Below, piece by piece: positions 1-64,000 of a stretch of 64,000 bases of DNA. Numbering within the stretch: position 1 is the stretch's first letter; each line of letters starts with the position of its first letter. Source of the stretch: Butyrivibrio fibrisolvens 16/4. Lineage in GTDB: Bacteria; Bacillota; Clostridia; Lachnospirales; Lachnospiraceae. The translations under genes were made by a program, and so were the position numbers. The DNA lies in the NCBI GenBank assembly GCA_000209815.1, contig FP929036.1, forward strand, positions 2,842,768 to 2,906,767, in the 5' to 3' direction. A model generated the notes under the pieces. The model did no database searches. It saw nothing but the letters and a program-made list of their open reading frames with translations, and had not been told where the DNA came from.

Positions 1-23
1 CCCAATGTTGGGGAGGGTATTTT

Positions 24-1656
<1,633 letters not shown>

Positions 1657-1800
1657 TCAAAAATGCACTATAATTTAGTGCACGCGCTCCCCATAAATAA
1701 TAATAATGTATCCATCATACTTTTTCAATAATTTATTCACACAATCATCACAAAACAAGGTAAATTTTGTGACAAATCACTCTTGATTAAATATATATTT

Positions 1801-1830
1801 AAAAAACGGCAGACTACAGTGTCTGCCGTT
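1801..1830 (-). terminator. Intrinsic terminator of htpG
   Basis: A perfect 10-bp stem (1805-1814 with 1821-1830) and 6-base loop, followed on the minus strand by a T run. It lies about 45 bases after the htpG stop. Confidence 0.8.
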
Positions 1831-1875
1831 ATATTTAATTGCAAGTTTAAAGTCCTACACAATATTATAACAATG

Positions 1876-3950
1876 TTACTTTGTTAATAACATCATAATC
1901 TTATTTGAGCGAGCAACAAATTCTGTCATTGCCTCTGGTGCAAGAGGTGCATTAGCTATCTTTGCAAGGTCATAAAGCTGTGCTGCAAATGTAGGAACAT
2001 TCTCAGAATCCTTATTGTTAAGGATATACTGAACTAAGTCGTTATTTGCATTAAGAACAAGTGTCTCTGAAGCAGAACCGAACATATTCATATCCATTCC
2101 GCCCATAGCATACATCTTCATCATATCCTGCATACGACGGCTTTCCTCTGATACTGTAAGCATTGAAGAAAGATCTTTATTTTTGAACTTTTCAACCTTT
2201 ACATCGAGCCCCTCATTATTAAGTGCTTTTCTAAATACTTCTGTAAGAGTCTCTGTCTCGGTCTTGAGTTCGTCCTCAGCTGTCTCTTCTACCATAGTAT
2301 CTGTAACATCAGCATCAATACGGCAGAACTTGTAATTCTCGTTACGCTGCTCAAGCTGAGTGATAAATGATGTATCAATAGCGTGATCAAGAATGACTGC
2401 ATTCATTCCCTGTTCCTTAAACATATTTACATACTGAGACTGCTGCTGAAGATCTGTTACATAGTAAACAGTCTTTCTCTTATCCTCTGGCTCTTTTGTA
2501 TCTGCATCCTTTGTATCATCAACAACCTCTGCCTCTACTGTATCACCATTTTCATCTGCAGCCTTCTCCTCTTCCTTAACAAGAAGCTCTGGAAGAGTGA
2601 TGTATTTATCGTTAATGTCCTTGAATAAGATATAATCATTCATCTTGTCGCAGAACTTATTGTCCTTCAGACAACCAAACTTAATGAATGGAGCGATATC
2701 ATCCCAATACTTCTCGTATGATTCCTTTTCTGTTTTGCACATACCAGTAAGCTTATCTGCTACCTTCTTAGTGATGTACTCAGAAATCTTTGTAACGAAT
2801 CCATCATTCTGAAGTGCTGAACGAGAAACATTAAGTGGAAGATCCGGACAATCAATAACGCCCTTAAGGAGCATTAAGAACTCTGGGATAACCTCTTTAA
2901 TGTTATCAGCGATGAACACCTGATTATTGTAAAGCTTGATAGTGCCCTCGATTGAATCATACTCTGTATTAATCTTAGGGAAGTATAAAATACCCTTAAG
3001 ATTGAATGGATAATCCATATTAAGGTGAATCCAGAAAAGTGGCTCCTTATAATCGTGGAATACATCGCGATAGAATGCCTTGTAATCCTCATCTGTACAC
3101 TCTGAAGGTGACTTAGTCCAAAGAGGATGTGTCTCATTAAGAGCAACAGGACGCTTAACAATCTTAAGCTTATCTTTAGCTGGGGAAACCTCTACCTGTT
3201 CCTTTTCACCATTTTCATTTTCTTTCTCTTCAAATTTTGCATCCTCATGGATTTCTTCAATGACCTTATCTGTATCTTTTTATCAGCAGCATCTATTGTC
3301 TCATATTCCTCTGGTGCATCCTTCTTTGAAAGATAAATTTCTGTAGGCATGAATGAGCAGTACTTTGTGATAACTTCTCTTGCTCTGTATTCGTTAGCAA
3401 ATTCTAAACAATCTTCGTTTAAGAATAATGTGATTTTGGTACCTACCTGATCCCAGTCGCCATCTCCCATCTCAAACTCTGTGCCGCCATCGCACTCCCA
3501 ATGAACTGCTGTGGCTCCATCCTTGTATGAAAGAGTATCGATGTGAACCTCATCTGCAACCATAAATGCAGAATAGAAACCAAGACCAAAGTGACCAATA
3601 ATCTGATCTGAATCTGCCTTGTCTTTGTACTTTTCTAAGAAATCTGTAGCGCCAGAAAATGCGATCTGATTAATGTATTCATCTACCTCATCTGATGTCA
3701 TACCAAGACCATTATCGATGAATGTAAGTGTCTTGTCCTCTGGGCTGACAATAACCTGAATCTTAGCCTTGTAATCAAGTGGAAGAGAATACTCTCCCAT
3801 CATATCTAACTTTTTAAGTTTTGTGATAGCATCGCAGCCATTTGAAATAAGCTCTCTATAAAAAATGTCGTGATCTGAGTATAACCACTTCTTTATTACT
3901 GGAAAAATATTTTCGCTTGTAATTGATAAACTACCTTTTTTGTTACTCAT
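1876..3950 (-). CDS. htpG: Molecular chaperone HtpG (Hsp90), frameshifted
   Basis: Bacterial Hsp90, a cytosolic ATP-dependent chaperone dimer. The N-terminal piece carries the GHKL ATPase motifs: ELISNGCDAITK (Asn/Asp of the ATP pocket), DNGLGM and GHFGLGFYSAF. The middle and C-terminal domains are in the second piece (stop at 1876). They join at a T5 run, 3277-3281; adding one base gives a continuous protein of about 691 residues. An acidic stretch in the middle segment (around residues 480-510, rich in Asp/Glu/Lys) lengthens it relative to the approximately 625-residue E. coli protein. The start at 3950 (MSNKKG) is preferred over an upstream in-frame Met because GGAGTGAGG precedes it. A CIRCE element upstream points to HrcA control, unlike B. 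subtilis htpG, which is outside the HrcA regulon. Confidence 0.95.
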
Positions 3951-3985
3951 TATCCTCACTCCTTTTAAATATTTCACTAATGAGT

Positions 3986-4014
3986 ATGATAATACTACGA
4001 ATTTTTAAAGTCAA
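3986..4014 (-). promoter_or_regulatory. Sigma-A promoter of htpG
   Basis: On the minus strand, TTGACT (4009-4014), 17-bp spacer, TATCAT (3986-3991), about 35 bases upstream of the htpG start and next to the CIRCE element. Confidence 0.7.
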
Positions 4015-4021
4015 TAGAAAA

Positions 4022-4048
4022 TTAGCACTCTTTTGCAAAGAGTGCTAA
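4022..4048. promoter_or_regulatory. CIRCE operator (HrcA binding site)
   Basis: Exact match to the CIRCE consensus: TTAGCACTC (4022-4030), 9-base spacer, GAGTGCTAA (4040-4048). It sits 8 bp upstream of the htpG -35 box. HrcA repression of htpG is the inference; hrcA itself is not in the window. Confidence 0.93.
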
Positions 4049-4080
4049 CAAAACCAAAACAGCTATGTAAATGTAAAAAA

Positions 4081-4110
4081 AGAGCTATATCGTATATACG
4101 ATATAGCTCT
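4081..4110 (-). terminator. Terminator of the DUF6465 gene (perfect 30-base palindrome)
   Basis: A perfect 30-base palindrome followed on the minus strand by T6 (4075-4080). Its centre is one copy of the recurring CGTATATACG motif described in the findings. Confidence 0.8.
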
Positions 4111-4139
4111 GCGTTCCAACATAATAATAAAACAAAATT

Positions 4140-4577
4140 TTAAAGCTCTACTGATCCCACACTGTCCTTATTAGCTACATAATAGATTCTGTGCTCTTCA
4201 GGCTTAATGTAAATGTTAAGCTCTTCAAGTACTTTACCCTTGTAGTCTTTCTTGAACTGAGCCTGTGCTTTCTTTAAGCACTCAGCCTCTGTAAACTCGC
4301 GATCCTGATACTGAACGACTGCTGTTGTTACAACTGCTTTTTCTTTGTTGTTGCCTTCTTTGTAGTTGTCTTTTTAGCTGTTGTTTTCTTAGCAGTAGTT
4401 TTCTTTGCTGCTGTTTTTTAACAGCTGCTTTCTTTGCTGTTTCTACTTCTTTTTAACTTCAGCTACAACCTTCTTTGTTGTTGCTGGTGCACTAGCTACT
4501 GCAGACTTAACAGTTGTTGCTGCAGATGCTGCAGATTTCTTTACATCATCAACTGTAACCTTTGCATTTGTTACCAT
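4140..4577 (-). CDS. DUF6465 family protein with Lys/Ala/Thr-rich N-terminus, frameshifted
   Basis: No single reading frame spans this gene, but three one-base additions at T runs 4338-4342, 4414-4419 and 4450-4454 give a protein of about 146 residues. It starts at 4577 after a GGAGGG site 8 bases upstream. Residues 1-40 are Ala/Val/Thr-rich, 40-80 are repeated AKKTT-type units resembling histone-H1 or phasin tails, and the C-terminal 65 residues (QYQDREFTEAECLKKA through the end VGSVEL) match the DUF6465 domain as I remember it. The basic tail suggests nucleic-acid or polymer binding; the function is unknown. It has its own terminator and is read alone. The repetitive A-rich codons explain why three errors cluster here. 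Confidence 0.75.
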
Positions 4578-4738
4578 TTTTTCACCCTCCTATTTGAGCA
4601 ATAAAAATTTTTGTTTTTCATTAAACAGTATTATAGACATTCTTTCTTTTAATTGCTAGTCTATTGTGCAAATTTTTTAACTATTTAACAATAAAAAACA
4701 AAATATAAAATGGTTTTAATACAAATTGCACCGATAAT

Positions 4739-5725
4739 TTAAAGATATTTATTTAATGTAGCAAAAAAAGTAGCACTTTCTAGGTCTGTTGTGTCATCCG
4801 TAAATACGATACTATCCCAAAGATTTACGTTCATATCAGAGAAATATTTTTCCTCTAAATCAGTAACAATATCATCTAAAACTTGCTTACGTCTTTTCTC
4901 AATAATTACCTTTTTATTTTCTTCGGAAAGCTCTTCATTGTATTTATCTAAACACTGAAAAAAGTAGTATCCATTATCAGCAGAAATAGCACCTGAAACT
5001 TCATCTGTATCAAGATTAAAAACTACCTTATCTATGTCTGATGAATACTCTCCTCTTGCAAATGTAACCTGATAAGAATCAAGCTCTGTATATGTAGCAG
5101 CAAGACGTTCAAAGGTGTATCCGTAATCAATCATCCCCTGAATTTCTTCAGCCTTTTTTTCATCTGAAACAAATAAAACGAACGCCTCCATTACTCGGGC
5201 TTCATCCTCAGAAACTTCCTCATCAACTGAGTCCATAAGCTCTTTATAAACCTTTGATGCAATAGCATATTTTTCATATGCTGATACTACATCCTTTTTT
5301 CTGACTCCAGTAAAAGAACGCTCAGAAGAATTCAGCGAATCATAATACTCTTTTGCTGCATCCTGACATGCTTTTTCCTCTTTTTCTGTAAGAGTAATTT
5401 CCTGATCCTTTGCATAAAGATTTAACACATATACTTTTGTGAGATGTTCTATGGTAAGGTCCTTGATAGAATCAGTCATGGTATTTGTATCAAATTCGCT
5501 TGTCCAAAGATTTACTCCATCAACAGAACCATAGATATTTTTCTCGTTTAAAAGATATAAAAGCGCCTCTTTTTTTGAGCACTTCATATCACCAATTTTG
5601 AACACAGTACTACGACCACTGGATGTATCAAAATACACTGTCTTATCCTGAAAAGTACATGCAGAAAATGACAATGTAATTGCGGTTACAAGACCAGCAG
5701 CAATCATTCTTTTTCTTAAATTCAT
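4739..5725 (-). CDS. PrsA/SurA-like lipoprotein (parvulin-type foldase, probable)
   Basis: A 328-residue predicted lipoprotein: basic N-terminus (MNLRKRM), hydrophobic segment and lipobox LSFSAC with the lipidated Cys at residue 22. The remainder is charged and helical in the manner of SurA/PrsA N-terminal chaperone domains. A region around residues 185-270 (VSEDEARVMEAFVLFVSDE onward, with YGYTFERLA and ARGEYSSDI) resembles a divergent parvulin PPIase domain. It would act on the outer face of the membrane in folding of exported proteins. Its start lies 2 bp after the stop of the small gene at 5728-5981. The PPIase call is from pattern only and the catalytic residues are not clear. Confidence 0.65.
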   Translation of the reverse strand: MNLRKRMIAAGLVTAITLSFSACTFQDKTVYFDTSSGRSTVFKIGDMKCSKKEALLYLLNEKNIYGSVDGVNLWTSEFDTNTMTDSIKDLTIEHLTKVYVLNLYAKDQEITLTEKEEKACQDAAKEYYDSLNSSERSFTGVRKKDVVSAYEKYAIASKVYKELMDSVDEEVSEDEARVMEAFVLFVSDEKKAEEIQGMIDYGYTFERLAATYTELDSYQVTFARGEYSSDIDKVVFNLDTDEVSGAISADNGYYFFQCLDKYNEELSEENKKVIIEKRRKQVLDDIVTDLEEKYFSDMNVNLWDSIVFTDDTTDLESATFFATLNKYL

Positions 5726-5727
5726 TT

Positions 5728-5981
5728 CTATCCCTCTACAATAAGATATCTACCGTCGCCAATGGCAAAAACCTCTTCTGAAGAAAGAATTTCTTCTTCT
5801 GACATTCCTGTGATATCCATTGCATCCTCAAGATATTCCAAAACTTCTTTTTATTTTTGCAAACAGTGGCGCAAACATCCTCTAAAAATTCTGCTGCCTC
5901 CTGTTCATCCTCTGCCACCTTTTCTGGGAAAAGTTGAAGCTGATTTTCTAAAAATACTTGAAGAATTTTTTTATCATACAT
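5728..5981 (-). CDS. Small acidic hypothetical protein, frameshifted
   Basis: Starts MYDKKILQVFLENQLQLF. Adding one base at T5 (5848-5852) keeps the frame open to a stop at 5728 and gives about 84 residues ending in GDGRYLIVEG. It is acidic (runs such as EDEQEAAEFLEDV and SEEEILSSEEV), has no signal or membrane segment, and is not recognised. It sits between addA and the PrsA-like lipoprotein in the same orientation, with only 2 bp to the latter, so it is probably co-transcribed. Confidence 0.6.
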
Positions 5982-6002
5982 AGTTTTTCTCCTTTATTTA
6001 CA

Positions 6003-6053
6003 CCTCATCCACCGCTATCGCGGTCCCCCTTCCCTTTTTTAGGGGAAGGCTTG
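6003..6053. repeat. Short dispersed-repeat-like element with two hairpins, also a possible terminator
   Basis: GC-rich island with CCACCGC-tat-CGCGGT and CCTTCCC-N8-GGGAAGG stems, between addA and the next gene. The same opening (CCCTCATCCAC) occurs at about 36,028. From memory, similar sequences recur in gut Firmicute genomes. It could equally be the addA terminator, although there is no long T run on the minus strand. Confidence 0.4.
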
Positions 6054-6058
6054 GTCGC

Positions 6059-9000
6059 TTAAACATTAATTGTTTTATCTAGGGCGAAAGAATATAAAAT
6101 CATTTCCTTCACTGGTGTATTGTATGCTTTTTCAATTGCAGATTTATATAGCTGCAACTGCTTTTCATATCTTATCACTAAATCTTCTTCTGCGTCTACT
6201 CTATCTGTTTTATAATCCAAAAGAACTATTCCATCATCTTCCTGGAAGAAAACATCAATGATTCCCTGTACCAAAATCAATTCCTGGGAGGCATCATTAT
6301 CCTGGAATAATTCCTGACCATTGCTACCAAAAACAAATGGTTTTTCTTTAAATAATAAATCCTTTCTGGCAGCCAAACTCATTCTCTTAGCCACATCACT
6401 TGTAAGGAATGTTTTAAGCTTTTTATGATTAATTCTATTTTGCTCATCTTCAGAAAGAAGATTTACATTAATCATATAAGATAATTGCTGGTCAAATGAG
6501 TCCAAAAAAATCTTCTCTGGCAAAATCAAAGCACTCCATAAACCTGTGCATGGCTGTACCATAAAGGGCGCCTGCTGGAACATTTAATTTATTATCTTTA
6601 GAATCATCCGCCTCCACAGATGCCCTCATAAATGCAGGAATGTAGGCAGAGTCTTCCTTGTGAACAAATGCTGGTGCAGAATCTAAATTCATTTCAAATG
6701 CATCTTCTATGGCCTGATGTTTGATTTCAGAAACAGAATATTTGCTTTTATATTTACTTTCACTTTCCTTTGCGTAAGAAAAGGATAACGTATTTACGAT
6801 ATGATTATCTTCTACTATATCAACCTGTTCTATAAACTGATTGATAGCTTTTTTTGAATCCTCCCGAAGGATAGCTTTTTCTACCTGGTCCACAAATAGC
6901 TGTCCGCAATCCACAATTCTTTTATGGAAATCAACACCTGACGCATTTAAACCTCTAATTATCAACTCTATAGCTGTTTGTCCACGCTCCTTAGTCAGAT
7001 AATCCAACACGTGAGATGCACCACTGTAGCCATCTATAATATCAGCTACTGATTTGTCCTTTGTAGGCTTGATAGATGCGGTGATAATCAGCTTGTCTAC
7101 AGGACGGGTCAAAGCTACATAATACTTTCTAAAAAATTCGCCTTTTTCGCTGGCTTTGAGACGATTTTTAACGATACTGTAAAAAGGTGTTTTACAACTG
7201 ATTCTGGTGCTTGGATTTTTATAATTTAATGCTAAACCAAGACTGTCTTCATAGCAGAATATCCCCGTATCTTCCTTTGATCCTCTGGCGCAGCCACTAA
7301 CAAATACCACAGGAAACTCCAGGCCTTTGCTCTTATGAATAGTCATTATCCTGACAGCATCGTCATTTTCTCCCACAGTTTTGGCAATGCCTAAATCTTC
7401 ATCGTATGTACGAAGTCCCTCGATATAATCTACAAATCTGGACAATCCCTTGAAGCTAGTGCTTTCAAAAGCTACAGCCTCATCTACAAGCTTTTCCAAA
7501 TTTGCATAAGCCATTTTTCCAAGTGGCAGTGCTCTAACAAAAAGCCCGTAGCCTGTTTCATCTAAAAGTAGCTCTATAATCTCATGAATAGGTGTATCTA
7601 TAGCAAGATTTCTGTATCTATCCAAAGTATCAAGGAAATATTCTATATCCTTAGAAGGTCTTTTTTCTGATAATTCAAAAGGCAGTTGTACAGCAAAGAA
7701 TCACCATCTGTGGCACGAATTTGTGCCAATCTGTTTGATGAAAAACCAAACATTGGTGAATGTAAAACAGCAGCCAAAGGAATATCATTAAAGGGATTAT
7801 CAATGACTGTCAGCATAGACAAAACCGTCTGCACTTCTTCTCTGTCAAAGAAGCCCGTCTCCTCTGCAAGATAAGCAGGAATCCCTTGTTCCTTTAAAAT
7901 ATTGACGAACTTTTCCCCGTGACCACTGACTGCAGACATAAGAATAACCACATCAGAATATTTCATAGGACGAAGAAATCGATCGTCCCCATCCTTGTAA
8001 CTAACCTGAAAATTATCGGCCCTTAATTCCTTTATTCTTTTTGCTACAACAAGAGCTTCCAAAGAATCCCCATCCTCTATATTAAGTTCATCCATAGCTT
8101 CACTATCCTGGGTAGCTATTATTATTTCCGACTCGTAGTCCTTTGGGTCGCCTTTAAACTTATCATCCCCAACCTTTAGGGCAGCCTTTTCATCATATTC
8201 CACACCACCCATATCAGGCTGCATTAAAGGTGCAAAAACCTTATTGCAGAAATTTAAAACCTCACCACGGCTGCGGAAATTATTGTCTAAATCTATACGT
8301 TTAGAGTCAGCGGAATCGTCTAACGGATAAGAATTAAACTTATCTATAAAGAGCTTTGGGCTGGCCTGTCTAAACGCATAAATAGACTGTTTTACGTCTC
8401 CTACAGTGAAATAATTATTACCAGATGTAATGGCTGTAAGAATCTGTTCCTGAAGCTCATTGGAATCCTGATACTCATCAACCATGATTTCCTTAAAATG
8501 ATTTGAAAGCTCTATTGCAACAGGGCGCTTTTCATGATTAGGTGAATTTTTATCTCTAAGGATTTCAAGAGCCATATGCTCTATATCATTAAAGTCGTAA
8601 ATATTTTCTTTTCCTTCGCCAAGAGCAACGCCTTAGTATATTCCATTGTAAAATCTATTAAAGCTGTGGCCTGTCTTTTTACAAAGGTGATGCAGTCGTA
8701 TAATTCTTCTATGTCCATAGAAAAATACTTTTCACGAATTGGTTTTATAACATCATCTCTATATAGATTTCTAAGCTCTTTTGCCCTGGCAAGTTCATCA
8801 TCATTTAGACTGGTCCCCTTGCTTGCGAATCTTTCGAATACCATTCCACTATACCTTTCACGCTTTTCGGTATAGGTTTTTGCATCGATTATCCCCTGAA
8901 TATATGCTAATTCATTAGAAAAAATTGTCTTGTCTTTTGATGTGCAATCACTGTCATAAAGATCTAAAATACGCTTTATTCTACCAGCTATGATATCCAA

Positions 9001-9663
9001 AATCATATCTGTATATTTATTTATTTCCTGGATAAAGTCTGCCTGTTCAAGCTCATCTATGGAATTGATATCGTATATACGAAGTGCATTCTGATACCAC
9101 TCCATTGGCCATGGAAAACTGGAAGCTTTGTTATTTAATGCAAAGACAGCTTCCTTCAAGGAATCAATTTTTCTACCAGAAATATACGCATCAGCAAGAA
9201 GCTTAAAATCCTGATTATCAGACTCCAAATACCGACTAAGCAAGTCCTTAAAGACCTCATCCTTAAGCATTTTTAGCTCACCGGTAGTGCCTATTCTAAA
9301 TGAAGGTTCCTGATCTATCTCGTAGAAATAGTTCTTTACAATCCAACTACAAAAACTGTCGATAGTACGTATATGGGCGCTGTGAATCAAGGTTGCCTGT
9401 GTCTTGATTCTTTTGCTGGCTCCCTTTTCTGAAACAGCCTTATCTATAGCCTGTCGAATTCTATCCTTCATTTCTGCCGCAGCTGCATTTGTAAATGTAA
9501 CAACAAGTATTCTGTCCACATCTATTGGATTTTTCTCATCTAGTATTTGAGAAATAATTCTTTGGACTAACACAAAAGTTTTTCCACTACCTGCAGCCGC
9601 ACTGACAAGCATATTTTTATTTCTGGTATCTCTTACACTTTCCTGTTCATTAGTAAGACCCAC
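6059..9663 (-). CDS. addA: ATP-dependent helicase/nuclease subunit A, frameshifted three times
   Basis: UvrD-like SF1 helicase and RecB-family nuclease subunit of the AddAB end-processing enzyme. It opens with the Q motif region GLTNEQ and Walker A SAAAGSGKT; Walker B is VDEYQDSN. Helicase motifs continue through TIHKSKGLEFPVVFVSG and YVALTRPVDKLI. The C-terminal nuclease has LLDYKTDRV. Breaks lie at T4 8604-8607 (add one), T6 7661-7666 (add one) and A7 6504-6510 (remove one), restoring 1201 residues, the usual AddA size. The start is GTG with AAAGGAG upstream. It follows addB by 6 bp, so the pair is one operon. Three independent homopolymer breaks point to sequence error, not decay. Confidence 0.95.
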
Positions 9664-9669
9664 GTTTAT

Positions 9670-12600
9670 CTACTCCTTTGAATCAAGTGATTCCTTCATC
9701 ATTTCTATTACCGCTTCTTTGTTGCCTATAGAGCTAAGATTTCTCGCCTGAAACTCTTCTTCATTTTCATTAAAATTGCAAATACTTTTGAAGCTACAAT
9801 ATTTGCAGGAATCAAATTTACCAAATTTAGCTGGAGAACAATTAAAATCTCCATCAATAATTTTCTGTGCAGTCTTAGCTGCATAATATCTTGAATAGTC
9901 TAAAACAGTGTTAATAGACTCTAAGCTAACTGCATTTGTAGAGGCGTCTATTTCACCATCTGTCTTAATTCCATAAGGGATAATAGAGGATTTTTTAGTC
10001 TGACCATCCTCTAGACCAACGGTGGCATCATTTGCCTCTAAGTCTACTTTTTCAGATGACAATAAGCCTTCCATTCGACTAAGCTTTAATCGCTCCTCAT
10101 TGGTGCCTGCAAGAGTGTCACCTCTTTCCACAAATTTATTAGCCATCTCATAATAAAGCATAGCCGATGGATGAAGTGTGGCATTTGGATATTTTTCTTT
10201 CAGCTTTTCTAGAACAACTCCCATGTAAATTGGAAGCTGCATAGAAAGTCCGTAGAAGCATTCCTCCAAATCCAATTTATGTCCGCTGGATTTATAATCA
10301 ATTATTCTAACTGCCATATCATCAGAATCAGTTAAATCTATCCTATCTACCTTACCTTTAAGATAGGCTACTAATTCATTAGTATCGTAATTACGAATTT
10401 CGGCTTCTATCTTTTCCTCGAAGATGGATGGTTCAAATTCCCCTCTCGAAACCTGAGTAGTAATAATATCCACCGAATGTCTTAATGTATCCTTCATGGA
10501 TTCTACAATGTATTTCTGTGTGGAATCCTCTAAAGTAGACACCTTGGACATAGACTCGAAGGTCTGATTGATAGCCGTATCTATATAGGCCTCCCTTTCC
10601 TCTAAGCTTACTTCCTTCCACTTTTTACCATCAGATTTCAGGCTATCTGAGTATCTCTGAATTGCTTCGTGATAGAAGTTACCCATGTCCATACTAGAAA
10701 GCTCAAATTTCTCCCTCTCCTGAAGCTTCATAATGTAGGTTAGGAAATATTTGTAGGCACATTCATTGTATAGCTCAAATCGAGAAACAGAGCCTGATAC
10801 AGTCTCATCTTCATTAAAAGCCTCATTGACAGCAAGCATAATATCCTTTGATACTATCTCTGGGGCGTGTCTGTAAAAGGCAGCACTTAATATGGCATTT
10901 AATGTATCTTCATCATAGGATTTAGCCCAGGCAATAAGACTCTGAAGTGTTTTTTCTCATCCTGATTTAAAGCATCTAATCCTTCTGATGCGCTTTTGTT
11001 TAGAAGTTCGATAAGATAGTTTACAGCACTCTTTTTTGATAGCAGTCTATCATCAGCATCAAATTCTTCTATCTCTGTTAACTTAATGTCTTTAAAAAGT
11101 TTTGAAATAACATCCACAAGATATGAAGGATTTACAGACTTGCCATCCTTATCAACTCTTGGCAGGGTTATAAATAATTTTTATTTGGTTTGGTCAGCAT
11201 AAGATAAAGATAAAAACGCTGACGGAATGATTTTTGTCTGTCGGATGGTGCCAGCTCAAAACCCTGCTCTAAAAGCTGTTCTCGTTCTAATTGAGACAGA
11301 ATACCGCCATTTTCCACCTTCTTTGGAATAGCATCATCGGAGGCTCCTAAGCAGAAAAGTACCTTGATATTTGATAATCTGGTTCTTTCGATATCACCAA
11401 GAATAACACTGTCATTTGCTGGTGGAATCACACCGATAGAAGCAGCGGAAAGACCTGCCTCATAAATATCATGAAACTCTCCTAAATCAACCTTTTCTTC
11501 ATCAAGAATGGAAACCATCTTATCCAAAATATCCATAATAATTGGATATATCTGGCTATACTCCTTTGCCTTTACAGGATTATTGTCCTGAGAAAACTGT
11601 TTGCCCCTCTCGTTTATTTTGCCTTCCACATCAAAGCATAGAAGGAAATTATAAAGAGCTGTAGCAATGTTTCTAACAGTATCTGTATTTTTTATAGCCT
11701 TTTCAAAATCAATAAAAGGCTGGATAATTTTGTCTCGGATTTCATTTACCTTAAGTAAATCCTCGTCCTTATTGAACTGGTTTGAACGAATGGCAAATGG
11801 ATGGAAATATTTTTTCTTGCCTCGGATTCCTGTAGCAAGAATATAGTTTTCTAAATAGTCGATTTCATCGTTAGTTAATGCAGTAAGACCTGTTCGTAAA
11901 AATCTAAAAACATCCTCACGTCTAAAATCTCTATCAAATATATCAAATAAAGAATCTATAGCCTCTGCCATCGGATGAAAAAGAATCTCTGTTTTGGCAT
12001 CAATAAAGTAAGGTATTTGATAATCAGTCCAAATACCAGGCAATAGATATCTGTAGCTTTCCATATTAGGGGCAACCACCGCTATATCCTTGTAGTGCAT
12101 ACCTTCACGCACAAGCTTATTTATGGTGATTGCAACATATTTGAGCTCATCTCTAGGGCTTCTAAGGCCTGTTATTGAGATTGAATCAGCGGCATTTTCT
12201 CCCTGATAAACCTCTTCTCCTCTAAAGATGTTTCTCTCTAAAAATGTAAGAGCAGAATTTTCAGAAAGCCAGCCCTTTTCATCAGAAATAAAAAGTGGCT
12301 CATTGATTTCAGTTCCTACCTTTTTTGCAATTCGATTCATCTTCATAGCAAACTCTGAAGACATGGCAAAAACCTCATCCTCGGACTTTACTTCAAACAA
12401 AGGTGTATCCTGATCTGCAGTAATGGTAACAGCCACCTCGTCACATATCTTTAGCATATGCTCCACCAGCTGATACTGAATAGGCGTAAAACCAGTAAAG
12501 CCATCTAATACAACAGTGGAATTGGATACTATTTCTGAGCTATCAAGCATTTCATTTAAGGTGGAAAGAATTGACTCGGTAGTTACATATTTCCCCTCTA

Positions 12601-13108
12601 TAAAATCCAAAAAGGCCTGATAAATAACAAGCAAATCCGATGCTTTTCTTCTAAAGCTTTCAGACATGGTAGGTGAATTAATCATTTCTGTAAGCTTCTC
12701 TGGAGAAATATTATATTGAGTCATCTCGGAGATAAGCGATTTAATCTGAGTGATATAGCTAAGCTTTGTAATATTGTTTTTCAAAGTCTTAATATCTGCA
12801 AGATTATTATTAACAAGCTTCCTTATCACAAGAGATTTTCCAGTATCATCAAGAACAGACCACACTGATGCCCCAAGCTCCTCGAACACCCTATATGCCA
12901 GACGATTGAAGGACAAAACATCAATGTTCATAATACATTTATTGGGATGCATGGAAACCAGCAGACGCTGAGTAGACATAGTGTACTGCTCTGGAACGAT
13001 TACAAGGAAATTTTTGTCCTTGTGCTCCATGGATTCTTCTATAATTCGACTATAAATATGAGTAGACTTTCCACTTCCAGAACTACCTACTATTAGACTA
13101 AGTGACAT
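9670..13108 (-). CDS. addB: ATP-dependent nuclease subunit B, frameshifted twice
   Basis: Second subunit of AddAB, which loads the recombination apparatus at double-strand breaks. Walker A is GSSGSGKSTHIYS near the N-terminus. The C-terminal RecB-family nuclease shows RIIDYKSSG (catalytic DxK), and the iron-sulfur ligands are the late cysteines SCKYCSFKSIC with an upstream Cys in YNECAYKYF. Breaks at T5 11178-11182 and T6 10950-10955 (add one base each) give 1146 residues, normal for AddB. An AGGAG site precedes the ATG at 13108. Confidence 0.95.
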
Positions 13109-13233
13109 AAAAAACTCCTAAACATAAAAGCACCTCGTAACACACTCAAGCCTAAATATTGCTTTCAGTCACTAGATGTTCCTTTCAGCAAAACTTAGAG
13201 CTTGATAGCTACGGGTGCTCTCTTATTAGCATT

Positions 13234-13254
13234 CAGTACGTATATACGTTACTG
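13234..13254. other. Near-perfect dyad centred on CGTATATACG
   Basis: CAGTA-CGTATATACG-TTACTG is a 21-base dyad with one unpaired base, covering the amidohydrolase stop codon. It is one of the few copies of the recurring motif that lies partly between genes. Confidence 0.5.
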
Positions 13255-14796
13255 TGGAAACATTCCTCGAAGCATGGTTGCCATTGAACCAGTCCTAGAA
13301 CGTTTGTAAGGTTTACCTTTTAGATAAAGCTCTAATACATTAATGGTCTTGAGCTCTTCTGTTGGTATTTCGTATGGATTCTTATCCAAAACAACCAAAT
13401 CACAGCTCTTACCCATTTCCAGTGTGCCTCGTTCCTTTTCATCGAAACAGGACATGGCACCGTTTATTGTAGCCATCTTAAGGGCCTCATAAACTGATAC
13501 AGACTCCTCTGGATTGCTATTGTTACAAGCATCGTGAATCCATCTAATAGGATAGGGATCCGTTGCAGGAGCATCGGAATTAAAGCATACCTTTATTCCC
13601 ATATCTGAGATTTTCTTTAGAGGATTAATTCCCTTTGTTCTTTCCTCAGAAAGATTTTCCTCCACAAACTCTCTGACTCCATTAATACTAGACAGTAGAG
13701 ATGGCTGAACAGATAGCATAATATTGTACTTTGCACAGATTTTTAAAGCTCGTTCTGTAGGAAGACAGCTGTGAAGAATAATGTGTCTATGGTCGTATCT
13801 AGGATAGTCCTCCAAAGCCATAGAAAGAGCATTGGCAGCCTGTTCGAAGGCAGCATCTCCAACAGCGTGAAGCGCAATCTGATATCCTGCCCTATTGGCA
13901 TCTATGCAAAATTGTTGAACCTCCGAATCGCTATAATATGAAACACCCTTATTGCTGATAGTATTATAGTTGTCAATTAAGGCCGCATCCCTATTAGCTA
14001 ATGTACCATCAAGATTACCAAAGACAACTCTGGTCATGTCTTTCTTAGATAGCTTGTCGATATTAGAACACTGATAAGCAACTCTCACCTGCATTCCATT
14101 ATCTAATCCCTTGGCAACTGAACGTTCCATATCAAAATCGTAATCACGAATAAATCCCATTCCACTGGCTGAACATATAAGTCCTACTCCTCGGCTAGCC
14201 AGGAAGTCGGAAGTCTCTACCATTGAATCAATAACCTTTTTTGTAGACATACCATGGGTAATAAACTCGCAGGCTGCAAAGAAAGCTTCTTGTTTTAACT
14301 CACCTGACACCGGCTCGTAGCCTCTGAGATTTGATACCTTGGATTTGATAGCATCAAGGAAAAGACTATTTGCCACTCCCGAATGGGCGTCATGCTTAAT
14401 GATAAATGCAGGCTTATCAGGACAAGCCATATCCATCTGTTCTCTAAGGATAAGATGTCCCTCTGACACAGCAAACTCTGTAGCACCAAAGCCCACTATT
14501 ATATTTTCACGTGTACGTGAAGCATATTCTTTAAGTTGCTCTAAAATCTTTGCATTAGAATCTGTTTCGTTAATAGGAAACAGCTTGTGCAAAACAGAAA
14601 AGCCAGAATAATGCAAATGGGTATCTGCAAAAGCCGGAACCAAAACACTATTTCCCAGCTCAATCGGTGGTACTACTTCGTACTGAGTAGGAAGTTTTGT
14701 TCCGATGTATGCAATACGTCCTTCTCGCTCTACCAAATAATTTGCAACGGTATTGTTTTCATCACAAGTTAAAATTGTTCCATGAAATACCTGCAT
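13249..14796 (-). CDS. Amidohydrolase family protein (YtcJ-like)
   Basis: A 515-residue metal-dependent hydrolase of the amidohydrolase_3 group. The fold is shown by DTHLHYSG (metal His-x-His, about residue 58), a central HAVGDAA, an HSCL His, and FNSDAPATD (metal Asp). The C-terminus has GTLEMGKSCDLVVLDKNP, typical of the composite beta-sandwich domain. The substrate is not predictable; relatives act on formamides, imidazolones and other cyclic amides. The ribosome site GGAGGCG lies 6 bases before the ATG. The gene formally overlaps the PFK 3' end by 28 bp, probably because of an error in PFK (see that entry). The two are likely co-transcribed. Confidence 0.85.
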   Translation of the reverse strand: MQVFHGTILTCDENNTVANYLVEREGRIAYIGTKLPTQYEVVPPIELGNSVLVPAFADTHLHYSGFSVLHKLFPINETDSNAKILEQLKEYASRTRENIIVGFGATEFAVSEGHLILREQMDMACPDKPAFIIKHDAHSGVANSLFLDAIKSKVSNLRGYEPVSGELKQEAFFAACEFITHGMSTKKVIDSMVETSDFLASRGVGLICSASGMGFIRDYDFDMERSVAKGLDNGMQVRVAYQCSNIDKLSKKDMTRVVFGNLDGTLANRDAALIDNYNTISNKGVSYYSDSEVQQFCIDANRAGYQIALHAVGDAAFEQAANALSMALEDYPRYDHRHIILHSCLPTERALKICAKYNIMLSVQPSLLSSINGVREFVEENLSEERTKGINPLKKISDMGIKVCFNSDAPATDPYPIRWIHDACNNSNPEESVSVYEALKMATINGAMSCFDEKERGTLEMGKSCDLVVLDKNPYEIPTEELKTINVLELYLKGKPYKRSRTGSMATMLRGMFPQ

Positions 14797-16058
14797 TTGT
14801 CGCCTCCAAAAATATTATTTTTTAATTTTGTTGGTGAATAAATATGTCTTGGAATACCATCAACCATAATAGGTGAAACATCACCCTGAATAAGTGGTCG
14901 CACATATGTAACAAATGCTTCGGTTACATATGTACCATCATGTGTAATCCAGTTGCGAGGTACAAGCTTCTCGTCGTTGGCAATTTTGTGAACATCCTTC
15001 ACCTCTGTACCGCACTGATATGGATCATCCGAATGACGGGTAAGTGTAACCATCTTTCCTGTGTCTCCCTCATCAGCAGCAAGTACTGCAGCACCACCAA
15101 CCTGATATGCCTCAAGAATATCTACACGGGATGCAAGATGAGAGCCTGCACGCTGTAATGTAGAAAGCTCGATAGCTCTGGTCTTGCAGCCAACCTCTGC
15201 AGCAATGTAATTACAAAGATAAGCAGCTGTACCTGTAAGCTGTTTATGATTGAATGCATCAACAAACTCTACATTTCTGCCAAGCTCACATACATATTTG
15301 CCGTCCTTTGTATGAATACCTTCTGAAATACAAACAACAACAGAAGGCTGAGTCTTTAACAGCTTTACAACTCTCTCTTTGAACTTTTCAATATCAAAAG
15401 GAACCTCTGGCAAATAAATCAAATCTGGACCTTCACAATCTTCTCCCTTAGCGAGAATAGATGCTCCTGTAAGCCAGCCTGCGTTGCGTCCCATTATCTC
15501 TACGATTGTAACAAGTCCCTTGTCGTACTCTAAACAAAAGCTATCACGGATGATTTCCTTGACAGAAGTACCAATATACTTAGCAGCACTGCCATAGCCT
15601 GGTGTGTGATCAGTAAGAGCAAGGTCATTATCAATTGTTTTTGGGCAACCTATGAATCTGATATCAGAACCTGTAAGAATAGCATAATCAGAAAGCTTTT
15701 TGATTGTATCCATGGAATCATTGCCACCGATGTAAATCAATGCTTCGATTTCCAGCTTCTTAAGAATTGCGAAGATTTTCTCGTATGTTTCCATATCCTC
15801 GTGGATTTCTGGAAGCTTATAACGGCATGAGCCTAAATAAGCAGCAGGTGTACGTTTCAGAAGCTCCACATCCAAGTCGTTCTTGATGTAGTCTGAAAGA
15901 TCAATGTACTGCTCGTCCATCAATCCTTTGATGCCGTGAAGCATACCAAATACCTTTCCGGCACCACGGTCCTTAGCAGTTCTGTATACACCTGCTAAAG
16001 ATGAGTTGATTGCGGCGGTCGGACCGCCTGACTGTCCCACAATTACGTTTCCTGTCAT
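14769..16058 (-). CDS. 6-phosphofructokinase, PPi-dependent type
   Basis: Phosphorylates fructose 6-phosphate in glycolysis. Motifs: GQSGGPTAAINSS for the phosphate donor, IGGNDSMDT and PKTIDND. The Lys in PKTIDND and GGND instead of GGDD indicate pyrophosphate, not ATP, as donor, by established PFK subgroup rules. The start has GGGAGG. As sequenced it has 429 residues and runs 28 bp into the next gene. If the T6 run at 14818-14823 lacks one base, the protein would end at 14815 (…TKLKK), leaving the next gene's ribosome site free. That shorter end fits better. Confidence 0.9.
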   Translation of the reverse strand: MTGNVIVGQSGGPTAAINSSLAGVYRTAKDRGAGKVFGMLHGIKGLMDEQYIDLSDYIKNDLDVELLKRTPAAYLGSCRYKLPEIHEDMETYEKIFAILKKLEIEALIYIGGNDSMDTIKKLSDYAILTGSDIRFIGCPKTIDNDLALTDHTPGYGSAAKYIGTSVKEIIRDSFCLEYDKGLVTIVEIMGRNAGWLTGASILAKGEDCEGPDLIYLPEVPFDIEKFKERVVKLLKTQPSVVVCISEGIHTKDGKYVCELGRNVEFVDAFNHKQLTGTAAYLCNYIAAEVGCKTRAIELSTLQRAGSHLASRVDILEAYQVGGAAVLAADEGDTGKMVTLTRHSDDPYQCGTEVKDVHKIANDEKLVPRNWITHDGTYVTEAFVTYVRPLIQGDVSPIMVDGIPRHIYSPTKLKNNIFGGDKCRYFMEQF

Positions 16059-16158
16059 TACATATTACCTCCCAATCATTTATTGTCATAAAAAATTAAG
16101 ACCAATAATCATTTTCTTTATCCCAAATCCCCATAAGAGATAAAGAACCGCTGTAATA

Positions 16159-16419
16159 CTAATCGTCCATAGGAATATCGCGAAAGTAGCCTGCGATAAT
16201 ATCGCACAAGCACCAAATAGCTCCTCCAACTGTTGATGCTACAAATATCTTTATTACGTTTACAAGAAGCATTCCTGCTGTAAGAGTGCCATTTGTAAAA
16301 CCTATAACTAGCCAGTAAACCGGCCGTACAAACAGAAGATATCCTCCAACATATAAGCCAAGGACCGTACCAAGAACACTAAATAGTACGGCAATAGCTC
16401 TTTTTGCATTCTTCTTCAT
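16159..16419 (-). CDS. Small two-to-three-helix membrane protein
   Basis: 86 residues, with hydrophobic segments at about 9-33 (AVLFSVLGTVLGLYVGGYLL), 34-58 and 60-76, and a basic N-terminus MKKNAKR. No recognised family. The ATG is preceded by GGAGAACAC. Its first 41 bp overlap the formal end of the PAP2 gene, suggesting translational coupling or a miscalled PAP2 end. Possible partner of the phosphatase in lipid metabolism (inference from adjacency only). Confidence 0.65.
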   Translation of the reverse strand: MKKNAKRAIAVLFSVLGTVLGLYVGGYLLFVRPVYWLVIGFTNGTLTAGMLLVNVIKIFVASTVGGAIWCLCDIIAGYFRDIPMDD

Positions 16420-16981
16420 ATGTGTTCTCCATTAAAATACTTCTATTAAAATGGTAGCATAAGAAGTCCAAAAATGCCACAAAAACCCAAAAGCATATCA
16501 CACCAATGATAATTGCAATTAAAGCACCTGCAACAACATCCTTTATAAAATGCACTCCTCCTACTACTCTAATAATGGCGAGTGCCACTCCGAGAACTAA
16601 AATAAGTACTCCAAGTGGGATACTAACCTGAAAGAATGTAATACCTACCATAAAAATAGAGAATACATGTCTGCTAGGGAAGCTTTTGCCTACAGTGTCT
16701 TTATCAAGGGCCGGCTGAAAACCATAGACCTCATAAGGACGTGGACTGCTGGTCCTTTTTCTGTAATAACTAACAAAAGCGAAAGAAATCCCAGGAATGA
16801 CTATGCTCCTATAAAGGAGTGTAGATCCTGAAACTGGAATCTGAAAGCCTGCATATACAAGCAATCCTAGATAAAATAAAACCGTGATATAAGTAATGGC
16901 CTTGTCCAGTGCTTTGAGCACCAGAACAAGACCATTATTATTTTTAATAGAATTCGATAATTCAAGATATGAAATCTTCAT
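16379..16981 (-). CDS. PAP2-type membrane phosphatase
   Basis: A 200-residue integral membrane phosphatase of the PAP2 superfamily (phosphatidic acid or undecaprenyl pyrophosphate class). The three family motifs are present: YRKRTSSPRPYE (Lys/Arg-x6-Arg-Pro), SFPSRHVF (central PSRH) and GGVHFIKD (His and Asp of the third motif). About five membrane segments flank them. The C-terminal 14 residues overlap the downstream small membrane gene. Undecaprenyl pyrophosphate recycling would suit the glycan-rich genome, but the substrate is not determined by the sequence. Confidence 0.85.
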   Translation of the reverse strand: MKISYLELSNSIKNNNGLVLVLKALDKAITYITVLFYLGLLVYAGFQIPVSGSTLLYRSIVIPGISFAFVSYYRKRTSSPRPYEVYGFQPALDKDTVGKSFPSRHVFSIFMVGITFFQVSIPLGVLILVLGVALAIIRVVGGVHFIKDVVAGALIAIIIGVICFWVFVAFLDFLCYHFNRSILMENTYEEECKKSYCRTI

Positions 16982-16986
16982 TTAAT

Positions 16987-17520
16987 TTATGCCCCTACAC
17001 AAATAGAATTTGAAGAATGAATCTTTACTGCATCCTCAAATAAATGCTGAGCATATGAAATATCTTTGCCCATTGAAAATGCCATTTCTTCGTATAATTT
17101 GCGTCCTGCAACGCTAAGAATCTTCTCATCAATAGCCATAACCTTTTTACCTGACTCAAGGCGCTGCCATTTTCTAATAAGAACTGTCTTTACCACGCGT
17201 GCGAGAGATTCTGGAGTAAATTCTGCCATGACTTCTTTAAACTTTTCCTGAAGCATTCTGTCATTTGGCTCGTTAATACATTCGATATCATCAATATTTT
17301 CGAGAATTTCATTGAAAGTAGCCTCTGCTGCTACCGGACGTAATCTAACAGTGGAACCAATAACTGGTGTGAAAACCTTTGCGCCAGCCTTAAATACAGG
17401 TGCCATGCAATAGTAGGTCTTTTTTGAGCCTTTGCCCATAAGCTCCATGTCATCAATATCTTCAATCTTACAAACACCACTTCCCTCATGAACCAAAAAG
17501 TCACCTACTCTGTAATCCAT
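16987..17520 (-). CDS. CarD family transcription factor
   Basis: A 177-residue CarD/CdnL-type protein. Residues 1-60 form the RNA polymerase interaction domain (YRVGDFLVHEGSGVCKIEDI, with YYCMAPVF), homologous to the TRCF RID. The helical C-terminal half, including VVKTVLIRKWQRLESGKKVM, is the DNA-binding part. It stabilises open promoter complexes in other bacteria. AGAAGGATGG precedes the ATG. It is 5 bp upstream of the PAP2 gene, so they may share a transcript. Confidence 0.88.
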   Translation of the reverse strand: MDYRVGDFLVHEGSGVCKIEDIDDMELMGKGSKKTYYCMAPVFKAGAKVFTPVIGSTVRLRPVAAEATFNEILENIDDIECINEPNDRMLQEKFKEVMAEFTPESLARVVKTVLIRKWQRLESGKKVMAIDEKILSVAGRKLYEEMAFSMGKDISYAQHLFEDAVKIHSSNSICVGA

Positions 17521-17591
17521 TTTTCACCATCCTTCTAAAACATAGACAATACGTACCTCCATAACTCAATTTTCTCCCGTTACATACAATA

Positions 17592-17620
17592 ATTATAGCA
17601 CGATTTTCGCTCTTTAAACA
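17592..17620 (-). promoter_or_regulatory. Candidate carD promoter
   Basis: Perfect -10 TATAAT on the minus strand (17592-17597) with only a weak -35 (TGTTTA, 17615-17620) at 17-bp spacing, about 70 bases before the carD ATG. Confidence 0.45.
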
Positions 17621-17741
17621 CAAAAAATTCACATTTGTAAATAATCCCCACGAAAACTTACGAAAAAGTAGAATCCATTGTGAGAAATTACAAATTATCT
17701 GAAAATATACCTTGTATCTATTCAGCACACATTCGCAAAAT

Positions 17742-17768
17742 AAAAAGGCCCGACTGTGAGCCGGGTTA
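17742..17768 (-). terminator. Terminator of RNase P RNA
   Basis: Short CCCG/CGGG stem followed on the minus strand by CCTTTTTATTTT at the 3' end of the rnpB region. Confidence 0.55.
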
Positions 17769-18085
17769 TGTCATTTAAAGTAGTCATCTATCTAGGACTG
17801 CTGTTGCCAACAGCCTCAAGCGTTCAACCTTGCGCTGGCGGGCCGCGTACGCGCATTTTAGAACTTGCTTCGGATGGGGTTTACATGGCTATCGTTGTTA
17901 CCAACAATACGGTGGTCTCTTACACCGCCTTTCCACCCTTACTCATATGAGCGGTATATTTCTGTTGCACTATCCTTGGAGTTACCTCCACCGGCCGTTA
18001 GCCGGCATCCTTGCCCTGTGAAGCCCGGACTTTCCTCTCCCTGGCTATTACCACCAGGCAGCGACTACTCATCGGACCTTAATTT
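17748..18085 (-). ncRNA. rnpB: RNase P RNA
   Basis: The catalytic RNA that trims tRNA 5' leaders. On the minus strand it has the conserved 5' block GAGGAAAGTCCGGGCT followed by CACAGGGCA, then GCCGGCTAACGGCCGG, GTAACTCCAAGGATAG, the universal ACAGAAATATACCGC, GTAAGGGTGGAAAGGCGG, and near the 3' end a GATGACTACTT strand that pairs with the 5' GAGTAGTC to form P1. Length about 335 nt. The overall order looks like ancestral type A. The ends are estimated. Open reading frames on the plus strand here are spurious. Confidence 0.95.
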
Positions 18086-18104
18086 ACTTATTTAATTGTT
18101 ATGT

Positions 18105-19769
18105 TTATAAAATACAGCTTCCTCCGATAAACTCGCGAACCAGTGAGTTGTTTGGAATAACATCTGGTGCCATTGGGAGGAAATAATCCAAAAGCTTAAT
18201 CAGGCGCTTTGCCTCTGCGTACATTGGATGGTCTGGCTCAATAGCGTAAAGCATTGGATCGACGTATAATTTTAACACAGCCATCTCATAAATTAAAGCC
18301 GTATTAAATATATAATCTGCTTTTTCCTGAAATGGGAAGATATTCTTCTCCTCTCCACGGCGAACCGAATCCCACATAGCAATAGTTTCAGCTGCTGATG
18401 TAGCACGGGTTCTGGCATCTCTAACTATTCTTCTAATTAATCTACCATCTGCTGTTGATAGTGGATTGTGTTCATCAATGGATAACTGAGTCAAAGCCGA
18501 AAGGTAAATTTTGTATTTGGACTCAGCTGGAAGGGACGAGCTCATCTTTTCATTTAGGCCGTGTATGCCTTCGATGACAAGAATATCATTTTTTCCAAGC
18601 TGCATGTAATGATCATTGTATTCTCTCTTACCTACCTTAAAATTAAAGTTTGGCAAAAGTACTTTTTCTCCTTTTAGAAGCTTCACCATACACTCATTAA
18701 AATATGGAACATCAAGCCCCTCAATAGATTCAAAGTCCTTTTCGCCATATTCATCTATCGGCATCTGGTCTCTATCTAAATAGAAATCATCAAGTGGAAG
18801 TGGATGTGGCTCACAGCCCAATGCCCTAAGTTGAGCAGAAAGCTTGTGTGAAAATGTAGTCTTTCCTGAAGATGAAGGACCAGCCATCATAACAAACTTT
18901 ACATCATTATTAGAAGCAATCTTTCCAGCAAGCTCACCAATATTTCTCTCGAAAATAGCCTCCTGTGAAAGAACTAAATCTCTAATCTTGCCTTTGGCAA
19001 TGACTTCATTTAATGCACCTACAGTAGGCACTCCCATTATCTGACCAAATTCAGACGCAGCCTGCTGAACATTAAACAGCTTCATAGGCTTTTTAAATTC
19101 AGCAACCTTTCTGGTATCTATGCCAGGAAGACTTCCGTCTGGATACATAAGCATAAATCCATGCTCGAATTTGATTAAATCAAAATATTTAAGATATCTG
19201 GTAGATGGAACCATATAACCATAGAAATAGTCTATACAGCCATCTAAATCATACACATTAATATTGGAGCTTGTACGGTATTTTAATAGCTGTTCCTTAT
19301 CCTTCATATTGAAGCTGTGGAACATATCCTTTGCCTGAGTGGTTTTGATTGAATATTTCTTTAATGGAACATCCTGCTCCACCAAATCAAGCATTACCTT
19401 TTTAAGCTCTATTAAATCCTCTTCTGTAACCTCTCCTACACCTTCTAGTGTGCAGAAATCACCTTGTCCAAGGGAATGTTCAACTCTAAGATATGGGTTG
19501 GCAGGCAATGGATATACATCCATAAGAGCACGTTGAAGTAAAAAGACAACGCTTCGCCTGTAAGCTCTTCGACCGTCTTTATCTGCAGTTGTGAGAAACT
19601 GCAAATCTGCAACGCCAGTAACTGTCTTGCTAAGCTCAGTAAGACTGCCCTTATATTTTGCAAGGACAATATCGTCTTTGTACTCTGACTGATGCTTTTC
19701 AGCTATTTCTACTAAACGTGTTCCTTCTTCATAAGACTCTTCATTACCATTAATGATTACTTTTGCCAT
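18105..19769 (-). CDS. TGS/ThrRS-like domain plus uridine-kinase-like nucleoside kinase
   Basis: A 554-residue fusion common in Clostridia. Residues 1-60 resemble a TGS domain and 60-250 a threonyl-tRNA synthetase-like second domain. From about 285 there is a P-loop kinase: Walker A MMAGPSSSGKTTFS, then PLPLDDFYLDRDQMP, IEGIHGLN, and RRIVRDARTRATSA, typical of uridine kinase/phosphoribulokinase relatives. It should phosphorylate a nucleoside or related sugar; the exact substrate is unknown. AGGAGGGG precedes the ATG. It lies 13 bp after trmK and is probably the last gene of the dnaG-rpoD-trmK transcript. Confidence 0.85.
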   Translation of the reverse strand: MAKVIINGNEESYEEGTRLVEIAEKHQSEYKDDIVLAKYKGSLTELSKTVTGVADLQFLTTADKDGRRAYRRSVVFLLQRALMDVYPLPANPYLRVEHSLGQGDFCTLEGVGEVTEEDLIELKKVMLDLVEQDVPLKKYSIKTTQAKDMFHSFNMKDKEQLLKYRTSSNINVYDLDGCIDYFYGYMVPSTRYLKYFDLIKFEHGFMLMYPDGSLPGIDTRKVAEFKKPMKLFNVQQAASEFGQIMGVPTVGALNEVIAKGKIRDLVLSQEAIFERNIGELAGKIASNNDVKFVMMAGPSSSGKTTFSHKLSAQLRALGCEPHPLPLDDFYLDRDQMPIDEYGEKDFESIEGLDVPYFNECMVKLLKGEKVLLPNFNFKVGKREYNDHYMQLGKNDILVIEGIHGLNEKMSSSLPAESKYKIYLSALTQLSIDEHNPLSTADGRLIRRIVRDARTRATSAAETIAMWDSVRRGEEKNIFPFQEKADYIFNTALIYEMAVLKLYVDPMLYAIEPDHPMYAEAKRLIKLLDYFLPMAPDVIPNNSLVREFIGGSCIL

Positions 19770-19782
19770 AACCCTACCCCTC

Positions 19783-20496
19783 CTAGAGTGATTTTTTAAT
19801 CTGAGTTATCAGTTCAAGCTTATTTTTAAGTTCCTGACACCTTTTCATAGTAGATTCAGTAGCAGAAACTCCCCCGTTTTCAAGCTTATTTATAATGGAA
19901 CTATATTCACTTTCGTTCTTATCTAATAGTTTATACAAAAGCTGTGGTGCTTTTTCTATGACTTTGGGGCCATATTCAAGCTGGGCCTCTGAGTATGATA
20001 TACGATTCTTTATATCAGACTCATAATGAAGCTTTATGATTGGGTAAATTTTGTTTTCCTCGGAAGTAAGTGCCTCGTCATCAATAACAAATCCTTCTTC
20101 CATAAGAAAGCTTCTAAGCTCATAGTATTCTGACTGTGGCTCTATAATCAAGCACCCTGCTGATTTGGCCACCTGAATACCAGCTCTAATAATTCTTCCA
20201 ATCAATGCTCCGCCCATACCGCAAATGCATATGACATCAGCCTCATGCTCAGATAGCTTTGCCAGACCATCAGAAAGCCTAAGGTCTGCCTGCGTTGTAA
20301 AACCAGCTAGTTGAATATTTTCTTTAGCTTTTGACAAAGGTCCCTTATTTACATCCATAGGAATAACCCTTGTTGCCACAGCATTTTCTAATAATGCTAT
20401 AGAAAGATACCCATGGTCACATCCTACATCTGCCACAGTATCGCACTGGGGAATCATGTCATATACAATTTGTAATCTTGGTGACAGTTTTATCAT
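19783..20496 (-). CDS. trmK: tRNA (adenine-22 N1)-methyltransferase
   Basis: A 237-residue SAM-dependent methyltransferase of the TrmK family, which makes m1A22 in bacterial tRNAs. Residues 20-32 are the SAM motif I VADVGCDHGYLSIALL; ICGMGGALIGRI is the family's catalytic-loop signature and IIEPQSEYYELR follows. The start is 3 bp after the rpoD stop, in the dnaG-rpoD-trmK order known from many Firmicutes. Confidence 0.9.
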   Translation of the reverse strand: MIKLSPRLQIVYDMIPQCDTVADVGCDHGYLSIALLENAVATRVIPMDVNKGPLSKAKENIQLAGFTTQADLRLSDGLAKLSEHEADVICICGMGGALIGRIIRAGIQVAKSAGCLIIEPQSEYYELRSFLMEEGFVIDDEALTSEENKIYPIIKLHYESDIKNRISYSEAQLEYGPKVIEKAPQLLYKLLDKNESEYSSIINKLENGGVSATESTMKRCQELKNKLELITQIKKSL

Positions 20497-20499
20497 ATT

Positions 20500-21905
20500 T
20501 TATTGATCCAAGTAATCCTTGAGCTTGCGGCTACGGCTAGGATGACGAAGCTTTCTAAGCGCCTTTGCCTCAATCTGACGGATACGCTCACGTGTTACGT
20601 TGAACTCCTTACCTACCTCTTCAAGTGTACGAGCCTTGCCATCCTCAAGACCAAATCTAAGGATAAGAACACGCTGCTCACGCTCTGTAAGAGTATCTAG
20701 TACCTCGTGAAGCTGCTCTTTTAAGAGAGTGAATGTAGCTGCTTCTGCTGGTACTGGTACATTTTCATCTGGAAGGAAATCTCCAAGGTGGCTATCTTCC
20801 TCCTCACCGATTGGTGTCTCAAGAGAAACTGGCTCCTGAGAAATCTTAAGGATTTCATGAACACGGTCTACAGTAATGCCCATTGCTGCAGCGATTTCCT
20901 CTGGAGTTGGTTCACGGCCATACTCCTGTAGTAACTGACGTGAAACTCTGATAAGTTTGTTGATAGTCTCAACCATATGTACAGGAATACGAATTGTACG
21001 GGCCTGATCTGCAATAGCACGAGTGATAGCCTGACGAATCCACCATGTAGCATATGTAGAGAACTTGTAGCCCTTGTGGTAATCGAACTTTTCTACAGCC
21101 TTCATAAGACCAAGGTTACCTTCCTGGATAAGATCAAGGAAAAGCATACCACGGCCAACATAACGCTTTGCAATAGAAACAACAAGTCGAAGATTTGCCT
21201 CAGCAAGCTTGTTCTTAGCCTCCTGGTCACCGTCCTCCATCTTCTGTGCAAGCTCTACCTCTTCCTCTGCAGAAAGAAGTGGTACCTTACCGATTTCCTT
21301 AAGGTACATACGAACAGGGTCCTCAATGCTGACTGAGTCAGGCACTGACATATCAATATCTTCTAAGTCCTCGTCGTCGCTAGCAAGTAAAAGTGCATCT
21401 GATGGGCCAGATGAGAAGTTTACATCGATGCCCTTTTTATCAAGGTATGTAAGGATACGCTCCATCTGCTTTGCATCGATTTTGTAATCCTTTAAGAACT
21501 CTGAGATTTCGTAATCTTCAAGGATATTCTTCTGTGACTTTGCGATTTTGATAAGCTCAGCAATCTTAGAATCAAGCTCATCACTACCAAAGGAATCCTC
21601 ATCATCGTCGTCTACATCATCATCTTCCATATCGATAGATGTTTTTGCACCAACTGATGCAAGGAATTCATCTACATCATCGTCATCTTCTGTCTCATCG
21701 ATGTTGTCGAAATCATGCTCATCGAATTCGAGATCTTCTGCTGAAATCTCTTCAAGGTCGCCAAAATCAACGTCTTTGTCATCGGATTCTGTATCTTCAA
21801 TATCCTCTGCATCATCAGCATCTGCTTCTGCCTCTGCTAAAAAAGCCTCAGCAGCAGCGTTTAAATCTCCGTTTTCGATTAACTCATCTACTTTTTCTTT
21901 GCCAT
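20500..21905 (-). CDS. rpoD: Primary sigma factor RpoD/SigA with acidic N-terminal extension, frameshifted at its start
   Basis: Housekeeping sigma-70. Region 2 ([53 protein letters not shown]), region 3 ([19 protein letters not shown]) and region 4.2 ([20 protein letters not shown]) are all intact. Without correction the frame opens only at 21630. Adding one base at T5 21892-21896 extends it to ATG 21905 ([16 protein letters not shown]), with AAAGGAAT upstream, giving 468 residues. Residues about 25-110 are an Asp/Glu-rich segment preceding the region 1.1-like helix. It lies 12 bp after dnaG. The gene is essential, so the break must be an error. Confidence 0.95.
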
Positions 21906-21917
21906 GTTTATTCCTTT

Positions 21918-23689
21918 CTAAAGTGAAATGTCTAAACGCTCAAGGCGTTGTAGTGTCTTCTTGCCCTCCACAAGGCTTTTTAAATCGGCTCCATTTTTCT
22001 GAGCCAGCTCCAGGGAGTTCTTTTTATTCTAAGCAAGGTCTCCTTTAGTGCCTTGCTAAGATCACTATTATCAGTAAGTTCGCCAACTGATGTGTTGAAA
22101 AGGGCTGCAACTGTTTTGCGTTCCTCCTCCTCCATAAAAAGGTCGACTATTCGGGCTGTATCCACAGGATTGCCCTCATTACAATATTTGAAAACCTCAT
22201 CAGCTACTGTATGGTATACCCCGTCTTCAAAATCCTCTGGCTGTACATAAGGTGATATCTTAGGGAAAATAGCGGGATTTTCCACTATCCAGGTAAGCAG
22301 TAACCTCTGGGACATTTTCATGCCATCGTCCTTTGGTTTGAATGCTTTGCGCTGATGGTCTTCTGCGGAACCTGAATCTCTTTTGGCTGTAATGCCTGAC
22401 TGTCCAAGCTCCAGTATATATTTAGCCAATGCATCCTTAGGGATGTTGAATTTGGCTGCTACTGACTCTGTATAGTTTTCCCTCTCAAGCTGAGTAGGAA
22501 ACTCGGTAACTATCATACGAGCAGCTTCTTTTTGGAAATCCGACTTCTTTTCCGGGTCCGTCATGTCAAATTTGTTTTGAAGCATACGCACCTGATACAT
22601 AAAGCTGTTTTCCGCATTTTGAATACGCTTCTCGTACTCTTCTGCCCCCAGATTTTTGATGAACTCATCAGGATCTTTGTAAGGGGACATATTGATTATT
22701 CGACAGGAAATTCCAGCATTCTTCAGAATTGGTATAGCGCGAAGAGCTGCTTTTTGACCAGCACCGTCGGAATCATAGCTAAGGTAGACATCCTTAACAT
22801 ATCTTTTAAGAATGCCTGCATGTCCCTCGGTGAGTGCGGTACCTAAAGATGCCACCGCATTATCAAAACCTGCCTGATGCAGGGAAATTACATCCATATA
22901 TCCTTCACAAAGGATGAACTGCTCTCTTCTTGTTTTTCTGGCGAAGTACAAACCAAATAAAGTCTTTGATTTGTTGAAAATCTCCGTTTCTGGGGAATTA
23001 AGGTATTTGGGCTCTCCATCCCCCATTACTCTTCCACCAAAGGCAACTACCTTGCCATTGGCATCGAAGATAGGAAACATAGCTCGATTCCAGAACTTAT
23101 CGTGGCCACCACGTTTTTCATCGATGGTAATAAGACCGCAGTCCTTTAATATATTATCATCGTAGCCCTTTCCCCTAAGATATTTGTAAAGGGAATCGGA
23201 ATACTTGCTGGTGCAGCCTAAGCCAAATTTGTGCATGGTCTCAACAGAAAGCTGACGGCCGGTAAAATAATCCATAGCCTGCTTGCCAACGTCGGAACGA
23301 AGAAGCTTGTAATAATAGGCTGCCGCCTCTTTATTTATTTCAAAAAGCTTGCTGCGCTTATCTGCCCGCTGACGTTCCTGAGCTGTCATTTCCCTCTGTG
23401 GAAGTGTAACTCCACACTTTGGTGCCAGCTCCTCCACCGCTTCCTTAAAGGTCATATTTTCGTATGCCATTAAGAAGCTGAAAACATTTCCTCCAGCTCC
23501 ACATCCGAAGCAATAATACATCTGCTTTTGCGGACTGACAGAAAATGAACCTGTCTTTTCATTATGAAAGGGACATAATCCAAAATACTGGCTTCCCTTT
23601 TTTTGTAAGTTAACATACTGTGAGATAACATCAACGATGTTGGTTCTGGTGCGAACCTCCTCAATTATCTCGTCTGAATAATAGGCCAT
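21918..23689 (-). CDS. dnaG: DNA primase, frameshifted near the 3' end
   Basis: Synthesises replication primers. The N-terminal CHC2 zinc finger is CPFH then [10 protein letters not shown] (residues 39-67). The TOPRIM domain shows [11 protein letters not shown] and [10 protein letters not shown]. The C-terminal helicase-binding domain follows. As sequenced it would end at 21980; adding one base at T5 22021-22025 extends it to 21918 with the ending [11 protein letters not shown], total 590 residues, the usual length. The start has AGGGAGAA. It is first in the dnaG-rpoD pair. Confidence 0.95.
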
Positions 23690-23717
23690 TGTTCTCCCTA
23701 ACTTACATATTTATAGA

Positions 23718-24734
23718 TTAAAATCCATCTACTATCCAGGCCTTTGGCATGAAATATTCGTTGAATTTTGTGATGCAATACTGATCTGTCATTCCTGAAA
23801 TATAATCGCAGATTATACGCTCCTGAGTCTCTCCCTCGTCCTCCATGGCACGATAGCGATCTGGAAGCTCCTCAAAGTGAGCCTGATAATATTCATAAAG
23901 CTCTCGAATCATTCGCTTAGCCTTAACCTCTTCCACCTTTGCAATGGAATCCTTATAGACGTTTGCAAACATGAAATCTCTAAGCTCTTTCATAGCCTCA
24001 TTAATTTCAGGTGACATTTTTATCTCTGCGCTGTTCTGACTGCTGATGATAACATCATGGATAAGAGTATCCAAACGAACCGCAGATGTCATACCTAGCG
24101 TCTTTCTGACGCTCATAGGAATTGATTCTTCTGTAAGAATCTGAGCACGGATTGCATCATCAACATCACTGTTTACGTATGCAATCTTATCTGACAAGCG
24201 AACTATCTGTCCCTCTGGTGTTGCTGGATGGCCCTCAGTCTGATGATTGCGAATACCATCTCGAACCTCCCAGGTAAGATTAAGTCCCTGTCCACCCTTT
24301 TCGAGTTTTTCTACAATACGTACGCTCTGCTCTGAGTGCACAAAGCCAGTAGAGCACATGGCATTAAGCTGAGCCTCACCCGCATGTCCAAATGGAGTGT
24401 GGCCTAAATCGTGCCCCAAAGCTATGGCTTCCACCAAATCCTCGTTAAGTCTCAATGCCTTAGCAATAGTTCTGGCGTTCTGTGAAACTTCTAATGTATG
24501 AGATAATCTGGTTCTGTAATGATCTCCCTGAGGAGTGAGAAAAACCTGAGTCTTATTCTTCAAACGGCGAAAGGCCTTACTATGAAGAATTCTGTCTCGA
24601 TCCCTCTGAAATAGAGGGCGAATGTCACATTGTGGCTCGTCTTTTTCACGGCCACGGGAATTTTCATTGAGTGTGGCAAAAGGACTGAGTGTTTCCCTTT
24701 CCATCTGCTCAATCATCTCTCGGATTGTGCCCAT
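23718..24734 (-). CDS. dgt: dGTP triphosphohydrolase-like HD protein
   Basis: A 338-residue HD-domain protein of the Dgt type 2 family. It splits dNTPs into deoxynucleoside and triphosphate. The metal ligands are seen in RLSHTLEV (His), GHDLGHTPFGHAGE (His-Asp) and RLSDKIAYVNSDVDDA (downstream Asp). RDRDRILHSKAFRRLKNKTQV is the family opening. The start at 24734 (MGTIREM) is chosen over one seven codons upstream because GGGAGG lies 6 bases before it. It sits upstream of dnaG in the same orientation, 28 bp away. Confidence 0.9.
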   Translation of the reverse strand: MGTIREMIEQMERETLSPFATLNENSRGREKDEPQCDIRPLFQRDRDRILHSKAFRRLKNKTQVFLTPQGDHYRTRLSHTLEVSQNARTIAKALRLNEDLVEAIALGHDLGHTPFGHAGEAQLNAMCSTGFVHSEQSVRIVEKLEKGGQGLNLTWEVRDGIRNHQTEGHPATPEGQIVRLSDKIAYVNSDVDDAIRAQILTEESIPMSVRKTLGMTSAVRLDTLIHDVIISSQNSAEIKMSPEINEAMKELRDFMFANVYKDSIAKVEEVKAKRMIRELYEYYQAHFEELPDRYRAMEDEGETQERIICDYISGMTDQYCITKFNEYFMPKAWIVDGF

Positions 24735-24787
24735 TTTAGCCTCCCAAATATGCATTACACGACACTTCTATAAGACAAATTACGCAG

Positions 24788-24809
24788 AAAAAAAGGATAT
24801 CCTTTTTTT
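24788..24809. other. Perfect A7-GGATATCC-T7 palindrome
   Basis: A 22-base perfect palindrome between tRNA-Leu(CAG) and dgt. It could be a residual terminator for either strand or an AT-rich binding site; it lies 54-75 bases upstream of the dgt start. Confidence 0.4.
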
Positions 24810-24847
24810 GCTAAAAAAACTTTGGGACTTGACTCTCGCATAAAAAT

Positions 24848-24872
24848 AACCCTCAGGCTCCACCTGAGGGTT
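24848..24872 (-). terminator. Terminator of tRNA-Leu(CAG)
   Basis: 10-bp perfect stem (24848-24857 with 24863-24872), 5-base loop, then TATTTTTA on the minus strand, 10 bases after the tRNA 3' end. Confidence 0.8.
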
Positions 24873-24881
24873 ATCTTTTTA

Positions 24882-24965
24882 TGCAGGAAATGGGACTTGA
24901 ACCCACACGATATTGCTACCACAGGCACCTGAAGCCTGCGCGTCTGCCAATTCCGCCATTCCTGC
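24882..24965 (-). tRNA. tRNA-Leu (anticodon CAG)
   Basis: 84-nt class II tRNA. Acceptor GCAGGAA/TTCCTGC, anticodon stem CAGGC/GCCTG with loop TTCAGGT (anticodon CAG), long variable arm, T-loop TTCAAGT. The CCA end is not encoded. Confidence 0.96.
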
Positions 24966-24976
24966 GAACATTTAGT

Positions 24977-25005
24977 ATTCTAAGGAATTGGAAGACTTAT
25001 GTCAA
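24977..25005 (-). promoter_or_regulatory. Strong promoter of tRNA-Leu(CAG)
   Basis: On the minus strand TTGACA (25000-25005), 17-bp spacer, TAGAAT (24977-24982), 11 bases before the tRNA 5' end. Confidence 0.85.
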
Positions 25006-25122
25006 GGGTTATCTCAAGCCTTGTTATATGTGGGTTCTCAAAAATACAATTGTCATATTTAACAAAACATCTAACCGAACATTGAGCTTTCTGACAATTC
25101 TGCATTTTATAGCTCAATTATC

Positions 25123-25150
25123 TTGCAATTTGCAAATCACAGGCTATAAT
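25123..25150 (+). promoter_or_regulatory. Promoter of the candidate repeat RNA
   Basis: TTGCAA (25123-25128), 16-bp spacer, perfect TATAAT (25145-25150). Predicted start near 25157. No coding sequence follows. Confidence 0.65.
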
Positions 25151-25184
25151 AATATTAACAACAGAGAAATAATATTATGGAAAG

Positions 25185-25442
25185 GGAGGTACGGTCCACC
25201 AAAACATTAAGAATTTATTGAAATGGTTTTATTAAAATCTAGTGATTGGAGGTATGGTCCACCAGAAGATTAAATTTTAAAACCAAGTAAGATGTTAAAA
25301 TCTGGGAAATGGAGGTACAGTCCACCAGAGAATTAAGTTTTAACACACGCGACAATTTCATTAAGAGGTCCATCAATGATTAAAAGTTTTCAAATGGACA
25401 GCAACAATGAAAAATAAAGCTGAATGAGAGGTACAGTCCATT
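25185..25442 (+). repeat. Five imperfect repeats spaced 63, 63, 53 and 63 bp
   Basis: Unit starts at 25185, 25248, 25311, 25364 and 25427. Units 1-3 open GGAGGTAYRGTCCACC followed by an ATTAA block about 20 bases in. Unit 4 opens AAGAGGTCC (internal deletion) and unit 5 GAGGTACAGTCCATT. The intervals match 6, 6, 5 and 6 helical turns at 10.5 bp per turn. The DNA between cores is AT-rich and also partly conserved. Confidence 0.85.
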
Positions 25443-25457
25443 GGGATCGAATTTCAG

Positions 25458-25510
25458 GGGCGGCATCAGCTAGGAATCAAGTGGTTTCGAGTTGGTGTCG
25501 CCCGTTTTTT
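25458..25510 (+). terminator. Terminator of the repeat RNA
   Basis: 13-bp stem with G-T pairs (25458-25470 with 25491-25503), 20-base loop, then T6 (25505-25510). Confidence 0.75.
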
Positions 25511-25518
25511 GCATATTT

Positions 25519-25544
25519 TTAGGGATTCTATAAAGAATCCCTAA
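25519..25544. terminator. Hairpin after ldh
   Basis: Perfect 10-bp inverted repeat TTAGGGATTC/GAATCCCTAA with a 6-base loop, 13 bp after the ldh stop. The T run is weak on both strands, so this is a plausible but not certain terminator. Confidence 0.5.
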
Positions 25545-25557
25545 ATTAATAATCTTA

Positions 25558-26505
25558 TTAAAATGCCTCGTCAAGAACATTCTTTAGCGTGTTTCCTGAT
25601 TCCTGAAGTGCTGCTATTTCATCATCACTTAGCCTGATTGGAACTGAGCCCTCCACACCATTTCTACCAACAATAGCTGGCATACTGAGAGCCACTCCGT
25701 CAATTCCAAAATCTCCATGCTGAATACTAGAAATAGGAAGCACTGATTTCTCATCTCTAATAATAGCTTCGCAGATTCTTCTAACACTCATGGCGATACC
25801 GTAATATGTAGCGCCCTTCTTTTCAATAATGCCATAAGCGCTGTTTTTAACATCATCGGCAATTCTCTTCATAGATTTTTCATGTTCGAAATGACCTCTC
25901 ATCTCACAGAAATCGTGAATTGGAATACCTGATACATTTGCAGAAGACCAGGCAGCAATCTCGCTATCTCCATGCTCTCCAATTATAAAAGCATGCACTG
26001 AACGGCTATCCACATCAAGATGCTCACCTAAAAGATATTTAAATCTGGCTGTATCCAAAACTGTACCAGAACCGAATACTCTGTTTTCAGGGAATCCGCT
26101 AAGCTTTGATGCAACTGAGGTAAGAATATCAACAGGGTTTGCAACTATAAGAAGAATACCATCCTTGTTGTACTTTGTAATCTCAGGAATGATTGATTTA
26201 AAGATTCCTACATTCTTCTTTACGAGATCAAGTCTTGTCTCTCCTGGCTTTTGTCCTGCACCTGCTGTAACAACAACTACCGCTGCATCCCCAGCATCTT
26301 TATAATCACCTGCATAAATTGACATAGGCTTTGCAAAAGGTAAACCATGGCTAATATCCAAAGCCTCACCCACAGCCTTGTCTTTATTTACATCTATAAG
26401 AACCATCTCAGAAAAAAGTCCGCTTTCCATAAGGGCAAAAGCTGATGCTGATCCTACAAATCCACAACCTACCACAGCAACTTTTCGTTCATTCAATTTG
26501 CTCAT
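25558..26505 (-). CDS. ldh: L-lactate dehydrogenase
   Basis: Reduces pyruvate to L-lactate with NADH at the end of fermentation. 315 residues. NAD-binding GCGFVGSA at about 13-20, substrate-specificity loop AGAGQKPGETRLDLV (Gln marks LDH over malate dehydrogenase; the Arg is catalytic), VANPVDILT, the catalytic His in IIGEHGDSE and the substrate Arg in GTVLDTARF. The ATG has TAGGAGG upstream. It is a single gene, convergent with the repeat RNA. No Rex operator was recognised by eye. Confidence 0.95.
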   Translation of the reverse strand: MSKLNERKVAVVGCGFVGSASAFALMESGLFSEMVLIDVNKDKAVGEALDISHGLPFAKPMSIYAGDYKDAGDAAVVVVTAGAGQKPGETRLDLVKKNVGIFKSIIPEITKYNKDGILLIVANPVDILTSVASKLSGFPENRVFGSGTVLDTARFKYLLGEHLDVDSRSVHAFIIGEHGDSEIAAWSSANVSGIPIHDFCEMRGHFEHEKSMKRIADDVKNSAYGIIEKKGATYYGIAMSVRRICEAIIRDEKSVLPISSIQHGDFGIDGVALSMPAIVGRNGVEGSVPIRLSDDEIAALQESGNTLKNVLDEAF

Positions 26506-26613
26506 TAATCTACCTCCTAATGAATTTTTATTTCTTCTACATTATCTATCCTAACAGAAAAAAACGTTTCCCGCAGTTATAACCGCCTAATTGATTGATT
26601 TTCTCATTAAAGG

Positions 26614-29171
26614 TTAGTACTTCATCTGTTTCTTCTTTTCATACATATTCTTATCAGCCTGTACAAAAACCTCATTAACTGTTAAATCCACGTTTCCCTT
26701 AGCCATACCAGCTGCTATGGTCACCTCTCCACTAACCATATTTTTGTTGTTCATAGCCTCAATGTATCCCATAGAAAATCCCAGATTATTGTAAGCCTCA
26801 CCCTGAATTATAACCACGAACTCATCTCCACCAATTCTATACACAGGGCTATGAGGAAAAGCATCACATATGATTTTGCAACCATTTTTTATAAAGTCAT
26901 CACCAACCTTATGACCATAAGTGTCATTGACATATTTTAAGCCATTAAGATCAAACAATGCTATGGCATATGATTTAACTATCCCCGCTGCAACCTGAGA
27001 TTCAAGTACTTTCTCTGCCTGTGAATAAGCATTTTTGTTTTTAACACCAGTAAGCTCATCCTTTATAGCCAAATCCACGACCTGATGTAAATTTTCTGCA
27101 TATTCCTTTTCTTTTCGAACCTCAGCATCAATATTAATTAGACCTACGATTAGTTTTTCCTCATCATTTTCCTTAATAATGATGGCTTTGTATCTAAAGA
27201 AAGAAGGTTTATCATCGACTATTAGCCTATACTCATATTCAAAGCTACCATTTTTAGTAGCCTTGTCTATTATATTTTCCTTAGTAATATTTTTACAAAA
27301 GCCATCTAAATCTTCGGAATAAATTACGTTGGATATCATCCTTGTAGTTTCTTCAAAAAAATCCTTTTCCTCACGCCTTATACCGATATAATTGTCTTCC
27401 TGACTGCTTTTATACACAGTATAAGAATTATCCCTTAAATCGACACTATACATAGCATATATATCACCGGCCAACGCAGCTATACGTGAATAATATATCT
27501 TTTCCTCCTGCATCGCTTTAAACTTTTCCTGCCGTTTAATCTGATTATCCACGTTATTTATACCAATAATAATATGTTTTTATCTGCTCTGTCTTGTACA
27601 GCTTTAAAACTAATATATCTGAAACCATCTTTATAATTTGCTCTGAATGTGATAGAAAATGACCCATTTTCTTCAATAGTTTTTAAAATGTTCTCCTTAG
27701 TAACAAGCTCATTGAACATTTTTAAATCATCTTCGTAAATCTTATGATTTACATTATTACTTGCGTCATAAAAGAAATCCTCTCCATTTCTCTCCGCTGT
27801 AACGTCACGAGAGGCTCCGTCTGAATTATATACTACGTATCTATTTGTCTCTATATTCACAAAATACATAGCAACATAATCCTCAGATAATGCCCTGGAA
27901 ATATAATTATAGGAAAGGGAATCAACTTTAATATTTTTGTCACCTACAGAAATAATAGCAAACAAAATAGCGGTTCTTTTAGTTTCTGGGTTTGTTGCTA
28001 TCTTTTTAAGCATAACATTAACCATTACGCCTACAGGAGTTTTATCTTCTATAACAATGTCACTATCGGTTTTAATGCACCTTCTAATTGCACTAAGAGT
28101 ATATGCTCCATGTGTATTAGTATGAGATGCAAGGTCAACGCGATATATTCCTTTACAATCAGGAAAGTACTTATCGAGAAAATCTTGGCACTCTTCATTT
28201 AGACGAATTACATTTAATTCATTTTCATCTATTTCTAATATAGCCATAGGAATGATACTACTTTCAGCCTCTGTACCATTCACTCCGTCGCTTACATAGG
28301 ACTGCTCATGAAGGTTCACATTATCAACTGCATTGTAATAATCTGCTTCTTTTGGATTTTCCAATACCAAAAACTGCTCATTATTTTCTACAAATTTTTC
28401 AAGGATTTTAACAGAAAGAGGCTTACTAAAATAAAAGCCCTGAAGTCTGGCACAGCCTCTGTTTCTAAGAAAATCCACCTGTTCTTTATTCTCAACGCCC
28501 TTTACAACCGTCTCTATTCCCAAAGCCCTAGCCATATTTACAAGCTGAGTTATATAAATCTGGGCATTAACATTAGACAATATCTGTCTGGTGAGGGAAA
28601 TATTGATTTTTACAGTATTAAAATGAATTTGATCAGCAAGAAGTAATGAGCTATCTCCACTGCCAAAATCATCAAACTCTATTCCATACCCCTTCTTTTG
28701 AAGGAGCTCTAATTGGGATAGTATATTATTCTTTTCTATTACTCGAGGATTGTCTGATATTTCAAATGAAAAATTATCTTTCTTAATTCCTGATTTTGAT
28801 ATAATTCCATCTATCTTTTTTACAGCACTATCTGTCTGAAAATCTAATTGGGAGAAATTGATAGAAGTAGGCACAATGTACATGCCTAACTCAACTTGAC
28901 GCTTCATTTTCTGAATAACTTTTTCGAGAATATATAAATCAAACTTTTCAATAAGTCCTGCATCTTCTAAAACAGGCACAAAATCGTTAGGATTAAGCAC
29001 ACCAAAAACAGGGTCGTCCCATCTAGCAAGCGCCTCCTCCTTACAAACTCTTCCATTTGAAGAACGGACTACAGGCTGTATATAAACTTCAATCCATTCC
29101 TCTTTTAGTGCTCTTTCAAAATTGTCTAGTAAATATTCTTTTCTACTTTCTAATAAAACGTTTTGATTCAT
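26614..29171 (-). CDS. EAL-PAS-PAS-GGDEF signalling protein, frameshifted
   Basis: Predicted cyclic-di-GMP protein of about 852 residues once one base is added at T5 27577-27581. Domain order is unusual: an EAL domain at about 1-260, a variable segment, two tandem PAS-like modules (each with a YVVYNS or YTVYKS strand, then TKENI and GSF), and a C-terminal GGDEF domain with intact YRIGGDEFVV and DLNGLKYVNDTYGH. The EAL domain retains EALARW and DDFGSG, but AEGVE is VVKGVE and KID is KIN, so phosphodiesterase activity is doubtful. No membrane segment is seen, so a cytosolic diguanylate cyclase with a degenerate sensory EAL is likely. Start 29171 is the first ATG; the upstream TTG/GTG lack a better ribosome site. 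Confidence 0.85.
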
Positions 29172-29281
29172 TTTATTCACCAAGACCTAAGTTAAAATCC
29201 TAAGTCTAAGGACAATATTACACACTACCCTACATTTATAGCATATTTTTATTAACAAACTGTGATAAAAGAGGGATGAAA

Positions 29282-29298
29282 TGCGGAAGGCGGGGTGA
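29282..29298 (-). repeat. Duplicated tRNA-Leu 3' end (copy beside the left tRNA)
   Basis: TCACCCCGCCTTCCGCA on the minus strand; its last 13 bases equal the tRNA-Leu(AAG) 3' end. It lies 51 bp beyond that tRNA, after its terminator. The same 17-mer follows the other copy. Confidence 0.75.
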
Positions 29299-29307
29299 GG
29301 TGGGCAC

Positions 29308-29339
29308 AAAAAAAGAGCAACCAGTTTCGTGATTGCTCT
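29308..29339 (-). terminator. Terminator of tRNA-Leu(AAG), left copy
   Basis: AGAGCAA-type stem with an 8-9 base loop, followed by T7 on the minus strand, 10 bases after the tRNA. Confidence 0.8.
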
Positions 29340-29349
29340 CTTTAACCAA

Positions 29350-29434
29350 TGCGGAAGGCGGGACTTGAACCCGCACGCTCGCAATGAGCACAAGATCCTT
29401 AGTCTTGCTCGTCTGCCAGTTCCGACACTTCCGC
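29350..29434 (-). tRNA. tRNA-Leu (anticodon AAG), left copy
   Basis: 85-nt class II tRNA. Acceptor GCGGAAG/CTTCCGC, anticodon stem CAAGA/TCTTG with loop CTAAGGA (anticodon AAG), long variable arm, T-arm GCGGG-TTCAAGT-CCCGC. Identical over its full length to the copy at 34003-34087 on the other strand. A34 implies wobble deamination to inosine by a TadA-type enzyme. Confidence 0.96.
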
Positions 29435-29475
29435 AAGAACTCTTTTGAAGTTCGTTTGTCTCAACGACAAGACAT

Positions 29476-29504
29476 AATATATCAGAGAAACCGCCCATCG
29501 TCAA
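29476..29504 (-). promoter_or_regulatory. Promoter of tRNA-Leu(AAG), left copy
   Basis: On the minus strand TTGACG (29499-29504), 17-bp spacer, TATATT (29476-29481). The CTCTGATAT stretch and the CTTGTCGT motif that follow are shared with the right copy. Confidence 0.75.
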
Positions 29505-29607
29505 CGGTTTTAGACAAATTAAAGTGACTAACTTTAACAGGATAAATCAGAAAGTTCTGACACTTCCCATTCAATATATAATGGCCTTATTAGTCACGCT
29601 TTTACCC

Positions 29608-30486
29608 CTAATCTACTATTCCATTATTCAGTAAATATTGGTGCCATGGCTCGTAGCATGAACCCTTTAAATGAACGCCGTCACCTGTTAAGCTGGCATC
29701 TAGATTTCCTTCCTCATCATCTACAACATCATTTATATTTAGGAAGAATATATGCTGTCTGTCTACAAGATCAAACAATGCTGCATTTCTAACATTAATA
29801 TTTCCATTGTTGTAGACAGGGTCATCCTCTCCTCTTTCCTTTGTAACATGCATTGTGCTGTTAATAAAGATTAGTGCATCAGGCTGAATCTGTAGAATCC
29901 TATTAATAACATCTTCGTAGGCATCGTGATATCCTTCGTTTGTTCCTCTGCCGATTTCATTGATGCCAACCATAATGTAAACCTTTGAAAATGAAATCTT
30001 AGAGAGGGCCTCAAATATGGTTTCCTTTGGACCATTTTCAGTTTCAATCCAGGCATCATTTTGAATGTTGTAGATTGTAAGAGACTTTTTTGCAAAGAAT
30101 GTAGCTCTCGAATCCAATGCCTCACAATACTGGGACAATCCTACCATTCTGGAATCGCCAATGAACACTGCATCATCAAAATAAGAATCATCTACCGGTG
30201 TATAAGTCTTTGGCTGTAGAGGTTCCTCCTCCTGCTTTGCTTCTTTAACAGGTTCTTTCTTTTTTACTGTTGCAGATGTTGTCTTTGGCTTTTCAGGTTC
30301 TTTAATAGCAGACCAAGGATATACTCCGTCTGTTGCGCCCTTTAACATAGGCGCCATAACAGGCTCTGCCTCTACACTCTTGAAATAGGATTGATACCTG
30401 GTAGGCAGATTAATGTAACTACAAATAGACAAGGCTACTGTAGCTATAAATACTAAAATAATTAATAAATAAGTCTTAATCTTCAT
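29608..30486 (-). CDS. Membrane-anchored SGNH/GDSL hydrolase
   Basis: 292 residues: N-terminal signal-anchor (residues 5-24), a Lys/Glu/Pro-rich linker (about 60-100), then an SGNH esterase fold with block I VFIGDSRM (nucleophile Ser), block III MVGINEIGRG (Asn) and block V GDGVHLKG (His). It starts 11 bp after the MBOAT gene, and the pair is the usual acyl-transfer arrangement in which MBOAT moves an acyl group across the membrane and the SGNH protein places or removes it on an extracellular glycan. The polymer is unknown. ATG 30486 has GGGGAT upstream. Confidence 0.82.
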   Translation of the reverse strand: MKIKTYLLIILVFIATVALSICSYINLPTRYQSYFKSVEAEPVMAPMLKGATDGVYPWSAIKEPEKPKTTSATVKKKEPVKEAKQEEEPLQPKTYTPVDDSYFDDAVFIGDSRMVGLSQYCEALDSRATFFAKKSLTIYNIQNDAWIETENGPKETIFEALSKISFSKVYIMVGINEIGRGTNEGYHDAYEDVINRILQIQPDALIFINSTMHVTKERGEDDPVYNNGNINVRNAALFDLVDRQHIFFLNINDVVDDEEGNLDASLTGDGVHLKGSCYEPWHQYLLNNGIVD

Positions 30487-30497
30487 AATCAAATCCC

Positions 30498-31872
30498 CTA
30501 GAACCTTAAATACATAAATGGATTGCCAGCTGAATTTGCAAGACTAATAATTGAAATCCAAAACATAACAAATAAAACAAAAATCACAAAAATATTATCC
30601 TTGTGCTTTCTGTAGAATGACTGCACAAAAGGAATGGCAAATACTAATCCCATAAGTAAATATGGCCAGTATGCCTCTAAAATAAAGATTATATCTTTTT
30701 CATTTACAGCAATACCGTTGTTGATAACAGGAACAAGTCTTAAGCCATAGGTTCCGATTTTACGTGTCGAATGAATTGCAAAAATCACCCAGGTGCAAGG
30801 AATCAGCACAAGTACATTAATACGTCCAAATATTTTGAACAGCTTATCATTTTTAGACAAGATGAACTTTTCCACAAGAATAAGAACTAGCAATACCATT
30901 GCCCACAAAAGATAGTTTAATGTCATGCCATGCCAAAGGCCTGTAATAATCCAAACAACCGTAAGATTAAAAATGGTTCTAACAGTACCCTTTCTGCTAC
31001 CGCCCAATGGAATGTAAATATAATCCTTGAACCAGCTTCCAAGGGTGGCGTGCCAACGTCTATAGAAATCAGAAACCGAATTTCCGCTGTAAGGCTGGAT
31101 GAAGTTTTCTATGAAAGGGAATCCCAGCATCACCCCAAGACCTGCAGCCATAAGGGAGTATCCCCCAAAAATCAAAATAAAGATTCATAGAATAAGCATA
31201 AGCTCCCACCCAGGCAAGCGGTGTTGATATACATTCGTAGCCGATGGTTTTAATATCTGACCAGAGCACTGCTAAATGATCTGCAATCATCACCTTCATA
31301 AAAAGGCCAATAACAAAATATTTGAATCCATCCTCTACGGAAGCAAGAACATTCTGAAGGCGCTGCCACTTTGTGCCACGTTCTTCTACTGGAAGTAAAT
31401 TCCAGGCAGTATTATTTTCCACATAAGAATATCTGCTGATTGGGCCCGAGATAATCTGCGGAAACATAGTAAAGTATGAGGCCATCTTTACAAAGCTAAC
31501 CTCACTAATCTTCTCTTTATATAAATCTGACTGATAGGAAATCATTTTGAAAATGTAAAAGCTAAGGCCTAAAGGAAATGCAATCCCTAAATCCAATCGG
31601 CCTGCAATTTTAAAGGCAGATAAAAGAGCCACATTAAAAACAAGTGCCACAACAAAAACCGGTTTGTTTTTCTTGGAAACAAAGTGGGCAAAAATATAGT
31701 TTACCAAGGTAGCACCTGCTAAAAGAGCCACAAACAATAAATCATTTATGGCATAGAAAACCAGGCTGACCATCAGAAGAATCCAAGGTCTGGCCTTTAC
31801 AGGAAAAATATAATATATAATTAATAATAGAGGCATAGCCCTAAAAATAAAGTTTAAATCCGAAAAAGTCAT
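30498..31872 (-). CDS. MBOAT O-acyltransferase (AlgI/DltB-like), frameshifted
   Basis: Polytopic membrane-bound O-acyltransferase, about 457 residues after removing one base from A5 31167-31171. Before the break: PQIISGPISRYSY (conserved PxxxxGPI). After it: FGGYSLMAAGLG, SVSDFYRRWHATLGSWFKDY and IPLGGS, then the catalytic His in IITGLWHGMTLNYLLWA. ATG 31872 (MTFSDLNF) with GGGAGAT upstream is preferred over earlier Met codons. It is first in an MBOAT-SGNH pair. Acetylation of a surface polysaccharide is the likely role (inference from family). Confidence 0.87.
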
Positions 31873-31961
31873 ACACATATCTCCCAACTTCTCAAATATA
31901 GTATAACCCAATGATATCCTCTATTTCCACATATTTAAAATTACCTTTTTGTTACAAAATA

Positions 31962-31987
31962 AAGGCAACCTTTTTACAGGCTGCCTT
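31962..31987 (-). terminator. Terminator of the carboxylesterase gene
   Basis: 9-bp stem AAGGCAGCC/GGTTGCCTT with an 8-base loop, then TATTTTG on the minus strand, 7 bases after the stop. Confidence 0.65.
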
Positions 31988-31993
31988 AAATTT

Positions 31994-33805
31994 TTATCTT
32001 TTTGTATTCTGATATTTATCGATTACTTCATATAAAGGAAGATTTGGATCCTCAATCATTTTGATATCCGTATCCAATTGAAGCAACTTTTCCTGAGTAG
32101 GTGAACGCATTTCCCATTTTGGAAGACCTTCACCATTTGGATTACCGGTCTTTGCAAAATTCACCCAATATTTCTGCATTATCTCTGAAAGCTTGTAATC
32201 CTCCTCATCATAAAGTCCTGGATGTCTCCAAAGATTTCCATATGCGTAAGGAAGCTCACCAGCATGATAATTGGAAAGGATATTATTTTTCTTAGTGAAA
32301 TAGTACTCGTAAGTAGGAATATTCTGCTCAATTAAATAGTTGTTCCATAAATAATGAGAATAGCTAAACCAAATAGCTGAATATGCCTCATTGAGAGCGC
32401 CCTTGGCATCGCCTAAAGCATCTACTATGAAGTGCTGGTCTCTCTGAGGAGTGTCAGCAGGAACAACCTTTACCATTTCCGCTGCCTGTTCTCCTATGTC
32501 CTCCGCCAGAAGTTCCTGATAATTGTCTGCAGTAGCCTTGGTAGTTAAGAGGAATGCATCCGCTTCCTTTGCATTAAATCCATTGAGGAGGGCATTCTCG
32601 TGATTATTTCCCTTTTCATATGTAAGATAAGGCTGCTCGATAATAGCATATCCATCAATAGTCATAGCGGACTGATTGCTGTCGTTATCAAGTATCTCCT
32701 TGGCTGAAAGCTTCCTAAGCTCAGCTGAAGATGAAACATTAAAAGTTTCTCTAACCTTTTTACCTTCCTCCAAAGCATCTTCATAAGAGCGGAAGGTATG
32801 GAATGGCTCAACAGCTACAATACCACTGGACTCAGCAATTGCATAATTGAAAAGCCCCTCGGTAAGTGGTGAAACGCACAAAGCATTTACGCATGATGCA
32901 CCTGCAGACTCTCCTGCAATGGTAATCTGATTTGGGTCGCCACCAAACTGCTCAATATTGTCGTGAACCCACTTCAAAGCTGCTATTTGATCAAGCAGAC
33001 CATAATTGCCAGTGGTGTCATTAGGCGATTCTTCCTTTAAATCATCTGCAGCATAATATCCAAATACGCCTAAGCGATATGCGAAATCTACAAATACTAC
33101 GCCCTGCTTCGCTAAATCCTCTCCTCTATATTCGGTATATGAAGATTGACCAGTATTAAGGCTACCACCATGAATATAGAAAATAACCGGTTTTAAATCA
33201 GTATCCTGTGATTCCGGTGTCCATACATTAAGATAAAGGCAGTCCTCGCTCATTGCTTCTACATATTCATCGCCATATTTTAACTGATAGTCATGCCAGC
33301 CCAAAATATGAGAAAGGCTATCCATAAATGTGCTTGAACGCTTCTGCATAGCCATTGGTCCAAATTTATCAAAAGTTTTTACTCCATCCCAGCTTTCAGG
33401 CTCCTGAGGTTCTTTGAATCGTAGCTCTCCAACTGGAGCTGCAGCATAAGGAATACCTGCATAGACTCGCACAGATTTGTCTTCATTGTATACGCCTCTA
33501 AGAAGTCCCTGTTCAATTTCCATTACTTCTGTAACTTGTGGATTCTTATTATCAACAGCAGGTATGTTTTTGACAGGAGGCTTTGTCATTAGAAGATTTA
33601 AAACTAATACTATTATGTATGCAATCCACATCATCCATTTTGATCTGCGGGTTAACAAATTCTGTTTCTTTAGCATATGTCTTTCTAATAGCATTATGAT
33701 GCCTGCAATAATGCCAACAATCCAGCCTATCATTATATTCTTTGAAAGTTCTAGCACTATCAAATATAATAAAGTGATTAATATGATAAATATTGAAAAG
33801 AACAT
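31994..33805 (-). CDS. Type B carboxylesterase with N-terminal membrane helices
   Basis: 603-residue alpha/beta hydrolase of the carboxylesterase/para-nitrobenzyl esterase family. Catalytic Ser in TIAGESAGASC, Glu region NGFNAKEADAF, His in YHAGELPYAYG; the oxyanion loop is YIHGGSLNTG and the family opening is VRVYAGIPYAAAPVGELRF. Unusually, about 95 residues with three hydrophobic segments precede the domain, so it is membrane-bound. ATG 33805 has AAGGAG upstream, which decides against an earlier in-frame start. It stands alone between MBOAT/SGNH genes and tRNA-Leu; a role in de-esterifying plant or self glycans is possible but unproven. Confidence 0.87.
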   Translation of the reverse strand: MFFSIFIILITLLYLIVLELSKNIMIGWIVGIIAGIIMLLERHMLKKQNLLTRRSKWMMWIAYIIVLVLNLLMTKPPVKNIPAVDNKNPQVTEVMEIEQGLLRGVYNEDKSVRVYAGIPYAAAPVGELRFKEPQEPESWDGVKTFDKFGPMAMQKRSSTFMDSLSHILGWHDYQLKYGDEYVEAMSEDCLYLNVWTPESQDTDLKPVIFYIHGGSLNTGQSSYTEYRGEDLAKQGVVFVDFAYRLGVFGYYAADDLKEESPNDTTGNYGLLDQIAALKWVHDNIEQFGGDPNQITIAGESAGASCVNALCVSPLTEGLFNYAIAESSGIVAVEPFHTFRSYEDALEEGKKVRETFNVSSSAELRKLSAKEILDNDSNQSAMTIDGYAIIEQPYLTYEKGNNHENALLNGFNAKEADAFLLTTKATADNYQELLAEDIGEQAAEMVKVVPADTPQRDQHFIVDALGDAKGALNEAYSAIWFSYSHYLWNNYLIEQNIPTYEYYFTKKNNILSNYHAGELPYAYGNLWRHPGLYDEEDYKLSEIMQKYWVNFAKTGNPNGEGLPKWEMRSPTQEKLLQLDTDIKMIEDPNLPLYEVIDKYQNTKR

Positions 33806-33936
33806 ATCTAACTCCTTATAGTTTGATTTTATGCAATTTAATTTTGCCACTCAAAATATAGCAGGATATTTTTCTTTTGTAAAGAATTCTACTTCAAAAG
33901 TTTGAAAAAATTTATTAAAAAAATGTGAATTTAGTG

Positions 33937-33965
33937 TTGACTATAGTCCACCACTCTGATATTAT
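33937..33965 (+). promoter_or_regulatory. Promoter of tRNA-Leu(AAG), right copy
   Basis: TTGACT (33937-33942), 17-bp spacer, TATTAT (33960-33965), 37 bases before the tRNA. Shares CTCTGATAT and CTTGTCGT with the left copy. Confidence 0.8.
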
Positions 33966-34002
33966 ACTTCTTGTCGTCAAGACAAGGAACTACAAGTTCT
34001 GA

Positions 34003-34087
34003 GCGGAAGTGTCGGAACTGGCAGACGAGCAAGACTAAGGATCTTGTGCTCATTGCGAGCGTGCGGGTTCAAGTCCCGCCTTCCGCA
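34003..34087 (+). tRNA. tRNA-Leu (anticodon AAG), right copy
   Basis: Identical 85-nt sequence to the tRNA at 29350-29434 but on the plus strand, making an 85-bp inverted repeat about 4.6 kb apart. CCA is not encoded. Confidence 0.96.
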
Positions 34088-34100
34088 TTACTAGGAAATG

Positions 34101-34132
34101 AAAAAGGCATCAGCTTTAGCTGGTGCCTTTTT
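34101..34132 (+). terminator. Terminator of tRNA-Leu(AAG), right copy
   Basis: 14-bp stem AAAAAGGCATCAGC/GCTGGTGCCTTTTT with a 4-base loop and terminal T run. Confidence 0.85.
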
Positions 34133-34144
34133 CGTTTCCATGTT

Positions 34145-34161
34145 TCACCCCGCCTTCCGCA
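34145..34161 (+). repeat. Duplicated tRNA-Leu 3' end (copy beside the right tRNA)
   Basis: TCACCCCGCCTTCCGCA, 57 bp beyond the tRNA end and after its terminator; identical to 29282-29298 on the other strand. Confidence 0.75.
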
Positions 34162-34322
34162 AGCTTCACTAAAAAATCACAGTGATATCCCACTTACATC
34201 ACAATTAATACACAAGATTTGATGTATAGTCTTATTACACACCTAATAGATTACTTGTTTATTTTGGGGGAGATTAATGTTTTCTACTTATTTTCATAGT
34301 CTAAAATGAGGAGGTAAATGCT

Positions 34323-34469
34323 ATGAATGAAGAAAACATTAAAAGAATGGAATCTAAACTTGCCAGAGCATACAAGGAAGGACACTATGAAGAAACCTTG
34401 GTAAATATGGTTACAAAGAAGCCAGGGGTAATCAAAACCATAGCAAATATTTTGATATCGATACATTAA
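34323..34469 (+). CDS. Small basic protein, 48 residues
   Basis: MNEENIKRMESKLARAYKEG opening, ending with a short hydrophobic tail (TIANILISIH). A strong ribosome site (GAGGAGG, 9 bases upstream) and a terminator directly after it argue for a real gene. Not recognised. It is one of the few plus-strand genes here and follows tRNA-Leu(AAG). The amphipathic helix plus hydrophobic tail is compatible with membrane association. Confidence 0.55.
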   Translation: MNEENIKRMESKLARAYKEGHYEETLVNMVTKKPGVIKTIANILISIH

Positions 34470-34473
34470 AATA

Positions 34474-34510
34474 AAAAGCCAATCTGCTACTAAGAAACAG
34501 ATTGGCTTTT
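34474..34510. terminator. Bidirectional terminator between the small protein gene and dtd
   Basis: 13-bp perfect stem AAAAGCCAATCTG/CAGATTGGCTTTT, 11-base loop, T/A runs on both sides; serves the convergent genes. Confidence 0.85.
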
Positions 34511-34521
34511 ATAATTTTTTA

Positions 34522-34971
34522 TTAACAAATCTCAGCTGAATCCAGGACAATGGTGAATGGACCATCGTTTAAAAGTGATACTTTCATATCTGCTCCAAAC
34601 TCTCCTGTTTCTACGTGATAGCCTGCATCACGACACTGGCTGATAATGTATTCGTACATATCATTGGCAAAATCCGGTGCACCCGCATCTGTAAATGATG
34701 GACGATAGCCCTTCTTGCAGTTTGCATAAAGAGTAAACTGAGAAATGAGAAGCAATTCTCCACCTACGTCAGTGAGGGAAAGATTAATCTTATCGTTCTC
34801 ATCATCAAAAATACGAAGGCCCAAAAGCTTCTTTACCATTTTGTCTGCAATTTCTTTTGTGTCTGAATCAGATACGCCAATCAAAACAAGAAATCCCTTC
34901 TTGATAGCGCCGATAGTGTTGCCATCTACAGCTACTGATGCTTCATTTACACGTTGAATTACAAATTTCAT
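34522..34971 (-). CDS. dtd: D-aminoacyl-tRNA deacylase
   Basis: 149 residues. Removes D-amino acids wrongly loaded on tRNA. Family motifs: N-terminal [20 protein letters not shown] (catalytic Thr region), a GYRPSF loop and [11 protein letters not shown] with the Gly-Pro cross-subunit motif region near the end. The start overlaps the stop of the upstream SGNH gene by one base (34971), so translation is probably coupled. Its place directly after a Dlt-like cassette with an amino-acid racemase is suggestive: a cell making extra D-amino acid would benefit from Dtd (inference). Confidence 0.93.
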
Positions 34972-36032
34972 TATTGATTCTCCTCTGGGTCGTGAACAGT
35001 TCCGTATAGTTTTAGATTGGTATTCTGGCGGTCTATTTCTTTGTTATAGCGAGCCTCAACACCATTCCAATATTTCTCAAGAGCTTTGTCTCCTCTTCTG
35101 TCTGGAAGATTAAAATCTTTCACCAAAATGTTGCCGAAGACTTCACTCATCTTTTCAGCACCTGCAAGATTAAGATGAAGACCGCCGTCATAAGTGTCTT
35201 TGCTCCAATCAAGCCCCATCTCATCCTGAAGATTAAGAAAATTAATGTATGTCAAATCGTTGGCCTTAGCATAATCTTCAATCTGTTTATCCCACTGCTC
35301 ATACCAATATGGATAAAGTGTTGGCGCTTTTACCAAAATAAGCTGCACATTATTATCCTTACAAAGCTTTGTGAGCTTGTCTAAATACGTATATGCGTTA
35401 TCTCCAAACTGATAATCAGGCAAAGGCTTGCCCTCTGGAACATCCTCAGCTGGCTTTACATCTACACGCATGTAGTAGCCGTTAAATGATACCTTGTCCC
35501 TGTGTAGCAAATACTTAATATCTTCTGAGTTTAAGTCACTCCAACGACTATGATATCTGAGTAACGGAAATACGTAGTCGATAAAATGCTCATCCTCTGT
35601 CATAGAAGCCTTGATATTATCAATCTTACTTTTAGACCATTTCATACCATCGATAGACATTCTATTATAGGCTTCGTTCTGTGGCTCGTTATACTTCATT
35701 GAAAGTACATTAAATACTATTACATCAGGATGCTCTCTCTTTAATGTATCCTCAGCAAGGTAATAGGACTGCCAAATAAGCTGCTGAGCGCTGCCACGTA
35801 TATACGAATTGATTCCAAAATTCTTCCAAAGATAAACTGGAGATATATTTTCATAAAGTTCACAATCGCCTATAAATACCACGTTGTGATTTGTTGGGTC
35901 ATCGTAGTATTCAGCTATCATAGCACCTTCCAGAACGCCTGACATGTATTTAGGCTCTAAGAGTTTGGTGGCGAAAAAGATGCCGGTGATTGATATGGCT
36001 ATGATTAATATTATTGATATTAGTTTTTTCAT
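34971..36032 (-). CDS. DltD/AlgX-like SGNH protein with Cys at the nucleophile position
   Basis: 353 residues with an N-terminal signal-anchor (residues 4-22). Block I reads [15 protein letters not shown], so Cys stands where SGNH esterases have Ser. The C-terminal block [15 protein letters not shown] supplies the Asp/His pair. Internal features [14 protein letters not shown] and RYHSRWSDL are conserved in similar Lachnospiraceae proteins as I recall them. It should work outside the membrane with the MBOAT protein encoded 19 bp upstream, as DltD does with DltB. A natural Cys variant or an acyl-carrier role without hydrolysis are both possible. Confidence 0.8.
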
Positions 36033-36051
36033 TTATGCCCTCATCCACTTT

Positions 36052-37643
36052 TTAAAATTGATTATAAATAAACTGGCTAGCTGAATATCCGATTCCGTAG
36101 GCTCCAAAAACTACAGTGGCCATAAACAATCCGTACCAGATGATGAAACGAACTGGGGCAGCCTTAGCAGCAATCTTTTCTCTAACACTGCCACTTCTTT
36201 GAACCAGGCTGACTATAACTAGTACAAGCATACCAAGAAATACTATTGCGTAATCATACTCAGCAATACCCATTCCGATAAATGCATCTGCATTTAGCTG
36301 TGACAAGCTAGATTTACTAAAGATACTTCCAAACATTTTAAATGTAAGTGGAACATCACGATAGCAATCAAACATACGAAGGGATGACATTATCAACACT
36401 GTACGGATAATTTGGAAGAGTTTCCAACCAAATGTACCAGCAACCTTAACCTTGCTGTGGAACCATCTGTAGAATGGCTCTAGCTCCTGAGAAATCATGA
36501 TAACTACAAAGTTGCCAAGTCCCCAGACGATAAAGTTCCAGCTGGCTCCATGCCAGATACCTGTGGTAAACCAAACGATAAAGCTGGATAAATAAACAGG
36601 CACTCTCTTACCAAGATTGTTTCCAAGTCGAGCTCTGCTCTTCTTAGAAAGCTTCATCATAAACTGGCTGGCACTGATTGGATAGAAAATGTAATCTGTG
36701 AACCAGGTTCCCATGGTGATGTGCCATCTATTCCAGTATTCCTTGATATTCTTTGAGAAGTATGGTCGAATAAAGTTTTCTGTAACCTTGATTCCCATAG
36801 TCTCTGCAACACCGATTGTAATGTCAATACCGCCTGTGAAATCTGCATAAAGCTCTAGGGCATAAAACATTGCGCCAGCGAAAGCATAAAAGCCGTTGTA
36901 GGTATCCGGATCTGCAATGATTGCCTGAACTGCCACAAGAATTCTATCTGCAATAACAAGCTTCTTGAAGAATCCCCACAGGATTCGCTCCAAGCCAAAA
37001 CTTACAGTCTTCCAATCGAATCTATGCTCCTCATAAAGAGTCTTGCTCAAATCAGCATAGCGGCTGATAGGGCCCTGTACAAGCTGCGGGAAGAAGGATA
37101 CAAAAAGTGCAAACTTAAAAGATTATCCTGAGCCTTGAACTTGCCATTGAATACATCGATAAGGTAGCCCATAGACTGGAAGGTGTAGAAGGAAATGCCC
37201 ATTGGGATAATCAAATCCACAAATGAGATTCCATCTGGTCTTCCAAAGCTTGCCATAATGCCGTTGATATTTGCGATAGTAAAATTTGTGTATTTTGTAA
37301 CCGCAAGAATACCTAAATTCAAAAGAAGGCAGGCAAGGAAAATCTTCTTTTCAACTGCATGCTCCTTAGCCTTTAGAGCTTTTCTTTCTTCCTTTTCATA
37401 TTCCTTTTTATGCTCTTTAAACCATGCATCAAAGCTTTCCTTTTTATCGGAAATCTTTTTGGCGGCAAAAAAAGTAGTCACTGTAGTGACCATAATAAAA
37501 ATCAAATATCTTGGGTCGCACATAAAATAAAATGCATAACTTGCAAGAAGCAGGAAGGACCATTGGGCCCTTCCTGGCATCAAATAATACATTATAAATA
37601 CTACTAATAAAAATAATAAAAATTCGTAGCTTGTAAATAACAT
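36052..37643 (-). CDS. MBOAT acyltransferase (DltB-like), frameshifted
   Basis: Polytopic membrane protein, about 530 residues after adding one base at A4 37117-37120. Restored text across the break is LFVSFFPQLVQGPISRYADL (GPI motif). The second part has ELYADFTGGIDITIGVAETMG, KEYWNRWHITMGTWFTDYIFYP and the catalytic His in TTGIWHGASWNFIVWG. It belongs between the carrier protein and the SGNH protein of a Dlt-like cassette and would accept an acyl or aminoacyl group from the carrier in the cytosol. Confidence 0.87.
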
Positions 37644-37647
37644 CTAA

Positions 37648-37881
37648 TTAGTCCTCATCATCTAACTTAGCTTTGATTAAAGCATAAATTGTCTCTGCTG
37701 AATCGAAATTCTCAGGTGTAAGCTCTGCTGCACCAATAGTAACATCAAACTCCTCATTAATCTCTGAAATCAGTGAAACAATATCAAAGGAATCAAGAAT
37801 TCCTCCAGTCACTAATCCCTTCTCAGTAGTAAAATCCACCTCAGGGTGTAAGTCGCTTAAAATCTCTAATAATTCGTTCAT
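37648..37881 (-). CDS. DltC-like acyl carrier protein
   Basis: 77 residues, acidic, with the phosphopantetheine site GGILDSFDIVSLI (Ser at about residue 31). Start 37881 (MNELLEIL) is set by GGAGG 7-8 bases upstream; a Met five codons earlier lacks one. It lies 4 bp before the MBOAT gene and 19 bp after the adenylation enzyme, the same order as dltA-dltB-dltC-dltD components, though rearranged. Confidence 0.88.
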   Translation of the reverse strand: MNELLEILSDLHPEVDFTTEKGLVTGGILDSFDIVSLISEINEEFDVTIGAAELTPENFDSAETIYALIKAKLDDED

Positions 37882-37900
37882 TGTTTTATCCTCCAAAATA

Positions 37901-39408
37901 TTATTTATTATACATTTTAGAAAGCGTTACGCGATCTATTTTTCCATTGGCTGTGAATGGCATTTCCTCTAGGCGATTCACCTTGTTAGGTAACATATAT
38001 CTAGGGAGCTTGGTCTTTAGGGCTTTGATAAGGTCGCCTTCGGTGATGTCGCCTACGTAGTAAAGGACGATTTTACCTTGTTCCTTGGCATAGATACAGC
38101 TGGAAAGCTTTATCTCTGGTACAAGGTTTACATTTGCTTCGATTTCTCCAAGCTCGATGCGGTGTCCCATGTGCTTTATCTGGAAATCCTTACGGGAGTG
38201 GAATATAAGCTCGCCGTATTCGTTGATGTGGCCAATATCACCTGTACGATAGATGATTTCCGGGTAAGCTGTGTTAAGCGGATTTTGTACGTAGGCCTCG
38301 CTTGTTTTTCTGGATTATTGTAATATCCAAGTGTAACTGATGTACCACGAATACAGATTTCACCCTGCTCTCCTGGCTCGGCCAATGTGTTGTCATCCTT
38401 AAGTAACATGATTTCTGTATTCTTAAATGGGAAGCCTACTGGGATTACTTCGTCATCAGCGAACTCGCGAGTGACTGGATAATAGCAGCACATTCCAGTG
38501 CCCTCAGTAGGGCCGTAAAGATTAAAGAACTTTGCCTCTGGGCAGGCCTCTCTCCACAGTCTAAACTGCTTGATTGGAAATACTTCGCTACCAAATGCGA
38601 TAGTGCGAAGTGTGGTAGGCTTTACTGTATCAAATGTAGCAAAAGCACTAATCATAGTAAGGGCAGAAACAACCCAGCACACTGTGTTAATCTGATGCTC
38701 ATTAATATATTCCACCAGCTTAACTGGGAACATAAAATATGAATGTGGAATCAGGTATGTAGTAGCACCAAATTTAAGTGTAGGATAAAGCTCCTTCAGG
38801 CATGCATCAAAATAAAGTGGTGTCTGATTACCAAATATAGTATCTTCATTAAATCCAAGAGTCTCTGAAAGCTGCTCGATATAATCGATTACAGAACGAT
38901 GGCAGGCGCACACGCCCTTTGGAACACCTGTGGAGCCTGACGTAAATACGATATAGATTGGATCTGCATCAATAGCCTTCTTTCTTACAAGAGCAAGTGC
39001 TTCGTAATCTGGGTTCGTATTTACGATATCTGAAAACAGAACAATATCTGCCTTATAGTCAAATCCTTCTGCAATACCTACAGTAGATTCATCACAGATA
39101 ATCACTCTTGGCTTGCAGTTGTCTAAAATAAGATTGATTCTGGTAGCTGGCATTTCGCTGTCAATTGGAACATAGTAGCAGCCTGCATTGATTACACCAA
39201 AGAATGTAGCAATAGTGTTTGGGCTTTTTTTCATAAATACAATAACAGGCTCACGCTTGCAACCTTTATTCAAAAGACCAGTTCCCACTGAATCCATAAT
39301 TCTCTTTACATCGGAAAATGTGAGGCTTACCTCATCATCCGCATATGCGATTTTATCTGGAACTCGCTCCAGACTTTCGTTTAAATAATCTAGTACATTG
39401 TTTTGCAT
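37901..39408 (-). CDS. Amino acid adenylation ligase (DltA-like), frameshifted
   Basis: About 502 residues once a base is added at T5 38305-38309. ANL-superfamily core motifs: A3 YIVFTSGSTGVPKGV, FNLYGPTEGTG, A7 YRTGDIGHI, A8 MGHRIELGEIEANV and the A10 lysine in ANGKIDRVTL. It activates an amino acid as adenylate and loads it on the carrier encoded next. Overall similarity is closest to D-alanine-poly(phosphoribitol) ligase, but the neighbouring Asp/Glu racemase makes D-Asp, D-Glu or another substrate worth considering. The start has GAGGTG upstream. Confidence 0.85.
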
Positions 39409-39417
39409 TATACACCT

Positions 39418-40137
39418 CTATTTTGTTATTAGATTGTCGCACTCAGGGCGAGCCTTGGCGCACTTTTTTACACAGTCTGCTGCAAGCACATCAACAATAT
39501 CAAGGACATTTGCACCTACTTCGTAATCACGTTTTACTATAGAAAGCTCTGTACATCCTAAAATAACTACTTGTGCTCCAGCGTCTAAAAGCTGATTTTT
39601 AACCTGTTCAAAAGCATCCATATTTACAGGCTGGCCAGCCTTTACATCATCGTAAATGATGCTCATTACAGCCTTCTGTCCTGCAGCATCTGGATAAATA
39701 CATTTGATATCATAATCTTTAAAAACTGAATCAAAAAGATGCATAGATGCAGTTCCATCAGTGGCCATTATTCCAACCTTTGAAATACCTCTCTCAGAAA
39801 GATACTGAGCGGCTTCCTTGATTCCATTGCTAACAGGAATCATTACACTGTCAGCCAGCTGATCGTGGAAGAAATGTGCGGTAATGCAAGGCATGGCTAT
39901 ATAATCAACATTCTGCCTTTCAAGGCTGTTAGCAAGCTCTGTAATTTTAGGAAGCGGGCTTTCACTGCTCTCCCCTAATATATACCCTGTCCTGTCTGGA
40001 ATAGATGGACAGTTATATATGATCATTTCTATATTTTCCTGGTCTGTTTTGGCATCGGTAAGCTCTATTATCCTGCGCATAAAGTAGGCTGTAGCCATAG
40101 GACCAAGGCCACCGATGATACCTAGCTTCTTATTCAT
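39418..40137 (-). CDS. Aspartate/glutamate racemase family protein
   Basis: 239 residues. Two catalytic cysteines: MPCITAHFF (first, normally CNTAH; here Ile replaces Asn) and LGCTELSIV (second). N-terminal KLGIIGGLGPMATAYFM is typical of the COG1794 racemases. It is cofactor-independent and cytosolic. Start 40137 (MNKKLG) overlaps the upstream transglutaminase stop by 8 bp (ATGAATAA), suggesting coupling. It directly precedes the adenylation enzyme, so it probably supplies the D-amino acid to be activated. Confidence 0.87.
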   Translation of the reverse strand: MNKKLGIIGGLGPMATAYFMRRIIELTDAKTDQENIEMIIYNCPSIPDRTGYILGESSESPLPKITELANSLERQNVDYIAMPCITAHFFHDQLADSVMIPVSNGIKEAAQYLSERGISKVGIMATDGTASMHLFDSVFKDYDIKCIYPDAAGQKAVMSIIYDDVKAGQPVNMDAFEQVKNQLLDAGAQVVILGCTELSIVKRDYEVGANVLDIVDVLAADCVKKCAKARPECDNLITK

Positions 40138-41389
40138 TAAAATATGTATACACCTCTCTATCATAATTGTGAGAACGGTAGTGTTCCTGGGAGTATGCCA
40201 TCAAATCCTCATCTGTCACATAGAACCCTTTAAAGGTCTTGTCAGTACGAGGTGTGCTGTCAAAATGACGCCATCCCTCGCCGCAATCAATAACGCTCCA
40301 GAAATGATGACGGGTAGCTGTAGGGATGATTTCAATGTCCTCGTTTTTGATACCAGCGCGAGTAAGCAATGCCTTTCCAACAGCAAAGTAATTGTAACAA
40401 TCTCCGTGACGATTTTTAAGGCCATCATAAGCCCCCTTTAGCCAATCGCCTCTGTCCTCGCTCTCACTATATCCGATATTACCCTGAATCCAAACGTAAA
40501 TAGCGTGAGCCTTGTCGTAATCAGACATTCCCGGCTTAATAATATCTGCAAGGACAGCATCAGCCAGTTCATTTACTTGGTCTTCCGTATAGACTGCCTC
40601 TATGACTGTGATGGTTCCTTCTTCTAAATCCATATTCCCCATTGAATCTGTGGCAGTATAGATGACTGTGTATTCGCCAGGAGTGTCCAAATCCACACGG
40701 CTACTATCCACCTGCACCTCTATGTCCTTATCCACATTGTCTGTAACAACAACTCCTGTTTTATAACTAGCTCCCTGATGAGCATAAACCACCTTATCAA
40801 GCTGACCCTCGATGACAGGTGGAATGATATCATACTCCTCAACCAGCTTTAAGGTAGTCTCTGCCGTGGTTCTGTTTCCTGAGGCATCCTCAGCAGCAAT
40901 CTGAACAGGTATTGTACCATAATTATCAAAGCTGACTGCCTCTCCATAATAGATATTACAGTCCCCTGATGCATCGCTGACTGAATCAACAAAATCCTTT
41001 GCCTGAGGAATCTCCTCCTTTGTGCAGACAATAGGATGTACCGTAAGTTCTGGGGCCACAGTATCCTCCACAGTAAGTGTGCAATGATATGTGTATGGTT
41101 TTGAGTAAATACCTACCTTGTAGATTCCGGCCTTTTCAGTAAAGAATATAGTATCTGAGGTAAACTCTGCATTTTTCTCTTCGTTTTTAAGGAAATCCCT
41201 GGCGGTAACCTCCCCACCAAGCTCAACTACACAATTATCATATACTCTGGTGGAATAATCATAATAAAAATAGGCTCCTACCCCGGCAGTAGCTATAAAT
41301 GTAGCCACTATGCCTATAAAGATAAGAAGCCTATTTCGTTTTTTCTTATATTTGTATCGTCTTCTATTATTTCTGACATCTGTTCCCAT
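40130..41389 (-). CDS. Membrane-anchored transglutaminase-like protein with Ig-like repeats
   Basis: 419 residues: a strongly basic cytosolic start (RNNRRRYKYKKKRNR), one membrane helix (about 24-45), three bacterial Ig-like modules recognisable by VEDTVAPELT, DIIPPVIEG and DTPGEYTVIYTATDSMGN, then a transglutaminase-like domain with catalytic Cys in HGDCYNYF, His in RHHFWSVI and Asp in FDSTPRT. Located outside the cell, it may cleave or form amide bonds in wall polymers. It is first in the operon with racemase, ligase, carrier, MBOAT and SGNH genes. Start 41389 has GGGAGAA upstream. Confidence 0.82.
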   Translation of the reverse strand: MGTDVRNNRRRYKYKKKRNRLLIFIGIVATFIATAGVGAYFYYDYSTRVYDNCVVELGGEVTARDFLKNEEKNAEFTSDTIFFTEKAGIYKVGIYSKPYTYHCTLTVEDTVAPELTVHPIVCTKEEIPQAKDFVDSVSDASGDCNIYYGEAVSFDNYGTIPVQIAAEDASGNRTTAETTLKLVEEYDIIPPVIEGQLDKVVYAHQGASYKTGVVVTDNVDKDIEVQVDSSRVDLDTPGEYTVIYTATDSMGNMDLEEGTITVIEAVYTEDQVNELADAVLADIIKPGMSDYDKAHAIYVWIQGNIGYSESEDRGDWLKGAYDGLKNRHGDCYNYFAVGKALLTRAGIKNEDIEIIPTATRHHFWSVIDCGEGWRHFDSTPRTDKTFKGFYVTDEDLMAYSQEHYRSHNYDREVYTYFNE

Positions 41390-41489
41390 AATTATATTCT
41401 CCCGAGTGTGTATGTACACTCGGGTATAATTTTATCAATCATAGGGATGTGAGTCAAATTTAGTGGATAAAAACTTCCTGCTAAAAAGC

Positions 41490-42974
41490 TTAGTTGTGAT
41501 AAAGCTTATTTCCCTCGTATTTTGGCTCGCAAGTAAGGTGAACACCCAGCTGCTTTAATACGCTAACATCCACAGATGAAAGAATAACTGATGAGTGCAT
41601 CTCAGAACCAGCAAGCTCTGGAAGGCAATCGTAAGCCTTTCTAGCATCCTCGCTACTGATTGACTCCATAGAAAGGGCAATCAAAAGCTCGTTCAAATGA
41701 AGATGTGGATTATGATCGCCTAAGTAATTAGTTTTTAAATTCATAATAGGTGTAAGTGTCTCTGGAGAGATTAACTTTTTCTCATCAGCAATACCTGCAA
41801 AGTGCTTTAATGCATTAAGAATCATTGCTGAAGAAGCACCTAACATTTCAGAAGTCTTTCCTGTGATAACCTGTCCATCTGAAAGCTCGATAGCTGCACA
41901 AGGAACGCCTGTCTGCTCTGCCTTAATATTCGCAGCTGAAACAACTGGACGATCTGAAACAGAAATACCAGCCTTTTCCATAAGAAGCTCCAGCTTCTGG
42001 ATTGCCGAATCACTGCCCTCACCCTTACGTCTGGCAACTGTAGCCTCGAAATAACGGCGGATGATTTCCTGATTAGAAGCTGCTCTACAAGCATCATCGT
42101 CGATAATAGCATTTCCTGCCATATTTACACCCATGTCTGTAGGTGACTTGTATGGTGATTCTCCTGAAATCTTCTCGAACATAGCCTTGAGAACAGGGAA
42201 TACCTCTACATCTCTGTTGTAATTTACAACAGTTTCGCCATAAGCCTCTAAATGGAATGGGTCAATCATATTTACATCGTTAAGATCTGCTGTGGCTGCC
42301 TCGTATGCAAGATTTACTGGATGATTTAATGGAAGGTTCCAGATTGGGAATGTCTCGAACTTGGCGTATCCAGCCTTTACACCGCGCTTTGACTCATGGT
42401 AAAGCTGAGAAAGGCAAGTAGCCATCTTTCCACTTCCTGGACCAGGAGCTGTAATAACTACTAGTGGACGTGTTGTTTCGATATAATCATTCTTTCCAAA
42501 ACCTTCATCAGATACGATAAAAGGAATATTTGATGGATAACCTGGGATAATGTAATGACGGAAAACCTTCAGGCCTAATGCCTTAAGCTTTTTCTCGTAT
42601 GCCACTGCTGATGGCTGCTCTGCGAACTGTGTAAGAACAACTGAACCTACATAAAGACCATAGCTTGTAAATGCATCGATAAGTCTTAATAAGTCCATAT
42701 CGTATGTGATTCCGATATCTCCGCGGACCTTGTTCTTCTCGATATCGCCAGCCTTGATAGCAATAACTATCTCAGTCTTGTCAGCAAGCTCCTTTAGCAT
42801 AGTGATTTTTGCGTCTGGCTTGAAGCCTGGCAAAACTCTTGAAGCGTGATAATCATCGAAGAGCTTTCCTCCAAACTCAAGATAAAGCTTTCCTCCAAAC
42901 TGGTCGATTCGCTCACGAATCCTCTTAGACTGCATCTCAGTGTATTTTTCGTTACTAAATCCTTTGTTTCTCAT
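41490..42974 (-). CDS. DUF1846 family protein
   Basis: 494 residues, a full-length DUF1846 protein. It begins RNKGFSNEKYTEMQSKRI and has a P-loop-like VVITAPGPGSGKMATCLSQ at about 190-208 that suggests nucleotide binding. LTQFAEQPSA and SPTDMGVNMAGNAI are characteristic. The family is widespread in Firmicutes without a settled function. Start 42974 is preferred over an in-frame start 35 codons earlier because of the AGAAGTAAGT ribosome site and the family's normal beginning. Read alone; no link to the Dlt-like cassette is evident. Confidence 0.88.
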   Translation of the reverse strand: MRNKGFSNEKYTEMQSKRIRERIDQFGGKLYLEFGGKLFDDYHASRVLPGFKPDAKITMLKELADKTEIVIAIKAGDIEKNKVRGDIGITYDMDLLRLIDAFTSYGLYVGSVVLTQFAEQPSAVAYEKKLKALGLKVFRHYIIPGYPSNIPFIVSDEGFGKNDYIETTRPLVVITAPGPGSGKMATCLSQLYHESKRGVKAGYAKFETFPIWNLPLNHPVNLAYEAATADLNDVNMIDPFHLEAYGETVVNYNRDVEVFPVLKAMFEKISGESPYKSPTDMGVNMAGNAIIDDDACRAASNQEIIRRYFEATVARRKGEGSDSAIQKLELLMEKAGISVSDRPVVSAANIKAEQTGVPCAAIELSDGQVITGKTSEMLGASSAMILNALKHFAGIADEKKLISPETLTPIMNLKTNYLGDHNPHLHLNELLIALSMESISSEDARKAYDCLPELAGSEMHSSVILSSVDVSVLKQLGVHLTCEPKYEGNKLYHN

Positions 42975-43149
42975 ACTTACTTCTTTCTTTAAAATATTCC
43001 TGTTGTTTTTAGTAATATATCTAATAAATATTAAATGATAACCATAAATCAGGCAAGCCAAAAATATATTTTTCACCAAATATTTTCGGCCTGCCCAAAT
43101 GTTTTAATGCAGAATAAAAGTGCTTCTGAAATTAATATCACTTCTATAA

Positions 43150-43860
43150 TTATTTATATGGAACAAATGATATTTGCTTGGCTATGACTAAGTATCTGTA
43201 TCTGGCATCATTGATGCAAGTAGAAAGAGTAACCAATTTGTCCTCTGTAGTAAGTTCCACACCTTCCCTTACGTGCTCCACCTTGGACTTTGCGTATCCT
43301 GTGAGAGTGAGATTTATATATTCCTGTCGGCTTGTCTCCAAAGCATTTGGATACTGATCCAATATCAAGGCGTTTGAATACTTCACAGTAGAATAAATCT
43401 GATAGTAATAAACACCATCAGCTGTATAGATATACATATCCTGATTCTTATTGAAGAAATCCGCCTTATCAAAATAATGTAGGCTTCCAAAGGCCGTCTT
43501 GTTCTTCATATTGTGGCCGTAGATTACCGTATTAAAATCCTGGAATGTCTTTGTATTCACCCTGTTTGTATAAAGTGCCCCAGGATACCCCTTACTTCCA
43601 TCCACATTTCGCATAATATAGTAATCATCCACTACACTTTGAACAACAGGATAATTCACCTTAGTGTTTGGAATTACTATCCAGGCATAAATGTCCGGAT
43701 TATATGCCTGAACAGCTGCAAAATCAACTGCTCCCTCTGAATTAGTTAACGACAGGGTCTTTCCTTTTGCCTCTGCCATATTAGCAGAAAAGGGCTGCAT
43801 CAAACCTGCAACAAAAAACATAACCGCTATAACTGCCCCAATTATTCTCTTGCTTTTCAT
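43150..43860 (-). CDS. srtB: Class B sortase
   Basis: 236 residues with N-terminal membrane helix (about 6-28). Sortase motifs: YGHNMKNKTAFG (catalytic His), VTLSTC (catalytic Cys) and DARYRYLV (Arg). PNTKVNYPVVQ and the long loop are typical of class B. It would attach sorting-signal proteins to wall or other acceptors; the SPKTG protein at 61900-62576 is a candidate substrate. AGGAGG precedes ATG 43860. Its promoter has TATAAT (43898-43903) spaced 17 bp from a TAGCTA box shared with the HAD gene downstream of it on the map. Confidence 0.9.
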   Translation of the reverse strand: MKSKRIIGAVIAVMFFVAGLMQPFSANMAEAKGKTLSLTNSEGAVDFAAVQAYNPDIYAWIVIPNTKVNYPVVQSVVDDYYIMRNVDGSKGYPGALYTNRVNTKTFQDFNTVIYGHNMKNKTAFGSLHYFDKADFFNKNQDMYIYTADGVYYYQIYSTVKYSNALILDQYPNALETSRQEYINLTLTGYAKSKVEHVREGVELTTEDKLVTLSTCINDARYRYLVIAKQISFVPYK

Positions 43861-43897
43861 ACTCAACCTCCTAGACCTGCTTCTCCCGACTGAATAT

Positions 43898-43936
43898 ATT
43901 ATAAGACACTAAATTAGTGGTAGCTATAGCTGTTAC
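43898..43936 (-). promoter_or_regulatory. Sortase promoter with shared TAGCTATARCTGTTAC box
   Basis: On the minus strand: GTAACAGCTATAGCTA (43921-43936), 17-bp spacer, TATAAT (43898-43903). No TTGACA-like -35 is present; the box occupies that place, suggesting an activator or an alternative recognition element. Confidence 0.6.
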
Positions 43937-43976
43937 AATTTGTCATAAATTTTTCAAAATTATCACATAAATAATT

Positions 43977-45998
43977 CTACTGAACCTCTTCTGTGAGGCA
44001 AAATCCACTATAAATCTTTCGCAAATAACTTTCCTCATTACCAGCAGCAAGCATCATAGGACTGTAAGCATCCCTACCTGATATATTAAACATGTAAGGA
44101 AAATCCTTGAAATGCTCAGCATATTCTCTTACAAACTCCATTATGCCTTCTTGTATTTCTTCCACACCATTTGGATTAGGCTCCTGCTGACCGAATTTTA
44201 ATTCCACCTCCCCGTCACTATCATAATAAAAACCCTTAAAAGTAGGCTGTTTAGAGGATGTAAGTAACTCAAAGAAAAGATTATATCCTCGTCCTGGATT
44301 ATGCTTCTTCCAAAGATCTCTATTATCTCTGGACGAGTACATATAGGAGACAAGACTACCATCCAAAAGCATAGTTTCACTCATATCGGGCTCTGAATTT
44401 AATGCGGAATTAGTACCTGCAATTATCCCAGTCAATTTACAATCTATCATCCATTCATTTTCAAAAAGATTTTTTAAAGCCAAGGCGCCACTTCCTGCCC
44501 AGCCTATATCAACAGCTAATGCAGATTTAGAAGCGCCTATAAGATTTTTATACCACTTAGCGGCTGCCGCCCTTTGCTCTGAATAAGAATCAACAATTGT
44601 TTTCCAATTATCATTTATTAGCTGAATAAAGGCTTCTTCATTCTTTGAAATAAATTGATCTGACGGAGACAATGATGTTGATTTCATCAGTGTCTCCTCA
44701 AGCGCTAGTAGCTCCATCTCAGCCAGAATTTTATGGATTGTTTTCCCCTTACCAACCTTATGACGAATTAGCTTTCTAACAAAATCGTATTTCATATTTC
44801 TTGCACACCATTTTGCAGCAGCAAAACGGGATATATAGGCATATACCGTATTATCCTCCGGATACAAAAAATCGTACGCCTTCTTGATTATTTCTCCATC
44901 TCTGCTAAGAAATAGTATTTTATCTATTCCGTTTGCCAGATAATACTGGTGGATAAAATGGCAATACCCTAGAATAAACAATCCACCATATATAAATCCA
45001 TACTCCTGATTCATAGTCATTCTGGATTGCCCAGAATATAGGTGGTTATTTACTATGCCACGATATGCAGCTCCAATTATCGGTGACATATCATAGCTTC
45101 TGTATTGAATAGAATTCGTATTTACGTTTTTATAATAAACGGCTTCAATTCCTGCCTTCAACGCCATTTTATAATCACTATTTTCATTGTCACCAATGTG
45201 GACAATAGAACAGTTTTCTCCAAGCAGAATTTTCTGGTGTGATGTCATTTTTTTATACAAATTCCCTTGCCATTTAGAGCTTTTTTCCTGGCAGGATACG
45301 TATATACGTTTATATTGACTATATCCACATTTTTCGAGGATTTTTTCAAGGACATCACCAGGAAGATACATATCTGTGGTGATTACAATACTCTTATCAT
45401 CCCTAAGCAAGCTTTCATATACCTGCTTCATATATGGGTTTGCATAGCAAAGCTGAAGTTCTGTCTCTATCTCCAGTTGCTTTCCCCGCTCAGCGTCAAT
45501 TCCTGTTAGGGATTCTAGCTTTTCCCATATTTCCGATAGATTCACTTCATAGGTTTTATCCTTTTTATATTTATCTATTCTGGTCTTCTTTTCCGCCTCT
45601 ATTCTAATTCTCTTAAAATCCATATAGCCAAGCTTTTGTCCTAAAATATAGAACAAATCCCCTGGCTCTGAGAAGGGCCTGAAAATCAAAGTATCAAATA
45701 AATCAAAAGAAATTACATCATATTTTTTTAGCTTTTCTACAAATACACTTGCAGGCTCCTGATTAAACAAATGGGATTCTGGCTGTGATGCGATTAAACT
45801 TTTTTCCTCGTATGCATCAAGCACTTTTATTTTTCCGACGTGCTTTATGTGTAGGATGTAATAGGCGAAATTCAGCCATAGAAGATACATATAAGAAATG
45901 ATTCGCTTTAAGCCCTGACTATCATTATGATAATCGTGATATCTTTTCGCGATTCCTGGAACCCTATTTACTAAAAAACCGTAGATTCTATATCTCAT
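43977..45998 (-). CDS. HAD-domain protein of the surface-glycan locus
   Basis: 673 residues. At about 95-330 a HAD hydrolase domain: DVISFDLFDTLIFRP (motif I, with the usual second Asp replaced by Phe), IVITTDMYLPGDV (motif II) and IVHIGDNENSDYKMA (motif IV). The C-terminal half has ILFLSRDGEIIKKAYDF and ALAVDIGWAGSGALALKNLF; the same module, with FLARDGWLM and VDSGWIGTTQ, recurs in the gene at 58445-59819. Proteins of this kind lie beside RgpF and glycosyltransferase genes, but their reaction is not known to me. Start 45998 (MRYRIYGF) is set by GGGGGAA. Confidence 0.75.
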   Translation of the reverse strand: MRYRIYGFLVNRVPGIAKRYHDYHNDSQGLKRIISYMYLLWLNFAYYILHIKHVGKIKVLDAYEEKSLIASQPESHLFNQEPASVFVEKLKKYDVISFDLFDTLIFRPFSEPGDLFYILGQKLGYMDFKRIRIEAEKKTRIDKYKKDKTYEVNLSEIWEKLESLTGIDAERGKQLEIETELQLCYANPYMKQVYESLLRDDKSIVITTDMYLPGDVLEKILEKCGYSQYKRIYVSCQEKSSKWQGNLYKKMTSHQKILLGENCSIVHIGDNENSDYKMALKAGIEAVYYKNVNTNSIQYRSYDMSPIIGAAYRGIVNNHLYSGQSRMTMNQEYGFIYGGLFILGYCHFIHQYYLANGIDKILFLSRDGEIIKKAYDFLYPEDNTVYAYISRFAAAKWCARNMKYDFVRKLIRHKVGKGKTIHKILAEMELLALEETLMKSTSLSPSDQFISKNEEAFIQLINDNWKTIVDSYSEQRAAAAKWYKNLIGASKSALAVDIGWAGSGALALKNLFENEWMIDCKLTGIIAGTNSALNSEPDMSETMLLDGSLVSYMYSSRDNRDLWKKHNPGRGYNLFFELLTSSKQPTFKGFYYDSDGEVELKFGQQEPNPNGVEEIQEGIMEFVREYAEHFKDFPYMFNISGRDAYSPMMLAAGNEESYLRKIYSGFCLTEEVQ

Positions 45999-46034
45999 AA
46001 CTTCCCCCAACTGTGTTAACACTGTACTAAAAAT

Positions 46035-46073
46035 ATTATAAATAATTCAGCCACTGATAGCTATAACTGTTAC
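46035..46073 (-). promoter_or_regulatory. HAD-gene promoter with shared TAGCTATARCTGTTAC box
   Basis: On the minus strand: GTAACAGTTATAGCTA (46058-46073), 17-bp spacer, TATAAT (46035-46040). Same layout as the sortase promoter. The box also lies 15 bp upstream of the divergent plus-strand promoter at 46089. Confidence 0.6.
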
Positions 46074-46088
46074 ATTAATTCTTTTGTA

Positions 46089-46117
46089 TTGCACTTTATT
46101 TAAAACCGTGATATTAT
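46089..46117 (+). promoter_or_regulatory. Promoter of the NAGPA-domain gene
   Basis: TTGCAC (46089-46094), 17-bp spacer, TATTAT (46112-46117), about 54 bases before the ATG at 46171. Confidence 0.65.
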
Positions 46118-46170
46118 CGGTCTGTTTTTCGTTTTATTTTTTGTATGCTATTTGCGCTAGAAAGGCACAA

Positions 46171-46917
46171 ATGAATACAATCAACTTAATAAGGAAGCCG
46201 CTACTTTCTATAGTAGTAGGTTTTATTATCTCTCTTTTCTTTGCTTTTCCCACATATGCAAAAGAGAATTCTTCTGTCACAAACAGTGACTATTCATTCA
46301 CCAAAACATCATTTGGTGATTCCCTAGTATGCTACATACAAACTGCATCACTTACTCCTCAATTGATAGTATCAGATGATAGTGCTTCTATCTCTGAAAT
46401 CACAGAAAGTGTTGCTGCCCCCATTTCAATAAATGCAGGAGCGTGGAATGAATTAGGGGCTATGAGTTACACCTATAGCAATGGCAAATGGCACTCCATA
46501 GCAAAAGATGCATATATAGGTGATCCACTTGTATTTCTCCCTAATGGAAAGCTGCAAGCTATCGGCTACGATTACGCATCTTTAGGACTATTTACAGCCC
46601 TGCAACCACAGTGGGTTGTAACTGGTTTTAATGCTGTCATCTACGATACCTGGGCAAAAAATGTAGATTGGAATACTAAGCACGACAGAACCTTCATAGG
46701 CCAACTTCAGGATGGCACTTTTATAGCCGGAGTAGCTACCAGAATGTCCTACCAGGATATGTATGATTTTGCTAAATCTACGTGGGGGAACTCCATAAGA
46801 ATCCTTTATAACCTGGATGGCGGAGATTCTTCCAACATGTACATTGAAGGACAAACACTAAAGAAAAGCCGTGATGTACGAAGTGTGATATGTTTTAAAC
46901 CTAAAAACAATCTTTAA
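46171..46917 (+). CDS. Secreted phosphodiester glycosidase (NAGPA domain) protein
   Basis: 248 residues with signal peptide (residues 1-30, ending FAFPTYA). The NAGPA fold is indicated by ISINAGAWNELG, FIGQLQDGTFIAGVATR and the signature YNLDGGDSSNMY near the C-terminus. Family members remove GlcNAc or similar from phosphodiester-linked sugars, as in teichoic-type polymers. Start 46171 has AAAGG upstream; an earlier in-frame Met at 46084 would disrupt the signal peptide. It is divergent from the HAD gene, sharing the TAGCTATAACT box, so it may belong to the same regulon. Confidence 0.82.
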   Translation: MNTINLIRKPLLSIVVGFIISLFFAFPTYAKENSSVTNSDYSFTKTSFGDSLVCYIQTASLTPQLIVSDDSASISEITESVAAPISINAGAWNELGAMSYTYSNGKWHSIAKDAYIGDPLVFLPNGKLQAIGYDYASLGLFTALQPQWVVTGFNAVIYDTWAKNVDWNTKHDRTFIGQLQDGTFIAGVATRMSYQDMYDFAKSTWGNSIRILYNLDGGDSSNMYIEGQTLKKSRDVRSVICFKPKNNL

Positions 46918-46976
46918 TCACATTTGCTAGCGAGCGCTATGCATTATATGAAAAAATTCAAAGGAGGGTGTTGCTA

Positions 46977-47827
46977 TTGAAAACACTGCAAGAACTAACA
47001 TTATTAGACAAATTTTTATTTGATGAAGCGATGGATGACACTGAAACATATCAGGCTCTGCTTCGAATTATTCTCGGAGATGATAACTTCAAACTATTAT
47101 CTCCATCACAGACAGAAAAGGAGTTTCGGACAGCTCCTTGGCTCAGATCAATACGTGTAGATGTATTCTCTATGGATGTTACTGGTACAATCTACAATAC
47201 GGAAATGCAAAGAAAAAACTAAAGGACTTAATAAAACGAACACGTTACTATCAAGCACTTATTGATTCTGCTCTTCTTTCACCTGGTGAAGCTGATTTTA
47301 ATAATCTCAAAGATGCAACTGTCATCATGATTACCCCTTTTGACTTGTTCCATAAAGATAGATACATTTATACCTTTGAAGAGGTATGTCAGGAGGATCC
47401 CTCTATTAAACTTAATGATGGTTCCAAACGCATATTTATTAATACTAGAGGCACAAACACGCAAGATGTTTCACCTGAGTTTATTGCACTGATGAAGTTT
47501 ATTGAATATAATGAAACTGAAGGAACTAATGGGACTATCGTAGATTCTTCAAACAAAAATTTAGCAATTATCAAGAATCGCGTTGCTGCTATTAAAGCAA
47601 GTGAGGAAGTAGGTGTTAAATATATGAACAAATGGGAAGAAGAAGCTATAATTCGTCAGGAAGCAAAGACCGAAGGAATTCAAGAAGGTATTAAAGAAGG
47701 TATCGAAACCGAGCGTCTTTCCTCTATTCGAAAGGTCATGCAAAGCTTTAAAGTTACCGCTGAGCAGGCTATGGAATCGCTGGATATACCTGCCAATGAT
47801 TTTGAGAAGTATAAAGCAATGCTTTGA
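46977..47827 (+). CDS. Rpn family PD-(D/E)XK nuclease/putative transposase, frameshifted
   Basis: About 283 residues after adding one base at A6 47213-47218. The opening KTLQELTLLDKFLFDEAMDD, the nuclease core SIRVDVFSMDVTG (Asp) and the downstream YNTEMQ (Glu-x-Gln) match recombination-promoting nuclease proteins, common repeated elements in Lachnospiraceae. The C-terminal EAKTEGIQEGIKEGIE is the usual Glu/Gly/Ile coil. The TTG start at 46977 (7 bases after GGAGGG) fits the family N-terminus. No terminal inverted repeats were found. It marks the left edge of the glycan locus. Confidence 0.82.
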
Positions 47828-47841
47828 TTATGCTCAAAAAA

Positions 47842-47866
47842 CCTCACCGCAAGGTGAGGGATTTTT
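47842..47866 (+). terminator. Terminator of the Rpn gene
   Basis: CCTCACC-GCAA-GGTGAGG stem-loop followed by GATTTTTAT, 14 bases after the stop. Confidence 0.8.
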
Positions 47867-47883
47867 ATACAGGAGGAGTTTCT

Positions 47884-48063
47884 ATGTCAAATACTATGGA
47901 ATACAAGGGTTATATTGGTAGTGTCGAGTTTTCTGAGGAAGATGGCGTTTACTTTGGAAAGGTCCAGGGTATTCAGTCACTTATTTCTTATGACGGTGCC
48001 AATCACCAGGAATTAGCAAAAGACTTCCACGGAGCAGTGGATGATTATTTGGCTTCTTTGTAG
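47884..48063 (+). CDS. Orphan HicB-like antitoxin fragment
   Basis: 59 residues (start 47884, after AGGAGGAG). MEYKGYIGSVEFSEEDGVYFGKVQGI and GANHQELAKDFHGAVDDYL match the N-terminal RNase-H-like domain of HicB. Typical HicB antitoxins continue about 50 residues with a ribbon-helix-helix DNA-binding domain; here a stop follows DDYLASL. No HicA toxin is next to it. It may be a naturally short orphan or a relic. It is bracketed by near-identical terminator sequences. Confidence 0.75.
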   Translation: MSNTMEYKGYIGSVEFSEEDGVYFGKVQGIQSLISYDGANHQELAKDFHGAVDDYLASL

Positions 48064-48070
48064 GAATGCA

Positions 48071-48096
48071 ATCCCTCACGTAATGTGAGGGATTTT
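48071..48096. terminator. Bidirectional terminator between hicB and the RgpF-type gene
   Basis: ATCCCTCAC-GTAAT-GTGAGGGAT stem (48071-48079 with 48085-48093) followed by TTTATAC. It overlaps the last codon of the convergent gene. Confidence 0.8.
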
Positions 48097-49695
48097 ATAC
48101 TTTATCAAGCCTCCTATTCCATTGTTCTTCAGTGCTAAGTTCTGGATAAGCTTTCCTATAGTCTTCAGCAATTTTTCTATATTCTCTTCTTAATTGTTTG
48201 ATAAGTCTTTTAAATCTTTTTACACATTTAATTGCTTTACCAAAATCCCTACTGCAAGTATAACCACAACAAGTGACGTCATCAAAAAAAGTAATGTCAG
48301 TAGCTCTATATCCCTGCACTGCCTTACAGTTGTCCACTGGCACTATTATGCTCCTATTTGCACGAAGTAGATAACCATTTAGCGTGATATATCTAACAAT
48401 CATGTGAATAAAGTCACAATCATCAATCTGAGCACACTGATAAAACCACTTATAATCAACATCTAATATTTGACGAGCTTCAATATTATCATAAGAACGA
48501 TAATACTTTTCTAAATATTCCGCTCCTTTCAAATAATCCTCGATAGCATCACAAATAATTTCAATAATAAAATACCTATATAGTGAAAGTTCATTTCTTA
48601 CTTTCTTTTTAAGCTTATAAGAAAATCCTTTTAAGAATTTTTGCTTTGGATAAATAGAGCTAATGATTAATTGATTTCTAATCCATTTATAAGTCCCTGC
48701 TAAATCATAGCGATTCTTAAATTCCGAAAGAAATAATTCCCTTTCATTCGACAACCTACTATCAATAAAAATAGGATCCTTAGGTTTTTTCCTAAACGGA
48801 GCTCTATCCAAGGATTCTAAGGTCTCAGCTAAATTTACAGTGTTTATCCCTTCATACTTGTCAACTCTTTTTAATATTTGATTAAGGGAATAATTAATAT
48901 TTATCAACTCATTTGCAGCTATCTCCTTAGTATATACGATACCAGTATAATACCCTGCATCTAGAGCCACATAAGGAAAAATACGTTCAATATAGTGACT
49001 TATTGAACCATCCACAGGAAACGGTTCTCCTGGAAACATATCATAACTAAAATTATACTCAAACAACTTTTCCAGAGCCTTAGTACGTGCCCAAAATGCA
49101 GTTCCCAACGATAATGGGTTTCTGTCTCCATAAATGGGTACATTAAGTCCGATTTTTTTCGCCAATTCAACTGTACCATCATAACAAATTGTCCAAGAAT
49201 CGATAGCAGTATGAAAGTATTCTCCATGCGTAACCATTGATGGCATTAACAATCCCAAGTATTTCTCATCAGAAAAAGCCGAAAGAACTTCTTCGACCAG
49301 TTCTTTACTTCCAAGCAAAGACTGCCAAATTCTATTGTTAAAATCTCGTCCTACTGATTCGTATTTCATCTGAGATGATTTTTATCATGCACAAAACAAA
49401 TCACATCATAGTTAGAATAATACCTTTTAAGCAGAACCAACAAAGCAGAAACATCTCGTCCTTTATTATTATGTAAAAGCACCTTGACATTATGTCTAAA
49501 TAACATTTTCGGAATATACCCATTTATTACATCAACCTTTTCTTCCGTATTTGTTGCTACATAGATATCAACATAATTGGGAAGGTTTGAAAAATATCTT
49601 AATGATTCCTCAAATAAATCATCAAAAAATAGATACGCAAAAACTGCGTATCTATTTTGATGTAATTGTGAATTTTCAGTAACATTAAAAGACAT
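48095..49695 (-). CDS. RgpF-type (rhamnan synthesis F) glycan protein, frameshifted
   Basis: About 533 residues after adding one base at T5 49379-49383. The RgpF core is visible: RYAVFAYLFFDDLFEESLRYF, the VATNTEEK strand, NKGRDVSALLVLLKRY, CFVHDKKSS, LLMPSMVTHGEYF, GTAFWARTKALEKLF and HYIERIFPYVALDAGYYTG. The C-terminal 200 residues are helical and unassigned. Such proteins are linked to assembly of rhamnose-containing surface polysaccharides in streptococci. It is the last of three RgpF-type genes transcribed in tandem. Confidence 0.82.
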
Positions 49696-49879
49696 AATTC
49701 AGCCCAAACCTTTCATATATTCCTTCTGGACCAAGTTCTTTCATCTGCTTAAGTTTATCTGGCGTTGTAAAAGAATTTTCCAAATCTAACTTGTTAGTTT
49801 TTCTTTTCGAAAGACAATCTGTCCGCTCGAATAACTCTTCAAAATTACCTTTTTCGTCTTTCATAGAAACACACCCCAT
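49685..49879 (-). CDS. Small hypothetical protein
   Basis: 64 residues, charged, ending GPEGIYERFGLNYVF. ATG 49879 has GGAAGAA upstream; an internal Met (49864) is possible. It overlaps the RgpF-type start at 49695 by 11 bp (ATG within the last codons), implying coupling. Not recognised. It could instead be a short leader unit or a remnant of a longer glycan protein. Confidence 0.5.
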   Translation of the reverse strand: MGCVSMKDEKGNFEELFERTDCLSKRKTNKLDLENSFTTPDKLKQMKELGPEGIYERFGLNYVF

Positions 49880-49971
49880 AATTTTTCTTCCATCACTTTA
49901 TCGTGAGTTGAAAAAATTTATTCCCTAATCATATACTCAATTTATTTATATAGCAGAAAATCAATCTAACA

Positions 49972-50361
49972 TTAGGAAGGACTAAAGCCCTTCCTGTATT
50001 CTCTATAATACTCTTTTTTTCTTCGTCTATTTTTGTACCAGATTTTCAATACATCAACCTCGTAGTCCGGTCCATATTTATAGAGCAAATAGCAAGATCT
50101 GTGCTGTCCGTCTTGAATTACATTATCCTGATTTATAATAGGTAAACTCCTCTTATCAAATCCATTTCCCTCAATACTTTCAATCAAATCATCAAACCTC
50201 TTCTTCGTCATAAGTGGCAAATCGTTGTTCTTATGAAACTCAGAATATTTATAATATTCATTATGGTACCCCAATAAATATCTATATGGAGCGCAAGAAT
50301 CTAAAGTATAATACTTACCTTCAAAAAAACGTTGAATATCCCCTAAGCGAATTCTTTCCAC
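49972..50361 (-). CDS. ParB/DGQHR-like domain, probably the C-terminus of the upstream RgpF-type protein
   Basis: 129 residues with NVIQDGQHRSCYLLYKYGPDYEV, the DGQHR motif of ParB/sulfiredoxin-fold proteins, preceded by a helical MTKKRFDDLIESIEGNGFD. The only start is a GTG without a ribosome site. One added base near 50390 would fuse it in frame to the upstream protein (…FLESQPIEKYQVERIRL…). I therefore prefer a fusion spanning 49972-51820, but two separate genes cannot be excluded. Confidence 0.6.
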   Translation of the reverse strand: MERIRLGDIQRFFEGKYYTLDSCAPYRYLLGYHNEYYKYSEFHKNNDLPLMTKKRFDDLIESIEGNGFDKRSLPIINQDNVIQDGQHRSCYLLYKYGPDYEVDVLKIWYKNRRRKKEYYREYRKGFSPS

Positions 50362-50372
50362 TTGATATTTTT

Positions 50373-51820
50373 CTATTGGCTGACTTTCAAGAACACGATA
50401 GAAAAATTATCATCTATTATAAATCGAGAATCATGTAAAAGATTTAATGCCCTATACTTTCTGTTTTTATGTACTTTTATCATCTCGTGCAACATACCTA
50501 TGCGTAGCACATTATTTCCAACTATCTTATATCCCATATCCTCTGCAACCATACAAAGAGCACGCTCAACAAAATGGGCAAATGAAAATTCTCCTCTAGT
50601 TGTTTCAGCAAAGTCCTCAATTGTAAACCGATAATTTTTAAACTTTTGAAGAACCTTTGAATCAAACACCATGCATGTTCCAGCTACAAAATGATAATTT
50701 GGACAAAAAGAAATATTATTCTCTTCAGCAGCTACTCTTGTAAAGTTCTGTTTATGAACAGGATCCTGAACTATCAATTCTCTCGGTGCAACAATACCAA
50801 CATCATATTTAAAAATTTTCTTTATAGATAAATGTGTGTTCACCAAACCTACTATCCCTCTATAAAGAACATTAAACCAATCTTTATACTCATAATAATG
50901 TCCATACATATATAAAGATGGCCTATTTATTCCTTTTGAATGAAGTTTTATTACTGCATAATATCTTCCTAAGTCCACTCTTTGTAAAACATCAACGAAA
51001 GGTCCTATATCAAATCCTTTATTATCATATGAATAGATTCTCACTCCATTCTTAAAGGATTTAATATCATCAATAATATTGGTAATATCAACGGTACGAG
51101 AATAAGTAACTATTAAATCATAATTATAAATTTGCAAATTATTAATATAACATTTGATTTCCTTCCAAGACTCAGGATAGAATATATGCAAAATAACAAG
51201 AATTCTTGCTTTTCGTATACTTTTGGGTAAAAAGGCTCTTAAGCAGTAGGCGTTAAACTTTTGCGCTAAATTCCATACAACTCCCTTCTCCCTATATTCC
51301 GGACGTTTCACTGGATAGATAGCTCTGCCTTCAATACGTCCATTTCTCTCATAATGAACTAAAGGGCACTGCCCTGCATCCCTAACGCCCTTATTTCTAT
51401 TCAGATATTCATTACCATCAAATTTTCTTGAAGGATTATTACCATTCTTCCACCCTATTTCTAAATAATGTGCTGTAGGATCAATCCTTATATTTTTTAA
51501 ATATTTAATTCTATACCAAGTTTTTTAAATAACTTCGAATTATTTATGAGATAATAATCTGTCACTGGCGGAATAATCCCCTTATACTTTCCAACTTTCT
51601 CATAATGTACCAATGGATTATCTCTTCCCACGTCATATAAAGCCCTATATCTCTTGGTATCAAACTTAATAGATGGATTTCTATTTTCCCTGTGTCCTCT
51701 ACTACAAAAATGTTCCAACGGATCCACTTTAGCATCAGCTACATCTTTATATTGTGAGATGTACCATTTAGGATCCCAATATTCAGAATATCGTACCAAT
51801 TCAATATCTTTTTTAGCCAT
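50373..51820 (-). CDS. RgpF-type glycan protein with two N-terminal YWDPKWY-type repeats, frameshifted
   Basis: Starts at 51820 (MAKKDIELVRYSEYWDPKWY), overlapping the upstream gene by 8 bp. Two to three copies of a roughly 70-residue repeat come first (DPLEHFCSRGHRENRNPS, then DPTAHYLEIGWKNGNNPS and CPLVHYERNGR), as found in proteins attached to glycosyltransferases. A one-base addition near 51510 joins these to the RgpF domain (LVILHIFYPESWKEI, YDLIVTYS, YAVIKLHSKGINRP, VAGTCMVFDSKVL). With the ParB-like tail the protein would be about 616 residues. Function beyond surface glycan synthesis is unknown. Confidence 0.75.
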
Positions 51821-54800
51821 TCTTTCTTCCTAGTTTGTTATGAATATAGTTCTTAACTGCGCCTTTTACTCCAATTGGAATATTTATATATTCATATTCC
51901 TTCTCAACTTTTGTAACAACCTTTTGTTTAATTGTTTGAATATAATCGTCTATACTTTCTACCTCAATATCCTGTGGATTTTGCACAGCTGAAATAATCT
52001 TATTATAAGAAAATAAACTATCATAAAAAGCCTTGTTCATTTCCCGCTTGCAAAAGACTGTAGCTAAAAGGAATCCTTTATCTCTTAATAATTCTGGTAG
52101 AACAATCCATTCAGCATCACAAAGTTTCTTGGCTGATATGTATATATCCTCACAATCCGCTATCATTTGTAGAGCATCCCTTCTTAACCAAAATCCATTA
52201 TAATTAAGCAATGAATGCTTACCACCTCTATTAAAGTCAAAATTAAACCTTTTCTCAAACTCTAGAATCTCATCCTCATATTTACTGTAAATGTTCATAT
52301 TTGAATTAATCTGAAAAATTATCTCACCATAAATATTGCCGACTACACCAACAGATTGATTTTCCTTAAAGACCTCACATATAGCAGAAATATAACCATT
52401 ATTTTTTATCAATTCGTCAAATGTATATTGAATCTCTGATTTATCTCTGCATTTTGAAAAATCAAAAATACCTATATAATCGTTTTGCCCAACAGCATAT
52501 TCTTTTGCCAATATTTCGAATAATGTCATCTCATGGTCTTGTAAACAATCTTGGTAAACTTCTTGATGATTGCTTTTTAATGATATGTATTCTACTTCGA
52601 CACCACTATCCTCGATTGGAAGTAATAAGCTCCGAATATATTGCCAATATTCATGTGATTCAAAAACTATTATTTTATAATAATAGAAATTTGTCTCTTT
52701 CTCTTCTAACAAATATTCTAGATTCAACTTATGAGATAGCTCCTCCGAACTCAGATTATGAAGCGCCCATTCATATGCCAATGTTGGCACAATTATTAGA
52801 TTGTTTCGATTGACATATGAATTCATTTTTAATAGTGAACTCTTAAAAAATAATTCTGTTAGCATATTAGCTGGTTCTGAAACAAAATAGCCCATCGTAG
52901 AAAAATAATTAATAAAATCTTCAATCGAATATTTGTCGTTAACATTTTTCAGAACAGAAAAATCTACATCTGCCAAAGAAACAGAACCAAACCTTATCAT
53001 TTTAATTGTATTATTCAGTTCACACAAAACAATTTCAGTATTCCCAATTTCATAAGCTAACAATGGAATTATATTCACTATATCGTCGCTAATAAGAATA
53101 AACGACTCTAAATAATCCAGACCCAATTCATATAAATCTTCAACTCCATGCATCCAATTTTTCTCAGTTGAACACCCCCTAGTATCAATTCTAAAATTTG
53201 ATGTATATTTTAAATACGCAGATTTTGCTTTTTCCCGAAGTCCATTAGAGCAAACCATGTATATAATATAATTTTGCTCTTTGAGTAATTTTAGGTTATG
53301 CTCTATATCCTCTTGATATCTGCCATTTTGAACGCTGTACAATACTACCTTTGTTTTTAATAAATCTTTAGCTATGCATCGATTAGAGTATGTTGAAATC
53401 ATACTTTTGAACGATTTCCCATTATTCCACAAATGTCCGCGCAATAAATTGGTACTCTTCCCAAGCATGTACCTCATATTTTCCATTTCGATTGATGCTA
53501 TTTCAATTGGAATTATGGTAGAAGTATAATAACCCGCATCACAAGCAACATATGGGAAAATGCGTTCAATAGCATGGCTTGTTGTAAGATTTGCGTCCAT
53601 TGGTTCTTTAGGAAAAAAATTATATGAAAAATCATATTCTAATAGTTTTTTAAGTGCTTCTGTCCTACACCAAAAACAGGACCTGTGCATGGTATCGGCC
53701 TGTCCTCAGCAATATCAACATTTATGTTTAAGATCTTTGATAATTCAATTGTTTTTTCATAGTTACCAACCCAATAATCTGGAAATGGATAAAAGTAAGA
53801 ACCACAATAAACTGTTGGTGGAACCGCCAACCCCATGCATTCATTCTGCTCAAACATGTCGATAATATTTCTTATATATCCCTCGGAATACAAACTACTA
53901 TCCCACAATATATCCCTAAAAGCTAAACCAACACTAAGGTGTTCCTTTGCAGAGCTTTTTTTGTCGTGAACAAAACAAAAGTATTTGTATTTTAGCAAAA
54001 ATTTCCCACATCCAACTAATAAAGCTGCAAGCTCTCTCCCTCTATTTTCAGCCACTATTACTTCTGTTAACTTAACTCCTTTTTCACTAGCAACTTCTAT
54101 TATATTTTGCTTTTTATCATCCGAATTCGTAGTTATTATAATATCTATTCCATATGGCACCTTTGCTAAATAATCCATACATAATTCAAACATTTCCACA
54201 TAATACAAATGTGCAACAACTGCAACTTTATAGCTACCATTATCAAGAATATCAAAATCACTTTCATTAGGTAGAATGTACGTCCAATTGAATATTTGCT
54301 TTAAATCAGCAATATTTTCATGCTTCAGTAAATACCGTATTATTAAATTCTCATCATACCGTTTGGACAATTTTATATAGTTAACAATCTTTGTTATTTC
54401 ATCTCCATTGTTAAATTCTAAAAAATCGGATTTGTCTAAGCCAAAAACATCTATTGGAATAAAAGGATATTGCTGTTTTACAATTAAATCGTATAGATAA
54501 AATAGCTTATCTTCTCCTGTGCCGTATAAACTTTCTATATCAAAAATGGAATAACAACTATATCCTTTTTCCTTAAGAAGCAATTGGAATCTCTCTCCTA
54601 ATTCTTCGGTTACTCCCTGACATAACATATATTCAGAAAGCTTTTTGAAAATATATTCAAAATCGCCATCTCGCACTTGCTTAATATTCATCACAAAGAA
54701 ATCATCTGCCAAAATATTATGAATATCTGAAAAGTTCCATATGCAAACATCACTTGGAATCATTTCGAAATAGCTACTTAAATCATATAATGGTCCGAAA

Positions 54801-55099
54801 ACCCTATCTGTTGTAAATATTATCTCCTCATAATCATCATATAGTTCTATATAATCATCTAAAAGTACTTGAATATATGCAGACATAGAATTATTAAAAG
54901 AATCATTTGAAATATATTCAATTCCCTTATCTACAATCTTATTAACATCTGAAATAGATGTTTGCGAAAGAACATAAAGTCTATCAGCAACCCCTAATAA
55001 CTTTTTAATATAAAAAGACAAATAATCCTCTATTCCATCCTCTGTAACATAAATCAATCCCACGCGTTTGCTAGTAATATTGCCATTTAATCCAAGCAT
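51813..55099 (-). CDS. Large RgpF-type protein with duplicated halves, frameshifted
   Basis: About 1095 residues after adding one base at A5 53672-53676. Residues 1-290 are an unassigned alpha/beta domain (VGLIYVTEDGIEDYLSFYI). At about 300-560 lies an RgpF domain: YKVAVVAHLYYVEMFELCM, IIITTNSDD, ENRGRELAALLVG, CFVHDKKSS and, across the break, TGPVFWCRTEALKKLLEYDF with HAIERIFPYVACDAGYYT. A second, diverged unit follows to the end with YNGFWLRRDALQMI. There is no signal peptide or membrane segment. It follows the ABC permeases, implying a role in making the polymer they export. Confidence 0.78.
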
Positions 55100-55132
55100 C
55101 CCTTTTTCTCCTCGTCACAATTATGTAAATCT

Positions 55133-55910
55133 CTATAATTTTAGTAATATAGCGTTCTTATTCCTCAAAAATAATATTTTCCCTATCAAACTCAATACCA
55201 CTGCCCATATACATAATTTAGCCCAAGCAGACCAGTGCGAAGACAAATTATACACAAAACAATTCCTAGACAAATATATAGATAAAAAAATAGGATTATA
55301 TGTTAGAACCGTATGAACCTTTTCAGGAAGATGCTCAATTGGAATAAAAACTCCTGAAACAAACAACATTAACGTCATAAACACAGAATAGAAATAATCT
55401 ATATCAGCAAAAAATACATATATAACTGATAAAATTTCCCCAATGCCCATTACCGTAATTATTGTTAAAAATAACACTGGAATAATCTGAAGAACCCGCC
55501 AAGAAAATCCAATTCTAAAAAAAACATAATTACAATTAATGAAAGTCCTGAGAAAAACAATTCTCGCAACGGAACTATTATCTTTTGCAATATAAATACC
55601 TCAACTGGCAATTTACTCTTTATTATTAGTCTTTTATTACTGACTAAACTGTGCATTGCACCTTTGGTAGCTGAGTTATAATAATTCATAATTGTTATTC
55701 CCGAAAAAACAAATACTGGAAAATTCTCAATTTTATGTATTATTACATTCTGATAATACATGGACAAGATTATCATAAAAAGAATGGGATTCAATATATT
55801 CCAAAAAAGTCCCAGATTTGTCTCATCAACTTTTTCTTATTTTCCCTATAACTCATTTGCTTTATTACAAATGTAGCCTGACGTAAAATTTTTAATCTAT
55901 TATCCAACAT
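55133..55910 (-). CDS. ABC-2 permease, diverged copy, frameshifted twice
   Basis: About 259 residues, six membrane segments, after adding one base at T5 55831-55835 and one at A8 55517-55524. It aligns with the intact neighbour at 55914-56696 (NLGLFWNILNPILFMIILS versus VLGIVWSVLNPLLFMIVMS; IYVFFADIDYF versus IYVFYKDIKFL; FIPIEHLPEKVH versus YIPIERYPENLH). It lacks the basic EIKRKYARS motif that precedes this region in the neighbour. A paralogous second subunit of a polysaccharide exporter is likely. Confidence 0.75.
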
Positions 55911-55913
55911 AAT

Positions 55914-56696
55914 CTACAACTTCTTCACAATCTCGTTTTCTTTAAACTTAAACACCAACAGCCCTATCGTAAATACGATAATCGCCCACCATACCATTAG
56001 TTTCAATTCCTGTATGTCATATGTGCCTTCCAAGACACATCGCCTTGCTATGTTAGGATAGAAATACAGCGGATTCATTCTTGTTATTTCGTGGAGATTT
56101 TCTGGATATCTTTCAATTGGAATATAGACAGCCACCATATGGACTAGCAAAACTATGAAGTTTCGCCAAAGGAACTTTATGTCCTTATAAAACACATATA
56201 TGGTTGCAAGAATAAAAGAAACCCCAATAGAAAATATCATCTCAAAAATTACATCCACAAAGAATATAATCACTGTCCAATTTAGCCTTACCCTGAAGCA
56301 AGCTAAAACTATCAAAAGAGCTATACAGGAAAACCCCAAATTAACTAACGCTGTATAGTCTCTGGATAGAACAAATATCACTCGCGGCAGCTTCGTCTTT
56401 TGAAATAGATTTTTATTGTCCTCAAAAGCTGTCATGCTAGTAGTTGTGGCTGTGTTAAACATAGTCCACATAGTAAAGCCTGTGATGTAATACACCGGAT
56501 ACGTAGTGGAATTCAAAGTGTATCCACTAAAAACCAGACTCATCACTATCATAAATAACAGGGGATTCAATACCGACCACACAATACCCAGCACAGACCT
56601 GGCGTACTTTCTTTTTATTTCTCTTGCAGTCAGTTCGTGAATTACGAAGATATATTGTTTGATGCCAAATTTCACAACTATTCTCGTCTCCCTCAT
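55914..56696 (-). CDS. ABC-2 polysaccharide/teichoic acid export permease (TagG/Wzm type)
   Basis: 260 residues, six membrane segments. The N-terminal amphipathic motif LTAREIKRKYARSVLGIVW and SVLNPLLFMIVMSLVFSG are hallmarks of polymer-exporting ABC-2 permeases; the C-terminal part has IYVFYKDIKFLWRN and NPLYFYPNIARRC. It should form a channel with the ABC ATPase encoded just upstream (56855-57772) and, perhaps, with the diverged permease 3 bp downstream. About 160 bp with a hairpin and a TAGCTATAACT box separate it from the ATPase gene, so it may have its own promoter. Confidence 0.9.
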   Translation of the reverse strand: MRETRIVVKFGIKQYIFVIHELTAREIKRKYARSVLGIVWSVLNPLLFMIVMSLVFSGYTLNSTTYPVYYITGFTMWTMFNTATTTSMTAFEDNKNLFQKTKLPRVIFVLSRDYTALVNLGFSCIALLIVLACFRVRLNWTVIIFFVDVIFEMIFSIGVSFILATIYVFYKDIKFLWRNFIVLLVHMVAVYIPIERYPENLHEITRMNPLYFYPNIARRCVLEGTYDIQELKLMVWWAIIVFTIGLLVFKFKENEIVKKL

Positions 56697-56735
56697 TTGT
56701 TATATACTATTTTAAGTAAATAGCACACATAAATC

Positions 56736-56749
56736 AATAGTTATAGCTA
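56736..56749. promoter_or_regulatory. Third TAGCTATAACT-type box, upstream of the export permease
   Basis: TAGCTATAACTATT on the minus strand, preceded by GG as in the sortase box, 40-53 bases before the permease start. It has the opposite orientation to the boxes at the sortase and HAD genes relative to the gene served, and no perfect -10 at the 17-bp position. Confidence 0.45.
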
Positions 56750-56840
56750 CCATTTATTGAAAACTTTTGAATGCAAACAGAACTTTTCTAACAGTATACA
56801 CTACTTTCAATAATAGGCATAAAAATAGGGTAATAGCAGG

Positions 56841-56869
56841 CAAGAGGCGGGCTGTCAACCCGCCTCTTG
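56841..56869 (-). terminator. Strong hairpin overlapping the ATPase stop codon
   Basis: 11-bp perfect stem CAAGAGGCGGG/CCCGCCTCTTG with a 7-base loop. The following T run is interrupted. It may terminate or attenuate transcription between the ATPase and permease genes. Confidence 0.6.
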
Positions 56870-57772
56870 CTCTTTCATTTTTCTATAGGCCGCGCAGACC
56901 ACTTTAGGCTCGTCAACCATTTTCAACTCGCCCTTTTCAATCCACACACACTTATTACAGTTGTCTATGATAGTTTCCATACTATGACTCACAAGAAGCA
57001 CTGTACTACCACCGTGAATCATTTCTTTAACACGCTTCAAGCTCTTCTTTCTAAAGAACTCATCACCAACAGAAAGCACCTCATCCAGGATCAGAATCTC
57101 TGCTGCATCACCAGCTGTTGCAATGGCGAACCCCAGTCGGCTTACCATACCACTAGAATAATTCTTCACCTTCTCATCCATAAAATCCTGGAGTTCGGCA
57201 AACTCCACAATCTCATCATAGTGCTCGTCTAAAAACTTCTTGCTGTATCCAATAATAGCTCCATTCAGATACACATTTTCCTTGCCAGTCAGCTCCATAT
57301 CAAAGCCAGTACCAAGGGTCAGCAGCTGAATCTTTTTTCTGTCAGCCTTTACCTCTCCCTCTGTAGGTCGAAGGGCTCCTGATACAATCTTCAGGAGTGT
57401 AGATTTACCCGACCCATTTGTGCCGATTATTCCCACGATTTCGCCACGATAAACATTAAAGCTAACGTGATATAGGGCATACAGTTTTTTGTAGGTTATT
57501 TGGCGTTTTAGGAACTGTATAATGTAATCCTTTAGTCCGGATGTCTGTGTGCTGGCAATATGAAACTCCATAGTCACATCTTCAACCGATATTACAGGTT
57601 CATTATCTACAGCTTCTGTCATGACTACATCTTCTTCCAAATCCATAACCTGTAACTTATCCTGAAAATGACTGGCCGCTAATCTCTTTTCCCTCTTCTT
57701 GAAAATGAAATCAATAAAAGCTAAGAGTATCTGTACAAAAATAATTACTCCGACGAATATAACTCCAATCAA
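56855..57772 (-). CDS. ABC exporter ATPase (Wzt/TagH type) with membrane-spanning N-terminus, probably the C-terminal part of a fusion
   Basis: ABC domain at about 65-300 of this reading frame: Walker A GIIGTNGSGKSTLLKI, signature NYSSGMVSRLGFA, Walker B ILILDEVLSVGDEFF and His switch LLVSHSM. It powers export of a polysaccharide or teichoic-like polymer with the permeases at 55133-56696. Before it, in the same frame, come a membrane helix (about 3-22), the positive-inside FKKREKR and an acidic linker. This is unlike ordinary Wzt or TagH. One base added at A5 57771-57775 fuses it with the cohesin-like protein upstream. Confidence 0.88.
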   Translation of the reverse strand: MIGVIFVGVIIFVQILLAFIDFIFKKREKRLAASHFQDKLQVMDLEEDVVMTEAVDNEPVISVEDVTMEFHIASTQTSGLKDYIIQFLKRQITYKKLYALYHVSFNVYRGEIVGIIGTNGSGKSTLLKIVSGALRPTEGEVKADRKKIQLLTLGTGFDMELTGKENVYLNGAIIGYSKKFLDEHYDEIVEFAELQDFMDEKVKNYSSGMVSRLGFAIATAGDAAEILILDEVLSVGDEFFRKKSLKRVKEMIHGGSTVLLVSHSMETIIDNCNKCVWIEKGELKMVDEPKVVCAAYRKMKEQEAG

Positions 57773-58470
57773 AAATAACTGTTATACAATATTGATGTCT
57801 TCTCCACTTTAGCCTCTTCCTCTGTTGCCTCCTTATTTTCTGCCACAACAGTTTTTATTTCTTCTTTATTCTCGGATTCTTCAGCAACATCCTTCTGAGT
57901 TTCCTCCGCCAAAACCACTTCCGGTTGTGCTTCCGTTTCTACTACCGGTTCCTCCGGTGTTTCCTCCGTGACTTCTTCTGTAGGTGTTTCCTCTGTCGGC
58001 GTTTCTTCCTGTTTTGGTTTCGCAGTTATAGATGCTGCGCCCTGTATAACCGCATTTATATCCTCCCCTGTCTCCGCCGATTTGATTTTTGCAGCTGCAA
58101 TGCTAATAGATGTATTGTTAGGACTTGCCAAATTAAAATGAACCATGTACTTCTTTTCTGGTCCACTGGAATCTCCAACAAAATAAAGAATTCCCTTTTC
58201 AGCATCCACAGCATCTGCACCGTCTATGTAGGTCATGGTAGCAGGGTCGTATGTTACAGCTACCGCATAGGAACCAATCCCCGTCTGACTATTTATGTAC
58301 ACACCTACCGGAAAGTTTGTCCCCTCAGTAGCTGTATACCCTTCGCTCCCAAAATGGACTGTGACCTCCTCTGCGTAAACCGTATTTACGTTAATCCCAA
58401 AAGCCAATCCCACCAGCAGCAATAAAATGATTAAACTACAAATTCTATACCTGAATCGATTTCCTAACAT
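57769..58470 (-). CDS. Secreted cohesin-like domain protein, probably the N-terminal part of the ABC ATPase fusion
   Basis: Residues 1-33 form a signal peptide (LIILLLLVGLAFGINVNTVYA). Residues 35-155 resemble a cohesin/beta-sandwich domain: VTVHFGSEGYTATEGTNFPV, GIGSYAVAVTYDPATMTYI and INAVIQGAASITA. A Glu/Thr/Pro-rich linker follows (repeats TPTEETPTEE). As sequenced it stops at SILYNSYF, exactly before the membrane helix of the next frame. Restoring one base (A5 57771-57775) gives a single protein of about 538 residues: signal, cohesin-like, linker, membrane helix, ABC ATPase. The signal region may stay as a membrane anchor. Confidence 0.8.
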   Translation of the reverse strand: MLGNRFRYRICSLIILLLLVGLAFGINVNTVYAEEVTVHFGSEGYTATEGTNFPVGVYINSQTGIGSYAVAVTYDPATMTYIDGADAVDAEKGILYFVGDSSGPEKKYMVHFNLASPNNTSISIAAAKIKSAETGEDINAVIQGAASITAKPKQEETPTEETPTEEVTEETPEEPVVETEAQPEVVLAEETQKDVAEESENKEEIKTVVAENKEATEEEAKVEKTSILYNSYF

Positions 58471-59819
58471 ACATCAACCTTTTGTATAATCTCTCACTAT
58501 ACAATGCCTTGCTGGCACGGATGCCCTCCCCACATAAATTAATAATGCTAGCTTCCGGCCATCCGCTTTCATGAAGCTTCTCCTCTGATTTAAAAAACTT
58601 AATATTAATCTTCTTAAAGAACCATTGCCTCTTCAGTTCCAAGTCATCCCAGATAGCAGCAACATTCTGCATTTGGAGTTCCAACACATCATCGCAAAAC
58701 TGAAATCCTCCTAATATGCTAGCCTCCTCTATTGTTGGTCTTCCCATCATCAAAGAAAACAGCTTCTCGATTGTTTTGAGATTCCCGTCCCAATCATCCA
58801 ATACATCGTAGAACCATCGTCCATCTACAGCATCTACAAAATTTGTGATTAGTTCTAAATTTCTCATCATAAACAGACCGTTTGGATTTATAAGATCGCT
58901 TTTAATCACCTTTATTTTTCCATCAGCACCAGAAGAATAATTTAGAGTCATCCCCTCTGGTGAAGAAAAAAGGGTTTCAAAAAGACATATGGAAAATCTT
59001 GTTTTCTTTTTATGTCCATATAAGGTCTTAGGTAAAAGCTTTCATAACAATCCTTATCCATTTTAGAAGGTATATCATACAATCCAAAATAGAACCCCTT
59101 AACCTTAACATCCTGTCCCTTTATTTTGGTCAAAATTCTTTGGAGACTCTTTTGTGTGGTTCCAATCCAGCCACTATCTACCAATGCATAACTTGTGTCA
59201 TCCAGCAGCCCTTCCTGTTTTAGATACTCGGCTGTAATATCAAAAAAATGCTCTGAATGATTTTGAATATATCTAAAAAGATTGTCACTGTGACATTCAA
59301 GCTTTATCTTCAATTCCTGTATTTGAGCATAAGACAAGCATTCTTTTAATCTATTCTGAAACCCCACCTCTCTTGCAACAGTCAGAATCTCTTCATCTGT
59401 AAGTGCAGCTCTTTTCATGAGCTTCTCAAAGGTGATATCTATTCCACCTACGCAAATGGTATCAAGGCACTCTAATCCAATAAAGCTATATTCTGCATTT
59501 CTAAGAACATATCTGGAAACATGAATATATCTCAAATCAATATTCACATCCCTTGGATTCTGCTCCTTGATTAGGCAGGCCAAATGATACATTAACCAAC
59601 CATCTCTAGCCAAAAATACAGTCTCTTAATTCTAAGTTCGCTGGCCCTTTCCAATACCCATGTAACATACCAAAGCATTACCGGGGCAAAGACATGCAAG
59701 AAAATTCTGTCGTACTCATCAAGATCTTCTTGCCGTTTCAACGACCGTCGCAAAGCTTGGTATAGCCATCTGTCCTGGCTCAATATTGATTTGTACTGGT
59801 TCAACCTCTTTTTTAACAT
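58445..59819 (-). CDS. Glycan-locus protein sharing the C-terminal module of the HAD protein, frameshifted twice
   Basis: About 458 residues after adding one base at A5 59612-59616 and one at A6 58966-58971. Restored text reads RLYFLARDGWLMYHLACLI, then YIHVSRYVLRNAEY, ALVDSGWIGTTQKSLQRIL and YFGLYDIPSKMD. This matches the second half of the 43977-45998 protein (FLSRDGEIIKKAYDF, DIGWAGSGALALK), without its HAD domain. A strong AAGGAGGCGAGG site precedes ATG 59819. The end overlaps the cohesin gene start by 26 bp. Catalytic role unknown. Confidence 0.75.
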
Positions 59820-60639
59820 AGCCTCGCCTCCTTGCTCCTTCGCTCCTTTTTACAAACTCAAGTACAGCTGTAGGAATAAGGCAAGCTACAATAGGCCTCA
59901 GTACAAAAAGCCAACCGACAGGAAATAGTTTTCCCATCTGTTTATAATTTCTGTATCTGATTTTTGCTTCGTTTATACGATATTTGGTTTTTCTTTTTCC
60001 ATAAGACTCTTTAGTCTCACGATATCTAAAGAGATTTTCCTGAAGGTTATATCCCTTCAATCCTCTCTGCATTAGATGCATAAAGATTTCATAATCTTCG
60101 CATCTTAGAGTTTCCTCTGTAGCAAGATATCCCCTGCCTGCATCAAAAAGCTCTGCACGAAAAACAACTGTTGGATGTGCATATGGGGAGAATTTATAGT
60201 AGTCCTTCATAGCAGGCTCTTCTGGATAAGGTCTTTCACCCCAAATACCATTCTCATCAAAGAGCTCTGTGTTGGTTCCACACCATCCATACTCTGGATG
60301 GGTCTCTAAAAATTCCACCTGCTTTTCAATACGTCCTCGCAAGGAAATATCATCTGCATCCATTCGAGCAATGTATTTTCCATGAGCCTGCAAAATACAT
60401 TCGTTCAAAGAGAATGCCAGCCCCTTATTTTCTTCCCTACGCATTACTGTTATACGCATATCCAAGGATTCCAGCTTCTTAACCAGCTTTGCTGCCTCAG
60501 GTGTGGAGCCGTCATCCCATATAATAAATTCAATATTCTCATAGGATTGATTCAAAATCGAATCAACTGCTTCCCTCAATATATTTTCGTCCCATTGGTT
60601 GTATACACCCATGATGACTGATACTAGCGGTTTACCCAT
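59719..60639 (-). CDS. Family 2 glycosyltransferase
   Basis: 306 residues as sequenced. GT-A fold: VSVIMGVYNQWDENILREAV, FIIWDDGSTPEAAK, the DxD-type RMDADDISLRGRI and YEIFMHLMQRG. It transfers a sugar from a nucleotide donor during surface-polymer synthesis. The formal 3' end overlaps the next gene by 101 bp. If T5 59847-59851 lacks a base, the protein would end at 59813 (…KKERRSKEARLC) with its stop overlapping the next ATG, which looks more natural. The start overlaps the GT4 gene's stop by 16 bp. Confidence 0.9.
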   Translation of the reverse strand: MGKPLVSVIMGVYNQWDENILREAVDSILNQSYENIEFIIWDDGSTPEAAKLVKKLESLDMRITVMRREENKGLAFSLNECILQAHGKYIARMDADDISLRGRIEKQVEFLETHPEYGWCGTNTELFDENGIWGERPYPEEPAMKDYYKFSPYAHPTVVFRAELFDAGRGYLATEETLRCEDYEIFMHLMQRGLKGYNLQENLFRYRETKESYGKRKTKYRINEAKIRYRNYKQMGKLFPVGWLFVLRPIVACLIPTAVLEFVKRSEGARRRGYVKKEVEPVQINIEPGQMAIPSFATVVETARRS

Positions 60640-61784
60640 GTCTTATATACCTTCTCCATTGTCTGTTCTACAGTCTGTACTGCAAATGGCATTGCTGATG
60701 CACGACTCCTCGAAGCTAATTCTTCTCTATACCGCTCATTATTAAATAAATCCTTTATGGCAATAGCAAAATCCTTAGCTGAGTCCGCATTACATACAAT
60801 AGAATTTACAGTGTCAATTGCGTACTCCCTTGTGCCTCGATTGTCCGCAACTATCAGTGGCAAGCCACAAAGCAATGCCTCCACCGCTGCAATCCCCAGT
60901 CCCTCTCTATGGGATGGAAAAACAAAACAATCTGCACTAGCCAAAACATCTGGCATATCAGTTCTAAATCCTAAGAACTTAACATTATCCCCCAGCCCAG
61001 CATCATTAACCTGAACTTCTAATCTTTCTCTGAATGGTCCTTTCCCACAAATCAAATAATATATTTTTCTTAAATCAACCCCCTCATCACTTTTTAAACG
61101 TCTAAGGGCCTCAATGACTATCCGCTGATTCTTATTCGAATTTAATTCCGCAGCAGTCACCAAAACAAACCCATCCTCAGGTATACCCAGCTTTCTTCGC
61201 ATGTCGCTGCGCTTCTTAGTTCCTTGTATATTGAATCGTTCTGTGTCTACGCCCACGCCATGAATCTGAGCAACCTTACCATCCTTCTTTAGTGAGAAAT
61301 GATTTGCCCTATTATAATCTTCTCCATTTATGGTGATGATCTGATCTGTCCAATGGGCTAAAAACTTTTCAGCACTGTAATATAAAAGCCAATTCTGAAC
61401 AGGTGCCCCAGAGTAAAAATGAAAACCATGTGCTGTGTATATTACATATGGTTTACGATTACTGATTTTGGCTGCCACCCTTGCGCATACCCCGCCCATA
61501 GGATTATGACAGTGAACAATATCAATTTTAAATACATCAATAATGTTTTTGACCTGTTTGATTGCCTTATAATTTGATCTGCTAACAGGACTTTTTTCTA
61601 TATCAATTTGATGAAGCTTTATATCTTCCTGTATTAATTTTTCCTGGTCAAAAGTATAGATGGGATTTCTAAAATTTGATGCATAATGTATCTCGCATCC
61701 CATTTCCTTTAAAAGCTTCACATCGTTACTTTCAAACTGAGGAAGAAACCCGCTTATTGTGGTCACAAATAATATTCTCTTCAT
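60624..61784 (-). CDS. Family 4 glycosyltransferase
   Basis: 386 residues, GT-B fold. N-terminal KRILFVTTISGFLPQF, acceptor-side DIVHCHNPMGGVCARV and YVIYTAHGFHFYSGAP, then the donor-binding half with VLVTAAELNSNKNQRIVIEA, LICGKGPFRE, VFPSHREGLGIAAVEALLCG (the E-x7-E motif) and LPLIVADNRGTREYAID. Closest in style to capsular or lipid-linked sugar transferases such as EpsD/WcfI types. Start 61784 (MKRILF) has AAGGAAG upstream; a GTG 22 codons earlier is the alternative. It forms an operon with the GT2 gene. Confidence 0.9.
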   Translation of the reverse strand: MKRILFVTTISGFLPQFESNDVKLLKEMGCEIHYASNFRNPIYTFDQEKLIQEDIKLHQIDIEKSPVSRSNYKAIKQVKNIIDVFKIDIVHCHNPMGGVCARVAAKISNRKPYVIYTAHGFHFYSGAPVQNWLLYYSAEKFLAHWTDQIITINGEDYNRANHFSLKKDGKVAQIHGVGVDTERFNIQGTKKRSDMRRKLGIPEDGFVLVTAAELNSNKNQRIVIEALRRLKSDEGVDLRKIYYLICGKGPFRERLEVQVNDAGLGDNVKFLGFRTDMPDVLASADCFVFPSHREGLGIAAVEALLCGLPLIVADNRGTREYAIDTVNSIVCNADSAKDFAIAIKDLFNNERYREELASRSRASAMPFAVQTVEQTMEKVYKTWVNR

Positions 61785-61811
61785 AGAAAGAATCTTCCTT
61801 TTCAAATATCT

Positions 61812-61831
61812 GGCCCTGGTCGCCCAGAGCC
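61812..61831. other. GC-rich hairpin upstream of the GT4 gene
   Basis: GGCCCTGG-tcgc-CCAGAGCC, 8-bp stem with one G-T pair, 28-47 bases before the GT4 start and after the SPKTG gene. There is no T run; it may be a leader structure or a weak terminator. Confidence 0.35.
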
Positions 61832-61899
61832 AGTAATCCTTATCAACCACATGATTTCGGAAAATAGAATTAGATCTAATCTTTTTGTTTTGGAATTAA

Positions 61900-62576
61900 T
61901 TAAGCAAAAGCTTTCTTTCCACAATAAGCTGCGCCTGCAATGCCTAAAAGAATGATGAACATTGCTGCTGGAAGAGTCTCGCCTGTCTTAGGAGATGTTG
62001 CTGCTCCTGTAACATTAAGCTCTACGATAGCTATTGGAGAAAGATCAGGTGTTGAAACTGTAATAGCACCATTTTCGATGCTTGTAATTGAGATTGCGTT
62101 CCAAGCGCCTGTTGCAGCATTCTGGTGAAGTGCTGCATAAAGTCTGCCTTTAACAATACTAGCGTTCTTAAGTGTTGGAGTGTAGTTACCCTTAGCATCC
62201 TTAGGAGCGCCTGCAGCCTTAATATCAACTACTGTTTTGATGCTAGCAGTAACCTTCTTTGAAGGATCTGCAACTGCAGCTGCAATCTGCTTATTGTTAA
62301 GGAACTTAGCTGTAACAGCAAGATTGTTAAGAAGAAGACCCTGAACAGCTGCTACAGATGACTGTACAGTTGCCTCAGAAACCTTAGTCTCTGTAAACCC
62401 CTCTGATACTACTGTTGCTGCATCATAAGCATCTGCTGTTGCAACAGTATCAATAGTTGTTGTAGCTTCCTGACCTGCAACTGGATTAGCTGCTACAGGG
62501 CTAGCTGCAAAAGCTGTGATTGTGCTCATCGAAAGTACGATAGCAGCTGTAAAAACTGCTAAAAAACCTTTTTCAT
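61900..62576 (-). CDS. SPKTG cell-wall-anchored surface protein, frameshifted at the signal peptide
   Basis: About 225 residues once one base is added at A6 62561-62566, placing the start at 62576 (MKKVFLAVFTAAIVLS) after GGAGAGGAGGG. Signal peptide to about residue 26 (ITAFAA). The mature part is Ala/Val/Thr-rich with no known domain. The C-terminus is a sorting signal: SPKTGE, hydrophobic helix, then GKKAFA. (S/P)PxTG motifs are read by class B sortases in clostridia such as C. difficile. Two class B sortases are encoded in the window, one immediately upstream past the LCP gene. Confidence 0.82.
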
Positions 62577-62676
62577 GTTTTAAATGTCCCTCCTCTCCTA
62601 GATTCATGTGGTTTATATCAATCCGGAAGTGTGGCCCCCCAGCTGATACCTAGATAAAAACTAACACCATCTTTTC

Positions 62677-63759
62677 CTAATAAATCACCTGCTCATAAAA
62701 TAAATCTATTACAAGCTTTTCAATGGCCTTCTTGTCCGCATAAAACTCTTCGTATTGAGTTCCCTGCATTGTCTCCCCTTGAAGTGAATAAAAATTATCC
62801 ACATCGAAATCATAATCAAGATATTCTGTAGCCATATATGTAAATGTGCTGACATCCACATCTGTGACCATGTAATCTGAAACGTTTTTATAAATATTTA
62901 AGGCCACACGATAATCGCTGGTTGCAGCCTCTTTGGCCTTTTTAATAAACTCTGTAAGATACTGCTTTTGTCTGTTTAATCTAAGCTGATTAGAATTGAA
63001 CTCGTCCTCATGTCTAAGTCGTACATACCAATAGGCCTTCTCTCCCATAAGGTTCACTTCATCACCCTTATGCATGTTCATGTCATATTCGGGATAAACC
63101 AAGTCATCTAAAACAGTAACATTAACCCCGCCAACAGCATCATTCAAAACTGGAACGGCATCCATGCTTATAGCTGCATACTTATTAATAGGAATTCCAC
63201 AGAGCAGTCTTGATACAGCCTTTACCTGATGTTCACAGCTTTCCTCTTTCCCATCTCCAAAACCATGCTGAAGAGCTATCTGTTCTAAGAAAACTCCCAC
63301 ATAATTTCCATCCTCATCCCACACATCTACATCTGCCATAGTGTTTCTGTTTATAGCAAGAAACGAAACCTTTTTAGTGTGAGGATTAATAACCACTAAT
63401 ATCAATGTATCTGCCTGTCCACCAGCAAGATAGCTTCCTTCCTTTGCGCTCCAGCTCTTTCCTCCTACCTTCTTTACAGTCTCAGTATCAACACCCATCA
63501 CAAGGACAGACACGATATCCTCGTTTAGCTGATAGCGCTTGCCATCAAACATTATTTGATTATCTTGAAGATCCTCTGTCACCTGACCTACTTCAACCTT
63601 TGCATCTCCAGCGACTGCCTTACTGAGATTATTTTTGCCAAAAAGTCGAAGAATAAAAATCATTCCAAGTATGACAATTGCTATACCAATGATTGTGATA
63701 AGTGACTTCAGACCAAATGTCAGCTTTTTTCTCTCTGTTGTAACCTGTTTTTCTAGCAT
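62677..63759 (-). CDS. LytR-CpsA-Psr (LCP) family wall polymer ligase
   Basis: 360 residues: short basic cytosolic start, membrane helix (about 18-40), then the LCP domain with VSVLVMGVDTE, GGQADTLILVVINPHTKKVSF, the pyrophosphate-binding Arg in LAINRNTMADV, YAAISMDAVPVLNDAVGGV and NRQKQYLTEF. LCP enzymes transfer undecaprenyl-linked glycans or teichoic acids to peptidoglycan, so this is the likely last step for the polymer exported by the ABC system. The start lies 10 bp after a sortase gene's stop. Confidence 0.9.
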   Translation of the reverse strand: MLEKQVTTERKKLTFGLKSLITIIGIAIVILGMIFILRLFGKNNLSKAVAGDAKVEVGQVTEDLQDNQIMFDGKRYQLNEDIVSVLVMGVDTETVKKVGGKSWSAKEGSYLAGGQADTLILVVINPHTKKVSFLAINRNTMADVDVWDEDGNYVGVFLEQIALQHGFGDGKEESCEHQVKAVSRLLCGIPINKYAAISMDAVPVLNDAVGGVNVTVLDDLVYPEYDMNMHKGDEVNLMGEKAYWYVRLRHEDEFNSNQLRLNRQKQYLTEFIKKAKEAATSDYRVALNIYKNVSDYMVTDVDVSTFTYMATEYLDYDFDVDNFYSLQGETMQGTQYEEFYADKKAIEKLVIDLFYEQVIY

Positions 63760-63769
63760 ATATTTTTAT

Positions 63770-64000
63770 TCATTCCTTATCTGATTTTGGAGCTACCAGC
63801 ACACCTGCCACTAAAAAGCGTTGGTTAGAATCATGGTCCGTTGTACAAGTAGAAAGAGTTATAATCTTATCGTCCTTTGTTACCTGAATATCATCTCTGA
63901 TATACGCAGGTCCATAACCTTTGCTAGCCACATTAAAAATATCTTTTATATATTGCTCGTAAACATATTCATTGGAGTAATCATAATTGAGTAATAGATG
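63770..64000 (-). CDS. Class B sortase, C-terminal part (runs off the window)
   Basis: The last 76 codons of a gene whose start lies beyond the window edge. TLSTCTTDHDSNQRFLVAGV contains the catalytic Cys (LSTC) and the active-site Arg of class B sortases, as in the complete sortase at 43150-43860 (TLSTCINDARYRYLV). It ends APKSDKE at 63770. It is upstream of the LCP and SPKTG genes in the same orientation, so a dedicated sortase-substrate pair is likely. Confidence 0.85.
   Translation of the reverse strand, partial: HLLLNYDYSNEYVYEQYIKDIFNVASKGYGPAYIRDDIQVTKDDKIITLSTCTTDHDSNQRFLVAGVLVAPKSDKE

Follow-up and report, generated by a model that had tools for sequence, protein, structure and literature searches.

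Within the window, a stretch of 64,000 nt from the genome of Butyrivibrio fibrisolvens 16/4, the interval 25157-25510 may well specify a free-standing RNA of about 355 nt, with an inferred start near 25157 and an end near 25510 (Table 1). Both transcription signals proposed in an earlier sequence-only reading of this DNA are present. The TTGCAA-16-TATAAT promoter is kept in the window's genus, Pseudobutyrivibrio, where TATAAT is invariant across 26 aligned loci and TTGCAA is found in 25 of them (locus L021 has TTGAAA), and the stem terminator with its T6 tract covaries among the 26 genus sequences, 4 of 22 predicted pairs being kept through changes on both sides. Two conserved blocks 5' of the promoter form a possible activator or UP-element site; TCTGACAA, from this upstream region, is identical in all 26 genus loci, and such conservation suggests that expression of the RNA is regulated. 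As to a regulon controlled through the same block, the genome holds, besides the one exact site, a single further site with three mismatches (L200). The predicted transcript folds better than shuffled sequences (z -4.7).

Table 1. Features of the locus in window coordinates
Feature	Position	Strand	Details
Conserved blocks 5' of the promoter (ACAAAACAT, CGAACATTGAGCTTTCTGACAA)	25062..25097	+	genus alignment
Promoter	25123..25150	+	-35 TTGCAA 25123-25128, 16 nt, -10 TATAAT 25145-25150; sequence and genus alignment
Unit 1	25180..25210	+	SD GGAGG 25185-25189, spacer ending CCA, pseudo-start CCA 25199-25201, AAA CAT, in-frame stop TAA 25208-25210
Unit 2	25243..25273	+	SD GGAGG 25248-25252, pseudo-start CCA 25262-25264, GAA GAT, stop TAA 25271-25273
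Unit 3	25306..25336	+	SD GGAGG 25311-25315, pseudo-start CCA 25325-25327, GAG AAT, stop TAA 25334-25336
Conserved element ACACGCGACAA, between last internal and terminal unit	25345..25355	+	genus alignment
Hairpin GUCCAU/AUGGAC	25368..25399	+	arms 25368-25373 and 25394-25399; fold, genus alignment
Terminal unit	25428..25473	+	SD GAGG 25428-25431, start TTG 25441-25443, 10-codon frame, stop TAG 25471-25473 within terminator stem
Intrinsic terminator	25458..25510	+	stem 25458-25471/25490-25503, inner hairpin, T6 25505-25510

Between promoter and terminator lie repeat units, for which five cores had been claimed. Four are real, with the core GAGGTAYRGTCCA at 25186, 25249, 25312 and 25428; these are the sole matches in the window when one mismatch is allowed (0.08 expected), and the whole 3.16-Mb genome contains no exact copies beyond these four. 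The supposed copy at 25364 (GAGGTCCATC) lacks the core and belongs to the 5' arm of the GUCCAU/AUGGAC hairpin, which leaves core spacings of 63, 63 and 116 nt in place of the 63, 63, 53 and 63 first given. This hairpin was found in the 12 genus loci nearest the window, and the element ACACGCGACAA, whose last base varies, in all aligned genus loci but L025 (25 of 26). The spacing is not conserved among relatives. Genus loci carry one to three internal units 52-68 nt apart, with 57-77 nt to the last unit, or 115-119 nt where the extra hairpin intervenes; in other genera, 37 of the 49 spacings under 90 nt measure 50-58 nt.

A BLAST search with positions 25100-25515 matched the locus in 26 of 29 Pseudobutyrivibrio genomes, the window's own included, and the three genomes with no match are 91, 83 and 77% complete. 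For the wider family, the sequence-only reading had proposed a covariance-model search across Lachnospiraceae. A first model, built on the 3' module, found matches in 56 of 397 genomes, and a second model (R2), rebuilt from distant matches of the first, found them in 122 of 299 sampled genomes, some with two or three. In a draw across the class, 21 of 391 genomes matched, of which 11 belong to other families and gave weak matches without exception (E 1.7e-5 to 6.5e-4); judged by eye, the succession of Shine-Dalgarno sequence (SD), start and stop is present in four of the 11 (L107, L112, L114, L116), absent in five (L110, L111, L115, L117, L118) and ambiguous in two (L108, L109). What the relatives have in common is the promoter, at least one unit and a terminal unit at the terminator, while the remainder of the RNA differs. 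A second element, a hairpin with a variable stem and the constant loop UGACGAGAAAG, lies mid-RNA in 24 of 101 relatives (among them L092, L094 and L040) and is lacking in the window. The counts of family units derive from these 101 loci, a part of all matches chosen by rank and flank, with some genomes giving two or three. Two loci cut by contig ends were fetched and left unused (L144, L170), L050 and L056 were left out of the statistics, and L037, being nearly identical to the window's genus, was left out of the terminal-frame, internal-triplet and stop counts and included in the foot-of-stem and spacing measures.

No Rfam family matches the locus above its gathering score; in 20 relatives, the matches above that score are just the neighbouring tRNA and Clostridiales-1. 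The latter RNA (RF01699, 77.4 bits) lies in L041 at 1004-1126 on the minus strand, a few hundred bases from the RNA described here. No account of such an RNA came up in the literature searched, which covered neither subscription journals nor preprints, and the excerpts of one paper (PMC5171806) contain nothing on it. A phage origin was set aside after a scan of viral contigs gave no match to an exact pattern, which represents the family form and would miss the window's own units.

In relatives, each internal unit consists of an SD, a spacer ending in CCA, one triplet at the position of a start codon and an in-frame stop. The Shine-Dalgarno-like GGAGG noted earlier is carried by units 1-3, and the start/stop pattern fits that of ribosome sites. 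Internal units (n=110) were collected with a regular expression blind to what follows, which admits a few false units (L141, L146, L095), counted here as misses; the stop is absent from the expressions, although the columns of the covariance models include the stretch that holds it. In 80 of the 110 units a stop follows at a distance of exactly 9 nt from the start position, compared with a mean of 5.6 at 18 other offsets. The triplet itself is mostly CCA or CCG: CCN occurs in 72 units, ATG or TTG in just 15 and other triplets in 23 (AAG 11, ACA 4, AAA 3), and the stop at offset 9 is present irrespective of its identity (55/72, 10/15 and 15/23, respectively). Within the window's genus, 60 of 64 internal units have the stop at offset 9; in this set, used also for the pairing shuffles below, two units (of L007 and L009) enter twice and one (of L011) is missed. 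In L195 a single RNA displays the pattern, its seven internal units spaced at 51-57 nt and followed by the terminal one; the start positions read CCA, AAG, AAA, CCG, AAA, ATG, ATG and finally ATG, and an in-frame stop comes after each. We know of no initiation rule that explains why a stop is kept after CCA or CCG. Counting against a pure reading of frame, 10 of the 110 units have an out-of-frame stop at offset 10, and an element acting at the nucleotide level may underlie the stop register.

The terminal unit differs in having a start codon and a tiny frame. An expression for SD, spacer and start matched 98 of 100 loci, the two failures (L191, L192) having by eye ATG with 6 codons and GTG with 7; the SD and start are partly given by construction, because units of this kind went into the models that detected the loci. 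Among the 98, the start is ATG in 66 and TTG in 32, the frame has 5 codons in 77, 6 in 15, 7 in 4, 10 in 1 and 12 in 1, and the stop is TAG in 45, TAA in 42 and TGA in 11. In 96 of 98 loci the frame meets its first stop at codon 6-8, where shuffling the letters of the 24 nt after the start gives an expectation of 16.4. In 99 of 99 loci, pairing begins within or after the stop, at -5 to +1 counted from its end (-5 being the floor of the measure, because folding was started 2 nt ahead of the stop), which puts the stop at the foot of the terminator. The window's genus has instead a 10-codon frame ending inside the stem in 25 of 26 loci, L030 stopping after 5 codons. An initiating ribosome reaches about five codons downstream of its P site, and the terminal site thus looks cut to fit between SD and terminator.

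Pairing of the units with the 3' end of 16S rRNA was predicted with a consensus tail, the genome's own 16S end having been looked for and not found. With this tail, units 1-3 reach -24.1, -23.5 and -22.6 kcal/mol and the terminal unit -14.9, compared with a median of -7.6 and a best value of -15.0 kcal/mol for 50 window ORFs (first ATG of ORFs of at least 150 codons, starts uncurated). Among 421 GAGG sites, units 1, 2 and 3 rank first, second and third in predicted pairing, the terminal unit 47th and the false unit at 25364 263rd. Shuffling the part 3' of the SD weakens the predicted pairing of the genus internal units from -22.4 to -16.6 kcal/mol, a cost of 5.8, with 42 of 64 units at or below the best of 20 shuffles; for the genus terminal units the cost is 2.5 kcal/mol and 1 of 26 reaches the best of 20. 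Across the family classes, the cost is 3.0-3.9 kcal/mol, with 7 of 72 (CCN), 22 of 72 and 13 of 38 units reaching the best of 20, and it shrinks to 2.0-2.6 kcal/mol with another form of the tail. Against E. coli rRNA, five of the six types of unit have the 16S end as one of their three best sites, and two of them have it as the best, yet with some units other segments equal or surpass it, and it falls outside the best four for the terminal unit of the window. Together, the shuffles and the E. coli comparison make the predicted extended pairing strong in the genus and only suggestive elsewhere. Specially accessible SDs were also considered, and fold prediction offers no support, with probabilities of being unpaired of 0.38-0.44 for the SDs vs 0.52 for the rest of the RNA. 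A 2026 study demonstrates by cryo-EM that the ribosome of a Firmicute accommodates SD pairing longer than the canonical helix, and finds extended SDs accompanying non-canonical starts that function at about 10%, in one case up to 30%, of AUG (PMC13009471).

No gene family recurs in more than four of 20 surrounding regions (12 kb each, one 9.8 kb). The next downstream ORF of at least 80 codons is on the strand of the RNA in 11 of the 20 regions; in the window it is on the opposite strand, and the transcript would end at its own terminator. These results do not support a leader-peptide attenuator of a downstream gene. Elsewhere in the window, tRNA-Leu with the anticodon AAG, unusual in bacteria, occurs twice in opposite orientation and with equal Rfam scores, at 29349-29435 (-) and 34003-34087 (+).

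We propose, with a probability of about one half, that the locus represents a family of free-standing RNAs across the Lachnospiraceae built as arrays of ribosome-docking units. Each internal unit would offer a strong SD, extended in the genus by a 3' flank complementary to the 16S rRNA 3' region and separated by 9 nt from a triplet that in most cases is no start codon and has an in-frame stop after it; in the last unit there would be a real start codon and a frame of about five codons (10 in the genus) that ends at the foot of the terminator stem or inside it. On such an RNA, 30S subunits or initiating ribosomes would bind the units in a row, unable to elongate or stopping at once, and would stay on the RNA or cycle through it, the usual spacing of 50-60 nt leaving room for about one ribosome per unit. 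What the sequences themselves show is the conservation, the architecture and the stop register; the pairing with 16S rRNA is predicted, and we infer that 30S or 70S particles dock at each unit without productive elongation. The likely effect would be an RNA coated with ribosomal subunits, which takes up 30S, is stabilised in proportion to free 30S, or both. Its role may be ribosome titration, sensing or only protection of the RNA itself. A more specific and quite tentative version holds that the RNA is dedicated to titrating or sensing ribosomes: extended SDs at non-start triplets would hold 30S, immediate stops would block elongation, and occupancy, which would report free 30S and the stringency of initiation, would set both the stability of the RNA and its global effect on translation.

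Less probable than this, and on the whole unlikely, is that the SD units only shield the RNA, by the STAB-SD principle in which RNase J1, a 5'-3' exonuclease, is halted by a 30S subunit bound close to the 5' end, the actual function being exerted by the variable middle region or through pairing with mRNAs. The STAB-SD of the cry3A mRNA of Bacillus thuringiensis is an SD-like sequence that pairs with the 16S 3' end with no initiation, the bound 30S blocking RNase J1 (PMC4113751). In accordance with such a role, unit 1, some 28 nt downstream of the inferred start of transcription, is SD-like with no start codon, and across the family the most 5' unit has CCN at the start position in 58 of 78 loci and ATG in 7. 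However, up to seven internal units and a conserved 3' terminal unit exceed what protection needs, in-frame stops are no part of STAB-SD, the middle region in which the function would reside differs between genera, and the RNA is not an mRNA leader, having its own terminator and no constant downstream gene in the 20 regions.

Improbable, to a greater degree, is a sponge or decoy whose units are hairpins for an RNA-binding protein, the resemblance to SDs arising because ribosome-binding sites are what such a protein normally covers. The small hairpin proposed earlier can form, with a UAYRGU loop, but is weak in units 1-3 (-3.5 to -4.5 kcal/mol); the CCN units of other genera lend it some support. 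There, in the fold GG-A-GGU-ACGG-ACC-A-CC and among units that have U7, the base W can pair with it in 50 of 62 CCN units vs 27 of 105 others (p=3.6e-12, a value that like all p-values here ignores the relatedness of the genomes), whereas in the window's three internal units this pair is U-U. The hairpin may modulate access to the SD in other genera; it leaves unexplained the units that lack the outer CC (ATG, AAG and ACA units) and the stop register, which a sponge does not predict, and the bases due to pair are GG in just 47 of 72 CCN units. CsrA, the best-known protein of this kind, does not co-occur with the RNA, being found in 66 of 122 RNA-positive vs 88 of 177 RNA-negative genomes (p=0.48, relatedness again ignored) and giving no match in 56 RNA-positive genomes, which speaks against a CsrA sponge.

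We consider it more improbable still that the RNA is a messenger for minimal peptides or that the units are the ends of longer small proteins (..RYGPPxx). Terminal peptides such as MDSIV, MDEIV and LDSIV do recur, with synonymous exchange (GAT/GAC, AGT/AGC, GAA/GAG), but four related genomes of one genus encode LENQT, LEILN, LEISE and LEKQK, so length and not sequence is kept. Additionally, codon 4 is ATA in 39 of 98 frames and the other isoleucine codons are absent from the 12 most frequent codons listed, so that the nucleotides or a rare codon, and not isoleucine, may be under selection. For longer proteins, the core reads R-Y-x-P-P in the frame of the stop (AGG TAY RGW CCA CCN), all four proline codons are used at the last position, and units 2 and 3 of the window have upstream in-frame ATGs; however, an upstream in-frame stop precedes any ATG, GTG or TTG in 138 of 182 units, which are therefore mostly not the ends of longer proteins, and in 17 of 72 terminal units the tyrosine codon, two codons ahead of the start triplet, is replaced by TAA; for these reasons the longer reading was dropped. 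Finally, of the two possibilities raised by the sequence-only reading, a new repeat-bearing small RNA with ribosome-site-like sequence is well supported by its conservation, promoter, covarying terminator, lack of an Rfam match and start/stop pattern, and a phased operator array, in which every core would face the same side of the DNA helix and for which the 63, 63 and 116 bp between the window's cores might speak, is refuted by the 52-77 nt spacings in relatives, which cover no constant phase, and by the position of the units between promoter and terminator with a stop register.

If ribosomes bind the units of the proposed docking RNA, the small ribosomal subunit would have a decoy or sensor that is itself genetically encoded. 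No example of this regulatory principle came up in the literature searched (again exclusive of subscription journals and preprints). The RNA would also be a natural system in which to learn how initiation in Firmicutes is shaped by extended SD pairing, by non-start triplets and by immediate stops. At least 122 of the 299 genomes sampled from this major gut and rumen family contain it, and yet it has no Rfam family.

Several known systems resemble parts of this arrangement. The CsrB/RsmZ-type RNAs, which are sponges for CsrA, are likewise stand-alone RNAs with repeated GGA-bearing units and a terminator; the RNA described here differs in showing no co-occurrence with CsrA, in its GGA, which would lie in an SD or in the stem, not the loop, of the predicted small hairpin, and in its in-frame stops. 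With STAB-SD it shares an SD-like sequence that does not direct initiation, here with predicted 16S pairing, but STAB-SD is a single element in an mRNA leader, whereas this is a free-standing RNA with one to several units, in-frame stops and a tiny terminal frame at the terminator (PMC4113751). The STAR repeats of Staphylococcus aureus reportedly recruit ribosomes when expressed and start small ORFs (PMC13009471), and are alike in joining repeats to small frames and to ribosome recruitment, which is proposed here; they are dispersed and have ORFs of variable length, in contrast to a tandem array on one dedicated transcript with fixed, very short frames. The S. aureus genes infC, ccpN and cvfC1 combine an extended SD with a poor start codon, AUA or AUU (PMC13009471), similar to the extended SD pairing and poor start position of the units, which differ in that CCA or CCG usually occupies the start position and in that they precede no gene. 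Finally, should the titration or sensing role hold, the RNA could be regarded as a ribosomal counterpart of 6S RNA; the two are not homologous and would be alike in mimicking what a core machine takes as its substrate. A 6S RNA is encoded separately, elsewhere in the genome.
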